From contig JAISLY010000016.1 of NCBI GenBank assembly GCA_031277035.1, positions 1 through 39,327 of the forward strand: a stretch of 39,327 nucleotides of DNA. Reading direction: 5' to 3'. The stretch is from Coriobacteriales bacterium. GTDB taxonomy: Bacteria > Actinomycetota > Coriobacteriia > Coriobacteriales > UBA8131. Position numbers and translations under genes: made by a program. Below are positions 1 to 39,327 of the stretch, piece after piece. The first letter of the stretch is position 1. Each line of letters begins with the position of its first letter. The notes beneath the pieces are model-generated. The model was not told the DNA's origin. It did no database searches and saw only the letters and a program-made list of their open reading frames with translations.

Positions 1-296
1 CAGGCGGCCAGCGAACGCGAGACCTCGTAGGTGAAGTCAACGTGTCCCGGCGTGTCGATGAGGTTGAACTGATAGGTCTGCCCGTCATCGGCATCATACA
101 TGACACGTACCGCCTGCGACTTGATGGTAATACCGCGCTCACGCTCAATGTCCATCGAGTCAAGCACCTGCTCAACCATGTCGCGCTCGGCTATCGTATG
201 GGTAAGCTGCAATACCCGGTCGGCCAGGGTCGATTTACCGTGGTCGATATGGGCTATGATGGAGAAGTTGCGAATCTGTGCGGGGTCGGTCGTCAT
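1..296 (-). CDS. lepA: Elongation factor 4 (LepA), N-terminal part, cut by left edge
   Basis: Only the first 98 codons are in the window; the gene runs off the left end. LepA is a ribosome-associated translational GTPase of the EF-G family. The reading from ATG at 296 shows the G1 P-loop AHIDHGKS (residues 15-22), the G2 region with [12 protein letters not shown], and the G3 motif DTPGHVDF followed by [10 protein letters not shown]. The [16 protein letters not shown] pattern fits LepA better than BipA/TypA or EF-G. A purine-rich GAGAGAG lies just upstream of the ATG. It follows rpsA on the same strand after 71 nt, so the two may be co-transcribed. Only the GTPase core is visible, so the LepA-specific C-terminal domain could not be checked. 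Confidence 0.9.
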
Positions 297-315
297 GACT
301 CTCTCTCAGTGCGAC

Positions 316-339
316 GACGGGCACCCGCAGATGCCCGTC
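316..339. repeat. Hairpin between rpsA and lepA
   Basis: Perfect 8-bp inverted repeat, GACGGGCA (316-323) and TGCCCGTC (332-339), with an 8-nt loop. It lies in the 71-nt gap between the rpsA stop and the lepA start. There is no T-run after it on the minus strand, so it is more likely an RNA-processing or partial attenuation structure than a full intrinsic terminator. The function is inferred from position only. Confidence 0.45.
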
Positions 340-367
340 TCGATGTTGTGGTATGTCGGCACAGCAG

Positions 368-1840
368 CTATTCCCTGGCCGGTGCTTCCTCAGCAGGGGC
401 TTCCTCGGCCGGAGCCTCTTCAGCCGAGGCGTCCTTGGCAGCTTCAGCCTCGCCCGCGTCAGCGGTCTCGCCCTCAGCAGCCTCGTCGCCCTCAGCAGCC
501 TCACTCTCGGCGGTCTCCTCCGCAAGCGGCTCAGCAGACGTTTCTGCGCCCTGCTCCTCGTCCGCTTCGGCAGTCTCGCCCTCAGCGCCCTCGCTCTCCG
601 CTCCGCCCTCGGTAGCCTCAGCGCCCTCAGCCGCCTCGCCCTGCGTCTCCTCGCCCTGCTCCTCGCTGCGTTCCTTGCGGGTCTTTTGCTTGGCCTTGAC
701 GGGGGTCGGATCAAACTCAGCAACCGCAATCTCGATGCCAAGCGTCTCGGCGGCAGCCTTCATCGAAAGTGAGATGCGACGACGTTCGGGGTCGATGTCC
801 ATGACCTTGACATGCACCGCGTCGCCGACGTGCACGACCTGTGCGGGCGATTCGATATGACGGCCTGCCATCTCGGAGATGTGCACGAGGCCCTCAATAT
901 TGTCGCCGAGCTCAACAAAGGCACCGAAGCTGACCAGCTTGGTCACATGCCCCTCGATAATCGAGCCGATGGGGAAGTTTTTCACAAGCTGACGCCAGGG
1001 GTCCTCGGTCGTCTGCTTCAGGCCAAGCGAGATGCGCTCACGGCTCAAATCGACCTCGAGAACCTGAACCTCCACCTCGTCGCCAACCTTGACGACCTCG
1101 GAAGGATGAGAGACATGGTTCCAGGAAAGCTCGCTGATGTGCACAAGCCCGTCAATGCCGCCCAAATCGACAAAGGCACCGAAGTCAACGATGGAAGAGA
1201 CGGCGCCTTTCAGACGCATGCCCGCGACGAGCTTCTCAAGTATCTCGTTGCGCTCGTTCTTGCGTCCCTCCTCCAGCACAACGCGACGCGAGAGGACAAC
1301 GTTATTGCGGTTGCGGTCCATCTCAATGACCCGCGCCTCAATGCGTTCGCCCGTAAAGGATTCCAGGTCCTTCACACGGCGCAAATCGACCAGAGAGGCC
1401 GGCAGAAAGCCGCGCAGACCGATGTCGAGGATAAGACCGCCCTTGACGACCTCGATGACCTCGCCGACGACGTTTTCTCCCGTGTTGAACTTCTCCTCGA
1501 TATCAATCCAGGCACGCTCATACTCCGCGCGCTTCTTGGAAAGGATCAGGCGACCCTCCTTGTCCTCCTTCTGAAGCACAAGGGTCTCAATCTTCTCGCC
1601 GATGCTGACAAGCTCTGCGGGATCGAGGTCTTTGCGGATGGAGAGCTCGCGCACCGGGATGACGCCCTCCGACTTGAAGCCGATGTCGAGAAGCACCTCA
1701 TCGTGCTCTATCTTAACAACGATGCCGGTGACGAGGTCGCCCTCATCAAAGTCGGTAATCGTCTCGTCGACAAGCCGCGTGAGCTGCTCATCGTCAATCG
1801 GCTCAAGCTCAATCACCGAAGTGTTTTTGATCTCACTCAA
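368..1840 (-). CDS. rpsA: 30S ribosomal protein S1
   Basis: S1 binds mRNA on the 30S subunit and helps initiation. Four S1/OB-fold domains are visible at about residues 33-102, 120-186, 207-275 and 292-361. The third and fourth carry the typical FGAFVxLG...GLVHISE pattern. From about residue 385 to 490 the protein becomes a low-complexity acidic Ala/Glu tail that ends in three AEEAP repeats. I chose the TTG at 1840 because AAAGGGG sits 7 nt upstream and the protein then starts SEIKNTSVIELEP. An in-frame ATG at 1870 would add 10 residues but has a weaker ribosome binding site. A near-consensus promoter lies at 1973-2001, giving a leader of about 125 nt. Four S1 domains with an acidic extension is a usual Gram-positive arrangement; the tail length is likely strain-variable. 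Confidence 0.95.
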   Translation of the reverse strand: MSEIKNTSVIELEPIDDEQLTRLVDETITDFDEGDLVTGIVVKIEHDEVLLDIGFKSEGVIPVRELSIRKDLDPAELVSIGEKIETLVLQKEDKEGRLILSKKRAEYERAWIDIEEKFNTGENVVGEVIEVVKGGLILDIGLRGFLPASLVDLRRVKDLESFTGERIEARVIEMDRNRNNVVLSRRVVLEEGRKNERNEILEKLVAGMRLKGAVSSIVDFGAFVDLGGIDGLVHISELSWNHVSHPSEVVKVGDEVEVQVLEVDLSRERISLGLKQTTEDPWRQLVKNFPIGSIIEGHVTKLVSFGAFVELGDNIEGLVHISEMAGRHIESPAQVVHVGDAVHVKVMDIDPERRRISLSMKAAAETLGIEIAVAEFDPTPVKAKQKTRKERSEEQGEETQGEAAEGAEATEGGAESEGAEGETAEADEEQGAETSAEPLAEETAESEAAEGDEAAEGETADAGEAEAAKDASAEEAPAEEAPAEEAPARE

Positions 1841-1941
1841 AGGTGGACCCCTTTCGTATAGGGGCCCCATCCGTCATGCTCTCCACCACAAACGCGCGTC
1901 GTCGAGCGTACACGTGAACATCGGGGCCAACAATACCTTCC

Positions 1942-1960
1942 CTTCACAGCACCTGTGAAG
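1942..1960. repeat. Perfect hairpin at the 5' end of the rpsA leader
   Basis: CTTCACAG (1942-1949) and CTGTGAAG (1953-1960) form a perfect 8-bp stem with a 3-nt loop. It lies only a few bases downstream of the predicted rpsA transcription start near 1966. It could stabilise the mRNA, be an operator, or take part in S1 autoregulation. Only the symmetry is seen directly. Confidence 0.45.
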
Positions 1961-1972
1961 AATCCGTTGCTA

Positions 1973-2001
1973 AGTATAGGGTTTATCGCTGTCGCTCACA
2001 A
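1973..2001 (-). promoter_or_regulatory. Sigma-70-type promoter of rpsA
   Basis: On the minus strand, -35 TTGTGA (1996-2001) and -10 TATACT (1973-1978) are separated by exactly 17 nt. This is a strong housekeeping-type match. It points at rpsA, with predicted start near 1966. Confidence 0.65.
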
Positions 2002-2076
2002 GTAAAATGCCGCAGAAAGGCCGCAGCGAGACGGGGAAGATGCGAAAAAGCCGCGAATCGCGCACTAAAGTGACCA

Positions 2077-2108
2077 TGCGGAAGGGGTGCGGAAGGGGTG
2101 CGGAAGGG
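2077..2108 (+). repeat. 11-bp tandem repeat, about 2.9 copies
   Basis: The unit TGCGGAAGGGG occurs at 2077 and 2088, with a 10-nt partial copy at 2099. It lies in the 470-nt gap between divergent rpsA and the toxin-antitoxin pair. The rest of that gap (1841-2310) holds the rpsA promoter and leader and the toxin-antitoxin promoter and leader; I see no convincing gene in it. Confidence 0.6.
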
Positions 2109-2179
2109 CACTTGGGATTCTGTCGGATGCCACCTACTGGCGGCTGACATCTCGACTTTTGGAGGTTCCGTGGCTGTGT

Positions 2180-2185
2180 TACACT
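2180..2185 (+). promoter_or_regulatory. Candidate -10 box for the toxin-antitoxin operon
   Basis: TACACT matches four of six positions of the -10 consensus and lies in the stretch TGTGTTACACTGTG. The -35 region upstream (TTTGGA or TTGGAG) is weak, as is common for promoters that are activated or autorepressed. The predicted start near 2192 would give a leader of about 119 nt containing two hairpins. Confidence 0.3.
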
Positions 2186-2202
2186 GTGCACAATTGAAAG
2201 AC

Positions 2203-2252
2203 CCGCTAACCCCGTGGGTTAGCGGAGGCTGGGCGATCCTGCGAGCCAGCCT
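2203..2252 (+). repeat. Two consecutive hairpins in the antitoxin leader
   Basis: Hairpin 1 is a perfect 10-bp stem (CCGCTAACCC 2203-2212, GGGTTAGCGG 2216-2225) with a 3-nt loop. Hairpin 2 starts one base later: AGGCTGG (2226-2232) pairs perfectly with CCAGCCT (2246-2252) across a 13-nt loop. Both lie between the candidate promoter and the antitoxin ATG at 2311. Possible roles are an autorepressor operator, a structured 5' leader or a partial attenuator; the sequence does not decide between them. Confidence 0.6.
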
Positions 2253-2310
2253 GGTAAGACGGCGAATGCAGGAAGCGAACGAAAATGGGAAACTGGTGAA
2301 AGGAGCAGCA

Positions 2311-2541
2311 ATGCCAAGCACCACGCTGACGATACGCTTGAGCCCCGAGGAGAAGGCCTTTATCCGCTCCTATGCCTCGCTTAACCGCAAGACGGTTGCC
2401 GCGCTCATGCTTGAATCGGTCATGGACCGCATTGAGGACGACCTTGACCTCAGGCTGTATGATGAGGCGAAGGCCGAGTTTGAGGAAAACCCCGTGAGCT
2501 ATACGCTCGATGAGGTCGAGCAGGAACTGGGGCTTGCCTGA
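2311..2541 (+). CDS. RelB/DUF6290-type antitoxin
   Basis: A 76-residue protein that most likely binds and neutralises the toxin encoded by the next gene and represses the shared promoter. The N-terminus (TTLTIRLSPEEKAFIRSYA) looks like a ribbon-helix-helix DNA-binding segment. The C-terminus is acidic (DEVEQELGLA), typical of the toxin-binding tail. The start ATG at 2311 is preceded by AAGGAG. The open frame continues upstream to 2098, but that extension is non-coding in character and overlaps the hairpins. The stop overlaps the toxin start (TGATG), so the pair is translationally coupled. The family call is by pattern; the pairing is strong. Confidence 0.8.
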   Translation: MPSTTLTIRLSPEEKAFIRSYASLNRKTVAALMLESVMDRIEDDLDLRLYDEAKAEFEENPVSYTLDEVEQELGLA

Positions 2542-2807
2542 TGTATACCGTGCGCCTGTCTGCGCGCGCAAAGAAAACGCTTGCGAAACTCGACCGGCAT
2601 ATCGCCAGGATGCTGACCGCCTGGATGCGCAAGAACCTGGAAGGATGCCCCGACCCCTTCGCCAAGGGCAAGCCGCTGACAGGCGACCGCAAAGGAGCAT
2701 GGCGCTACCGTGTGGGCGACTACCGCATCAGAGCCGAGATCCACGGCACGTCGCTTGTAATCCTTGTGCTTGCAATCGGGAACCGCAAGGATATATACGA
2801 TGCTTAA
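2541..2807 (+). CDS. RelE/ParE-family toxin
   Basis: An 88-residue basic protein with the RelE fold pattern: an N-terminal YTVRLSARAKKTLAKLD segment, the PFAKGKPLTGD loop, then WRYRVGDYRIRAEI and a final strand VILVLAIGNRKDIYD. Family members of the RelE type cut mRNA at the ribosome; the conserved basic/aromatic C-terminal region is present. It directly overlaps the upstream antitoxin gene by one base, the usual order. The stop at 2805-2807 lies 5 bp before an array of 36-bp tandem repeats shared with the 3' end of the convergent transporter gene. Confidence 0.85.
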   Translation: MYTVRLSARAKKTLAKLDRHIARMLTAWMRKNLEGCPDPFAKGKPLTGDRKGAWRYRVGDYRIRAEIHGTSLVILVLAIGNRKDIYDA

Positions 2808-2812
2808 TGCCT

Positions 2813-2935
2813 GCCTCGCCCGCCTCTCTCAGTTGGGCTGCCCCGGTTGCCTCGCCCGCCTCTCTCAGTGAGGCTGCCCCGGTTGCCTCGCCCGCCTCTC
2901 TCAGTGGGGCTGGCCCGGTTGCCTCGCCCGCCTCT
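2813..2935. repeat. 36-bp tandem repeat array, 3.4 copies
   Basis: Units start at 2813, 2849, 2885 and (partial) 2921, all beginning GCCTCGCCCGCCTCT, with a period of exactly 36 bp and few mismatches. The array lies between the convergent relE-type toxin and the EamA gene and overlaps the last codons of the latter. Read on the minus strand, each unit encodes RARQPGQPH followed by a TGA stop, so the EamA stop is simply the first of several duplicated stops. Confidence 0.85.
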
Positions 2936-3992
2936 GATGTTGATGGCGATGATGGATGTCCGGCTTGTGCGGATGTCTGTGGATGAGCTGCTCATGGGTG
3001 TGCAGATGACTGTGCTCGCCGATACAGACCGGCTCATGGCTGTGCAGATGGTGCTCATCGTCGTGGCGATGCCGGTGGTCATGGGTCTGGGGCTCATGGG
3101 TATGCAGATGCTCGTGGCGCTCAAAGACGGCGAGGTAGACCCCTGCGGCAATCAGACCCAAAGCCAGGGCAAAGGCCACGGTCAGCCTGTCTCGGAAGAT
3201 GACGAAGGAGAGCAGGGCGGAGATAAACGGCGCGAAGCTGGTGTAGGCCGAGGCACGGGCGGCGCCCACACCACGCTGCACGCGAATGACGAGGTAGTTG
3301 CCCAGGCCAAAGGAGATGGCGCCCAGAAGCAGGCCCAGGGGAACATACTCGGGACTCAGAACCTTTTCTCCCAGCACCAGGGAAAGACTCAGGGCTCCCA
3401 ATCCGGTAAAGGCGCTTTTGATCATGACAATCTGCAGGGGGTCTTTAACCGAGATCATCCGCGACAGGTTGTTGGTCAGGCCCCAGATGCAGGCCGACAA
3501 CAAGACCATCAGTGAGCCCGGGTTAAAACTAAAGGCCTCAAACCCTTCCCAGGTGAGCAGGATGCTGCCCGCCGTTATGGTCGCAATCGCCACCCAGAGG
3601 CGCCCTCCGATAGCTTCTTTGAAGAAGAGCATGGCAAAGAGCGCGGTCGTGACAAACTCAAAGTTATGCAGCAGTGAGGAGTTTGCGGGCGACGTCATGG
3701 AAAGCCCCACCATATAGCAGACAGGCGCTACCGTATCGCCTATCAAAATGCCCAGGAAAGGTGCTCGGTCCTCCTTCATCAGCGGCGTCTCCAGGCGCGT
3801 TTTGCCCCGCCAGCGCTCCCAGAGTTTTGCCAGACCTGCCCACAGACAGGCTCCCAGATACATAAGCGCCGCCAACAGAACAGGCGGCAGGCCTCCCATC
3901 AGGAGCTTATTGCCCGGTGTGGAGAGGCTGAAGGCCAGGGTGGCAATTCCGGCCAGGACAAGCGCGCGGCGCTGTTCGCTTAACGTACCCAT
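2901..3992 (-). CDS. EamA/DMT-family transporter with histidine-rich C-terminal tail
   Basis: A 363-residue inner-membrane protein. About ten hydrophobic segments fill residues 10-300 in two similar halves, as expected for EamA (drug/metabolite) exporters. From about residue 303 a soluble tail holds roughly 24 histidines in 60-70 residues (HEHLHTHE, HDHRHRHDDEHH, HSHLHTHE, HHRHQH), suggesting binding of zinc, nickel or cobalt. The motif HLHTHE appears twice, so the tail grew by duplication. The last residues (RARQPGQPH) come from a 36-bp DNA repeat. The ATG at 3992 overlaps the end of the URO-D-like gene by 13 nt, so it is the last gene of the ABC transporter operon. The substrate is unknown; export of an amino acid or metabolite is the family expectation. 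Confidence 0.85.
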   Translation of the reverse strand: MGTLSEQRRALVLAGIATLAFSLSTPGNKLLMGGLPPVLLAALMYLGACLWAGLAKLWERWRGKTRLETPLMKEDRAPFLGILIGDTVAPVCYMVGLSMTSPANSSLLHNFEFVTTALFAMLFFKEAIGGRLWVAIATITAGSILLTWEGFEAFSFNPGSLMVLLSACIWGLTNNLSRMISVKDPLQIVMIKSAFTGLGALSLSLVLGEKVLSPEYVPLGLLLGAISFGLGNYLVIRVQRGVGAARASAYTSFAPFISALLSFVIFRDRLTVAFALALGLIAAGVYLAVFERHEHLHTHEPQTHDHRHRHDDEHHLHSHEPVCIGEHSHLHTHEQLIHRHPHKPDIHHRHQHQRRARQPGQPH

Positions 3993-5068
3993 GACCGAGC
4001 ATGCTCTGCAAAGGATTTGGCCTCATCCTCACTGGTGCAATCGACAAAGAGGAACACGCCGTCCTGGGGGATGTTGTCCATCAGCCGGATAGCCTGTTCT
4101 GGTGAGAGGTCGGGTATCACCACTTTGATTCGCTCGAGGGCCTGTTGGTAGAACTCATAGATATGCGGCTGATTGTAGTCGATGACCTTCCTGCCCTGGG
4201 AATCCAGGCGATGCGTCGGCCCCCAGATGATGGAGTGCAGGCGCGGCACCTGTAAAACGCAGGGCAGGAGGCGCAGGTAGGTATCACCGTCCATGCCGTA
4301 AAAGACGCGCGGCAGGGCTGCCGACTCCAGGGTCAGAGCGGGCAGGGATACCTGCTCAAAACATTGGGGAGAAAGCATCACCGAAAGCTCGCTGAATACC
4401 GGGAACCAATCCTGGTCGTTGACCAGGGGCAGTTCGGCCGGAATGTAATCCTGATAGCGACGCAACTGGGCCAGGTTCTCGCGGCGCAGCTCATCCAGCA
4501 GGCCGGCAAGCCAGGCCAGCTGGCGCGAGACCCGCTCGGGCTCAAAGAGTATATCTTCCAGCAGGGCGCCGCGCTCATAGAGAGAAGCGAGACTGTCCAG
4601 GCTCCCACCAAAATCGGCCAAAGCCACCAGGTAGCGTCCGCAGGCCCGCTCCAGAAGCGTCTGAGTGAGCTGGCGATATGCCTGGTAGAATTCCGTATCC
4701 CGCCTGATCTGCAAGGCGAAGACCGACTCCGGGTCCGCAGAGGGCCACTGGTCATACCAGATGGTCTGCTCCCGCAACTCATAGGGCCGGCCCAGCAGCG
4801 CGGGCAACATGCCCGGCCCAAAGTCCAGCATGGCTACCGGCACGGCATCGAGGCCAAACCAGGTTCCCTCTAAGGCATTCTCGATAACCTGGACGCGATA
4901 ATCGACATCCAGCCACTGTTGATGCAGGTCTCGAGGAGGAGGCGCGGCCACCCTGTCATCGCGGGGTGCGTTAATCGAGATGTAGGCCCCTTCTCCTGCG
5001 TATTTGGGCCCCCAGAAGCGGCGATGTCTGCGCAGACGCTCTGCGAACTGCGCATCGTCTAAGAGCAT
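3980..5068 (-). CDS. URO-D-like family protein (uroporphyrinogen decarboxylase / corrinoid methyltransferase fold)
   Basis: A 362-residue protein. The layout (GRYLVALADFGGSLDSLASL, then VNDQDWFPVFSELSVMLSP, then VFYGMDGDTYLRLL, then IIWGPTHR near the C-terminus) resembles URO-D superfamily proteins often annotated as trimethylamine corrinoid protein 2. It is not a classical HemE. At the place where corrinoid methyltransferases carry a zinc-binding HxC, this protein reads GMD; one late Cys is present (VDCTSEDEA). Its reaction is therefore unknown. The ATG at 5068 has GAGGGGA upstream. It sits 34 nt after the ABC ATPase gene and overlaps the EamA gene, so it belongs to the transporter operon. 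A role on the imported compound is an inference from that context. Confidence 0.7.
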   Translation of the reverse strand: MLLDDAQFAERLRRHRRFWGPKYAGEGAYISINAPRDDRVAAPPPRDLHQQWLDVDYRVQVIENALEGTWFGLDAVPVAMLDFGPGMLPALLGRPYELREQTIWYDQWPSADPESVFALQIRRDTEFYQAYRQLTQTLLERACGRYLVALADFGGSLDSLASLYERGALLEDILFEPERVSRQLAWLAGLLDELRRENLAQLRRYQDYIPAELPLVNDQDWFPVFSELSVMLSPQCFEQVSLPALTLESAALPRVFYGMDGDTYLRLLPCVLQVPRLHSIIWGPTHRLDSQGRKVIDYNQPHIYEFYQQALERIKVVIPDLSPEQAIRLMDNIPQDGVFLFVDCTSEDEAKSFAEHARSWVR

Positions 5069-5102
5069 GACAGTCCCCTCGGTCGTCCCGACGCCCTCGG
5101 CA

Positions 5103-5888
5103 TCAGATATACTCGCCGCTTTGCGCCGGGATGACATCGGTGGCGATGATGAAGCGACGCATGGCGTTGACCAAAAACTGCTTGCCGCGCTCGGTCTTTG
5201 GGTCGTGAAAGAAGTCCGCCGTGGGCCCCTGTTCACTGATCATGCCGTCGTCGAGAAGAACAATCTCATCGGCCACGTCATAGGCAAAACCAATCTCGTG
5301 CGTCACCAGCAACATCGTGTTACCGCCTTTTGCCAGATCCCTGATGCACTGCAAAACATCTTCGGCCAGTTCTGGATCAAGGGCCGAGGTTGGCTCATCG
5401 AAGAGAAGCACCTCGGGCTTTAAGGCCAGGGCCCGCGCGATGGCCACCCGCTGCTGCTGACCGCCTGACAGTTGCGAAGGAAATGCCTTGAGTTTATCAG
5501 TCAGTCCGACAACCTCCAAAACCTCTTCCGCCTGCCGTATGGCTTCTGCTTTTGCAATGCCACGGGCGTCGGTCAGCCCGATAGTCACATTTTTCAGGAC
5601 ATTGAGGTTTTTGAAAAGGTTGAACTGCTGAAAGACCATGGCCGTCTTGGTGCGCAGCTTAAAGATGTCAGAGGCGCTCGCCGCACTCGCATCCACCCGA
5701 ACATCATCGATCTCGATAGTGCCGGCTTCCGGACGCTCCAGAAAGTTTATGCAGCGCAAAAGCGTGGATTTACCCGAACCCGATGGGCCGAGGATAGCCA
5801 CCACCTGGCCTTTGTGCACCTCCAAATCGACACCCTTCAAGACCTTATGGGCGTCAAAGGATTTTTCCACACCGACAAGCTTGATCAT
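5103..5888 (-). CDS. Polar amino acid ABC transporter ATP-binding protein (GlnQ/HisP type)
   Basis: A 261-residue ATPase that powers amino acid uptake with the adjacent permease and binding protein. Walker A GPSGSGKS is at residues 34-41, the Q-loop lies in MVFQQFNLF, the signature LSGGQQQR is followed by Walker B LLFDEP and the D-loop SALDPE, and the H-loop is in LVTHEIGFA. The length and the HDPKTERGKQFL-like C-terminus fit the polar amino acid subfamily. The start overlaps the permease stop by 4 nt (ATGA), so translation is coupled. The specific amino acid cannot be read from the sequence. Confidence 0.95.
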   Translation of the reverse strand: MIKLVGVEKSFDAHKVLKGVDLEVHKGQVVAILGPSGSGKSTLLRCINFLERPEAGTIEIDDVRVDASAASASDIFKLRTKTAMVFQQFNLFKNLNVLKNVTIGLTDARGIAKAEAIRQAEEVLEVVGLTDKLKAFPSQLSGGQQQRVAIARALALKPEVLLFDEPTSALDPELAEDVLQCIRDLAKGGNTMLLVTHEIGFAYDVADEIVLLDDGMISEQGPTADFFHDPKTERGKQFLVNAMRRFIIATDVIPAQSGEYI

Positions 5889-6607
5889 TGTGCCAGACTC
5901 CTCCTTGAACGGCTCAGACGGTATTCAACGATTCTGAATATCAGTTCGACGATGATGCAGACCACCCAATAGATAATCGAGACGGCAAAATACGCCTCCA
6001 GGTAACGCAGCGAGCGCGCCCCGACGATTCTTGCCATTCCCATCACATCCACGACAGTGACCGTAAAGGCCAGGCTGGAATCCTTGATAAGACCCAACAG
6101 GGAGTTACCGAGATTGGGCAGGGCATTGAGGGCGGCCTGCGGAAAGACGACCTTGAGCATCACCTTCAGGGGGCCAAGTCCGATGGATTCTGCGGCCTCC
6201 AGCTGTCCTCGATCCACCGATTCGATGGCCGAGCGAATCAATTCCGAGCTATAGGCCGAGGTGGCAATGCTCAGAGCAACGATGGCAAAGGCCTCGGGTG
6301 GCAAAAGATTGAAGTCATACGACCAACCGGGATTGATCAGGGTACCAATCTGCTGAATCAGCCAGGGCAGGCCATAAAAGACCAGGAGCAGCTGCACAAC
6401 GGTGGGCGTACCGCGAATGAAAGAGACGTAGACGATACAGATCTGATTGATGACGGGCACCCTGTAGATACGGATAAGGGCGATGCCAATTGCCAGCAGG
6501 GTACCCAGGAACATGGGTACCAGCGAGATGACCAGGGTCACCGGCAGGCGTTCGGCAATCACGCCGATTATCTGTAGCATGTAGCCCAGATCAAGTTCTT
6601 TGATCAC
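5885..6607 (-). CDS. Polar amino acid ABC transporter permease
   Basis: A 240-residue membrane protein of the HisM/GlnP family. It has about five hydrophobic segments. The EAA loop is present as RGQLEAAESIGLGPLKVMLKVVFPQA, the contact with the ATPase. The N-terminal FIRGTPTVVQLL motif is typical of the family. Translation starts at a GTG (6607) with GGGGG 7 nt upstream. The gene follows the binding protein gene after 111 nt that contain a large hairpin, and overlaps the ATPase gene. Only one permease gene is present, so the transporter would use a homodimeric channel. Confidence 0.95.
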   Translation of the reverse strand: MIKELDLGYMLQIIGVIAERLPVTLVISLVPMFLGTLLAIGIALIRIYRVPVINQICIVYVSFIRGTPTVVQLLLVFYGLPWLIQQIGTLINPGWSYDFNLLPPEAFAIVALSIATSAYSSELIRSAIESVDRGQLEAAESIGLGPLKVMLKVVFPQAALNALPNLGNSLLGLIKDSSLAFTVTVVDVMGMARIVGARSLRYLEAYFAVSIIYWVVCIIVELIFRIVEYRLSRSRRSLAQ

Positions 6608-6633
6608 GCGAGAACCCCCAACATCTATCGCGC

Positions 6634-6705
6634 CTTCTGTCCGGCTCCGGCGCTCCCTTCAGCGGGCCTGCTCAGCAGACCTGCGCCCCTGAAGCCGGAC
6701 AGAAG
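6634..6705 (-). repeat. Long inverted repeat between binding protein and permease genes
   Basis: CTTCTGTCCGGCT (6634-6646) pairs perfectly with AGCCGGACAGAAG (6693-6705), a 13-bp outer stem. The 46-nt interior can form further pairs, such as GGGC/GCCC and CTGCT-C-AGCAG. It fills most of the 111-nt gap downstream of the binding protein gene. Such intercistronic hairpins commonly protect the upstream message or cause partial termination, making the binding protein more abundant than permease and ATPase. That role is inferred. Confidence 0.65.
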
Positions 6706-6718
6706 AACTTCGATTGGC

Positions 6719-7603
6719 TCAACGACGCGGCGTAAAGTCCTGCTCCAGCCACTGCTCAGAGAGTCTTGTGATGGTGCCGTCCTCAATTAACTCGATGATG
6801 ATGGGGTCGAGGAGTGCCTTGAGCTCCAAACCGTGATCATTTTTGGGCAAAACGACGGCAATGGGTTCGGTTGCAACAGGCTCACCGACAATCTCAACCT
6901 CCAGGTTCAACTCCTTGATATACGCGCGGGTCATGACGGGGTCCTCAACGACCGCCACAACCTGCTCGTTGACGATCTGCTCAAATTCCTGCACGGTGTC
7001 ATAATCGGCGTAGACGATCTCGATGGGATTGTCCGGGTGCTCGCTGTTGTAGTTTTCCAGAATCTGCGAATAGGAGCTGCCCGGCTGCCCGGCCACTCGC
7101 TTGCCAGCCAGGTCGTCCAGCGATTGAACCTCCTGATTTCCCTTCTTGACCACAATCACGCTCTGGGCGGTAAAGTAGGGTTCTGAGAAGTAGTAGGATT
7201 CCTCGCGTTCGGCGGTTACCGCCATCTGATCGATCATCATGTCAAAACGACCGGCGGCAACACCGACCAGGCCGCTGTCTGAAGACATGACGTGCTCGAT
7301 GGTATAGCCCGCAAGACGGGCGTCCAGCTCCCGGACGAACTCGGCGTCCAGGCCATTGAGCGTGCCATCCGTATCCAGGAAGGTAAAGGGCGGGTAATCA
7401 TTTTGGGTGGCGTTGTAAAGAACCGTATCGCCAGGTTCGACAGGAGCCCCACTTGGATAATTGCCGCTGGCGGTAACCCCGGCAGCCTCTTCATTGCTCG
7501 CCTGTCCGCTGGAACAGCCAGCCAGAGCCAGGCCTGCACCCGATGCGGCGGCAACGATACCGAGCTTCACAAAACTGCGGCGCGATAGAGACGACTTCTC
7601 CAT
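6719..7603 (-). CDS. Amino acid ABC transporter substrate-binding lipoprotein
   Basis: A 294-residue periplasmic-binding-protein-like (SBP family 3) lipoprotein. The N-terminus has SRRSFVK, which fits a Tat signal, then a hydrophobic stretch and the lipobox LAGC, so it should be lipid-anchored outside the membrane. The mature part carries family 3 features: YPPFTFLDTDGTLNGLDAEFVREL, DMMIDQMAVTAEREESYYFSEPY and LAGKRVAGQPGSSY. I chose the ATG at 7603 because GGGAGG stands just upstream; the ATG at 7615 lacks a binding site. It is the first gene of the operon, behind a strong promoter (7665-7693). The ligand is probably a polar or charged amino acid but is not determined. Confidence 0.93.
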   Translation of the reverse strand: MEKSSLSRRSFVKLGIVAAASGAGLALAGCSSGQASNEEAAGVTASGNYPSGAPVEPGDTVLYNATQNDYPPFTFLDTDGTLNGLDAEFVRELDARLAGYTIEHVMSSDSGLVGVAAGRFDMMIDQMAVTAEREESYYFSEPYFTAQSVIVVKKGNQEVQSLDDLAGKRVAGQPGSSYSQILENYNSEHPDNPIEIVYADYDTVQEFEQIVNEQVVAVVEDPVMTRAYIKELNLEVEIVGEPVATEPIAVVLPKNDHGLELKALLDPIIIELIEDGTITRLSEQWLEQDFTPRR

Positions 7604-7632
7604 GTTCCCTCCCATGTCTGATTTTACTACTT

Positions 7633-7653
7633 AACTTATATGTTTTATAAGTT
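7633..7653. repeat. AT-rich 21-bp palindrome, operator candidate
   Basis: AACTTATA (7633-7640) and TATAAGTT (7646-7653) form a perfect 8-bp inverted repeat around a 5-nt centre. It lies just downstream of the predicted transcription start of the ABC transporter operon and upstream of the ribosome binding site. That location suits a repressor operator. It is the most AT-rich stretch in this neighbourhood. Confidence 0.5.
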
Positions 7654-7664
7654 TTCTAGCGGCA

Positions 7665-7693
7665 AGTATAGGGGGAGCTGCGAACGCTGTCAA
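7665..7693 (-). promoter_or_regulatory. Near-consensus sigma-70 promoter of the ABC transporter operon
   Basis: Minus strand: -35 TTGACA (7688-7693) is fully consensus, the spacer is 17 nt, and -10 TATACT (7665-7670) matches five of six. Start is predicted near 7658, giving a leader of about 55 nt that contains the palindrome at 7633-7653. Confidence 0.75.
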
Positions 7694-7780
7694 GTTGTCG
7701 CGCGGAAGCGTCGCTGAGAAAGCGAGAAACAGGCCGTTGAGAAGCCTTCGTGCAGGGCGTTGAGAAGAGACGGGGAGGAA

Positions 7781-10144
7781 TCAGGGGCCGATGCGAACCA
7801 CAGGCGCGTAGCCAAGAAGCAGTTTTTTTGTCGCGTCACTTTTTTGAAAGTGTATCGAGAGGGCGTCACCTTCAATCGCAACGACCACTCCCCTGCCAAA
7901 TATCTTGTGATCAACCTCGTCTCCGACCGAGAAGACGACCTGCTCTCGCGGGGTATGTGCGGCCATGCGTTCCTTCCGTGACCCCGAGCCGAATATGCCG
8001 TGGCGATCGCCGCGCTTCTCCCAGCCGAATCCCTGCAGGCCCTGTGAGCCAACGCCGCTTGTTCGAAGCAGTTCGGTTGGCAGTTCGGCCACAAAGCGTG
8101 AACACGGGTTTGCCTGCGCCCTGCCAAAAAGGTTGCGGGTCTGTGCATGGGACATACAAAGGAGTTCACGGGCACGTGTGATGGCCACATAGGCCAGGCG
8201 CCGCTCCTCCTCAACACCGCTCTCTCCCTCAAAGGCGGCGACATGCGGAAAGAGGGATTCCTCGAGCCCGGCAATGAAGACGATGGGGAACTCAAGGCCT
8301 TTTGCGGAATGCATGGTCATGAGGGTCAGGTAGTCATCACCCACGCCAAGCGTATCGAGGTCTGAGCGCAGCGCAAGCCATTCCATGAAGGAGATAAGCT
8401 GCAGGTCGGCCCCGGCCGCACCCTCGTCGCCCTCATCGGCCCCGGCCGCATCCGCCGTGGCGCCGTCACCCCCTGTGATGCCACCCGCGCCTGCACCTGT
8501 GCCGCCACCCGCGCCTGCATCTGTGCCGCCACCCGCACCTGCGCCCTCATCGGCCCCGGTCGCCTCGTCGTCCTCATCCTCCTGATGCGTCTGGTCGTAC
8601 TCCCCTGCAACGCCAAAAAACTCCCGGATGTTCTCAATGCGACCCCGCGCCTCATCGCTCTGCTCGGCCTCAAGCGCGGCGATAAGCCCGCTTTTCTCAA
8701 CAAGCATCTCCACAATGCTGCGCAGCTCGCCCCGATAGCCTCGCGCATCCTTTATCAGTTGACAGAACTGCGCAAGCTCACCGCGCGCTCGGACGGGCAG
8801 AGACGATGAGGCGCTGATGTGCTCAGCGGCCTCCATGAAGCTCAGATTTTCCTCGATGGCCTTTGCGGTGATAAGATCAATCGCCTTTTTGCCAAGGCCG
8901 CGTTTCGGCGTATTTATCACCCTGCGCGCCGCGAGGTCATCCAGCGGATTGACGACAAGCTTCAGGTAGGCCATGACGTCACGTATCTCCGCACGGTCAA
9001 AAAAGCGGGTGCCTCCCACAATACGATAGGGCACCCCGGCACGCAGGAGCATATCCTCAAGGATGCGCGACTGGGCATTCGTGCGATAGAAGACGGCAAA
9101 CTGGCGATACCCTCTCCCCTCACGATGCAGGCGCTCGACCTCCGAAGCGATCCAGCGACCCTCGTCGCGCTCGTCCGCGGCCTGGTAGACGGCGATGTTC
9201 TCGCCGCGCGCACCCTCGGTGTAGAGTCGTTTTGCCTTGCGGTTGGCGTTGTGTGCAATCAGGGCATTGGCCGCCTCAAGGATGACCGAAGTCGAGCGGT
9301 AGTTGCGCTCAAGACGTACGACCTTCGCGTCGGGATAATCTTCCTCAAATTCGAGAATATTGCGAACATCGGCCCCGCGCCAGGAGTAGATGGATTGGTC
9401 GTCATCGCCCACCACCATCAGATTACGGTGCGCCTGAGCCAGCAGGGTGCTGATCCGATACTGGGCGTGGTTCGTGTCCTGATACTCGTCTACCAGGAGG
9501 TAACGGAAGCGCCCCTGATACGCTGCGAGCACGTCGGGGTTATCGCGCAACAGGAGCCAGGCGCCTAACAGCAGGTCGTCAAAGTCCATCGCATCCGCGC
9601 GGCGCAGACGCTCCTGGAGCGCCTGGTAGAGACGGGCCGCAAGACGCAGGTGGCTGGTATCGGCCCGCGCCGCAAACTCCTCAGCGGTCAGAAGCTCGTT
9701 TTTTGCGTTTGAAATGGCCGCGCGCATGCCGTTTATCGGGAATTGCCGCGTATCGATGTTTTCCTGCGCGTACAGCTCCCTGAACAGGCGCTTTGAGTCG
9801 TCCTCGTCATAGATGGAGAAGTTGCGCGTGTAGCCCAGTCTGTCGGCATCTCCGCGCAGGAGACGGACGCACATGGCGTGAAAAGTCTGCACCCACATGC
9901 CCCGCAGACCATGCTCAAGCAGGCCCGCGAGTCGCTCGCGCATCTCGGCGGCAGCCTTGTTCGTGAAGGTGATGGCAAGTATCTGGTAGGGCGAGACGCC
10001 AAGGTTGCGCACGAGATGCGCGATGCGATAGGTCAGCACCCGCGTCTTGCCGGAGCCCGCGCCGGCAAGCACCAGTAAGGGGCCCTCGGTCGTCTCAACC
10101 GCTTCTCGCTGAGCGGTGTTTAAGGAATCAAGGTCAAGTGACAT
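7781..10144 (-). CDS. pcrA: ATP-dependent DNA helicase PcrA/UvrD
   Basis: A superfamily 1A 3'-5' helicase for repair and replication. Seen: Q-motif LNTAQREAV, Walker A AGAGSGKT, TFTNKAAAEM, DEYQDTN (motif II), GDDDQSIYSWRGA (motif III), RNYRST (motif IV), TMHSAKGLEF (motif V) and AITRAR (motif VI). The C-terminus (VGDEVDHKIFGRGVVVAIEGD...) is the PcrA-type Tudor-like domain that contacts RNA polymerase. About 60 residues near 521-582 are a Gly/Ala/Asp-rich insertion between subdomain 2B and SFMEWLALRSDLD, built partly from 24-bp repeats. I prefer ATG 10144 from family alignment; ATG 10159 (five residues longer) is also possible, and neither has a well-spaced ribosome binding site. It is the third gene after chorismate mutase and DAHP synthase. 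Confidence 0.95.
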   Translation of the reverse strand: MSLDLDSLNTAQREAVETTEGPLLVLAGAGSGKTRVLTYRIAHLVRNLGVSPYQILAITFTNKAAAEMRERLAGLLEHGLRGMWVQTFHAMCVRLLRGDADRLGYTRNFSIYDEDDSKRLFRELYAQENIDTRQFPINGMRAAISNAKNELLTAEEFAARADTSHLRLAARLYQALQERLRRADAMDFDDLLLGAWLLLRDNPDVLAAYQGRFRYLLVDEYQDTNHAQYRISTLLAQAHRNLMVVGDDDQSIYSWRGADVRNILEFEEDYPDAKVVRLERNYRSTSVILEAANALIAHNANRKAKRLYTEGARGENIAVYQAADERDEGRWIASEVERLHREGRGYRQFAVFYRTNAQSRILEDMLLRAGVPYRIVGGTRFFDRAEIRDVMAYLKLVVNPLDDLAARRVINTPKRGLGKKAIDLITAKAIEENLSFMEAAEHISASSSLPVRARGELAQFCQLIKDARGYRGELRSIVEMLVEKSGLIAALEAEQSDEARGRIENIREFFGVAGEYDQTHQEDEDDEATGADEGAGAGGGTDAGAGGGTGAGAGGITGGDGATADAAGADEGDEGAAGADLQLISFMEWLALRSDLDTLGVGDDYLTLMTMHSAKGLEFPIVFIAGLEESLFPHVAAFEGESGVEEERRLAYVAITRARELLCMSHAQTRNLFGRAQANPCSRFVAELPTELLRTSGVGSQGLQGFGWEKRGDRHGIFGSGSRKERMAAHTPREQVVFSVGDEVDHKIFGRGVVVAIEGDALSIHFQKSDATKKLLLGYAPVVRIGP
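8480..8551. repeat. 24-bp tandem repeats inside pcrA, three copies
   Basis: Units begin at 8480, 8504 and 8528, each starting GCCACCCGC, with only a few substitutions between copies. On the coding strand they give three near-identical 8-residue Gly/Ala blocks (GTDAGAGG, GTGAGAGG and a variant). They lie in a linker where other PcrA proteins have a short loop. Confidence 0.75.
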
Positions 10145-10162
10145 CCCCGCAAAGACCATCCT

Positions 10163-10942
10163 TCAGACGATCGTCTTGCCGATGGCGGCCGCTATCACCC
10201 GTAGCTCGTCCAGAAGCGCGGCAAAGGCGTCCAGGGTCAGCTGCTGAGGCCCATCGGATTTGGCCTGCTGGGGATTGGGGTGCACCTCAATCATCAGCGA
10301 ATCGCAGCCTGCCGCTATCGCGGCCTTGGCAAGTGAGGGGATCAGGTCAACCTGGCCAGCCGGATGTGAGACATCCACACAAATCGGCAACAGGGAGCGT
10401 TTGTGGATGACCGGAACCGCAGCAATGTCGAGCGTAAAACGTGTCGCGGTCTCAAAGGTGCGCAGACCTCGCTCGCAGAGCATGACGTTCGGGTTGCCGC
10501 CCTGTGTAAGATATTCAGCAGCCGAGAGCCACTCGTCTATCGTCGCGGCCATGCCGCGCTTAAAAAGCACCGGGGCGTGGCGCGTTGCCGTCGCCGCGCT
10601 GACGCTTTTGAGCAGTTCGAAGTTTGCCATGTTGCGGGTGCCAATCTGCAATGCGTCCACATAGGAAAGCACCAGGTCGATGTGCGCCGTATCCATGACC
10701 TCGGTCAGGGTGCGAAGATTATGACGCCTGCCGCTCTCGGCAATCAGTCGCAGACCCTCCTCACCAAGACCCTGAAAGGAATACGGGCTGGTACGGGGCT
10801 TAAAGGCGCCGCCTCGAATCCAGTGCAGGCCGAGTGTAGCCAAAGTTGAGGCAACCTGTTCCATCTGCTCGGCGTCCTCGATGGAACACGGGCCGGCAAG
10901 CATGGTGATGGTGCCTGGTTGGTGATAGGGCACGTAGGTCAT
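10163..10942 (-). CDS. aroF: 3-deoxy-7-phosphoheptulonate (DAHP) synthase, KDO8PS-like type
   Basis: First enzyme of the shikimate pathway: condenses phosphoenolpyruvate and erythrose 4-phosphate. The 259-residue protein is a short class I beta-type enzyme. Landmarks are LAGPCSIED, RGGAFKPRTSPYSFQGLG, QIGTRNMANF, PVLFKRGM, LCERGLRTFE, PICVDVSHPAG and DSLMIEVHPNPQQAKSDGPQQL. The metal-binding and PEP-binding residues of the family are in these motifs. I chose ATG 10942: it overlaps the stop of the chorismate mutase gene (ATGA) and has GGAG 8 nt upstream. There is no fused regulatory ACT or chorismate mutase domain; the separate mutase encoded just upstream may play that part by forming a complex. 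Confidence 0.95.
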   Translation of the reverse strand: MTYVPYHQPGTITMLAGPCSIEDAEQMEQVASTLATLGLHWIRGGAFKPRTSPYSFQGLGEEGLRLIAESGRRHNLRTLTEVMDTAHIDLVLSYVDALQIGTRNMANFELLKSVSAATATRHAPVLFKRGMAATIDEWLSAAEYLTQGGNPNVMLCERGLRTFETATRFTLDIAAVPVIHKRSLLPICVDVSHPAGQVDLIPSLAKAAIAAGCDSLMIEVHPNPQQAKSDGPQQLTLDAFAALLDELRVIAAAIGKTIV

Positions 10943-11217
10943 CCGCGCATCTCCTTCGCAACGCGGAGGATGGATTCCCAAATCGTCCGCAGGTCATCTG
11001 AGTACAACGGACCGTGATTATAGCTTGCAAGCCGCGCGAATATCTCCTCCTCGCGCTTTGGGTCGTACAGACCAAGCTGCGACTGCGATTTGAGCGCACG
11101 TATCGCAAGGGACTTCTCAGCTCGCTGGTTGAGAAGCGCAACGATATGCTCGTCGATGCCGTCTATCTCCGATCGCAGGTCTTCTATATCCTGCAAGGCC
11201 TGATTCTCCGCCGTCAT
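10939..11217 (-). CDS. Chorismate mutase (AroQ class)
   Basis: A 92-residue all-helical AroQ-type chorismate mutase, converting chorismate to prephenate for phenylalanine and tyrosine. Seen: the N-terminal pattern LRSEIDGIDEHIVALLNQRAEKSLAIRALK with the conserved Arg, Asp and Lys, then the YDPKREEEIFARL segment and a C-terminal IWESILRVAKEM helix. GGGAG precedes the ATG. Its last codons overlap the DAHP synthase start, so the two are translationally coupled and likely act together, as known for other AroQ/DAHP synthase pairs. It is the first gene of the chorismate mutase-aroF-pcrA unit. Confidence 0.92.
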   Translation of the reverse strand: MTAENQALQDIEDLRSEIDGIDEHIVALLNQRAEKSLAIRALKSQSQLGLYDPKREEEIFARLASYNHGPLYSDDLRTIWESILRVAKEMRG

Positions 11218-11441
11218 AGCGTCTCCCTTTTGGGTCGGGTTGTGGACAGGGCATAAAGCGTGGAGACATTCAGTCTACCACGTATGGCGCCTCTGGGCAG
11301 CCGCCAGAGACGAGCGGTTGGACACACCCGCATCATCCGCTCGAAGCCCCCTTGTCCGGCGTACGCAACCACTACTTCCAGGAGTCGGGAAGCTGGCCGT
11401 AGCCGTTCATGGCGATGTGCAATGAATAAACCGGTGCCTCG

Positions 11442-11473
11442 CGTGCGCCTGCCTCGCGTGAGGCAGGCGCACG
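11442..11473 (-). terminator. Strong hairpin downstream of the surface protein gene
   Basis: CGTGCGCCTGCCTC (11442-11455) and GAGGCAGGCGCACG (11460-11473) make a perfect 14-bp GC-rich stem with a 4-nt loop, 12 nt after the stop of the surface protein gene. No long T-run follows on the minus strand (only TTTATT further on), so it is a probable but not classical intrinsic terminator. The rest of the 268-nt gap (11218-11485) shows no convincing gene. Confidence 0.65.
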
Positions 11474-11485
11474 TCCCCTCCTATC

Positions 11486-14400
11486 TCACTTCCACTGCCA
11501 AGCGAGGCCGTCGTAGCCCTCCATGCCGGTGCGGTTCGTGAAGGTCTGTCCTGACCCGTACGGGGTACCCAGACTGGTTATCAACGTGCCGTCCGCAAAC
11601 GTGGGCTGAGGGGTGACATCGGTCACGGGGGTGCTCACATAGAAGGTATGCCACCAGCTGTGATTCTGATTGATCAGAACAGCGCCCCCCAAGCTCTTAA
11701 AGCCGTTACCCAGAGTGAAGAACGAGAGGTCGGTGAAGCTTGGGCAGTTGTTCCAGGTATATTCCATGAAGTATGTCGCAGCGTTGGTGGGCATCCAGTT
11801 CGTGGTATCGATCATGACAGGCGAGGTGAGGCTGGTGCAGTTATTCCAGGTCTCGCGCATAAAGCCTCCCATGATGGTGCCCGTGATGTTCCAGTGTCCG
11901 GTTTCCGGTACGACCGCCTCGGTGAGGCTGGTGCAGGAGCCCCAGGTGCCGTACAGGAAGCCATCGCCGGTGTTCCCTGAGACGCTCCAGTTGGAGGTGT
12001 CCGGCACGGCCGCCTCGGTGAGGCTGGTGCAGAATTGCCACGTTCGCTCCAGGAATGATGTGGTGTCGAGGTTTGCGACCGTCCACCCGGAGGTGTCGGG
12101 CACGACGGCCTCGGTGATGGGGCAGGAGGTCCAGGTAAAGCTCAGGAAGTTGCGACCGACGGAGCCTGAGACCGTCCACCCGGAAGTGTCGGGCACGACA
12201 GCCTCGGTGATACCACTGCCGCCCCAACTCCGGTTCATGAAGTATGTTCCGACGGAGCCTGAGATCGTCCACCCGGAGGTGTCGGGTACGACGGGCGTGG
12301 TGAGGCTGGTGCAGCCCTCCCAAGTGCTGTTCAGGAAGGATCCCCCGACAGAGCCGCTCACGCCCCAGTCGGACGTATCGGGCACGACCGCCGTGGTGAG
12401 GTCGGAGCAAAACTCCCAAGTGCCGAACATGAAGGATGCCGGGATATCGATGAGGCGCCAGCTGGAGGTGTCCGGTAGGTCCGCCGAGGTGAGGCTGGTG
12501 CAAGCGCGCCAGGTGTAGACCATGAAGTGTTCGCCAAGACTGGTGACCTCCCAGCTGGAGTTGTCTGGTATGCTCGCCTCGATGAGGCTTGTGCAGCCAT
12601 ACCAGGTGCTGTGCATGAAATTCAAGCCGACGGATTGGACGGCATAGTCAGACGCATCCGGAGTCACGGCCCTCGTGAGGTTCTCGCAACCGGCCCAGAC
12701 GCCGTGCAGGTAGTCATCGCCTGTCTCGGTGGCACTTTGCAGGAAGCCTTTGGCAGGCATATGCACGACCTCTTGAATCTTTGCTCTGTTCTCAACGGAG
12801 CCAACGCTGAAGGCGCGCGCCCACTGGAAGGGGGACGTGGTGTCGTGCGGGGTGATGATGATGGTGTAGGTGCCAGGCGTCGTGTAGGTGTGGGGAATAT
12901 TTGTGGCTCCGTTGCCTGCGGCCGTCGGGTCGCTCTCCTGTTGCGGGGCGCTGCTGTCTCCCCAGTTGATGTCCCAGTCATAGGGGGCTACAGTGCCTGT
13001 GGCACTGTAGCCTGCGGTGGAGACGGCGAAGTCCTCGTCTGCGGTGGTGGTTTGGACCGTAAAGATGAGAGCCTCAATCGATTTCCATTGGGCGTAGAGG
13101 GTCTGGGGGGCGGTTATGGTAACGGAGGTGGTGGCGGTTACAGGTGTGCCTGAGCCATCCGCTTCGGTATTCCACTCCTCGAAGTCATAACCGATGCGCG
13201 AAGGTGTGGGAAGGGTGCCGTAGGTATCATCGTAGGTGACAGTCTGGTCTGCGGGTGCCGGGCCATCCCCTCCGTTGACATCAAAGCTCACGGTATAGGT
13301 GTCAGCTTCCCACTGGGCATAAAGCGAAACTCCGTAGCCAAGCGGGTCAATGTCATCTCCCGGCTCATAGGTTTGGCCACTGCCGTCTCTGACGGTGCTC
13401 CAGTAATCGAGGTGATAGCCCGTCGGGGCAGAAAAGTCGGTGATACCACCAAGGCTGGGGACGGTATAGGCGCTTGCAAAGAGCCGGTCTTCGTCGGTAA
13501 AGGTCGTGGTGTCTAAATCGTCGTGGTTTTGGTAGTAGGTCACATCAACATCGCCTTTGGGCGACCAGATGGCATAAAGTTCCGTGTCAGCCGTTATGGC
13601 AACGGTGTCACCTGCCCCGATGGTCGTGCCTGAGGCATCCGGTTCGCTATTCCAGCCATCGAAGTTATAACCCGCTCGCTCAGGGTCGGGAAGTATGCCG
13701 TAGGCATCATCAAAGGTAACCTGTTTGGCTGATGGATCAAGGCCACTGACTGTATCTGCGGTGTTCTTGTCAAAGGTAAGGGTATAGGTCTTTGGCTCCC
13801 AGATGGCATAGAGCGTCTGGTCGGCTGACGTGGCAACAATGCTTGTGCCTGTTATGGACGCACCTGAGCCATCCGGTGCAGTGTTCCAGCCTTCAAAGTC
13901 ATAGCCGGTACGCGAAGGGGCAGGAAGTGTGCCATAGGGACTGCCATAGGTGACAGGCTTTGACAAAGGGTCAAGGCCGCTTACTGTATCTGTGGTGTTC
14001 TTGTTAAAACTTACCGTATAGTCCTCTTCTTCCCACTGGGCATAAAACTCAGAGTCCTCCGTTATCTTTACGGTATCGCCCGGCTCTATGCCATCGCCTG
14101 TGCCGTCTGCTTCGGTGTTCCATTCCTCAAGGTCATAGCCCGGGCGCGTGCTCTCGGGAAGCGGGCCGTAAGGGTCATCGAAGGTGACCACCATGAAGGG
14201 GGGAACCGGCTCGGTGGCATCCGGGGCGTTTGCCTCAAACTCCACCGTATATTCGTTTGGCTCCCACTGGGCATACAGCGTGCTGTCCTTGCCAGGCACC
14301 AGGTTTTCTCCTGGCAGATACGGCGTGCCTGAGCCATCAGGTCTGCTGTTCCACTCTCTGAAGTGATAGCCCACGCGCTCGATGCCTATCTCCTCAGGGC

Positions 14401-15260
14401 CGGGCACCGGGATGGGCTGGCCGGGTACGATAAAGTCTGTGACCGTACCGTCTCCGCCATTGGAATCAAAGTCAAAGGTGAAGTTTTGGCTTGTCTCAAT
14501 ACGCAGCTTTACGGCATAGCGCCCCGCAGGGGTAGCAGGCGATGCCTTGGCAGAAAGGTAGAGACTTACACCTTTTTGTGCGCCATCGGTGCTCTGTGCA
14601 AAAAGCAGCGCCTCGCCTGAGGGCAAGGCGGCCCAAAGACGGTTGTCTGGGGCTGTATTTTTTGCAGGCGCATAGCCTTCGCCAAAGCCGTTTATGACGG
14701 TGTTTTTCTTTGAGGGCTCAGGGTTTGAGGCAAGCGCAAAGCCCACAGCACCCTCCTTTAAGGGCAGGGGGGCGACAAGCGTGCCTTCGGTTGTGCCAAA
14801 GCCATTTTCGATACACAGCAGATAGACAGAGCTTCCATGCTCAAAGGAGCCGTCTAAGGCGATGGGTATCTCGATGGTGGATTGTACGGATGCGGTGCCT
14901 GTTGTGTGGAGGTCTATCTCATAGGCTCTGTTTGCAGCCTGGGCAGTAGACGAAATGCCCCCCCCCCCCCGCCGCAATTGCAAGCACCAGGAGGAGCAGG
15001 GAGACGAAGTGGCTTCGATGGGTGGTGGTCTTTGCGTTTGTCTTTGCGTTGGTCTTTGAGGGGGCTGTTGCATGTGCCCTTGCATGTGCGCCCCTGCCCG
15101 CAGGCACCCTCTGGCCTCTCATAAACAGGAAGGCGGCACAGGCAGCCAATACGAGGGCAAGGACGATAAAGAGCGGGCCTATCATATCACCAGCGGAGGG
15201 AAGCCCTCCTCCAGATGCTCCCTGCAACACGTTGATAATGACGTCGATGTCTTGAGTCAA
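11486..15260 (-). CDS. Large secreted repeat protein (B-repeats, PKD-like, DUF285-type repeats), frameshifted at a G13 tract
   Basis: The mature part is open in one frame from 15085 to 11486. It holds a leading domain, six InlB-type B-repeats (each ending near YAQW or YAIW, about 13082-14485), a PKD-like segment (DWDINWGDSS, HTYTTPGTYTIII), then eleven about 33-residue units with the core TWxxCTSLTEAVVPDTSGW (about 11726-12697). This is a typical adhesin layout. The leader is in another frame: TTG at 15260 (AGAGGGG upstream), a hydrophobic segment, a basic linker with KTNAKTNAKTTT, and a second hydrophobic segment LLLLVLAIAA running into the G tract. As sequenced, that frame stops at 14919 after 113 residues. 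With 12 Gs it would read on as GGGGISSTAQA-ANRAYEID, with a good signal peptidase site, giving 1257 residues. No C-terminal sorting signal is seen. An assembly error in the homopolymer is the main alternative to phase variation. Confidence 0.75.
11726..12697 (-). repeat. Array of eleven about 33-codon repeats in the surface protein
   Basis: Each unit carries TWxxC(T/S)SLT followed by (A/P)VVPDTSxW(T/S)VSGSVG and a FM/FL residue pair. They resemble the BspA-like / DUF285 surface repeat family, which forms elongated solenoids. Copy-to-copy similarity at DNA level is high enough for recombination to change repeat number. The sixth unit lacks its Cys (SWGGSGIT). Confidence 0.7.
13082..14485 (-). 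repeat. Six InlB-type B-repeats in the surface protein
   Basis: Six consecutive units of about 75 residues, each with a Y/F-T-V-x-F-D/N strand, a GY-x-F/L-x-x-W core, a D-GSG turn and an ending L/FYA(Q/I)W. This is the Flg_new/InlB B-repeat pattern found in bacterial cell-surface proteins. The fifth unit (starting DVTYYQNHDD) is the most divergent. Confidence 0.8.
14958..14970 (-). repeat. Poly-G (G13) tract at the frame switch
   Basis: Thirteen consecutive C on the plus strand (G on the coding strand), the longest homopolymer I noticed in the window. It lies inside the leader of the surface protein, right after the hydrophobic core LLLLVLAIAA. Twelve or fifteen Gs would put leader and ectodomain in one frame; thirteen does not. 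Confidence 0.9.
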
Positions 15261-15326
15261 AATAAGCCCCTCTCTCGCAACCCCATCCAGGTACGCACCC
15301 GCTTTCGCGTTTTTACGTTGCTGGGA

Positions 15327-15335
15327 ATTCTAGCA
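15327..15335 (-). promoter_or_regulatory. Extended -10 candidate for the surface protein gene
   Basis: On the minus strand TGCTAGAAT gives an extended -10 (TGn) with -10 TAGAAT at 15327-15332. The matching -35 is weak. It would start transcription near 15320, about 60 nt before the TTG at 15260. The 15261-15502 gap holds nothing else I can support. Confidence 0.35.
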
Positions 15336-15502
15336 CAAGGTTGGCACTGACGGCACGAAATTGCCGAATTCAGGGTTTCATTCTATCCGGACGTCGTATC
15401 CTGCTGCCATATCCCCCGTCACCCCTGGAGACCGGCGAGAATATCACCTGGAGAAAAACTCATCCCTGCCCGCCATCTTTCTGCGCGCGCCCACGTTTCC
15501 CC

Positions 15503-16342
15503 TCAGCTCTTGGCGGCCAGCTCCTCTTCGGCGAGGGCCAGGCGCGTACTGCTGCGGATGGCAAGGTCGAGAGGCGCGTCGCTTGCCGCGAGGGCGGCTC
15601 TGAGCAAGACATCGGGGCGAATTGAGCCCTGCGGCCCGGAGCGCAGGGTCATGGCGACCTGATAGCGCCCCTCCGCCTCCTCAGAAGCGCAGAAGCAGGG
15701 GGCTGCCACAAGCCCTGCCCTGAGGTCGTAGGTCTTGCGCTGCTCCCTGCGTCCCTTCTTTCGTTCAATGGTCACTTCGCCGGTCTCAAGCAGACGCGCC
15801 AGACCCTGCTTGAGAAGAAAGAGCGGCTCGGTCGCAGCCCCGGCTGCAACGCCTGCCGCCGCGCCGGCCTCAGCTGCAGCGCCCACCCCTGCGCCCGCCC
15901 CTGCGCCGGCCTCGGCCGCAGCGCCCACTGCCTCGGGCGCACTCGCCTCTGCCATCGCCCCTCTCCCAAGCTGTATCTCGAGGGAATAGTCTTCGATAAC
16001 GTGAGTCGCCGCAAGCCCTTTGGCTTTGGGGTCAACATAGGTGACCTCGCGTATCTCAAGGCCCGGCACGGTGGCGCGGCGCAGGGCATGCAGCGCAGGC
16101 TCGGCCTTCACATACTCCGTAAGCCAGACATCAAAGAGTTCGCCGAGGCCCCGTGTGCCAACCGGAAGCGCCGGGCCCGGCGCGTGACGCATATGCGCGG
16201 AAAACCCCTGAGTGACCGCAAAGGGAAGACCGGAACGACGAATGAGACGCTCAAGGGCACGGACCAGTTCGAGGTGCGAGAGATAGGCGAGACGGCCCGT
16301 CTTCGCGTAGCACATCCTCAGGCGAAACGTCGCCTCAGCCAT
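15503..16342 (-). CDS. DUF2344 / TIGR03936 family protein
   Basis: A 279-residue protein of the family that accompanies, and is sometimes fused to, TIGR03960 radical SAM proteins. The start MAEATFRLRMCYAKTGRLAYLSHLELVRALERLIRRSGLPFAVTQGFS... shows the conserved opening of the family (KTG-x-L-x-YLSHLE, then R-x-GLP-x-x-TQGF). Function is not established; the family has been linked by context to RNA modification or ribonuclease G. The ATG at 16342 overlaps the radical SAM stop by 8 nt, with AGGTG upstream, so the two are coupled. About residues 126-172 are an Ala/Gly-rich insertion built from direct repeats (GCGCCGGCCTC at 15861 and 15903), absent from the usual family core. Confidence 0.85.
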   Translation of the reverse strand: MAEATFRLRMCYAKTGRLAYLSHLELVRALERLIRRSGLPFAVTQGFSAHMRHAPGPALPVGTRGLGELFDVWLTEYVKAEPALHALRRATVPGLEIREVTYVDPKAKGLAATHVIEDYSLEIQLGRGAMAEASAPEAVGAAAEAGAGAGAGVGAAAEAGAAAGVAAGAATEPLFLLKQGLARLLETGEVTIERKKGRREQRKTYDLRAGLVAAPCFCASEEAEGRYQVAMTLRSGPQGSIRPDVLLRAALAASDAPLDLAIRSSTRLALAEEELAAKS

Positions 16343-18191
16343 GTCGCTCACCTGCCAGGTCGTTCGCGGTGCCAAGCGCGGCACAACAGCCGCAGTCCGA
16401 ACAGGAGGCAAGGGTGCAGTCCTCAGTCGTCTTCTCCTCCATCGCGCGCGTATGCTCCTCTAAAAGCCATGCCTCCTCAACGCCCATGAAGATATGGCGC
16501 CAGGGAAGCGGACTTCCCGGCTCAAAAGAACGTTCAGCCGCATCCGCGAGACTGAGGCCAAGCGATCTCGCGGCATCCTCCCAGAGCTCCCCGTCAAATA
16601 TCTCGGTCCAGGCGTCAAAATGGGCACCGCGCCTGAAGGCCGCCTCTATCAACTTGCTCCCCTCTCGTCCGGCCCGAGCGAGCACCGCCTCGATACGAGA
16701 AGACGTCGGGTCATGCCAGCGCAGGTCTATTCCCTTATGCAGGCCAGCAGTACGCAGCAGGCCTATCCTGCGCTCCAGTTCGGCCATCGGGGTCTGCCCG
16801 CACCATTGGAAGGGAGTCTGTGCCTTTGGCACGAAGACGGCGACGCTGAGGCTCATCCGCACATTGCCTCGCTGGCGCTCGGGGACCGCGTCCTTGGCCG
16901 CCGCATACGCCCGGTTCGCCAGACTGACGATGCCGAGCACATCCTCATCGCGCTCGCCGGGCAAGCCAATCATGAAGTAGAGTTTGCAGCGACGCCAGCC
17001 TGCCCGAAAAGCCCGAGTCAGCGCGTCGAGCACGTCCTGCTCGCTGACGTTCTTGTTGATCACATCGCGCATTCGTTGGGTGCCGGCTTCGGGTGCGAAG
17101 GTCAGGCCCGCCTTCTTCTCGCCTGCCACAAGCTGCGCCATCTCAACTCCAAAGGCATCGAGGCGCTGCGAGGGCAGACTGACGCCAACGCCGCTGCCCT
17201 CAAGCATGCGGTTCAGGCGTCGCAGCAGCTCCTCGATACCCGAATGATCCGTCGTAGAAAGCGAGGTCAGCGAGACCTCGTCAAAGCCCGTGCAGGCCAA
17301 TCCCTCGGCAACGGCGGCAACAATCGTGTCCACGCGGCGCTCACGGACTGGACGGGTCGCCATGCCCGCCTGACAAAAACGGCAGCCGCGTGCGCAGCCG
17401 CGTAAGACCTCAACGGTAAAGCGGTCATGCGCGACCTCCGCATAGGGCACAATCGCGCGGGTGATGACGGGCCAGTGCTCAAAATCGGCAAGAATCCGTT
17501 TCTCAAGACGTCTGGGAATGCCCCTGACAGAAGGCAGCAGTGCGCCTGTCTCATGGTCGAAGCGATAGAGAGAGGGGACATAGACACCCGGTATGCCTGC
17601 GAGCGCCTCAAGGAGCTCCGCACGCGTCGCGTCGCGTTCGATGCAGGCGCGATGGGCGGCGATAATCTCGCCGATGAGCTCCTCTCCCTCCCCAAGGGCA
17701 ATCGCGTCAAAGAATGCCGCGAACGGCTCAGGATTGCTGGCGCAGGGGCCACCACCTATGACAAGCGGCCGCAGGCCCGCGCGCTCGGCAGAACGCAGAG
17801 GGATACCGGCGAGGTCGAGGGCCTCAAGGATATTGGTCGCCGCAAGCTCGTGGGGCAGGGTGATTCCCAGCAGCTCAAAGGTGGCAAGCGGCGCAAAACT
17901 TTCCAGGGAGAACAGGGGGATGTGCTGCTCCCGCATCAGATGCGCAAGATCCACCCACGGCAGAAAGGCGCGTTCGGCCGAGCAGCCCGCGAGGCGCCCT
18001 ATCGCGTCGTAGAGAACCGCGATAGCCTGGTTTGCCTGCCCAATCTCATAGGTGTCAGGATAGAGAAGGGCAGCGTGGTAACCGTCCTCAACAGCAGGAG
18101 CGGCATTATGCTCGTGGCCGATATAGCGTGACGGGCGTTCGACTGAGGACAGGAGTGGCTCGATACGCTCCCAGAGGGAGGGCCTGCTCAT
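16335..18191 (-). CDS. Radical SAM protein, TIGR03960 family
   Basis: A 618-residue protein. An N-terminal B12-binding-like region (AALLYPDTYEIGQANQAIAVLY ... LVIGGGPCASNPEPFAAFFDAIALGEGEE) precedes the radical SAM core with CxxxCxxC at Cys266, Cys270 and Cys273 (LRGCARGCRFCQAG). Further landmarks are SLTSLSTTDH, TFAPEAGTQRMRDVINKN and LYFMIGLPGE. The C-terminus has a second cysteine cluster (CTLASCSDCGCC, around 592-603), possibly another iron-sulfur site. The family is widespread next to DUF2344 proteins and its substrate is not established. The start overlaps the DUF697-type gene by 4 nt and the end overlaps the DUF2344 gene by 8 nt, so all three are translationally coupled. Confidence 0.9.
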   Translation of the reverse strand: MSRPSLWERIEPLLSSVERPSRYIGHEHNAAPAVEDGYHAALLYPDTYEIGQANQAIAVLYDAIGRLAGCSAERAFLPWVDLAHLMREQHIPLFSLESFAPLATFELLGITLPHELAATNILEALDLAGIPLRSAERAGLRPLVIGGGPCASNPEPFAAFFDAIALGEGEELIGEIIAAHRACIERDATRAELLEALAGIPGVYVPSLYRFDHETGALLPSVRGIPRRLEKRILADFEHWPVITRAIVPYAEVAHDRFTVEVLRGCARGCRFCQAGMATRPVRERRVDTIVAAVAEGLACTGFDEVSLTSLSTTDHSGIEELLRRLNRMLEGSGVGVSLPSQRLDAFGVEMAQLVAGEKKAGLTFAPEAGTQRMRDVINKNVSEQDVLDALTRAFRAGWRRCKLYFMIGLPGERDEDVLGIVSLANRAYAAAKDAVPERQRGNVRMSLSVAVFVPKAQTPFQWCGQTPMAELERRIGLLRTAGLHKGIDLRWHDPTSSRIEAVLARAGREGSKLIEAAFRRGAHFDAWTEIFDGELWEDAARSLGLSLADAAERSFEPGSPLPWRHIFMGVEEAWLLEEHTRAMEEKTTEDCTLASCSDCGCCAALGTANDLAGERHG

Positions 18192-19297
18192 ACGGACGCG
18201 ACCTTCGCCCGGCGCTCCTGCAGCCCTTTGTCAAGGCCTGCAGCGATACGGCGCACATCGCCGCCCTGGCTGAAGAACAGAGCGGCCGCCTTGCCCAGGG
18301 CGAAGGTCGCGCTGTAGGCGACAGCAGCCTTCACCGCCCAACCGAACAGAGGGAGGGCACCGACGAGGCGACGCGCCAGGGCGCGAAACCCCAGGCCTCC
18401 TGCCAGCAGCACGGCAAGCTCCCTCAGACGCGTATGGTCCATCGGCATATCGTAGGCGGCGGCAATCTGCAAAACCATCTTCACCTGGTTCAGGGTCAGA
18501 ATGGGCAGGTCGGCCCCGGGAATGAAAAAGGCTGCGGCGACAGCCGCGTTTTGCAGGGAGGTCGCCTGGATGCGGTCAGAGACGTAGGCCTGCCTGACAA
18601 AGGACAGATTTCGCGCCAGGGCAGGCGCAAGGTCGGGCAGACGACGCACAATCCAGGCGCCCAGGCGCACGAAGAGCGCGGTAAGCGCACGCTCATCCTC
18701 CTCGGCAGTAACAACGCCGCTCGCACCGCCCTCGCCCGCACCCCCGGCGCCCCCGGCCGCAGCACCCTCGCTCGCACCGCCCTCAACGCCGGCGGCGCCC
18801 CCGGCCGCAGCACCCTCGCTCGCACCGCCCTCATCGCCGCCAGCGCCACCCTCGCCCGCACCCCCGGCGCCCCCGGCCGCAGCAACAGGAAGCGCGATAA
18901 GCGCACGGGGGTCGAGCAGCTCGCGGTGCGCACCTGCAAGGGACTCGAGCAGGCCCGCATCGCGCGTCACAATAACCGCGGGAATCTCTGCCCTGAGCGC
19001 CTCAAGCATCACGGCAAACGTCGCCGGTGCGTCGTTTGCAATAACGATTACCAGGTCGCAGTCCGCCACAGAAACATGCGCCGTCTCACGATAGGGCACC
19101 AGGCGTATCTTCAACATCTCAGAGGCGGGGCGCAGCTCCCGTTTTGCGACTGCCAGCAGGGCCTCGTCTATCCCCTCATCGACAAAGACATCGAGCAACA
19201 GGGGCTTTGCGCTCTCCTCAGACGCCACGCCGAGGGCCGCAGTAAGGGCCCTGGGGCTTACCGGAAGCCCCCGTCTCTTCTTTGCAGCAGCAGACAT
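18188..19297 (-). CDS. DUF697-type membrane-associated protein with Ala/Gly-rich insert
   Basis: A 369-residue protein with GGAG before its ATG. Residues about 30-125 look like an alpha/beta domain with CDLVIVIANDAPATFAV and PAVIVTRDAGLLESL, but no P-loop is seen. Residues about 139-196 are an Ala/Gly/Glu-rich low-complexity insert made by DNA duplication. Residues about 205-355 resemble DUF697 (SDRIQATSLQNAAVAAAFFIPGADLPILTLNQVKMVLQIAAAY), the C-terminal part of YcjF-like and GTPase-linked membrane proteins. It lies 21 nt after rodA and overlaps the radical SAM gene. Function is unknown; the place in the cell-shape cluster suggests an envelope role. Confidence 0.75.
   Translation of the reverse strand: MSAAAKKRRGLPVSPRALTAALGVASEESAKPLLLDVFVDEGIDEALLAVAKRELRPASEMLKIRLVPYRETAHVSVADCDLVIVIANDAPATFAVMLEALRAEIPAVIVTRDAGLLESLAGAHRELLDPRALIALPVAAAGGAGGAGEGGAGGDEGGASEGAAAGGAAGVEGGASEGAAAGGAGGAGEGGASGVVTAEEDERALTALFVRLGAWIVRRLPDLAPALARNLSFVRQAYVSDRIQATSLQNAAVAAAFFIPGADLPILTLNQVKMVLQIAAAYDMPMDHTRLRELAVLLAGGLGFRALARRLVGALPLFGWAVKAAVAYSATFALGKAAALFFSQGGDVRRIAAGLDKGLQERRAKVASV
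18730..18884. repeat. GC-rich duplication inside the DUF697-type gene
   Basis: A block of about 35 bp beginning CCTCGCCCGCACCCCCGGCG occurs at 18730 and again 120 bp later at 18850. Within it, a GGCGCCCCCGGCCGCAGCA core also recurs at 18794. All steps (48, 72 and 120 bp) are multiples of three, so the frame is kept. Confidence 0.75.
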
Positions 19298-19318
19298 CGC
19301 AGTTCTCCGATCGTGTAG

Positions 19319-20515
19319 CTACGAGGGTCGAGTCGAGCGGTGTGACCAGACAGACAGGATCAGCCCCAGTGCCATGAAGTTCACGACCATGAAGGAGGAG
19401 CCATAGCTGACGAAGGGCAGCGGTATCCCGGTAATCGGCATCAGGCCGCAGCTCATGCCGATGTTTTCCAGTATCTGAAAGACCCACATTCCCAAAATGC
19501 CAATGATGGCAAGCGAGCCGAAGAACTCCTCAGAACGCAGCGCCGCCCAGATGCTCAGGCCGATAAGGGCCGCGTAAAGAAGAATTAGCCCCAGGCAGCC
19601 CACAAAGCCAAGTTCCTCAGCCAGCACGCAGAAGATAAAATCCGTTGGCGCCTCCGGCAGAAAGCCAAGACCGGACTGGGTGCCCAGGCCAAGCCCCTTG
19701 CCAAACAGCCCGCCGGAACCGATGGCAATCTTGGCCTGCTGGACATTATAGCCCACACCCGAAGGATCAAGATCCTCATCCATAAAGACCAGCAGACGGT
19801 TTTTCTGGTACTGCTTGAGAAAGACGTCGTGCCCCGCCGCCTGATCGAGGAGAGGATCGATAAAAAAGGCAAGCAGGATAAGCGCCACGAGCGCCAGAAG
19901 GGTCAGCACGAGCCACTTCCAATCGGCACCGCCCGCGAACAGGATGGCCGCGCCGATGGCAAAAAGAACCATGCCGGTCCCAAGATCTGGCTGGAGCATG
20001 ATGAGGACGATTGGGATGAAGAGAATGAGCAGGCAGCGCAGGTAATCCTTCACTGTGGGTATCCGTCCCCCATATCGAGAGACAAGCGCCGCCATCATCA
20101 CAATGGTCACGAGTTTTGCCAACTCGCCGGGCTGAAGTTGCTGGTCAAAGATGTTCACCCAACTTCGAGCCCCATTGATTGTCACTCCGATAAAGGGCAA
20201 CAGGGGCGAGATGATCAGTATGATGTCAAGGACAAGGAGCGGGGCAAACCAGGCGGAAAAGCGCCGATAGTCGACACGCCAGAAAATGAGGAGCAAAACG
20301 ACGCCGATGACGATGCCCATCGTCTGTCGCCTGAAGGAGTACTCTGGCGACCCTGCGATGGCGGAGCCCACGACGAGGAGGCCATAGCCACTAAGCGCCG
20401 CAATGGTCGCGAGCAGAGGGATGTTCGCCAGTCCGATGATCCGGCGCAGGTGACTTGAGAAGGCGCCGGGGGCGGCGAGCGGCTTGGGGCTTTCCATGCG
20501 CGGAGTAATCGCCAT
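19319..20515 (-). CDS. rodA: Peptidoglycan polymerase RodA (SEDS family)
   Basis: A 398-residue polytopic membrane glycosyltransferase that polymerises lipid II for side-wall growth together with PBP2. About ten membrane segments are visible. SEDS landmarks: NGARSWVNIFDQQLQPGELAK, the LQPDLGTGMVL segment, LPEAPTDFIFCVLAEELGF, and the C-terminal signature GLMPITGIPLPFVSYGSS. RodA rather than FtsW is supported by direct linkage to the PBP2 gene (no gap between the PBP2 stop and this ATG) and to mreBCD. GGGAG stands upstream of the start, inside the end of the PBP2 gene. Confidence 0.95.
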   Translation of the reverse strand: MAITPRMESPKPLAAPGAFSSHLRRIIGLANIPLLATIAALSGYGLLVVGSAIAGSPEYSFRRQTMGIVIGVVLLLIFWRVDYRRFSAWFAPLLVLDIILIISPLLPFIGVTINGARSWVNIFDQQLQPGELAKLVTIVMMAALVSRYGGRIPTVKDYLRCLLILFIPIVLIMLQPDLGTGMVLFAIGAAILFAGGADWKWLVLTLLALVALILLAFFIDPLLDQAAGHDVFLKQYQKNRLLVFMDEDLDPSGVGYNVQQAKIAIGSGGLFGKGLGLGTQSGLGFLPEAPTDFIFCVLAEELGFVGCLGLILLYAALIGLSIWAALRSEEFFGSLAIIGILGMWVFQILENIGMSCGLMPITGIPLPFVSYGSSFMVVNFMALGLILSVWSHRSTRPS

Positions 20516-22594
20516 TTAACGCTCCCGGCTTCCCTCAGAGACAATGATCTCCCCCAGATCAACGCCGTAGAGGGCGGCGAAGGTGTACTCGACCCCAAGC
20601 TGTGCCGAGGAAGAGCCCTCCCCTCCCTGCTCAATGACGCAGACGACGCAGTATTCGGGCTTCTCGAAGGGGGCATACGCGACAAACCATACGGTCTCGG
20701 CTTTTGCGGATATGACCTCGGCGGTGCCGGTCTTTGACGCGGCGGCCACCGGCAGATGATCAAACCTGCCGCTTCGGGCAGCCATTCGTTTCAGTCCATC
20801 TTTGACTCGGGCGATATGAGCGGCGTCAAAGCTCGGCTGCACAGGGCTTTCCTCTGGGGCGTACGCGATGACCGTCTCACCCTTGCCATCTATGACCTTG
20901 TCAAAGACATGCGGTACGAGCATCTTTTCGCGCGCGATGCCTGCATAGCCGTTGACCAGCTGTAAGGGGGTCACCAGCAAGTCGCCCTGACCGATACAAA
21001 GGCTTGTCATATCGCCCGGCTGCCAACGGGCATCCTCGGGCGTATCGGCAAAGGTCTGCTTCTTCCAGGCGGCGTCTGGAACCCGCCCATCCATCTCACC
21101 GGGAAGGTCAATGCCACAAGGCGAGCCAAAGCCCCAGCTTTTAAGACAGGACTGAAGCGGGTTTTCTCTTCGGTCCTCGTCGATGTCCTCACCGCTCCAG
21201 CGTTCATAGAAGCTGGCCCCGACATTGTAGAAGTAGATGTCGCAGCTTTGGTTGATGGCTTCCTCAAAGTTCAGGCTTCCGTGCCCACCGGGATACACCC
21301 AGCAACGCTGGCCCCAGGCCTCTCCATACTCCGTCCAGATTCCGTTGCAGGTAAAATGCGTATCCTCTTTGATAATGCCGTACTTCTGCCCGGCAAGTCC
21401 CGAGAAAACCTTGTAGGTCGAGGCCGCCGGGTACAGTCCGGCAATCGCGCGGTTGGTCAGCGGATAGCCAGAATCCGTGCTGTTCATCTGATCCCAGAGG
21501 TCCTGGGAGATACCGTTGGTAAACTCCTCGGGCCGAAACCCTGGATAACTCGACATTGCCCGCACGCCGCCATCGGCAAGGTCCAAAACGATGATCGCTC
21601 CTGCGTTTGCGTGCTCAAAGCCGCGTTCGCGCGATGAGGTGATGACATCTGAGAGGATTCGGTCGGTGCGCCTTTGCAGGTCGAGATCGATGGTGAGACA
21701 GACATCCGAACCGTTGACCGGTGGGACTTCGCTTAACAGGGCCGTCGGGTTCCCATCAACATCAACCCGATAGGTGCGGGTTCCCCGAATGCCCTGAAGC
21801 AGGGATTCGAAGGCGAGCTCGGCACCACTTTTGCCGATATAATCCCCGCTTTCGTAGGCGATATTCTCGTTTGGCACGAGAAGGTCGGTCTCAGTCACCG
21901 GGCCGATATAGCCAAGCAGATGGGCCGCCGCCGTTCCGTAGGAATAACTGCGCACCGTCCGCTCCTCAACCGTAACCCCCGCGAAAAGCCCCGGATGCTC
22001 CCTGATGTAGGAGATGGAGCGCATCGAGGCATCCTGCGCGAGAATCCGGTCGCTTTGTGCGCCCACCGTATCGTCAAGAAGGGCCCTGCGCAAGACACCG
22101 ACCGGGATGCCGAGCACCAGAGAGAGGCGATGGATGATATTGCGATCCTCAAGAACAGAACGCGCTGCGGCGACGGTCATCGAGGGACGGTTGCCAACGA
22201 GTTCGCGGCCCTTGCGGTCCAAAAGGCGCCCACGCGTGGCCGGTATCGAGACATCTGACGTCATGTTCTGTTCGGCTAACTTCATATAGGTGTCCCCGGA
22301 GAGCAGCTGTATGGACCACAGCCGCGCAAGAAGCACCCCAAAAATGCCCGCAACCAGGGCCGCGAAGAGATAAAAGCGCCCCTTTCCCTCCCGGCGTCGA
22401 ATCGTCTCGTGGACTTTTGCCTTGCGCACATCGTGTATACCCACGCCCTCGGGGATGTGATGGCGCCCGAAGCTCTTCTTGAGCGCCTGACTCTCCTGTT
22501 TGCGAGCACGAAGGCGCAGAAGGCTTACCAGGATGACAAGGCAGGCGATAAAGATTCCGACTCCCAGAAGTATCGCCAGGGTCACGGTATCCAT
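20516..22594 (-). CDS. mrdA: Penicillin-binding protein 2 (elongation-specific transpeptidase)
   Basis: A 692-residue class B PBP that cross-links peptidoglycan made by RodA. The active-site serine is Ser392 in ASTYK, an SCD motif follows in EAINQSCDIYFYN, and KTGT starts at about Lys621. The dimerisation region has the typical ATRGRLLDRKGRELVGNRPS. Unusually, there seem to be two N-terminal hydrophobic segments, about residues 5-27 and 73-95, separated by a long basic stretch; class B PBPs normally have one. The second is the expected anchor. The start at 22594 lies one base after the mreD stop (TGAC-ATG), so mreD, mrdA and rodA are tightly coupled. Confidence 0.93.
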   Translation of the reverse strand: MDTVTLAILLGVGIFIACLVILVSLLRLRARKQESQALKKSFGRHHIPEGVGIHDVRKAKVHETIRRREGKGRFYLFAALVAGIFGVLLARLWSIQLLSGDTYMKLAEQNMTSDVSIPATRGRLLDRKGRELVGNRPSMTVAAARSVLEDRNIIHRLSLVLGIPVGVLRRALLDDTVGAQSDRILAQDASMRSISYIREHPGLFAGVTVEERTVRSYSYGTAAAHLLGYIGPVTETDLLVPNENIAYESGDYIGKSGAELAFESLLQGIRGTRTYRVDVDGNPTALLSEVPPVNGSDVCLTIDLDLQRRTDRILSDVITSSRERGFEHANAGAIIVLDLADGGVRAMSSYPGFRPEEFTNGISQDLWDQMNSTDSGYPLTNRAIAGLYPAASTYKVFSGLAGQKYGIIKEDTHFTCNGIWTEYGEAWGQRCWVYPGGHGSLNFEEAINQSCDIYFYNVGASFYERWSGEDIDEDRRENPLQSCLKSWGFGSPCGIDLPGEMDGRVPDAAWKKQTFADTPEDARWQPGDMTSLCIGQGDLLVTPLQLVNGYAGIAREKMLVPHVFDKVIDGKGETVIAYAPEESPVQPSFDAAHIARVKDGLKRMAARSGRFDHLPVAAASKTGTAEVISAKAETVWFVAYAPFEKPEYCVVCVIEQGGEGSSSAQLGVEYTFAALYGVDLGEIIVSEGSRER

Positions 22595-22595
22595 G

Positions 22596-23132
22596 TCAGT
22601 TAAGGCCGCCCTTCAAAAGCTTTGATCCCGCTCCCTTCCGCGAGCTGGTAAAACGCTGAAGGAGCGGGAAGAGAATCAGGCCGAAGAGCGAATCGTAAAG
22701 CGCCCCGGGCAGGGCCCGCAAAAGCAGGGAGGCGAAGAAGTCCCTGTCGTAGCCGATGATTGAGTACAGCGCGTTATGCAAAAGCTCACCTGCAAAGGCT
22801 GCAACCAGCAGCATCAGCACCTGGGCCACCCAGTTGCCTTCAAAGAGGTCCTTCTTCAGAGAACTGGCGCTGTAGGCAAGAAGCGCCATGATGAGGGACA
22901 TGCCGCCAACCGGCCCGGCCGTCACAAGGTCAAAGACAAGGCCGAGGAGAAAACCGGCAACGGTGGCGGGGAGCACCTCGCTTCGCATGGCCACCAGGAC
23001 AACGACGACAAGGATAAGGTTCGGTACGACGCCTCTGATGGCGATATTCGGCGCGAGGATGATCTGGAGCATAACGGCAACGACGGCACAAACCGGCAAA
23101 AAGGCCTTCGAGGTGAGAGGAGAGCGGTTCAT
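22596..23132 (-). CDS. mreD: Rod shape-determining protein MreD
   Basis: A 178-residue membrane protein with about five to six hydrophobic segments, a component of the elongasome with MreC and RodA. It is identified by length, hydrophobicity (VVPNLILVVVVLVAMRSE, then GFLLGLVFDLVTAGPVGGMSLIMALLAY, a common MreD pattern) and position between mreC and PBP2. I chose ATG 23132, one nucleotide after the mreC stop; an upstream in-frame start at 23252 would lie in the mreC tail and is not believable. The sequence of MreD is poorly conserved, so position carries much of the call. Confidence 0.88.
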   Translation of the reverse strand: MNRSPLTSKAFLPVCAVVAVMLQIILAPNIAIRGVVPNLILVVVVLVAMRSEVLPATVAGFLLGLVFDLVTAGPVGGMSLIMALLAYSASSLKKDLFEGNWVAQVLMLLVAAFAGELLHNALYSIIGYDRDFFASLLLRALPGALYDSLFGLILFPLLQRFTSSRKGAGSKLLKGGLN

Positions 23133-23133
23133 C

Positions 23134-24129
23134 TCAATTGCCCGCCCCGTTTGAGCCGGCCGCAGCTTCGGTCTCCCTGGCTCCTTCGGCTCCCTCGCTT
23201 CCCTCGGCTCCTTCGCCAGCACCGGAGGTATCTGACGCGGCGGCGCCCTCATCCGAGGCAGCGCCCTGGGCAGCAGCCGGATTCGGGTGTATCTCCGATT
23301 CGTTGCCGGTCAGCACCAAAACCTCCTCAAAGGTCGCCACCCGGGTAAGCGGCCTGACGATAATCGTCTGGGCGACATCGGAGGAGAGGAAGTCGACCGA
23401 GGCTACCTCGCCAATGGGAATCCCCTTGGGGTAGACCCCGCCGGCTCCCGAGGTGATAATCGCATCCCCAGGCCTGACCTCGACGTCAAGGCCGACAAAC
23501 TCCAGATACAGCAGGCCTTCGACCGAGCCGGTAACGAGACCTTCTGCGCGGCTCGCCTGCAAAAAGCAGGCGACTCCGCTGCGCTCATCGGTGATAAGGC
23601 GAACCGTTGAACTATAGGGACTGACGCTCTCAATCTGCCCAAGAAGGCCATTGGGGCTCATAACCGGCATCCCGACGCTCAGGCCGGCGACCGAGCCCTT
23701 GTTGATGGTAATCATCTGGTTCCAGGTATCCGCACTGCGCGAGATAATCCGCGCTCCCACCGACTCAAGGCCATAGACATCCCTGAGTTCAAGGAGTTGA
23801 GAGAGGCGTTCGTTTTCCTGGCGGTACTCCTCAAGACGAATAGCCGCAGCAAGCAGTTCCTCGTTTTGCGCCTGCAGCTCCTCGAGGGTCTGTGGCTCGG
23901 CCGTCATGTTGTTCGCGGCGTTTGAGGCTGCCCGCAGAGGGGTTCCCAGAAAGGCGCCGAACTCCTCAAGCGGCGCGACAAGGACACCGACCCCCGAGCG
24001 AACCGTGTGCAGAGGGCCCGTCGCACCTTCGCGCACCCAGACGGTCAGAAGCGCTATTGAGATGAGGCAGAAGACGACAAGAACGAGGCCGCTGGGTACC
24101 TTGATTGGTTTTTTCTGGTTGAGCGCCAT
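23134..24129 (-). CDS. mreC: Rod shape-determining protein MreC
   Basis: A 331-residue bitopic protein. A transmembrane helix lies at about residues 13-33, followed by a coiled coil (about 80-115, LEELQAQNEELLAAAIRLEEYRQENERL) and the beta-rich MreC domain (MITINKGSVAGLSVGMPVMSPNGLLGQI ... VRPGDAIITSGAGGVYPKGIPIGEV). It scaffolds PBP2 outside the membrane. The last about 45 residues are an Ala/Glu/Ser/Gly-rich tail with AAAQGAASDEGAAASD and GAEGSEGAEGA repeats, not part of the conserved domain. GAGG is upstream of the ATG; the gene follows mreB by 29 nt. Confidence 0.95.
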   Translation of the reverse strand: MALNQKKPIKVPSGLVLVVFCLISIALLTVWVREGATGPLHTVRSGVGVLVAPLEEFGAFLGTPLRAASNAANNMTAEPQTLEELQAQNEELLAAAIRLEEYRQENERLSQLLELRDVYGLESVGARIISRSADTWNQMITINKGSVAGLSVGMPVMSPNGLLGQIESVSPYSSTVRLITDERSGVACFLQASRAEGLVTGSVEGLLYLEFVGLDVEVRPGDAIITSGAGGVYPKGIPIGEVASVDFLSSDVAQTIIVRPLTRVATFEEVLVLTGNESEIHPNPAAAQGAASDEGAAASDTSGAGEGAEGSEGAEGARETEAAAGSNGAGN

Positions 24130-24158
24130 AGACGAGACCTCGGTCGGCCTTGGCCGGA

Positions 24159-25199
24159 TTACCTTTGGGTGTAGGAACGCTGAAGAGCCATGGGGTTCTC
24201 AAGGGCGATGGCACAGCCCGCCACGACGTTGGTCAGGGCGGTCTCCGAGACATAGACGGGCACCTCAAGCTCGCGGGTCAAAAAGACGTCGAGCATCTTG
24301 AGGAGTCCGCCGCCGCCGGTGAGCAGCACTCCGTTACGGATGATGTCTGCCGCGAGGTCGGGATCGGTCTCAAGAAAGGTCTCCTTGATGGCGATGAGGA
24401 TGTCCTGAAGCGGTGCCTTGATGCCCTCGCGCACGTCCTCGGACTGAATGGTCTCGCTTCGCGGCAGGTTGGTCGTCAAATCGCGCCCGGAGATCTCCAT
24501 ATCGAGCTCGCCGGTTCCGATGGGCATGGCCGAGCCGATGGCAATCTTGATGTCCTCAGCTGTCCTCACGCCGATGTTCAGGCCGTAGACCTCGCGCACG
24601 TGTCGCGCGACCGCCTCGTCAAACTCATTGCCCGCAATCCTCAGTGAACGCGAGGTGACAATACCGCCAAGCGATATGACCGCCACCTCTGTTGTGCCGC
24701 CACCGATGTCGACGACCATCGAGCCGGTGGGCTCCTCGACGGGAAGTCCGGCCCCGATGGCCGCCGCCATCGGTTCCTCGATGAGAAAGGCCTGGCGCGC
24801 GCCCGCCTGAATCGTTGCCTCAAAAACGGCGCGCTTCTCAACCGAGGTCACTCCGCAGGGTATGCAGATGACAATGCGGGGTTTGGGCTGCCAGAAGTGG
24901 GTCTTGGGGTTTGCCTTGCGGATGAAATACGAGAGCATGGCCTCGGTGACGTCGTAGTCTGCGATGACCCCGTCGGCAAGCGGACGTTCGACCGAGATGT
25001 TCCCCGGATTGCGCCCAATCATCTCCCGCGCCTCCGTACCGACGGAAAGCACGCGGTTCGCCTCGTTGTCGATGGCGACGACCGACGGCTCGTTGAGGAC
25101 GATACCCTCGCCACTGACCGCGACAAGCGTGTTCGCCGTGCCGAGGTCGATGGCCATATCGACACTCCACTGACTGAATAGGTTATCGAGGATCGACAT
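24159..25199 (-). CDS. mreB: Rod shape-determining protein MreB (bacterial actin)
   Basis: A 346-residue actin-like ATPase that forms membrane filaments guiding side-wall synthesis. Landmarks: the phosphate 1 motif DMAIDLGTANTLV, PRIVICIPCGVTSVEKRAV, IEEPMAAAIGAGLPV, the phosphate 2 motif VVDIGGGTTEVAVISLGG, and the adenosine motif LLTGGGGLL. The N-terminal SILDNLFSQ resembles the membrane-binding helix of the family. I prefer ATG 25199; an ATG at 25238 adds 13 residues and has AGG at suitable spacing, so it cannot be excluded. It is the first gene of mreB-mreC-mreD-mrdA-rodA, with a promoter candidate at 25275-25283. Confidence 0.95.
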   Translation of the reverse strand: MSILDNLFSQWSVDMAIDLGTANTLVAVSGEGIVLNEPSVVAIDNEANRVLSVGTEAREMIGRNPGNISVERPLADGVIADYDVTEAMLSYFIRKANPKTHFWQPKPRIVICIPCGVTSVEKRAVFEATIQAGARQAFLIEEPMAAAIGAGLPVEEPTGSMVVDIGGGTTEVAVISLGGIVTSRSLRIAGNEFDEAVARHVREVYGLNIGVRTAEDIKIAIGSAMPIGTGELDMEISGRDLTTNLPRSETIQSEDVREGIKAPLQDILIAIKETFLETDPDLAADIIRNGVLLTGGGGLLKMLDVFLTRELEVPVYVSETALTNVVAGCAIALENPMALQRSYTQR

Positions 25200-25274
25200 C
25201 GATGCCTGTTCTCTCCTGGGTATGCGCTTTTGCGACATCGGAGCCTACCCGATAACAGCCGATGCCAGCCGCTA

Positions 25275-25283
25275 ATTGTAGCA
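25275..25283 (-). promoter_or_regulatory. Extended -10 promoter candidate of the mre cluster
   Basis: On the minus strand TGCTACAAT is an extended -10 with -10 TACAAT at 25275-25280. The -35 region is weak. Start is expected near 25268, leaving a leader of about 70 nt before mreB. The gap 25200-25441 otherwise shows only a weak GGGC/GCCC hairpin just after the TPR gene. Confidence 0.45.
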
Positions 25284-25441
25284 TAAGGCCCTCGGTGCCA
25301 CGAAACCGTAGGAATCGGGTAGCGGTCAGACGGCGTGACGGGAGCCGGTCGAAGTGTTTGACAAGCCCTCTCGCAACACATCTCACGGACAGGCGAACCG
25401 AGGCCAGAGCAGAGCCCGATGCCACCCTGGGCAACAGGCCC

Positions 25442-26776
25442 TTACGAAGCAGTGGAGGCAAAGACGAGTTCGATGCCATTGATACGCCAGCTGAGAAGGT
25501 CGCGCGCCAGCTGAACCCTGTAGTGCACAATCCCGCCCGTCGGCAGGGTGACACTGACCGTGGCCGTAGAGCTGCCCATCGAGCGTTCAAGTGAGTCAAA
25601 GCTGATATTGGACGAGGGTGCCACACCGTCAAGGATGCGCTCGATGGTATGGATGTCCTCCTCGCCGTTTGCCACCCAGTAGGCGGTAGCATCCCCGCCC
25701 TGGGCATGTGTGTCAAAAAAATCGGTGATGACCTGTGACTGGGTCGGAAAGCCATAGCCCTGGGTATAGGCAAAGACCGCGCCGCCCAACAGCACAAACA
25801 GCACGACGATAAAACCGAGAAAGAGCTTCAGGCCGGTATGCCTGAGCTTGCGCTCCGTGCGCATCCGCGTTTTGCTGATACGCATCAGGTCGGCGTCAGT
25901 CGCGGTAAAAAAGCCGGTGTTCTCTGCCGTCGGCACGCCCCCCGCGCCGTAATTCTCAGGTGAAAGTTTCTGCCCCAGACCCTCCTCGCCCTCTGTCCCC
26001 CAGGCGCCCACGGCCTCAACATCGAGGCCCGAGGAATCCGGCGTGCGCTGATCGTCGTCGATGAGTCCAAGGTAGGCACGGGTGCGGTTGTAGTCTTCCT
26101 GCGCTGCCTCGGAGAGTTGATAGCTGCCGTCGCGAAGCGCGTCTTCAAAGGCGGTGTTGGCCTCGGGGTAGCGCCCGACCGAGACATAGGACCGCGCAAG
26201 GCTTTCGTAGGCCCTGTTGAGGGTCTGCCCGCTGACCCTGAAGTCGATGATGGCGAGATAGGCCTCTACGGCGTCATGCGGGCGCCCCAGAGCAGTGAAG
26301 GCGGCCCCGAGGTTCATCAGGGCCTTAACGGGATTCGGGTTCGCCTCATCCAGCGCCGCCTTACGGTAGGCTGTCCCCGCTTCGACGAACATCCCCAGTC
26401 GCATGTAGGAATTCCCCAGGCCAAACTCGGCCTTATAGGGCGTGCGGTAGTCCGTATCGGCAAGCGCCCGGCTAAAGTACTCAATGGCCTCCTGATAGCG
26501 CTTCATGCCGTTAAGCGTCGTACCCAGGTTGACAAGAACCCCGCTGCGATCCGTATAGCTTTCGTCCTCCAGAGCTTTGCGGTAGGTCGCCAGGGCCTCA
26601 TTGAGGTTATGCATCTTGAGCAGGCAGTTGCCAAGACGGTGGTAGAGCAGGCCGGCATCCCCTGCCCCAAAGTTCTCGTAATCCTCTTTCAGGCAGCGAT
26701 AAAAGCCGCGCAGGGCTGAGGGGTAATCTCCCGAGTTGTAGGCGATGGTCGCCTGCTCATAGTTCGCACTCTGCAC
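25442..26776 (-). CDS. TPR-repeat single-pass membrane protein
   Basis: A 444-residue protein. Residues about 1-230 are tandem tetratricopeptide repeats (for example LLYHRLGNCLLKMHNLNEAL, VLVNLGTTLNGMKRYQEAI, AEFGLGNSYMRLGMFVEAG, ALMNLGAAFTALGRPHDAV). A polar linker follows, then one hydrophobic segment at about 325-347 preceded by RTERKLRHTGLK, so the TPR part should be cytoplasmic. The C-terminal 100 residues are a small extracytoplasmic domain I do not recognise. A GTG start at 26776 has GAGGGGAC upstream. It follows the cyclophilin gene by 12 nt and precedes mreB, so a scaffold role in envelope assembly is plausible but inferred. Confidence 0.8.
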   Translation of the reverse strand: MQSANYEQATIAYNSGDYPSALRGFYRCLKEDYENFGAGDAGLLYHRLGNCLLKMHNLNEALATYRKALEDESYTDRSGVLVNLGTTLNGMKRYQEAIEYFSRALADTDYRTPYKAEFGLGNSYMRLGMFVEAGTAYRKAALDEANPNPVKALMNLGAAFTALGRPHDAVEAYLAIIDFRVSGQTLNRAYESLARSYVSVGRYPEANTAFEDALRDGSYQLSEAAQEDYNRTRAYLGLIDDDQRTPDSSGLDVEAVGAWGTEGEEGLGQKLSPENYGAGGVPTAENTGFFTATDADLMRISKTRMRTERKLRHTGLKLFLGFIVVLFVLLGGAVFAYTQGYGFPTQSQVITDFFDTHAQGGDATAYWVANGEEDIHTIERILDGVAPSSNISFDSLERSMGSSTATVSVTLPTGGIVHYRVQLARDLLSWRINGIELVFASTAS

Positions 26777-26788
26777 TGTCGTCCCCTC

Positions 26789-27325
26789 TTAGGCCGTACC
26801 CTCTATCGTGATGGAACGTATCTCATCGCCTCTGGTCAGCGCGTGAATGACCGTGCGCGATTCATCGTCAAGCGCATCGCCAAAGACCGTATAGGCGCTG
26901 TCTAAAAACGGCTGCGGTCCGAGGCAGAAGTAGAACTGGGAGCCCGCGGAATCCGGCATCTGCGAACGGGCCATCGCCAAAGTACCATCCTGATGCCTGT
27001 TATTCGGGTTTACGGTCCACTCGCCCTTGATGCTGTAGCCGGGATTGCCGGTGCCAGCGGGGCCCTGTGGCCCGGGCCTGCCCGCGCGCACCTCCTCGGG
27101 CGTCAACTCACGCGTGTTCGGGCAGCCGCCCTGGATGACAAAACCGGGTTCGTGACGATGAAACTTCAGGCCGTCATAGAAGCCTTTTGTGGCGAGTTCG
27201 ACAAAATTGGCGACGTGTATCGGCGCGTCTGCACCCGCAAGCTTAACCCGGATGGTTCCCTTGCTGGTCTCAATGACGGCGATTTCCTCGCCGGTCGGCT
27301 GATACTCAGGCGTATACAGAGCCAT
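26789..27325 (-). CDS. Cyclophilin-type peptidyl-prolyl cis-trans isomerase
   Basis: A 178-residue cyclophilin that catalyses proline isomerisation in protein folding. The core motifs are FHRHEPGFVIQGGCP (with the catalytic-region His/Arg and FVIQGG), GTLAMARSQMPDSAGSQFYFCL and YTVFGDALDD. No signal peptide, so it acts in the cytoplasm. An unusual Pro/Gly-rich segment (RPGPQGPAGTGNPGY) sits before the KGEW region. GGGAGG precedes ATG 27325; a TTG at 27337 is less likely. It heads the unit with the TPR gene. Confidence 0.93.
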   Translation of the reverse strand: MALYTPEYQPTGEEIAVIETSKGTIRVKLAGADAPIHVANFVELATKGFYDGLKFHRHEPGFVIQGGCPNTRELTPEEVRAGRPGPQGPAGTGNPGYSIKGEWTVNPNNRHQDGTLAMARSQMPDSAGSQFYFCLGPQPFLDSAYTVFGDALDDESRTVIHALTRGDEIRSITIEGTA

Positions 27326-27353
27326 GTTCCCTCCCAAGGATACGGCGTTGATA

Positions 27354-27429
27354 TGGTGCCCCTTACAGGATTCGAACCTGTGGCCTTCTGCTCCGGAGGC
27401 AGACGCTCTATCCCCTGAGCTAAAGGGGC
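27354..27429 (-). tRNA. tRNA-Arg (anticodon CCG)
   Basis: 76 nt including an encoded CCA. The acceptor GCCCCTT pairs with AAGGGGC, the D stem is GCTC/GAGC, the anticodon stem TCTGC/GCAGA encloses the loop CTCCGGA with anticodon CCG (reads CGG), and the T stem ACAGG/CCTGT encloses TTCGAAT. The discriminator is A. A possible -10 (TAAAAT, 27459-27464 on the minus strand) lies just upstream. Confidence 0.95.
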
Positions 27430-27472
27430 ACGGCAGGGCGGACGAATCCGCTCAGGGGATTTTACTACAACA

Positions 27473-27487
27473 GCCCGCGTTTCGGGC
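27473..27487 (-). terminator. Weak hairpin after the ferredoxin gene
   Basis: GCCCG (27473-27477) and CGGGC (27483-27487) form a 5-bp stem with a 5-nt loop, followed on the minus strand by TGTTGTAGT. It may be a weak terminator of the ferredoxin transcript upstream of tRNA-Arg. Nothing else is seen in 27430-27573. Confidence 0.25.
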
Positions 27488-27573
27488 GCTCAAGAAACAT
27501 CGGGTATGTTTGCTGGAACATTTTCTGGTACAACACCGTGCCGGGAACGTCGAGATTCGAGGGTCGCGGTGGA

Positions 27574-27747
27574 TCAAAGCGTGATGACTCCCAGCGGGCA
27601 GGCGTCCACGCAGGAACCGCACTCGATGCAGGCGTCCGCGTCATTGAGTGTCGCGACATTGTCCCTGAGTTCGATAAGATCAAGCGGGCAGGCGCTCGTG
27701 CAGGCACCGCAGCCGATACAGGCGGATTCATCGATATTGACTGACAT
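27574..27747 (-). CDS. 2[4Fe-4S] ferredoxin
   Basis: A 57-residue clostridial-type electron carrier. Two CxxCxxCxxxCP clusters are complete: Cys10, 13, 16, 20 and Cys40, 43, 46, 50. The size matches the small bacterial two-cluster ferredoxins of anaerobes. ATG 27747 has GGAGAG 6 nt upstream, so I reject the 18-residue longer reading. It appears to be a single-gene unit, divergent from the GNAT gene. Confidence 0.95.
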   Translation of the reverse strand: MSVNIDESACIGCGACTSACPLDLIELRDNVATLNDADACIECGSCVDACPLGVITL

Positions 27748-27842
27748 GGCATTCTCTCCTCTTTGGCAGATAGTTTTGAGTTCTTCTCCCGTTCTCTCCA
27801 TAAAGTAACGGTTCTCATCTTCCCGGTCGCCCCCGGATGCTC

Positions 27843-27858
27843 TGAAGTCGATACTTCA
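27843..27858. repeat. Short palindrome in the ferredoxin/GNAT divergent region
   Basis: TGAAGT (27843-27848) and ACTTCA (27853-27858) around CGAT. It is in the middle of the 186-nt divergent region and could be a regulator site; only the symmetry is seen. Confidence 0.3.
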
Positions 27859-27868
27859 ACCCGGTCAA

Positions 27869-27903
27869 CGGCAAATCGGTGCGAGCGGCAAATCGGTTAC
27901 AAT
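27869..27903 (+). promoter_or_regulatory. 12-bp direct repeat overlapping a promoter candidate of the GNAT operon
   Basis: CGGCAAATCGGT occurs at 27869-27880 and 27886-27897, 17 bp apart, directly followed by a good -10 TACAAT (27898-27903). No clear -35 is present where it should be; the direct repeats occupy that position. This is the layout expected for activator binding sites. It would drive the GNAT-P1 peptidase-hydrolase genes. Confidence 0.4.
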
Positions 27904-27933
27904 AGGAGAAGCGCCGTCGAGAGGACAGTATCC

Positions 27934-28551
27934 ATGAAAGAGACGACACAGGCCGCCATCCGCATGGCCGTGGCTGAAGATGCCGCGGCTATCCTTGCCA
28001 TCTATCGCCCGTTTATCACCGATACCGCCATCACCTTTGTCTCGACCCTTCCTATGGTCGACGATATTGCACGGAAGATGGCGGACATCCAGACACACTA
28101 CCCCTACCTCGTTTGTGACCTGGACGGCCAGGTCGTCGGTTTTGCCTATGCAAACTGGGTGCGCCCCCACGAGCCGTACCGATGGAACGCCGAGCTTTCC
28201 ATCTACGTCTCTCCCGACCACCACGGGCGTGGGATTGCGACTGCCCTGTATACCGCACTCCTTCAGATTCTCAAGATACAGGGCTTCTGTAATCTCTACG
28301 CGGTCATCACGCTGCCAAACGACGCAAGCATCGCCCTCCATCGGCGCTTCGGCTTCAAGGAATTGGCCGTGCATGAGGCCGATGGATACAAGCTGGGAGC
28401 CTGGCGCGACGTCCTGTGGATGCAGCACCGCATCGAGGGGGCGTCCGATCCGGGCGCACACGGCTTTCCGACCCGGCTTGCGAAGGTACGCGCAAATGAC
28501 ATCGACACCGCGCTTGGGATTGCGACCGCCCTCATGAACGGTGCCCGATGA
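27934..28551 (+). CDS. GNAT acetyltransferase, phosphinothricin acetyltransferase-like
   Basis: A 205-residue GNAT enzyme transferring acetyl from acetyl-CoA to an amine. The start IRMAVAEDAAAILAIYRPFITDTAITF and the segment VGFAYANWVRPHEPYRWNAELSIYVSPDHHGRGIATALYTALL match the Pat/Bar-like branch; HHGRGIA is the acetyl-CoA binding motif A. The VDDIARKM region and GFKELAVHEADGYKLGAWRDVLWMQ also fit. The last about 35 residues extend past the usual end of the family. ATG 27934 has GAGAGGA upstream. The stop overlaps the next start by 4 nt (ATGA). Known substrates of this branch include phosphinothricin, methionine sulfone or sulfoximine; the one here is unknown. Confidence 0.88.
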   Translation: MKETTQAAIRMAVAEDAAAILAIYRPFITDTAITFVSTLPMVDDIARKMADIQTHYPYLVCDLDGQVVGFAYANWVRPHEPYRWNAELSIYVSPDHHGRGIATALYTALLQILKIQGFCNLYAVITLPNDASIALHRRFGFKELAVHEADGYKLGAWRDVLWMQHRIEGASDPGAHGFPTRLAKVRANDIDTALGIATALMNGAR

Positions 28552-29789
28552 CTCCCTCAAGCCTTCCGCCCCGCCCGGCGCCCTCACCTCCCGAAAGCCC
28601 CTCAGAGCATCCGGCACCCTCGCTTTCCGAGGGCTTCTCAAAACGTCCGGCACCCTCGCTTCCCCGTATCCTCCGCGGAAGCGACACGCCGCTTCCCGAA
28701 GGCTTTACCGTCGGCAATGCTCAAGATAGCCTTGCGGGCACCGGTTGCACGGTCATCTGCTGTCCGGAGGGTGCAGTGGCCGGCATGGCGGTACGCGGCG
28801 GAGCTCCCGCGACCCGGGAATCCGATCTCCTTGCGCCCGAGAACACCGTGCAGAAGATACACGCGGTCATGCTCAGTGGAGGAAGCGCGTATGGACTCGA
28901 CGCAGCCGCAGGTGCAATGCGCTGGCTCGAAGAGCGCAAGATGGGCTTTTTTCTTGCGGGGCAGTACGTCCCCATTGTCTGTGGAGCCAGCCTCTTTGAC
29001 CTCTCAATCGGCGACGCTCGCGCCCGCCCGGACGCCGAGATGGGCTATGCGGCCTGTGAGACAGCCAGCGACCGCGTCGTCTGCGGCAACGTCGGCGCCG
29101 GGGCGGGCGCGAGCGTCGGCAAACTGCTGGGCACGACGTTTGCCATGAAGACGGGGCTTGGCGCCGCAGGCATCACGATTGAAGGCCTCACCGTCAGCGC
29201 CCTGGTCGCCCTCAACGCGAGCGGCGCGGTCACCGATCGCGCAAGCGGCACGATGCTCGCCGGCGTGCGCGACCCAGCTGATCCCCAACGCCTGCTCGAC
29301 CCCCTTCTGGCTCTGCTGCTGGACGCGACCTCAGCGCCCCGTGAGGCAGCGGATGCAGGGGCGGCCGCAGATGTGGGCGATGCTACGGATGCAGGGGCCG
29401 CCGCAGAGCAGAGGACACCACGCGGCGCAGATCCGGAAGGCGCGGCGAGGGGCGCGGGGCAGGTGACGAATACGACGATAGCCTGTATCCTCACCAATGC
29501 TGCCCTCAGCAAGCCGGATATGAGCCGCGTGGCAAGCATGGCTCATGACGGCTTTGCGCGGGCGCTGGAACCGGCACACACCTCTTTTGACGGAGATGCC
29601 ATCTTTGCGCTCGCCGCAGGCCAGCACAGCGCCTCTGCGGACCTCGTCGGCGTTCTGGCGGCCCTGCTGACAGAAGCCGCCATCCACGAGGCCGTTCTGT
29701 GCGCCGAGGGCGCCTTTGGACTGCCTGCCGCACGCGACCTTGTCCGCACGGGCACAAACCTGCTCGACAGGGAGCTCAAGACGCTTTGA
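28548..29789 (+). CDS. P1 family (DmpA-like) peptidase
   Basis: A 413-residue N-terminal-nucleophile hydrolase of the S58/DmpA family (L-aminopeptidase/D-esterase type). Landmarks: GTGCTVICCPEGAVAGMAVRGGAPATRESDLL, HAVMLSGGSAYGLDAAAGAMRWL, and the self-cleavage/nucleophile site TNTTIACILTNA (Thr307-Asn308-Thr309-Thr310). The first about 40 residues are Pro/Ser-rich and made of 12-residue repeats that correspond to 36-bp DNA repeats (28574-28681). A second low-complexity insert (EAADAGAAADVGDATDAGAAAE, about 270-305) lies just before the cleavage site. No signal peptide. It overlaps the GNAT gene by 4 nt and precedes the hydrolase by 24 nt, suggesting joint action on an amide or peptide substrate. 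Confidence 0.88.
   Translation: MTPSSLPPRPAPSPPESPSEHPAPSLSEGFSKRPAPSLPRILRGSDTPLPEGFTVGNAQDSLAGTGCTVICCPEGAVAGMAVRGGAPATRESDLLAPENTVQKIHAVMLSGGSAYGLDAAAGAMRWLEERKMGFFLAGQYVPIVCGASLFDLSIGDARARPDAEMGYAACETASDRVVCGNVGAGAGASVGKLLGTTFAMKTGLGAAGITIEGLTVSALVALNASGAVTDRASGTMLAGVRDPADPQRLLDPLLALLLDATSAPREAADAGAAADVGDATDAGAAAEQRTPRGADPEGAARGAGQVTNTTIACILTNAALSKPDMSRVASMAHDGFARALEPAHTSFDGDAIFALAAGQHSASADLVGVLAALLTEAAIHEAVLCAEGAFGLPAARDLVRTGTNLLDRELKTL
28574..28681 (+). repeat. 36-bp repeats in the 5' end of the P1 peptidase gene
   Basis: Units begin at 28574, 28610 and 28646, the last two sharing TCCGGCACCCTCGCTT exactly. The period is 36 bp, the same as at 2813. They encode imperfect 12-residue blocks starting PAPS. 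Confidence 0.7.
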
Positions 29790-29813
29790 CACTTTGGGAA
29801 GGATTGGAACAAC

Positions 29814-30554
29814 GTGGCTCATATCTCCTGGGAAAACGGCTATATCCGAAACGATGACGCCGCCCTGTACTACGAGGTTCACCAGAGTACTCAGACCGAC
29901 TCACCACTGCTGCTTCTTCTGCATGGCAATTATGAGGACATGCACGTCTTCGACGGCCACATCGAGGGCCTACTCCCCTACTACACGGTCATCGCCGTTG
30001 ACACGCGCGGCCACGGGAAGTCTTCGCGGGGAGAGCGGCCGCTTTCCTACGGGCTGTTTGCCGAGGACCTCTTCACCCTTGCCAACAAGCTGCATATCGG
30101 CACCTTTCTGGTGCTCGGCTTTTCCGATGGGGCAAACACGGCGATGGAATTCGCCCTGCTGCACCAGGAGCGGCTTGCGGCGATGATTCTCGTCGGCGGC
30201 AACATCTCGCCCGACGGCCTGCAACCGATGTTTCGCAAAAGCCTGCGTCTGCAATCGGCGGGCGCACGTCTCACGGGCCTCATGAAGCGCGATGCACACG
30301 GTCGCAAGGAGCTCATCGAACTGATGCTCAAACAGCCCAACATCGACCCCGAACGTCTGAAGACCATCACGGTGCCCACGCTGATTATCAATGGCGCAAA
30401 AGATGTCGTCCTCGATGAGCACAGCGCACAGATTGCCTCCACCCTGCCAAACGCGCGTCGCATCGTCATCCCCAACGCAGGGCATTTTGTCATGTCGGAC
30501 GCTCCGGAGGAGTTCGACCGACTGGTGATTGAATTCCTGCTGGAAGAGGATTGA
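29814..30554 (+). CDS. Alpha/beta hydrolase
   Basis: A 246-residue alpha/beta-hydrolase-fold protein. The oxyanion-hole segment LLLLHGNYEDM, AVDTRGHGKSS, nucleophile elbow GFSDGAN (Ser104), acid Asp197 in INGAKDVV and His224 in NAGHFVM form the expected catalytic set. No signal peptide. The GTG start at 29814 has GGAAGGA upstream, and it is the third gene of the GNAT-P1 peptidase unit. The substrate is unknown; an ester or lactone is the family expectation. Confidence 0.88.
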   Translation: MAHISWENGYIRNDDAALYYEVHQSTQTDSPLLLLLHGNYEDMHVFDGHIEGLLPYYTVIAVDTRGHGKSSRGERPLSYGLFAEDLFTLANKLHIGTFLVLGFSDGANTAMEFALLHQERLAAMILVGGNISPDGLQPMFRKSLRLQSAGARLTGLMKRDAHGRKELIELMLKQPNIDPERLKTITVPTLIINGAKDVVLDEHSAQIASTLPNARRIVIPNAGHFVMSDAPEEFDRLVIEFLLEED

Positions 30555-30566
30555 GAAGCAGCGGAC

Positions 30567-30656
30567 GAGAGGCCCAACGGGCGGTCGCGGGGGGCGCGGC
30601 GGGCGGATGGTGCGGGCGAGAGGCCCGACGGGCGGACGCAACGGACAAGAGGCCCA
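30567..30656. repeat. GC-rich direct repeats between convergent hydrolase and glycosyltransferase genes
   Basis: GAGAGGCCCAACGGGCGG (30567-30584) and GAGAGGCCCGACGGGCGG (30618-30635) are 51 bp apart and differ at one base; a third partial copy AAGAGGCCC lies at 30648. Each has a small internal GCCC/GGGC hairpin. They fill the 118-nt convergent gap, where a terminator would be expected. Confidence 0.65.
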
Positions 30657-30672
30657 CTCGAGGCCGAGGCGC

Positions 30673-31806
30673 TCAGTTAAAGCTGAAGAACTTCTGCGCT
30701 ATCCGATAGCCGCCACACGCAAGGCTCCGACCCGCGTCACCCGGCAGATTGACAGAGATGCCGAGCAGGCTGCCGCGAATGCGCGGATAGAGCTTCGGGT
30801 CATGTTCCTTGAGATAGACCCATATCTCCCGGCGGAGCACCTCGGCATCCGCGCGGTTTGAGAGGCGCAGCAAAACAGAGCAGATGGTCATCATCATGGT
30901 CAGATAGTGCGCCATATAGGCGCGCAGCCGTGGCTCCTGCACCTCCTCGGTCAGATGGAAGGCATCAATCATGATCCGGGTCACCCTCAACTGCTGCTCG
31001 ATGCGCCCGATCATCGTCTGCTCCCCCACCGACTGGCCCTGTCGCCCGATGTAGTAACGATACAGATCGATGTCGAGGTACAGCATCGTTTGCACCGAGG
31101 GGAGCGGAACGTAGACAAAGATGTTATCGACATAGAAGGTCTTGCTGGGCAGTCTGAGGCCAATGTCTTTGAGAAGTTGGGTGCGATAGATGACCGCATG
31201 CATCAACAGGTTCTGTGAAGGCGCAAAGCGCCCGACCTCGCTCCAGCCAAAGATGCGCCCCTGCGGCAGCACCCGGCGGTACCGAATCGCCTTGCGCTTG
31301 CCCTCATCTCTCTTCTCGTAGACGTAGTTCACGATAAACATGTCGATTTCCTGCTCAGCGGCGCGCGCCTGGCGCAGTTTGGTAAGCAGAATGTTCAGGG
31401 CCTCGGCATCGAGCCAGTCATCGGCATCGACGACTTTGAACCAGAGGCCCTGTGCGTGCGCAAGGCCCGTGTTCACCGCCTCGCCATGCCCACCGTTTTG
31501 CTGGTGTATCGCCCGTATCATATCCGGGTAGCGCTGCGCCCAGGCATCGAGCTTCTTTGCCGTATCGTCCGCGTCTGAGCCGTCGTCAACCAGGATGATC
31601 TCAATCTCATCATAAAAGTCCTTCGACCCGGCAAGAATACTCGAGACGCAGGTGTCCAGATAGGCCGCCGCGTTATAACAGGGCACGGCAAAGGAGAGCA
31701 GGGGCGGACGGGCAGAGGCAGGCGGAGCCACATTGGGCGCCCCGTCGCGGTCGAGGTGCGCGGCGGGCAATCCGTCGCGGGTGGGGTGCGTCTCAGATAC
31801 ATTCAT
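30673..31806 (-). CDS. Family 2 glycosyltransferase
   Basis: A 377-residue GT-A fold enzyme. N-terminal LLSFAVPCYNAAAYLDTCVSSIL, then IEIILVDDGSDADDTAKKLD, NGGHGEAVNTGLAHAQG and the metal-binding VVDADDWLDAEAL are the standard motifs. No membrane anchor is obvious; the long C-terminal helical part may associate with the membrane. I chose ATG 31806 with GGAG 7 nt upstream; it overlaps the 3' end of the mutase gene by 14 nt. The pairing with UDP-galactopyranose mutase suggests transfer of galactofuranose to a surface glycan, which is inference. Confidence 0.88.
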   Translation of the reverse strand: MNVSETHPTRDGLPAAHLDRDGAPNVAPPASARPPLLSFAVPCYNAAAYLDTCVSSILAGSKDFYDEIEIILVDDGSDADDTAKKLDAWAQRYPDMIRAIHQQNGGHGEAVNTGLAHAQGLWFKVVDADDWLDAEALNILLTKLRQARAAEQEIDMFIVNYVYEKRDEGKRKAIRYRRVLPQGRIFGWSEVGRFAPSQNLLMHAVIYRTQLLKDIGLRLPSKTFYVDNIFVYVPLPSVQTMLYLDIDLYRYYIGRQGQSVGEQTMIGRIEQQLRVTRIMIDAFHLTEEVQEPRLRAYMAHYLTMMMTICSVLLRLSNRADAEVLRREIWVYLKEHDPKLYPRIRGSLLGISVNLPGDAGRSLACGGYRIAQKFFSFN

Positions 31807-33022
31807 CGGCAAGCTCCAAAGCACGAAGGACGGCCTGGTCCATATTGTAGTAGCGATACTCGCCAAGCCTGCCAAGCGGATAAAAGCCGGGCAGCTTGGA
31901 GAAAAGCGCACGATAGCGCTCGTATTGTTGCTGGTTCTGCTCGCCTACGACCGGATAGTAGGGTATCTGGCCCGGCGCACCCTCAAAAGGCAGCGAATAT
32001 TCCTCCAGGACCGTCGAGACCTCAACATCCTGACCGGTGAGCCAGGTGAATTCCGTCGTGCGCGTATAGGCCTCACTGACCGTGTAGTTAATCGTTGCGC
32101 AGGGTTGCACGGGATTGTGATCGTAGTGGCGATAGACAAGGTCAAGGCTTCGGTAGGGCAGGCGTCCGAAACGCCACTTACAGAGCTCATCAAGGGCACC
32201 AGAATAGATGAGAAGGCCGTCATGAGGCTGGCCTGCAAGCAGGATGCCCGAAAAGGGCCCGTCCTTTGAGTCCGGGTCTTCGGGCGTAAGCTCAAGCAGT
32301 TCGTCTGCGGCCACATTGAGGTGGACGCTGATATTGGGATGATCGAGGATTCGCTCAAAGAGGCGGGTATAGCCCTCATGCGGAACGCCCTGATGGGGAT
32401 CTTGAAAATAGCGGTCGTCGCGATCTATGAGAACCGGCACGCGCGCGGTTATCGAGGGGTCTATCTCCTCTGGCGTCTGCCCCCATTGCTTCATCGTGTA
32501 GACAAGAAAGATGTTCTCATAGATATAATCCGCAAGCTCATGGAGCAGGGCATCGCTTTTGGTGCGCAGCTCGATGATGGGGACGCGGGCGCCCCTGCCA
32601 AACTCAGAAAGGAGCAGCTCAGTGATGCGGGCGGCCTTATCGGGAGCAAAAGCCGCGTCGATTGAGTTCAGGTTGAAGGGTACCGGCAAAAGGCGCCCGT
32701 GGACATCTGCACACACCCTGTGCTCATAGGAGCGCCATGCGGTAAAGCGGGAGAGCCAGGCGTGAACCCGCTCAGATGCCGTGTGGTAGATATGGGGGCC
32801 AAAGGCGTGGATCAGGACACCCTGAGAATCGAGCGTGTCATAGGCATTGCCGCCGATGTGGGGGCGTTGCTCGATGAGGGCAACGCGCATCGAGCCTCTC
32901 TCTGCAAGCTCGCGGGCAATCGTGCTGCCGGCAAAGCCCGCACCGACAACAAGCGCGTCGCAGGCCAAAGACGCACACGGCTTCCTCTCAGCAATCCTAT
33001 GGTCGATAATCCGTACCGACAA
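31793..33022 (-). CDS. glf: UDP-galactopyranose mutase
   Basis: A 409-residue flavoenzyme converting UDP-galactopyranose to UDP-galactofuranose. The FAD-binding motif GAGFAGS is at residues 27-33, with IEQRPHIGGNAYD and HAFGPHIYHT after it; later LVYTMKQWGQTPEEIDPSI, RVPVLIDRDDRYFQDPHQGVPHEGYT and the C-terminal YYPVVGEQNQQQYERYRAL and GRLGEYRYYNMDQAV are Glf hallmarks. The assigned start is a TTG (33022) near GAAAGG; the true start could be slightly downstream. It is divergent from pta, with a -10 candidate at 33061-33066. Confidence 0.95.
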   Translation of the reverse strand: MSVRIIDHRIAERKPCASLACDALVVGAGFAGSTIARELAERGSMRVALIEQRPHIGGNAYDTLDSQGVLIHAFGPHIYHTASERVHAWLSRFTAWRSYEHRVCADVHGRLLPVPFNLNSIDAAFAPDKAARITELLLSEFGRGARVPIIELRTKSDALLHELADYIYENIFLVYTMKQWGQTPEEIDPSITARVPVLIDRDDRYFQDPHQGVPHEGYTRLFERILDHPNISVHLNVAADELLELTPEDPDSKDGPFSGILLAGQPHDGLLIYSGALDELCKWRFGRLPYRSLDLVYRHYDHNPVQPCATINYTVSEAYTRTTEFTWLTGQDVEVSTVLEEYSLPFEGAPGQIPYYPVVGEQNQQQYERYRALFSKLPGFYPLGRLGEYRYYNMDQAVLRALELADECI

Positions 33023-33060
33023 CCTTTCGTCCCGTCTCGTCTGGAGAAAATGTCGGGTCT

Positions 33061-33066
33061 ATTGTA
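33061..33066 (-). promoter_or_regulatory. Candidate -10 of the glf transcript
   Basis: TACAAT on the minus strand, about 40 nt upstream of the proposed TTG start of glf. The -35 is weak. It lies in the 112-nt divergent region with pta. Confidence 0.3.
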
Positions 33067-33134
33067 CCCCAGCTGAAGCGCTCAGACGTATGATACATGC
33101 CCTGATTGGCAGCGCGGCGTCGAAGGGAGTGCCT

Positions 33135-34145
33135 GTGAGCGAGTTTACCGACCGTATCATACAGCGTGCGGCAGCACAGCCGCAGACCATCGTGCTTCCC
33201 GAGGGAAGCGACCCCCGAACGCTGGGGGCGGCGGTTCGCGCGCGAGATCTGGGTGTCGCCAAAATCATCGTGCTGGCCGATGCGGCCTCGGTGGCCGCAT
33301 TTGAGGGGGATCTGACAGGCATCACCATTGTTGACCCGGCACATTCGCCGGATAATGAGTCCTTTGCGCAGACGCTCTGCGAGCTTCGTCGTGAGAAGAA
33401 CCTGCAACTCGCAGATGCCCGCCAACTGGTCACCGACGAGCTCTATCACGGCGTCATGATGGTACAGACCGGTCGGGCAGACGGCATGGTCGCCGGAGCG
33501 ACCCATGCCACACGCGACGTGCTGCGCCCCTGTCTGCAGATACTCAAGACGGCTCCCGGCTCCTCGCTGGTCTCCGCCTTCTTTGTCATCATCGTCCCCG
33601 ATTGCGAATATGGCGAAAACGGCACCTTTCTCTTCGCCGACAGTGGGCTTGTGCAACACCCCGACAGCGCCGAACTCGCGCAGATTGCACTTGACTCCGC
33701 ACAGTCCTTCCAAAACCTCGTCGGCGCAAAGCCCGTCGTCGCCTTTCTCTCGCATTCGACCAGTGGAAGCGCGAAGAGCCCCTCGGTCGAGCGGGTGCAG
33801 GATGCGGTCAGGCGTGCCCGTGAGCTTGCTCCCAATCTGGCTCTGGATGGAGAATTTCAGCTCGACGCGGCAATCGTGCCCTCCGTGGCCGCCACAAAGG
33901 CGCCCCAAAGCTCCGTTGCCGGCAAAGCGAACGTCCTGATCTTTCCCGACCTCGACTCCGGCAACATCGCCTACAAACTCGCTCAGCGCCTGGCGAAGGC
34001 CGAGGCCTACGGCCCCATTACCCAGGGGCTCTCTCGCCCCGTAAACGACCTTTCCCGCGGCGCTTCGGCAGAGGACATCCTTGGCGTCATTGCGATAACC
34101 GCTGTCCAGGCAGGCGCCCGAAAGGCCGCCCAGGCCGACAGGTAG
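33135..34145 (+). CDS. pta: Phosphate acetyltransferase
   Basis: A 336-residue single-domain phosphotransacetylase interconverting acetyl-CoA and acetyl phosphate. Landmarks: QTIVLPEGSDPRTLGAAV, GVMMVQTGRADGMVAGATHATRDVLRP, SSLVSAFFVIIVP, FLFADSGLVQHPDSAELAQIA, AFLSHSTSGSAKSPSVERV, ANVLIFPDLDSGNIAYKLAQRL and GPITQGLSRPVNDLSRGAS. GTG 33135 has GGGAG 5 nt upstream and gives the family start. No acetate kinase gene is next to it, unlike the common pta-ackA pair. The last codons and stop are duplicated 71 bp downstream. Confidence 0.95.
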   Translation: MSEFTDRIIQRAAAQPQTIVLPEGSDPRTLGAAVRARDLGVAKIIVLADAASVAAFEGDLTGITIVDPAHSPDNESFAQTLCELRREKNLQLADARQLVTDELYHGVMMVQTGRADGMVAGATHATRDVLRPCLQILKTAPGSSLVSAFFVIIVPDCEYGENGTFLFADSGLVQHPDSAELAQIALDSAQSFQNLVGAKPVVAFLSHSTSGSAKSPSVERVQDAVRRARELAPNLALDGEFQLDAAIVPSVAATKAPQSSVAGKANVLIFPDLDSGNIAYKLAQRLAKAEAYGPITQGLSRPVNDLSRGASAEDILGVIAITAVQAGARKAAQADR

Positions 34146-34227
34146 GAGCAGGCAGGAGGCCGCCTCGGCAGGCCGACGGGCAAAGCAGGCAAAGGGCCGC
34201 CCAGGTCGACAGGTAGGGGCAGACAGG
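34124..34227 (+). repeat. Duplicated 3' end of pta
   Basis: A 33-bp block at 34124-34156, containing the last pta codons (AAQADR) and the TAG stop, recurs at 34195-34227 with three mismatches; the copy reads AAQVDR-stop. The rest of the 119-nt gap before argS (34146-34264) is further GC-rich GGCAGG/GCAAAG repeat material without a gene. Confidence 0.8.
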
Positions 34228-34264
34228 CAGGCAGACAAAAGGCGCTTCAGACGCGCTCGCTTTC

Positions 34265-35968
34265 CTACATCCGCTCAGGAGCAGAGACGCCAAGGAGCCC
34301 CAGGGTCAAAGCAAGCACATTGCGTGTCGCCTCGCAGAGATAGAGGCGCGCCGCCGTCAGGGCTTCATCGTCGGTGATGACCTGACAGCTGTGGTAAAAG
34401 GCCGTGAAGGACGCCGCCAGCTGTTCGGCGTAACGCGTCAGGCGATGGGGTGCAAGATCATGGGCCGCTGCCTCGACAACCTCCTGGAATCGCGCAAACG
34501 CGCGTGCGAGATCGAGCTCGGTGGGGTGGATGAGCACACTGAGGTCGGCGCGCTCGATTGACTCGACACCTCGCGTTTTGCGCTTCGCGTACTCCTCGTT
34601 TGCCCTGCGCAGGATTGAGCAGATACGGGCATGGGCGTACTGCACGTAATAGACCGGATTGCTCGCGTCCTGCCTGGTCGCGGCCTCGATGTCAAAATCG
34701 ATAGGCTGATCCGTCGAGCGGCTCACCATCAGATACTTGGTCGCATCGGGCCCCACCTCGTCGATGAGCTCCTCAAAGGTCACCATCTCGCCGGTTCGCT
34801 TGGACATGCGCACCGGCTGCCCGTCGCGATAAAGATTGACCAGCTGCCCAAGCACAATCGTCAGCGCACCCTCATGACCGAGGGAGGCACAGGCAGCCTG
34901 CATGCGCGGAATGTAGCCGTGATGGTCGGCTCCCCAGATGTCGATCAGCAGTTCGTGCCCGCGCCTGAACTTGTCCAGATGATAGGCGATGTCCGGCGCG
35001 AAATAGGTATAGCTGCCGTCGGCTTTTACAAGCACTCTGTCCTTGTCGTCCTCATAGTCCGTCGTGCGAAACCAGGTCGCACCCTCCTTCTCGTAGAGAA
35101 AGCCGTCCCGGGCAAGGGTCTCAAGCATCTCCTCAACGGGCGTCTTGTTGCTCTCCTCTGTCCGCTCGTAGAGCGTGCGCTCAGAAAACCACACGTCAAA
35201 GGGTACGTCGATGCGCTCGCAGAGCGCCTGCATCCGCTCAAGCATCAGCACATAGCCGCGCTCTTTAAAATGAGCGTCACGAAGCTCCTCATCGGCGTCC
35301 ATCCACACCGCGCCCTCATCCTCAAGGATATGCTGGGCAATATCGCGCACGTAGGAGCCGCCATACGCATCCTCGGGCATGACGACGGACTCGCCGAGCA
35401 GTTCACGGTAGCACAGCGCCACCGAATGCCCGAAGACCTCCATCTGCCGACCGGCATCATTGATGTAAAACTCACGGGTCACCTGCCAGCCGACATGTTC
35501 CAGCAGCCGACATATCGCGTTACCGAGGGCGGCCCAGCGCCCGTGACCAACGTGCATCGGGCCGGTGGGGTTGGCGGAGATGAACTCGACGTTTACTCGT
35601 CTGCCCTGACCCACATTCACCCGACCAAAATCCAGACCCTCTTCGCGGGCCTCACGGATGCTCTGATGCAGGGCATCTGGCGAGAGGCGCAGGTTGATAA
35701 AGCCGGGGCCGGCAACCTCAACCGAGGCGATACGCGAATCGCCGACCGTATGCCCTGCGATAATCTCGGCAATCTCGCGGGGAGGCTTTCCAAGCCCACG
35801 CGCAAGGCGCAGCGCGACCGAACTGGCCCAATCGCCGTGTGAGGGGTCACGCGGGCGCTCAACGGCGGGTGTGAGCACAGCGACCGGCGCGAGCTCTCCG
35901 GCGCGAATGGCCTCGGAGAGTGCGGCGTTGATGAGCTCTTCGATGGTGGTGCGGTCAGTTTTTTTCAC
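34265..35968 (-). CDS. argS: Arginyl-tRNA synthetase
   Basis: A 567-residue class I aminoacyl-tRNA synthetase. The N-terminal additional domain carries SHGDWASSVALRLARGLGKPPREIAE and VAGPGFINLRL. The HIGH-type motif is in EFISANPTGPMHVGHGRWAALGNAI, and the KMSKS equivalent is VRMSKRTGEMVTFEELIDEVG. The C-terminal anticodon-binding helical domain ends in LALTLGLLGVSAPERM. I chose GTG 35968 with GAGG 7 nt upstream; a TTG at 35992 adds eight residues. It is a single-gene unit, divergent from the NfeD gene. Confidence 0.95.
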   Translation of the reverse strand: MKKTDRTTIEELINAALSEAIRAGELAPVAVLTPAVERPRDPSHGDWASSVALRLARGLGKPPREIAEIIAGHTVGDSRIASVEVAGPGFINLRLSPDALHQSIREAREEGLDFGRVNVGQGRRVNVEFISANPTGPMHVGHGRWAALGNAICRLLEHVGWQVTREFYINDAGRQMEVFGHSVALCYRELLGESVVMPEDAYGGSYVRDIAQHILEDEGAVWMDADEELRDAHFKERGYVLMLERMQALCERIDVPFDVWFSERTLYERTEESNKTPVEEMLETLARDGFLYEKEGATWFRTTDYEDDKDRVLVKADGSYTYFAPDIAYHLDKFRRGHELLIDIWGADHHGYIPRMQAACASLGHEGALTIVLGQLVNLYRDGQPVRMSKRTGEMVTFEELIDEVGPDATKYLMVSRSTDQPIDFDIEAATRQDASNPVYYVQYAHARICSILRRANEEYAKRKTRGVESIERADLSVLIHPTELDLARAFARFQEVVEAAAHDLAPHRLTRYAEQLAASFTAFYHSCQVITDDEALTAARLYLCEATRNVLALTLGLLGVSAPERM

Positions 35969-36064
35969 ATGCGATCCTCGGGTTTTCTCCAAAACGACGG
36001 AAACTTTAGATTATAGCCCAAGTTCATCTTGTTTCGTGCGATAATGGAGGGGCATTGCGACACA

Positions 36065-36154
36065 GGCCTTTGGGGTGGGCGTTTGACGCAGACCTTCGGG
36101 GTGGGCAGGCAGACGGATGGCCGGGTGGACCTTCGGGGTGGGCAGGCAGACGGA
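36065..36154 (+). repeat. Direct repeats upstream of the NfeD gene
   Basis: GACCTTCGGGGTGGGC occurs at 36091 and 36128, extended there by the same CAGGCAGACGGA, and a variant GGCCTTTGGGGTGGGC stands at 36065. Spacing is 26 and 37 bp. The 253-nt divergent region (35969-36221) has no gene that I can support. Confidence 0.65.
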
Positions 36155-36221
36155 CGACCGCAGCGGGCGCGGCACGGGGCTTTGTGGCGCAAGGTATCGG
36201 GATTGACGGGAAAGGCGTTTC

Positions 36222-36659
36222 ATGCTCGAAATACCGTGGTTTTGGATATGGCTTGTCCTTGCCGCTGCTCTGTACGTGGGCGAGATGTTGACCGCCTCGT
36301 TTTTTCTGCTTCCCTTCGCCATCGGCGCAACCATATCGCTCATCGCTACGCCGCTGGGGGCTCCGGTGTGGCTCCAGTGGCTCCTGTTCATCGTCATCTC
36401 CGTCGTGGCGCTTGTCGCGCTGCGGCCCTTTGCCCGACGTCTGACGGCCCGCGCCGAACAGGAAAAAAGTGGCGTTGACAGACTCATCGGCATGACCGGT
36501 GAGATTATCGAAGGCAATGCGCCCTCCGGCGAGCAGCGGGCGCGCATCGCACGGGAGACCTGGAATGTGAGTGTCGCCAACAACGTCGTCCTGCCTGTCG
36601 GTTCTGCGGTGCGCGTCGTTGGCGTCGACGGGGCACACCTGCTGGTGGAGGCCGCGTAG
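36222..36659 (+). CDS. NfeD family membrane protein
   Basis: A 145-residue short NfeD protein. Three hydrophobic segments (about 5-24, 26-45 and 49-68) precede a soluble OB-fold domain (about 85-145, LIGMTGEIIEGNAPSGEQRARIARETWNV ... VLPVGSAVRVVGVDGAHLLVEA). NfeD proteins partner with SPFH/stomatin proteins in membrane microdomains. The SPFH gene follows after 150 nt on the same strand, the classical pairing. No protease domain is present. Confidence 0.9.
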   Translation: MLEIPWFWIWLVLAAALYVGEMLTASFFLLPFAIGATISLIATPLGAPVWLQWLLFIVISVVALVALRPFARRLTARAEQEKSGVDRLIGMTGEIIEGNAPSGEQRARIARETWNVSVANNVVLPVGSAVRVVGVDGAHLLVEAA

Positions 36660-36809
36660 CACGCCGCTCACCGGAGGGGAACGGCAGATTGCCGCCTGCG
36701 CAATCGATGAGCGCCGCGCAGCAGGGCGCACGCCAGACGGGGCAGGGCGAAAGCGGGAACAGAAGCGTTTGGTACGGGATTGTGAAGTATTCTTGAGAAA
36801 GGTAGCGTT

Positions 36810-37748
36810 ATGGAGACTTTTAACATCTTTTCTTCCGTGACCGGGGGGGTGATGTTCGGCATTGTCATCATCATCGTCATTCTCATCTTCGCCGCACGCG
36901 CAGTAAAAATCATCCGCCCCTATGAGAAGGGCGTCGTCGAGCGGGTCGGCAAGTTCCTGAGGGTCTGGGAGCCGGGTCTGCATCTGCTCATCCCCTTCCT
37001 CGACCGCGTGACAAAGGTGGATATGCGCGAAAACGTGGTTGACGTGCCGCCCCAGGAGGTCATCACGAAGGACAACGTGGCCGTCACCGTCGACGCCGTC
37101 GTGTATTATGAGGCCACCGATCCCTTCAAACTCATCTACAACGTGACGAACTTCTACCTTGCGGCGACAAAGCTCGCGCAGACCAATCTGCGTAACGTCG
37201 TTGGCGAGATGCAGCTCGATGAGTCGCTGACCAGTCGTGAGAAAATCAACATCACCCTGCGCGACATTCTCGACGAGGCAACCGATAAATGGGGCGTGCG
37301 CGTCGTGCGCGTGGAGCTCCAGCGCATCGAGCCGCCGGCCGACGTGACCCAGGCCATGCACCGCCAGATGAAGGCAGAGCGTGACCGGCGCGCCATGATT
37401 CTTGAGGCCGAGGGCGACCGGACCGCCGCCATCACCCGCGCCGAGGGCACCAAGCAAAGCGCCATCCTCGAGGCCGAGGGCCGCGCGACTGCCATCAAGG
37501 AGATTGCCGAGGCCGAACGGCAGCAGAAGATACTGATTGCGGATGGCGAGGCGCAGGGCATCAAAAACGTCTACAGCGCCATCCATGAGGGAAATCCCAC
37601 GTCCGATCTTATCCAGATACGCTATCTGGAGACCCTGAAGTATGTGGCCAACGGCAACGCCACAAAGATATTCATGCCCCTGGAGATGCAGAACCTGGCC
37701 TCAACCGTTGGAGCCGTCGGTGAGCTGTGGAAGAGCTCTGGGAAGTAA
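36810..37748 (+). CDS. SPFH/band 7 (stomatin-like) membrane protein
   Basis: A 312-residue protein. One hydrophobic segment (about 12-32) is followed by the band 7 domain ([35 protein letters not shown] ... [16 protein letters not shown] ... [21 protein letters not shown]) and a charged helix with repeated EAEG/RAEG motifs ([39 protein letters not shown]). Such proteins form large ring-like assemblies that organise membranes or modulate proteolysis. AAAGG precedes the ATG. It pairs with the NfeD gene and ends at a hairpin terminator. Confidence 0.94.
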
Positions 37749-37770
37749 GGGAGACTGACGCAGCGCCAGT

Positions 37771-37809
37771 CGGCCTGCCCTTGACGCTCCGGCGACCATG
37801 GGCAGGCCG
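37771..37809. terminator. Hairpin between convergent SPFH and M23-like genes
   Basis: CGGCCTGCCC (37771-37780) pairs perfectly with GGGCAGGCCG (37800-37809), and an outer ACTGAC (37754-37759) can pair with GTCAGT (37817-37822). It lies between two convergent genes, so it can serve both strands. T-runs are short, which lowers confidence in intrinsic termination. Confidence 0.6.
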
Positions 37810-37817
37810 CATTCCTG

Positions 37818-38930
37818 TCAGTTTCTCGCGCCCGGCACCTCGGTGTCTGTGCGTCTTTGCGTCGGATTCTCAAAGAGATCAATCCCGCCCTCAAGCCCCC
37901 GGTATCCCTCCGCCAGGGCGTTGTTTACCTGCACGTGCACATGATTACCCGGGTCATCGGGCGCAGTAAAGTTTGAGAGGTTGTTGTCAATCAGCTCGCC
38001 GATGTTGCGAACCCGGGCAAGGGGCGTCACGCCACCGATGACCCGCTCCCCCTCCCTGACAAGCAGGTCCTCAATATGGAGGACAACGATGTCCAGTTCT
38101 GGGTGTCCATCGGTTTGGATGTGTATTTCATAGTCGTCAAGCACCTCAAAGAGCCGATACGTTCTGATACAGACGACGGTGCCGCTCACGGGCGCATAGG
38201 CAGTGGTACCAGACCGTGCGCCGACATCGACCGCCGAGAGCTCCGGCCCTTCCGAATTGGTCCGCCAGGTACTCACCGCCTCTCCGATCATCGGCACGTC
38301 ACCGACAGTTTGCTCCTGTGCGGGCACGTGATGGGTTCCGTGCGCCGCCATGACCGCCTCGGCATCGACGAGGGTAAGGAGGGGATTGAGCGGCAGGGCC
38401 CAGTCATAGGATGCCTGATGAAACTCGACCTCCGTGAGGTCTGTGGCGCAGATGGGTGAATGTATCATAATATCTTCATAGCTTGCTACGAGAGGCGTTG
38501 GGAGGTACAGGATGTCGGGATTGTCCGCTGAGACGCCCGCCGCGAGCGCATCGAGGCGTCGCTCCTCCTCAGGGGTTGGCGCAAGGCCCCAGTCGTGTGT
38601 CGGCGTTTTGACGCTCTGAACGCTTGGCCCCGAGCTGACGGGCACCTGTTTGAGAATGAAGAAGACAAACGCGACGGCAAGGGCGAGCAGGACGACGCTG
38701 GCGAGGACGGCAAGCATGATAAAGACTCGCCGACCGGTTCGCAGACGCCTGAAATGCGAGGGTGGTCCTGCGGGAGCCGAGCTCGGTTGCGTAAGCGACG
38801 AGGCGCTCGAAGAGGCATGTATCGCCTCGATTATGTCCTGCTCGCTTTCCAGGCCTCTCTCCCAAACCGCATACCTGTCCCGCCCCTTCTGGTCATGTTC
38901 CAATGGCCTCGGCAAACGAAACTGCCGCAT
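37818..38930 (-). CDS. M23-like (LytM-type) membrane protein, probably degenerate peptidase
   Basis: A 370-residue protein with a cytoplasmic N-terminus of about 65 residues, one membrane segment (about 69-93) and an extracytoplasmic part. The C-terminal domain has the peptidase M23 layout: VDVGARSGTTAYAPVSGTVV, then a metal-ligand-like HxH in GNHVHVQVNN. The first histidine of the HxxxD zinc motif appears to be replaced (LSAVD), so it may be catalytically inactive and act as a regulator or binder, as known for degenerate LytM proteins. The start at 38930 has no clear ribosome binding site and could be elsewhere. It is convergent with the SPFH gene. Confidence 0.72.
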   Translation of the reverse strand: MRQFRLPRPLEHDQKGRDRYAVWERGLESEQDIIEAIHASSSASSLTQPSSAPAGPPSHFRRLRTGRRVFIMLAVLASVVLLALAVAFVFFILKQVPVSSGPSVQSVKTPTHDWGLAPTPEEERRLDALAAGVSADNPDILYLPTPLVASYEDIMIHSPICATDLTEVEFHQASYDWALPLNPLLTLVDAEAVMAAHGTHHVPAQEQTVGDVPMIGEAVSTWRTNSEGPELSAVDVGARSGTTAYAPVSGTVVCIRTYRLFEVLDDYEIHIQTDGHPELDIVVLHIEDLLVREGERVIGGVTPLARVRNIGELIDNNLSNFTAPDDPGNHVHVQVNNALAEGYRGLEGGIDLFENPTQRRTDTEVPGARN

Positions 38931-39026
38931 ATCAATCGAATCGTTAACAGTCCAATCCCTGCATTTCCGAGCGCCATTTCGGTCTTCCTTTCGGCGCCCC
39001 TTTGCGGATTTTCATTGTAACACCCC

Positions 39027-39055
39027 TTGCAGGCTTCGGCGCCTGGGTGTAGAGT
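39027..39055 (+). promoter_or_regulatory. Promoter of the initiator tRNA gene
   Basis: TTGCAG (39027-39032), a 17-nt spacer and TAGAGT (39050-39055). Start is expected near 39062, about 10 nt before the mature 5' end of the tRNA. The stretch 38931-39026 shows nothing else clear. Confidence 0.55.
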
Positions 39056-39071
39056 GTGCTTCCGCGATATG

Positions 39072-39148
39072 TGCGGGGTGGAGCAGTCTGGTAGCTCGCC
39101 GGGCTCATAACCCGGAGGTCATCGGTTCAAATCCGATCCCCGCGACCA
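39072..39148 (+). tRNA. Initiator tRNA-Met (anticodon CAT)
   Basis: 77 nt with encoded CCA. The anticodon stem CCGGG/CCCGG around CTCATAA contains the three consecutive G:C pairs of initiator tRNAs, and the D stem GAGC/GCTC has the A11:U24 pair. Position 1 is T facing G at 72, so no Watson-Crick pair closes the acceptor stem, also an initiator trait. T loop is TTCAAAT. Confidence 0.93.
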
Positions 39149-39156
39149 AACATCCG

Positions 39157-39192
39157 CAGGTCAGAGCCTTGATACCTCTGGCCTGTTTTTGT
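39157..39192 (+). terminator. Intrinsic terminator after initiator tRNA
   Basis: CAGGTCAGAG (39157-39166) pairs with CTCTGGCCTG (39176-39185), ten pairs with one G-U, 9-nt loop, followed by TTTTTGTT. This is the cleanest intrinsic terminator in the window. Confidence 0.85.
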
Positions 39193-39327
39193 TGCCCTAC
39201 AATTTTCGGGGTTATAGGACAAAACGTGTGTCTTTTATCAGTCCCAGTCAATCCTGAATGGACCACTCGTATGAAGCTCTCCCCAAGACACCGCGTTGCC
39301 CCATTGCTCGACAGCCGCATCTTTTTC

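Follow-up and report, generated by a model that had tools for sequence, protein, structure and literature searches.

A polar-amino-acid-type ABC importer paired with a divergent URO-D-like protein in a recurrent four-gene cassette

What might a protein resembling uroporphyrinogen decarboxylase (URO-D) be doing in the operon of an amino acid importer, and does the presumed exporter gene behind it belong to the same pathway? The question arises from a 39,327-nucleotide stretch of Coriobacteriales DNA (the window), contig C52 of a 1.8-Mb genome bin that is 72.7 per cent complete. The initial annotation saw here five genes on one strand behind one strong promoter, and suggested import of an amino-acid-like compound, its processing, and export of a product, with a histidine-rich tail on the exporter sensing or binding a metal. 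The layout was borne out: genes for a binding protein (SBP), a permease, an ATPase, the URO-D-like protein (P0001) and an EamA-family transporter lie on the minus strand where they had been placed (Table 1), with gaps of 111 nt (SBP–permease) and 34 nt (ATPase–URO-D) and overlaps of 4 nt (permease/ATPase) and 13 nt (URO-D/EamA). Because of this last overlap, the EamA and URO-D genes are probably co-transcribed. The strong promoter likewise held up; a scan of the region returned three sites against 1.8 expected, and only the one at 7693–7665 exceeds 9/12 matches. An operator-like palindrome follows it, and an Rfam search upstream of the operon found no riboswitch or other Rfam RNA. The stem-loop between the first two genes (folding energy −53.2 kcal/mol, z −2.66) probably sets the usual surplus of SBP over permease message. 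Convergent with the operon end, on the plus strand, is a pair of genes for a DUF6290 antitoxin-like protein (2311–2541) and a ParE-type toxin (2541–2807).

Table 1. Positions of the operon features in the window and of the corresponding cassettes in two other genomes
Feature	Position	Strand	Basis or remark
36-bp tandem repeat array, 3.4 copies	2812..2935		runs into last eamA codons
EamA-family membrane transporter	2901..3992	(-)	PF00892, 1e-27; window-specific addition
His-rich C-terminal tail of EamA protein	2904..3113	(-)	~24 His in last ~70 residues
P0001, 362-aa protein of predicted URO-D fold, derived HLDGP-branch offshoot	3980..5068	(-)	sequence search, tree, predicted structure
PAAT-type ABC ATPase	5103..5888	(-)	Pfam, NCBIfam
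PAAT-type ABC permease	5885..6607	(-)	PF00528; GTG start
Intercistronic stem-loop	6634..6705	(-)	between SBP and permease genes; 13-bp perfect arms 6634-6646, 6693-6705
SBP, family-3 (polar amino acid type) lipoprotein	6719..7603	(-)	PF00497; ATG at 7603, ORF from 7615
Operator-like palindrome AACTTAT-N7-ATAAGTT, perfect 7-bp	7633..7653		promoter-to-first-gene interval; read directly in sequence
Sigma-70-type promoter TTGACA-17-TATACT	7665..7693	(-)	consensus scan, 11/12 matches
Cassette of congener G001, on L004	1923-5831		SBP 1923-2924, permease 3047-3769, ATPase about 3766-4551, URO-D 4548-5831
Cassette of L100	5492-8906		SBP 5492-6286, permease about 6322-7038, ATPase 7035-7787, URO-D 7797-8906

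The importer half of the operon is of a familiar kind, a polar-amino-acid-type (PAAT) ABC importer composed of a family-3 SBP, a 3TM-type permease and an ABC ATPase. The SBP matches SBP_bac_3 (2e-27) and carries a Tat-like signal (SRRSFVK) and a lipobox (LAGC), the permease matches BPD_transp_1 (3e-19) and scores above the cut-off of TIGR01726, and the ATPase matches ABC_tran (2e-37), its nearest NCBIfam models being cystine TcyN and GlnQ, each below cut-off. The best NCBIfam model for each of the three proteins is a cystine one, but all scores fall far under the equivalog cut-offs (PRK11260, 99.9/312 bits; PRK15100, 163.8/300; PRK11264, 293.6/406), and cystine specificity (Tcy) was not accepted. 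All three proteins are thus of the same type as the cystine (TcyJ/TcyL/TcyN) and GlnHPQ transporters, from which the cassette differs in its single permease gene and its additional URO-D gene. In this SBP family an arginine and an aspartate clamp alpha-amino acids. Judged by alignment with AncQR (4zv1), the SBP retains these clamping residues as R137 and D225 (numbered from 7615), invariant in all three cassettes described below, although the clamp is generic.

P0001 is less easily placed. Its start is most likely the ATG at 5068, from which it aligns end to end with a protein of a Spirochaetaceae genome (L100); an alternative 418-aa frame from the GTG at 5236 would overlap the ATPase gene. 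No match was found in Pfam, NCBIfam, PHROGs or PDB sequences, and none to PF01208 up to E=10, a model that recognizes 13 of 75 relatives, weakly (best 4.9e-6). The structure predicted from an alignment of 75 sequences is nevertheless confident (pLDDT 95.4, pTM 0.92, against a pLDDT of only 39 with a two-sequence alignment). Because the best 16 PDB fold matches of this model are all URO-D or the MtaA-type methyltransferase of M. mazei (probability 1.00, TM ~0.6), with URO-D itself at the top, P0001 is taken to be a URO-D-fold protein. The motif alignment upholds the claim that it has no HxC: the HxCG of MtaA aligns with GMDG (YGMDGD) in P0001, and with HLDG (YHLDGP) in its parent branch, so that the HxC...C motif of MtaA-type zinc methyltransferases is missing. 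True URO-D, however, has no HxC motif. Its absence from P0001 is for that reason less telling than had been held, and also because zinc-free methyltransferases of the superfamily have been published, such as CdmB, which works with a corrinoid protein (PMC13222342). P0001 shares a predicted barrel with the superfamily (uroporphyrinogen decarboxylase, MtaA/MtbA, O-demethylase MTIs such as MtvB, and CdmB), but differs from it in its low identity (9–12 per cent, at TM ~0.6), in having neither a PF01208 match nor HxC, and in the setting of its gene, beside an amino-acid importer in an operon without a corrinoid partner.

Relatives of P0001 are sparse nearby and plentiful farther off. Among 400 genomes of the class the only true homologue is that of the congener G001 (39–40 per cent identical), and a phylum-wide search added one distant relative, L011, with YHLDGPGALTHID and AIQWVPG. 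Scanning genome contigs with the single P0001 sequence gave no match, and plasmids and viral contigs held no relatives; an L011-based scan of 84,980 species genomes with one motif pattern found 146, of which 80 were kept, from Bacillota, Chloroflexota, Spirochaetota, Planctomycetota, Lokiarchaeota and others. Two weak class and phylum profile matches were dropped as an unrelated peptidase and a phage-type protein (L008, L009), and L012 proved to be a different URO-D-like ORF adjoining canonical URO-D. This HLDGP branch (L022–L101, L132–L155) is large, extends over many bacterial phyla and Lokiarchaeota, and is not modelled as a family in either Pfam or NCBIfam; it deserves to be treated as a separate family. 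Its loci carry mostly carbohydrate genes (GH4, GH31, GH127, rhamnosidases, LacI, FGGY kinases, sugar transporters), some members adjoin MtaB (L027, L028), RACo-like activators (L059, L043) or a corrinoid protein (L087), and canonical URO-D genes lie near in about a dozen loci.

Against this background the importer stands out. A PAAT importer lies directly upstream of the URO-D-like gene in only three of 83 loci, those of the window, of G001 and of L100, a Spirochaetaceae UBA1318 genome from another phylum, and all three have the order SBP–permease–ATPase–URO-D. Three is a minimum, given a scan with one motif pattern and 80 of 146 relatives kept, and all three cassettes come from metagenome-assembled genomes; the taxonomic label of L100 derives from binning, and because of its divergence it is an independent lineage in any case. 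Five Spirochaetota loci (L132–L136) and L152 of Christensenellaceae were ruled out as further cassettes, having an HLDGP protein and no PAAT importer. L152, the nearest relative outside the cassettes, has as neighbours a sulfatase, GH123 and an oxidoreductase of the Gfo/Idh/MocA type. The three cassette proteins form one clade (support 100/100) in a maximum-likelihood tree of 85 members. The half of the proposed linkage that joins importer to URO-D-like protein therefore passes in both other neighbourhoods, and its recurrence in another phylum argues that the pairing is real, one for which no report was found in the literature library searched. Between window and L100 the identities are 38.5 (SBP), 50 (permease), 61 (ATPase) and 40.6 per cent (URO-D). 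The window SBP is 74 per cent identical to that of the congener and 39 per cent to that of L100, against at most 32 per cent for the SBPs found in 60 relatives beyond the genus; importer and enzyme thus moved together. Directly upstream of the G001 cassette is a gene for a NifB-like radical SAM protein (L004 644–1588), with no counterpart there in the window.

It might be expected that so rare a set, carried by very few genomes and grouping distant taxa in the tree, records a single capture of the URO-D gene by an ordinary importer operon, which then spread horizontally without functional coupling. Order and tight spacing were retained, however, while the importer diverged to 39–61 per cent identity and the URO-D gene to 40 per cent, and the reading frames are intact in all three cassettes. 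Such hitch-hiking is accordingly improbable, and a gene order that persists through such divergence speaks for a functional unit.

The presumed exporter fares differently. EamA was not found by phmmer in the G001 or L100 cassettes, nor in the genome of the congener, a bin 77 per cent complete; this incompleteness notwithstanding, the linkage is absent in G001, because the gene after URO-D there is a convergent LuxR-type gene. The histidine-rich tail exists as claimed, but it is missing in all five EamA homologues compared, those from other families of the order (37–41 per cent identical) ending right after the last helix, and a metal-sensing or metal-binding role was rejected as a general feature, since the tail is not conserved with the transporter. 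Its coding region holds imperfect 24-nt direct repeats and abuts the 36-bp array, and the simplest view is of a lineage-specific tail of repeat origin. In-frame tandem repeats occur elsewhere in the window (378–628, 8472–8542, 15843–15907, 18712–18847) and beyond it (L177 1162–1286, 3218–3306, 5052–5191; L005 1714–1787; L004 4594–4699), in an S1-like tail, PcrA/UvrD helicase, HtpG, SelD/HypE-like and RACo-like proteins and the N-terminus of the congener URO-D-like protein. Low-complexity insertions inside housekeeping proteins or at their termini are apparently a genus-wide habit.

With EamA unlinked in both other cassettes and its homologues tail-less, product export and metal sensing by the tail rest on one genome; of the import–process–export proposal, import and a probable processing enzyme stand, and EamA as a member of the linked set does not. 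EamA is a local addition, which may export a compound but which the core function does not need. A decarboxylase-type relative of URO-D that works on the amino-acid-like compound taken up, while EamA sends the product out, would account for the top fold match and for the probable co-transcription of the two genes. Against it, in addition to the two cassettes without EamA, the P0001 branch is separate from true URO-D, and its parent branch is linked with sugar and methyl-transfer genes. We consider this scheme very improbable.

What sets the cassette proteins apart from their parent branch is the barrel itself. Homology is clear, with D260-G261, W104, D152 and D158 conserved in all three, but six of 27 near-invariant positions (D227, F228, H258, Q281, G285, W303), each at least 90 per cent conserved in the remaining members, are changed in every cassette protein; conservation of H258 is partly a selection effect, as it lies within the search motif, and the other five lie outside it. 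Comparable trios of other members lose a mean of 0.3 and a maximum of two such positions and have on average 10.2 clade-specific fixed residues, never more than 19; the cassette trio has 23. Both excesses argue for a common functional shift, not random decay. Catalytic residues of TIM barrels lie at the C-terminal ends of strands, which is where the secondary structure of the model places positions 258–261, 281–285 and 342–344; E227 and V342-D343, gained in common by all three proteins, are also at strand ends. On the predicted structure, then, the active-site end of the barrel is remodelled in a manner common to the three.

The same substitutions admit a less constructive reading, in which the URO-D-like protein has lost its enzyme activity and survives as a non-catalytic relic or a regulator, tuning uptake or scavenging by binding to the importer or to the compound that is brought in. 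Near-invariant positions are missing in large number (14 of 27 in P0001, 11 in the congener and nine in L100, against a median of one in other members), with His258 of HLDG replaced by Gly or Asn and Arg164 by Tyr or Leu. Between congeners the importer proteins are 74–76 per cent identical and the URO-D proteins 39 per cent (dN 0.18–0.20 and 0.62, respectively, with dN/dS well below 1 and dS saturated), and G001 carries a second, truncated copy of the gene's 3' end (L005 8649–8912, beside TetR-type and fumarate-reductase-like genes). The residue losses and this roughly threefold faster change could mean that the ancestral catalysis is gone. Retention of the four conserved elements, D260-G261 among them, and the common gains at strand ends would not be expected from decay, however, and the predicted barrel is confidently folded, with no regulatory domain. 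A relic or regulator is thus rather unlikely, though to be taken seriously. Within the genus the change has gone further than in L100. As far as these comparisons go, the congener pattern is what a shift in function would leave if relaxed or diversifying evolution came after it; it is also conceivable that one congener's copy was replaced by a foreign one.

There is more reason to think that the unit couples uptake to conversion. The polar-amino-acid-type importer would bring an alpha-amino-acid-like compound into the cell, where the conserved URO-D-fold enzyme encoded by the fourth cassette gene would convert it, independently of zinc, in the cytoplasm. This reading was preferred because of the recurrent cassette, the predicted fold and its common remodelling, the dN/dS well below 1, the SBP clamp, the methyl-transfer neighbours of the parent branch and, elsewhere in the window genome (L177, outside the operon), a corrinoid protein that stands alone (3624–4262) together with a RACo-like activator; it is a tentative one, to which we would give a little less than an even chance. 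As to chemistry, ancestry makes methyl or C1 transfer the likeliest guess, perhaps with that corrinoid protein. Genes for a corrinoid protein, an activator or any other catabolic function are missing from all three cassettes, so that the operon is not a self-contained corrinoid methyltransferase system, and most parent-branch loci carry glycoside hydrolases, sugar transporters and LacI instead of methyl-transfer genes; both points speak against this reading. MtaA-like proteins also occur outside methanogens in Type 1 mlp clusters, some with methionine transporters, for which methyl-sulfur or methyl-selenide metabolism has been proposed (PMC10418091). The likeness is that of URO-D-superfamily proteins in anaerobes; those clusters, however, include corrinoid proteins together with activators, and membership requires >25 per cent identity to a characterised coenzyme M methyltransferase (PMC10418091), and P0001 does not qualify. 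A bolder version, which we regard as unlikely though worth stating, is a transferable uptake-and-conversion unit whose enzyme, without the zinc HxC and the parent-branch histidine, performs a new reaction on the imported amino-acid-like compound (e.g. corrinoid-dependent or metal-free C1 removal), with E227 and V342-D343-C344 in the remodelled active site.

Whatever the reaction, the cassette clade adjoins a PAAT importer, in contrast to the sugar-catabolism or methyl-transfer genes beside the HLDGP branch. A so far uncharacterised group within the URO-D superfamily is thereby linked with a defined uptake system. Binding proteins lend themselves to ligand screening, so the cassette gives direct access to the substrate of the HLDGP protein branch, and it shows that the zinc-free HLDG-type barrel of this branch can undergo additional remodelling.

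Follow-up and report, generated by a model that had tools for sequence, protein, structure and literature searches.

Reading frames at the G tract

The window analyzed here, a 39,327-base stretch of DNA, comes from a draft genome (G000) that consists of 62 contigs and is 72.7% complete with 4.53% contamination. On its minus strand, adjoining the genes assigned by Pfam scan to a DAHP synthase and a DUF2344 protein, lie two long reading frames that meet at a run of 13 G residues (positions 14958 to 14970; a C run on the plus strand) in the context ...TTGCAATTGCGGC-G13-CATTTCGTCTACTGCCCAGG.... The upstream frame, referred to below as the leader, starts from the TTG codon at 15260 and, as assembled, ends at 14919 after 113 residues. 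The frame located 3' of the tract (11486 to 14957), referred to as the ectodomain, is open from 11486 up to 15085, comprises 1199 residues when counted from the ATG codon at 15085, and contains no internal stops. An exact count in the assembly agrees with the 13 G residues reported in an earlier note on this DNA, and translation from TTG 15260 stops where that note had placed it. Its arithmetic holds as well: tract lengths divisible by 3 (12 or 15) bring the leader and the ectodomain in register, and 12 G residues give a fused protein of 1257 residues.

When codon usage is scored with eight genes of the window as the training set, the 290 nt located 5' of the tract score +13.7 nats in the leader frame (the other two frames, −55.3 and −29.3), and the first 300 nt located 3' of it score +31.9 in the ectodomain frame (the other two, −50.0 and −57.3), i.e., codon usage swaps frame at the tract. 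The ATG codon at 15085, which lies 5' of the tract, was considered as a separate translation start for the ectodomain and rejected: its frame has the score of −55.3 in that region, and no hydrophobic segment could be seen there by eye. The next-longest G/C run in the entire window is 7 bases long, and no G13 was present in any of 100 dinucleotide-shuffled versions of the window. Accordingly, two hallmarks of intragenic homopolymer phase-variation (contingency) loci are found here, namely, a homopolymer in a coding region that is longer than expected by chance and a tract length that decides the reading of one long frame, as judged from the frames, the codon scores, and the unbroken orthologues described below.

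The leader start is preceded, at a distance of 6 nt, by a Shine-Dalgarno-like sequence (GAGAGAGGGG, 15267 to 15276, minus strand) and, farther upstream, by what appears to be a promoter-like site, an extended −10 element (TGCTAGAAT, 15327 to 15335, minus strand) whose end is 66 nt 5' of the start codon. The motif TGNTANAAT within this site is found 44 to 116 nt 5' of the leader start in all four orthologues (the window gene and those in the genomes G019, G008, and G004) and occurs 4 times on both strands of the window, the 15327 to 15335 site included, which corresponds to 0.007 per 140 nt; a generic promoter scan of the window listed nothing at this position. A GC-rich inverted repeat read from the sequence just 3' of the stop codon (11442 to 11473, minus strand) could be a terminator; no T run follows it, and the same generic scan does not list it. 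The only RNA elements in the window at Rfam gathering scores are two tRNAs.

The leader appears to consist of an N-terminal LPxTG-type sorting signal with a hydrophobic helix, a linker, and a second, signal-peptide-like helix. The motif LPSAGD (15186 to 15203, minus strand; leader residues 20 to 25) is a variant with A replacing T and aligns with LASTGD, LPSTGD, and LPATGD of the orthologues. Helix 1 (15123 to 15167, minus strand) has a mean Kyte-Doolittle value of 3.01 over 15 residues and helix 2 (14973 to 15017, minus strand), which runs into the tract, a mean of 1.93 over 15 residues. The STAQA-AN sequence that the earlier note had pointed out right after the junction is present in the ectodomain frame (14930 to 14950, minus strand) and, with its A-x-A pattern recognized by eye, could be a signal peptidase site. 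Thus, the two hydrophobic segments of the previously proposed secretion leader stand, but its description as a leader for secretion only does not, given the LPxTG-type signal at its beginning. The basic residues, assessed by eye, suggest a topology with the tail outside, the linker inside, and the ectodomain outside.

In an alignment of the four leaders, those from G019, G008, and G004 are, respectively, 37, 34, and 33% identical to the window leader, and the invariant residues include M1, D6, V11, L20, G24, and D25. A profile built from these four leaders recovers all of them by construction (the one from G004 only at positions 1 to 58) and is therefore not independent evidence; its other matches are partial, typically extending from approximately position 13 to positions 60 to 80, and 34 of the 60 genomes have some match at an E value of ≤0.01. 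Among 29 loci with profile matches, 11 combine an LPxTG-like motif, a helix, and basic residues located 28 to 78 residues from the stop codon and are, as far as their sequences indicate, ordinary C-terminal sorting signals (one of these, from the same genus as the window genome, reads LPKAGD). The remainder comprises the window, G008, and G004 leaders, a leader-like unit in G010, 12 loci without the motif by the pattern used, and two loci (L200 and L213) not sorted either way. The G010 unit (L117, contig 13) contains a signal peptide, a short segment, LPGTGD, a helix, and basic residues near the N terminus of a protein that runs off the contig, and it appears to be another form of an N-terminal sorting-signal leader. 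In the window genome itself, a beta-helix protein encoded on contig 4 (locus L092) has the C terminus LPATGD...RLRRLRS. The LPSAGD unit is signal-like but is N-terminal and has A for T, and the sole sortase-like match in G000, on another contig, scores 23 bits, below the cutoff of 26.6; matches above the curated cutoff were found in 4 of the 7 genomes searched.

The ectodomain contains Flg_new (Listeria-Bacteroides, or InlB B-type) repeats that span approximately 13088 to 14479 (minus strand; limits set by eye). The PF09479 match on the 1199-residue frame (E = 7.2e-61; 202.7 bits versus a cutoff of 27) comprises five stretches, of which the best covers residues 597 to 666, and the Pfam scan of this frame returned only Flg_new, Flg_new_2, and a weak Ribosomal_L27 match. 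With its five Flg_new stretches well above the Pfam cutoff, the window protein resembles the Listeria-Bacteroides repeat surface proteins; in contrast to them, it has other C-terminal repeats and a sorting-like signal that is N-terminal rather than C-terminal. The C-terminal part (11486 to 13033, minus strand) consists of VPDTS..W / TW..C repeats. Its 515 residues, modeled from the single sequence, are predicted to be beta-rich (mean pLDDT of 53.3, best blocks at 80), weakly suggesting that this region is perhaps a beta-solenoid; a search of the PDB with this model gave no matches at an E value of ≤0.001. A C-terminal anchor was also considered and rejected, as no sorting signal was seen at the end of the window protein (...LAWQWK) or of the G019 protein, which also ends in WK. 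Judging by the repeat type, the ectodomain could have a role in adhesion.

Orthologues and the leader-ectodomain junction

The ectodomain query matched 24 of the 40 relatives at an E value of ≤0.001, with many of the listed matches confined to the repeat part, and three of these relatives, G019, G008, and G004, have what look like orthologues of the window gene. Ectodomain identity to the window protein is 52% in G019, 45% in G008 (where the piece compared is cut by the locus end), and 42% in G004 (where it is 111 residues long). No match to the ectodomain was found in G001, a 77% complete genome of the same genus. A scan of named genomes yielded no orthologue, only eight loci with 26 to 36% identity, mainly in the repeat part, in Spirochaetales, Prevotella, Bacilli, Clostridia, Chitinispirillaceae, Paludibacteraceae, Fibrimonadaceae, and Bacteroidaceae metagenome-assembled genomes.

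In G008 (contig 20) and G004 (contig 181), which represent two genera other than that of the window genome, the leader runs unbroken into the ectodomain (the G004 frame is cut by the contig end), so that the two parts that the earlier note had joined across the tract lie in a single frame in both relatives. Their junctions carry only short G runs, GGGGAGGAGGGG and GGGACAGGCGGGG, respectively. In G019, which represents a third genus, one contig ends inside the second leader helix, and another one starts with GGGGGGGGCATTTTC, i.e., G8 followed by CATTTTC, at the place corresponding to the window junction and continues as the ectodomain. These two contigs appear to join at the junction, although G residues at the end of a contig may in part be artefactual. 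Runs of at least 8 G at the junction are therefore seen in two of the four genera (G13 in the window and G8 in G019, the latter at a contig end). The G019 leader also carries a C10 run, in the leader sense, within its linker (L115; contig 212, positions 74 to 83); the frame stays open through this run, which is a possible second slippage site in the G019 orthologue.

The unbroken frame in G008 and G004 and the G019 contigs that break at the corresponding junction indicate that the leader and the ectodomain are parts of one gene rather than two, with the frame switch at a conserved place. This evidence also bears on another reading of the assembled sequence, a pseudogene broken by a frameshift. 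The frame is indeed broken as assembled, but the break falls exactly in the homopolymer, codon usage typical of coding sequence is kept on both sides of it, no further stop interrupts the long frame, and the orthologues are conserved, which makes a pseudogene extremely improbable. The absence of internal stops together with the 42 to 52% identity to the orthologues argues that the ectodomain frame is not decaying.

Long G tracts in the genome and its relatives

The G000 assembly contains 18 tracts of at least 10 G. In 157,887 bases around these tracts and in the window, there are 31, 3, 1, and 1 G/C runs of 6, 7, 8, and 9 bases, respectively, and the longest A/T run is 7. Long homopolymer tracts are expected to be unstable, a consideration that bears on the possibility that the 13 G residues are an assembly miscount and that the cells have a constant in-frame length with the gene always on. 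The tract length in the assembly may be miscounted: the genome is a draft, 7 of its 18 long tracts are no more than 200 nt away from a contig end, and PMC9187656 describes G tracts as hard to sequence. However, even if 13 is the wrong number, a long homopolymer stays in a genome that is otherwise nearly free of G/C runs of 8 or 9, and a constant length would be at odds with the instability expected of so long a run, so an always-on gene is very unlikely.

Some of the other G000 tracts occupy comparable positions. In L093, a G12 lies between a frame with a signal peptide and one of >1657 residues with beta-helix repeats. In L099 (contig 24, positions 5006 to 5021), a G16 lies between two hydrophobic frames, the second of which carries a LuxR-type GerE domain, possibly representing a phase-variable regulator. 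In L092 (contig 4, positions 4659 to 4668, minus strand), a G10 is located four bases 5' of the ATG codon of the beta-helix protein mentioned above, which has a signal peptide and ends with LPATGD; this tract might alter ribosome-site spacing. The G29 and G28 runs in L095 and L105 (contigs 12 and 60), both within ~65 nt of contig ends, are probably sequencing or assembly artefacts, and no clear target gene was found for the tracts L091, L094, L096, and L097.

A different arrangement is seen in L100 and L102, where G15 and G16, respectively, lie between TTGACA and CATTCT/CATTAT, ahead of genes for signal-peptide proteins (the one downstream of L100 has ricin-type lectin domains). TTGACA or TTGACT is found directly 5' of 2 of the 11 internal tracts in G000, 2 of 13 in G001, 2 of 15 in G019, and none of 44 in G003, versus 0.2 to 0.5% of random positions in the same loci. 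Such spacer tracts of G12 to G16 between TTGACA/TTGACT and a −10-like hexamer (L100 and L102 in G000, L127 and L132 in G001, and L143 and L154 in G019) suggest promoter-spacer phase variation. Homopolymer switches in promoter spacers operate in Neisseria porA/opc and Bordetella fim, whose mechanism is proposed for these six loci; the window tract lies in coding sequence instead.

In 9 of the 33 family genomes, the number of tracts of at least 10 G ranges from 12 to 179 (G000, 18; G001, 21; G003, 52; G005, 12; G006, 62; G008, 179, with many of the listed ones at the start of a contig and perhaps read artefacts; G019, 28; G021, 60; and G045, 16), and it is 0 to 5 in the other 24. In 27 other genomes of the order, such tracts number 14 in G029, 235 in G034, and 15 in G049. 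The G034 genome, from another family of the same order, has its 235 tracts in 2.8 Mb, the highest count among the 60 genomes searched.

A pilin motif within ~150 codons 3' of internal tracts is found in none of 11 cases in G000, 1 of 13 in G001, 5 of 15 in G019, and 20 of 44 in G003, versus 0.03 to 1.1% of random positions in the same loci. The G003 tracts with such a GFTLVE-type motif mark a large group of type IV pilin-like genes that have the tract in their leader region. Loci L160 to L196 of this genome include 27 copies of starts of the ATG..AAATTACGCC-(G9-12)-CATCACC type, which, with flanks of the ACGCC...CAT[C]ACC type, have 9, 10, 11, and 12 G in 1, 15, 7, and 4 copies, respectively. 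As some copies have two other bases before the G residues, the distance from ACGC[CT] to CAT was recounted by hand, giving 10, 11, 12, and 13 nt in 1, 1, 17, and 7 copies, and one copy with another flank. Tract lengths thus vary between similar copies, although a single length is shared by most of them. The assignment of ON and OFF states to these copies depended on a guessed start codon and was rejected; by it, only 2 of the 27 copies would be in the ON state, which speaks against a simple frame switch in these genes.

These observations bear on transcriptional slippage or ribosomal frameshifting as the source of the full-length protein. In that case, a fixed share of it would be made from any DNA length, and the tract would set the dose and not a heritable ON/OFF state. 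Long G runs are plausible sites of slippage, and productive transcriptional slippage is an already described phenomenon (references in PMC9187656). However, six tracts in three genomes directly follow TTGACA/TTGACT, where only the DNA length would matter, and the DNA tract length differs among the similar G003 copies; slippage or frameshifting in place of a DNA switch is therefore unlikely, and transcriptional slippage could act in addition to such a switch.

Proposed switch and comparable systems

Slipped-strand ON/OFF phase variation of the window gene, which the earlier note had offered as an inference, is probably the best explanation of these data. The unbroken orthologues, the change of codon frame at the tract, the G019 junction, and the comparable tracts elsewhere in the genomes all favor it over a run arisen by chance or an inactive gene; the existence of the gene without a long tract in G008 and G004 counts against it. 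The window locus is known from one assembled genome, and each species is represented by one genome. In the proposed mechanism, a single gene would encode a surface protein anchored or exported via its N terminus, with a short tail, the LPxTG-type signal, helix 1, the linker, and helix 2 followed by InlB-type and further repeats outside, and the G tract would cover the glycine codons with which helix 2 ends. Its length would change by slipped-strand replication. Lengths divisible by 3 would allow translation into the ectodomain (ON), and other lengths, such as the assembled G13, would give the two-helix leader peptide only (OFF). From the sequence, we infer that the tract slips in living cells, that the protein is displayed on the surface and takes part in adhesion or in varying that surface, and that the assembled length is OFF.

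The closest precedent found outside Gram-negative pathogens is a pilus pair of Bifidobacterium breve. According to PMC9187656, an intragenic G tract between a secretion-signal ORF and a pilin ORF varies in length within the B. breve population; in bbr_1889, it splits a 65-residue ORF from a 2674-residue one, and at another locus G11 and G12 account for ~37% and ~60%, respectively. The same paper notes that G runs found where reads or contigs end can be artefacts of Illumina sequencing. The B. breve and window systems share a short secretion-signal ORF and a long surface-protein ORF whose fusion is set by the tract length. However, the B. breve gene is the first of a pilus cluster that includes a dedicated sortase, whereas the window gene is adjoined by the two genes named above and has no such sortase gene beside it; the long B. 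breve ORF carries LPXTG, whereas the long window frame lacks it and LPSAGD is in the leader.

The leader plan alone is reminiscent of Gram-positive IgA1 metalloproteases, which, according to PMC9637739, have an N-terminal LPXTG, a cleavage site downstream of it, and a large mature domain outside. Compared with these M26 enzymes as described there, the window protein likewise has an N-terminal LPxTG-type motif (LPSAGD; LPSTGD or LPATGD in orthologues) but the Pfam scan detected neither a G5 nor an M26 domain in it, and no signal peptide precedes the motif in the window.

The wider poly-G repertoire was not found described in searches of an open-licence library, which yielded no title on poly-G switching in such bacteria. 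The related genomes suggest that G-run switching could be a common way of surface-protein variation in the group. A broader proposal, which the analysis favors by a little, is that this uncultured family has an undescribed genome-wide poly-G contingency system that would operate at various levels, through frame switches in large surface proteins, leader-region tracts in many type IV pilin-like genes (20 of the 44 internal tracts in one genome), −35/−10 spacer tracts, and a split LuxR-type membrane regulator. The window gene would be one member of it, with its unusual N-terminal LPxTG-type two-helix leader produced as a membrane peptide of its own even in the OFF state. These loci would also carry the warning that, in metagenome-assembled genomes, intact surface proteins are hidden by gene callers and by contigs that break at G tracts. 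Slipped-strand switching of surface proteins on a large scale is best known from Gram-negative pathogens, and, if the proposal is true, an uncultured lineage would vary its surface in this way at a similar scale.
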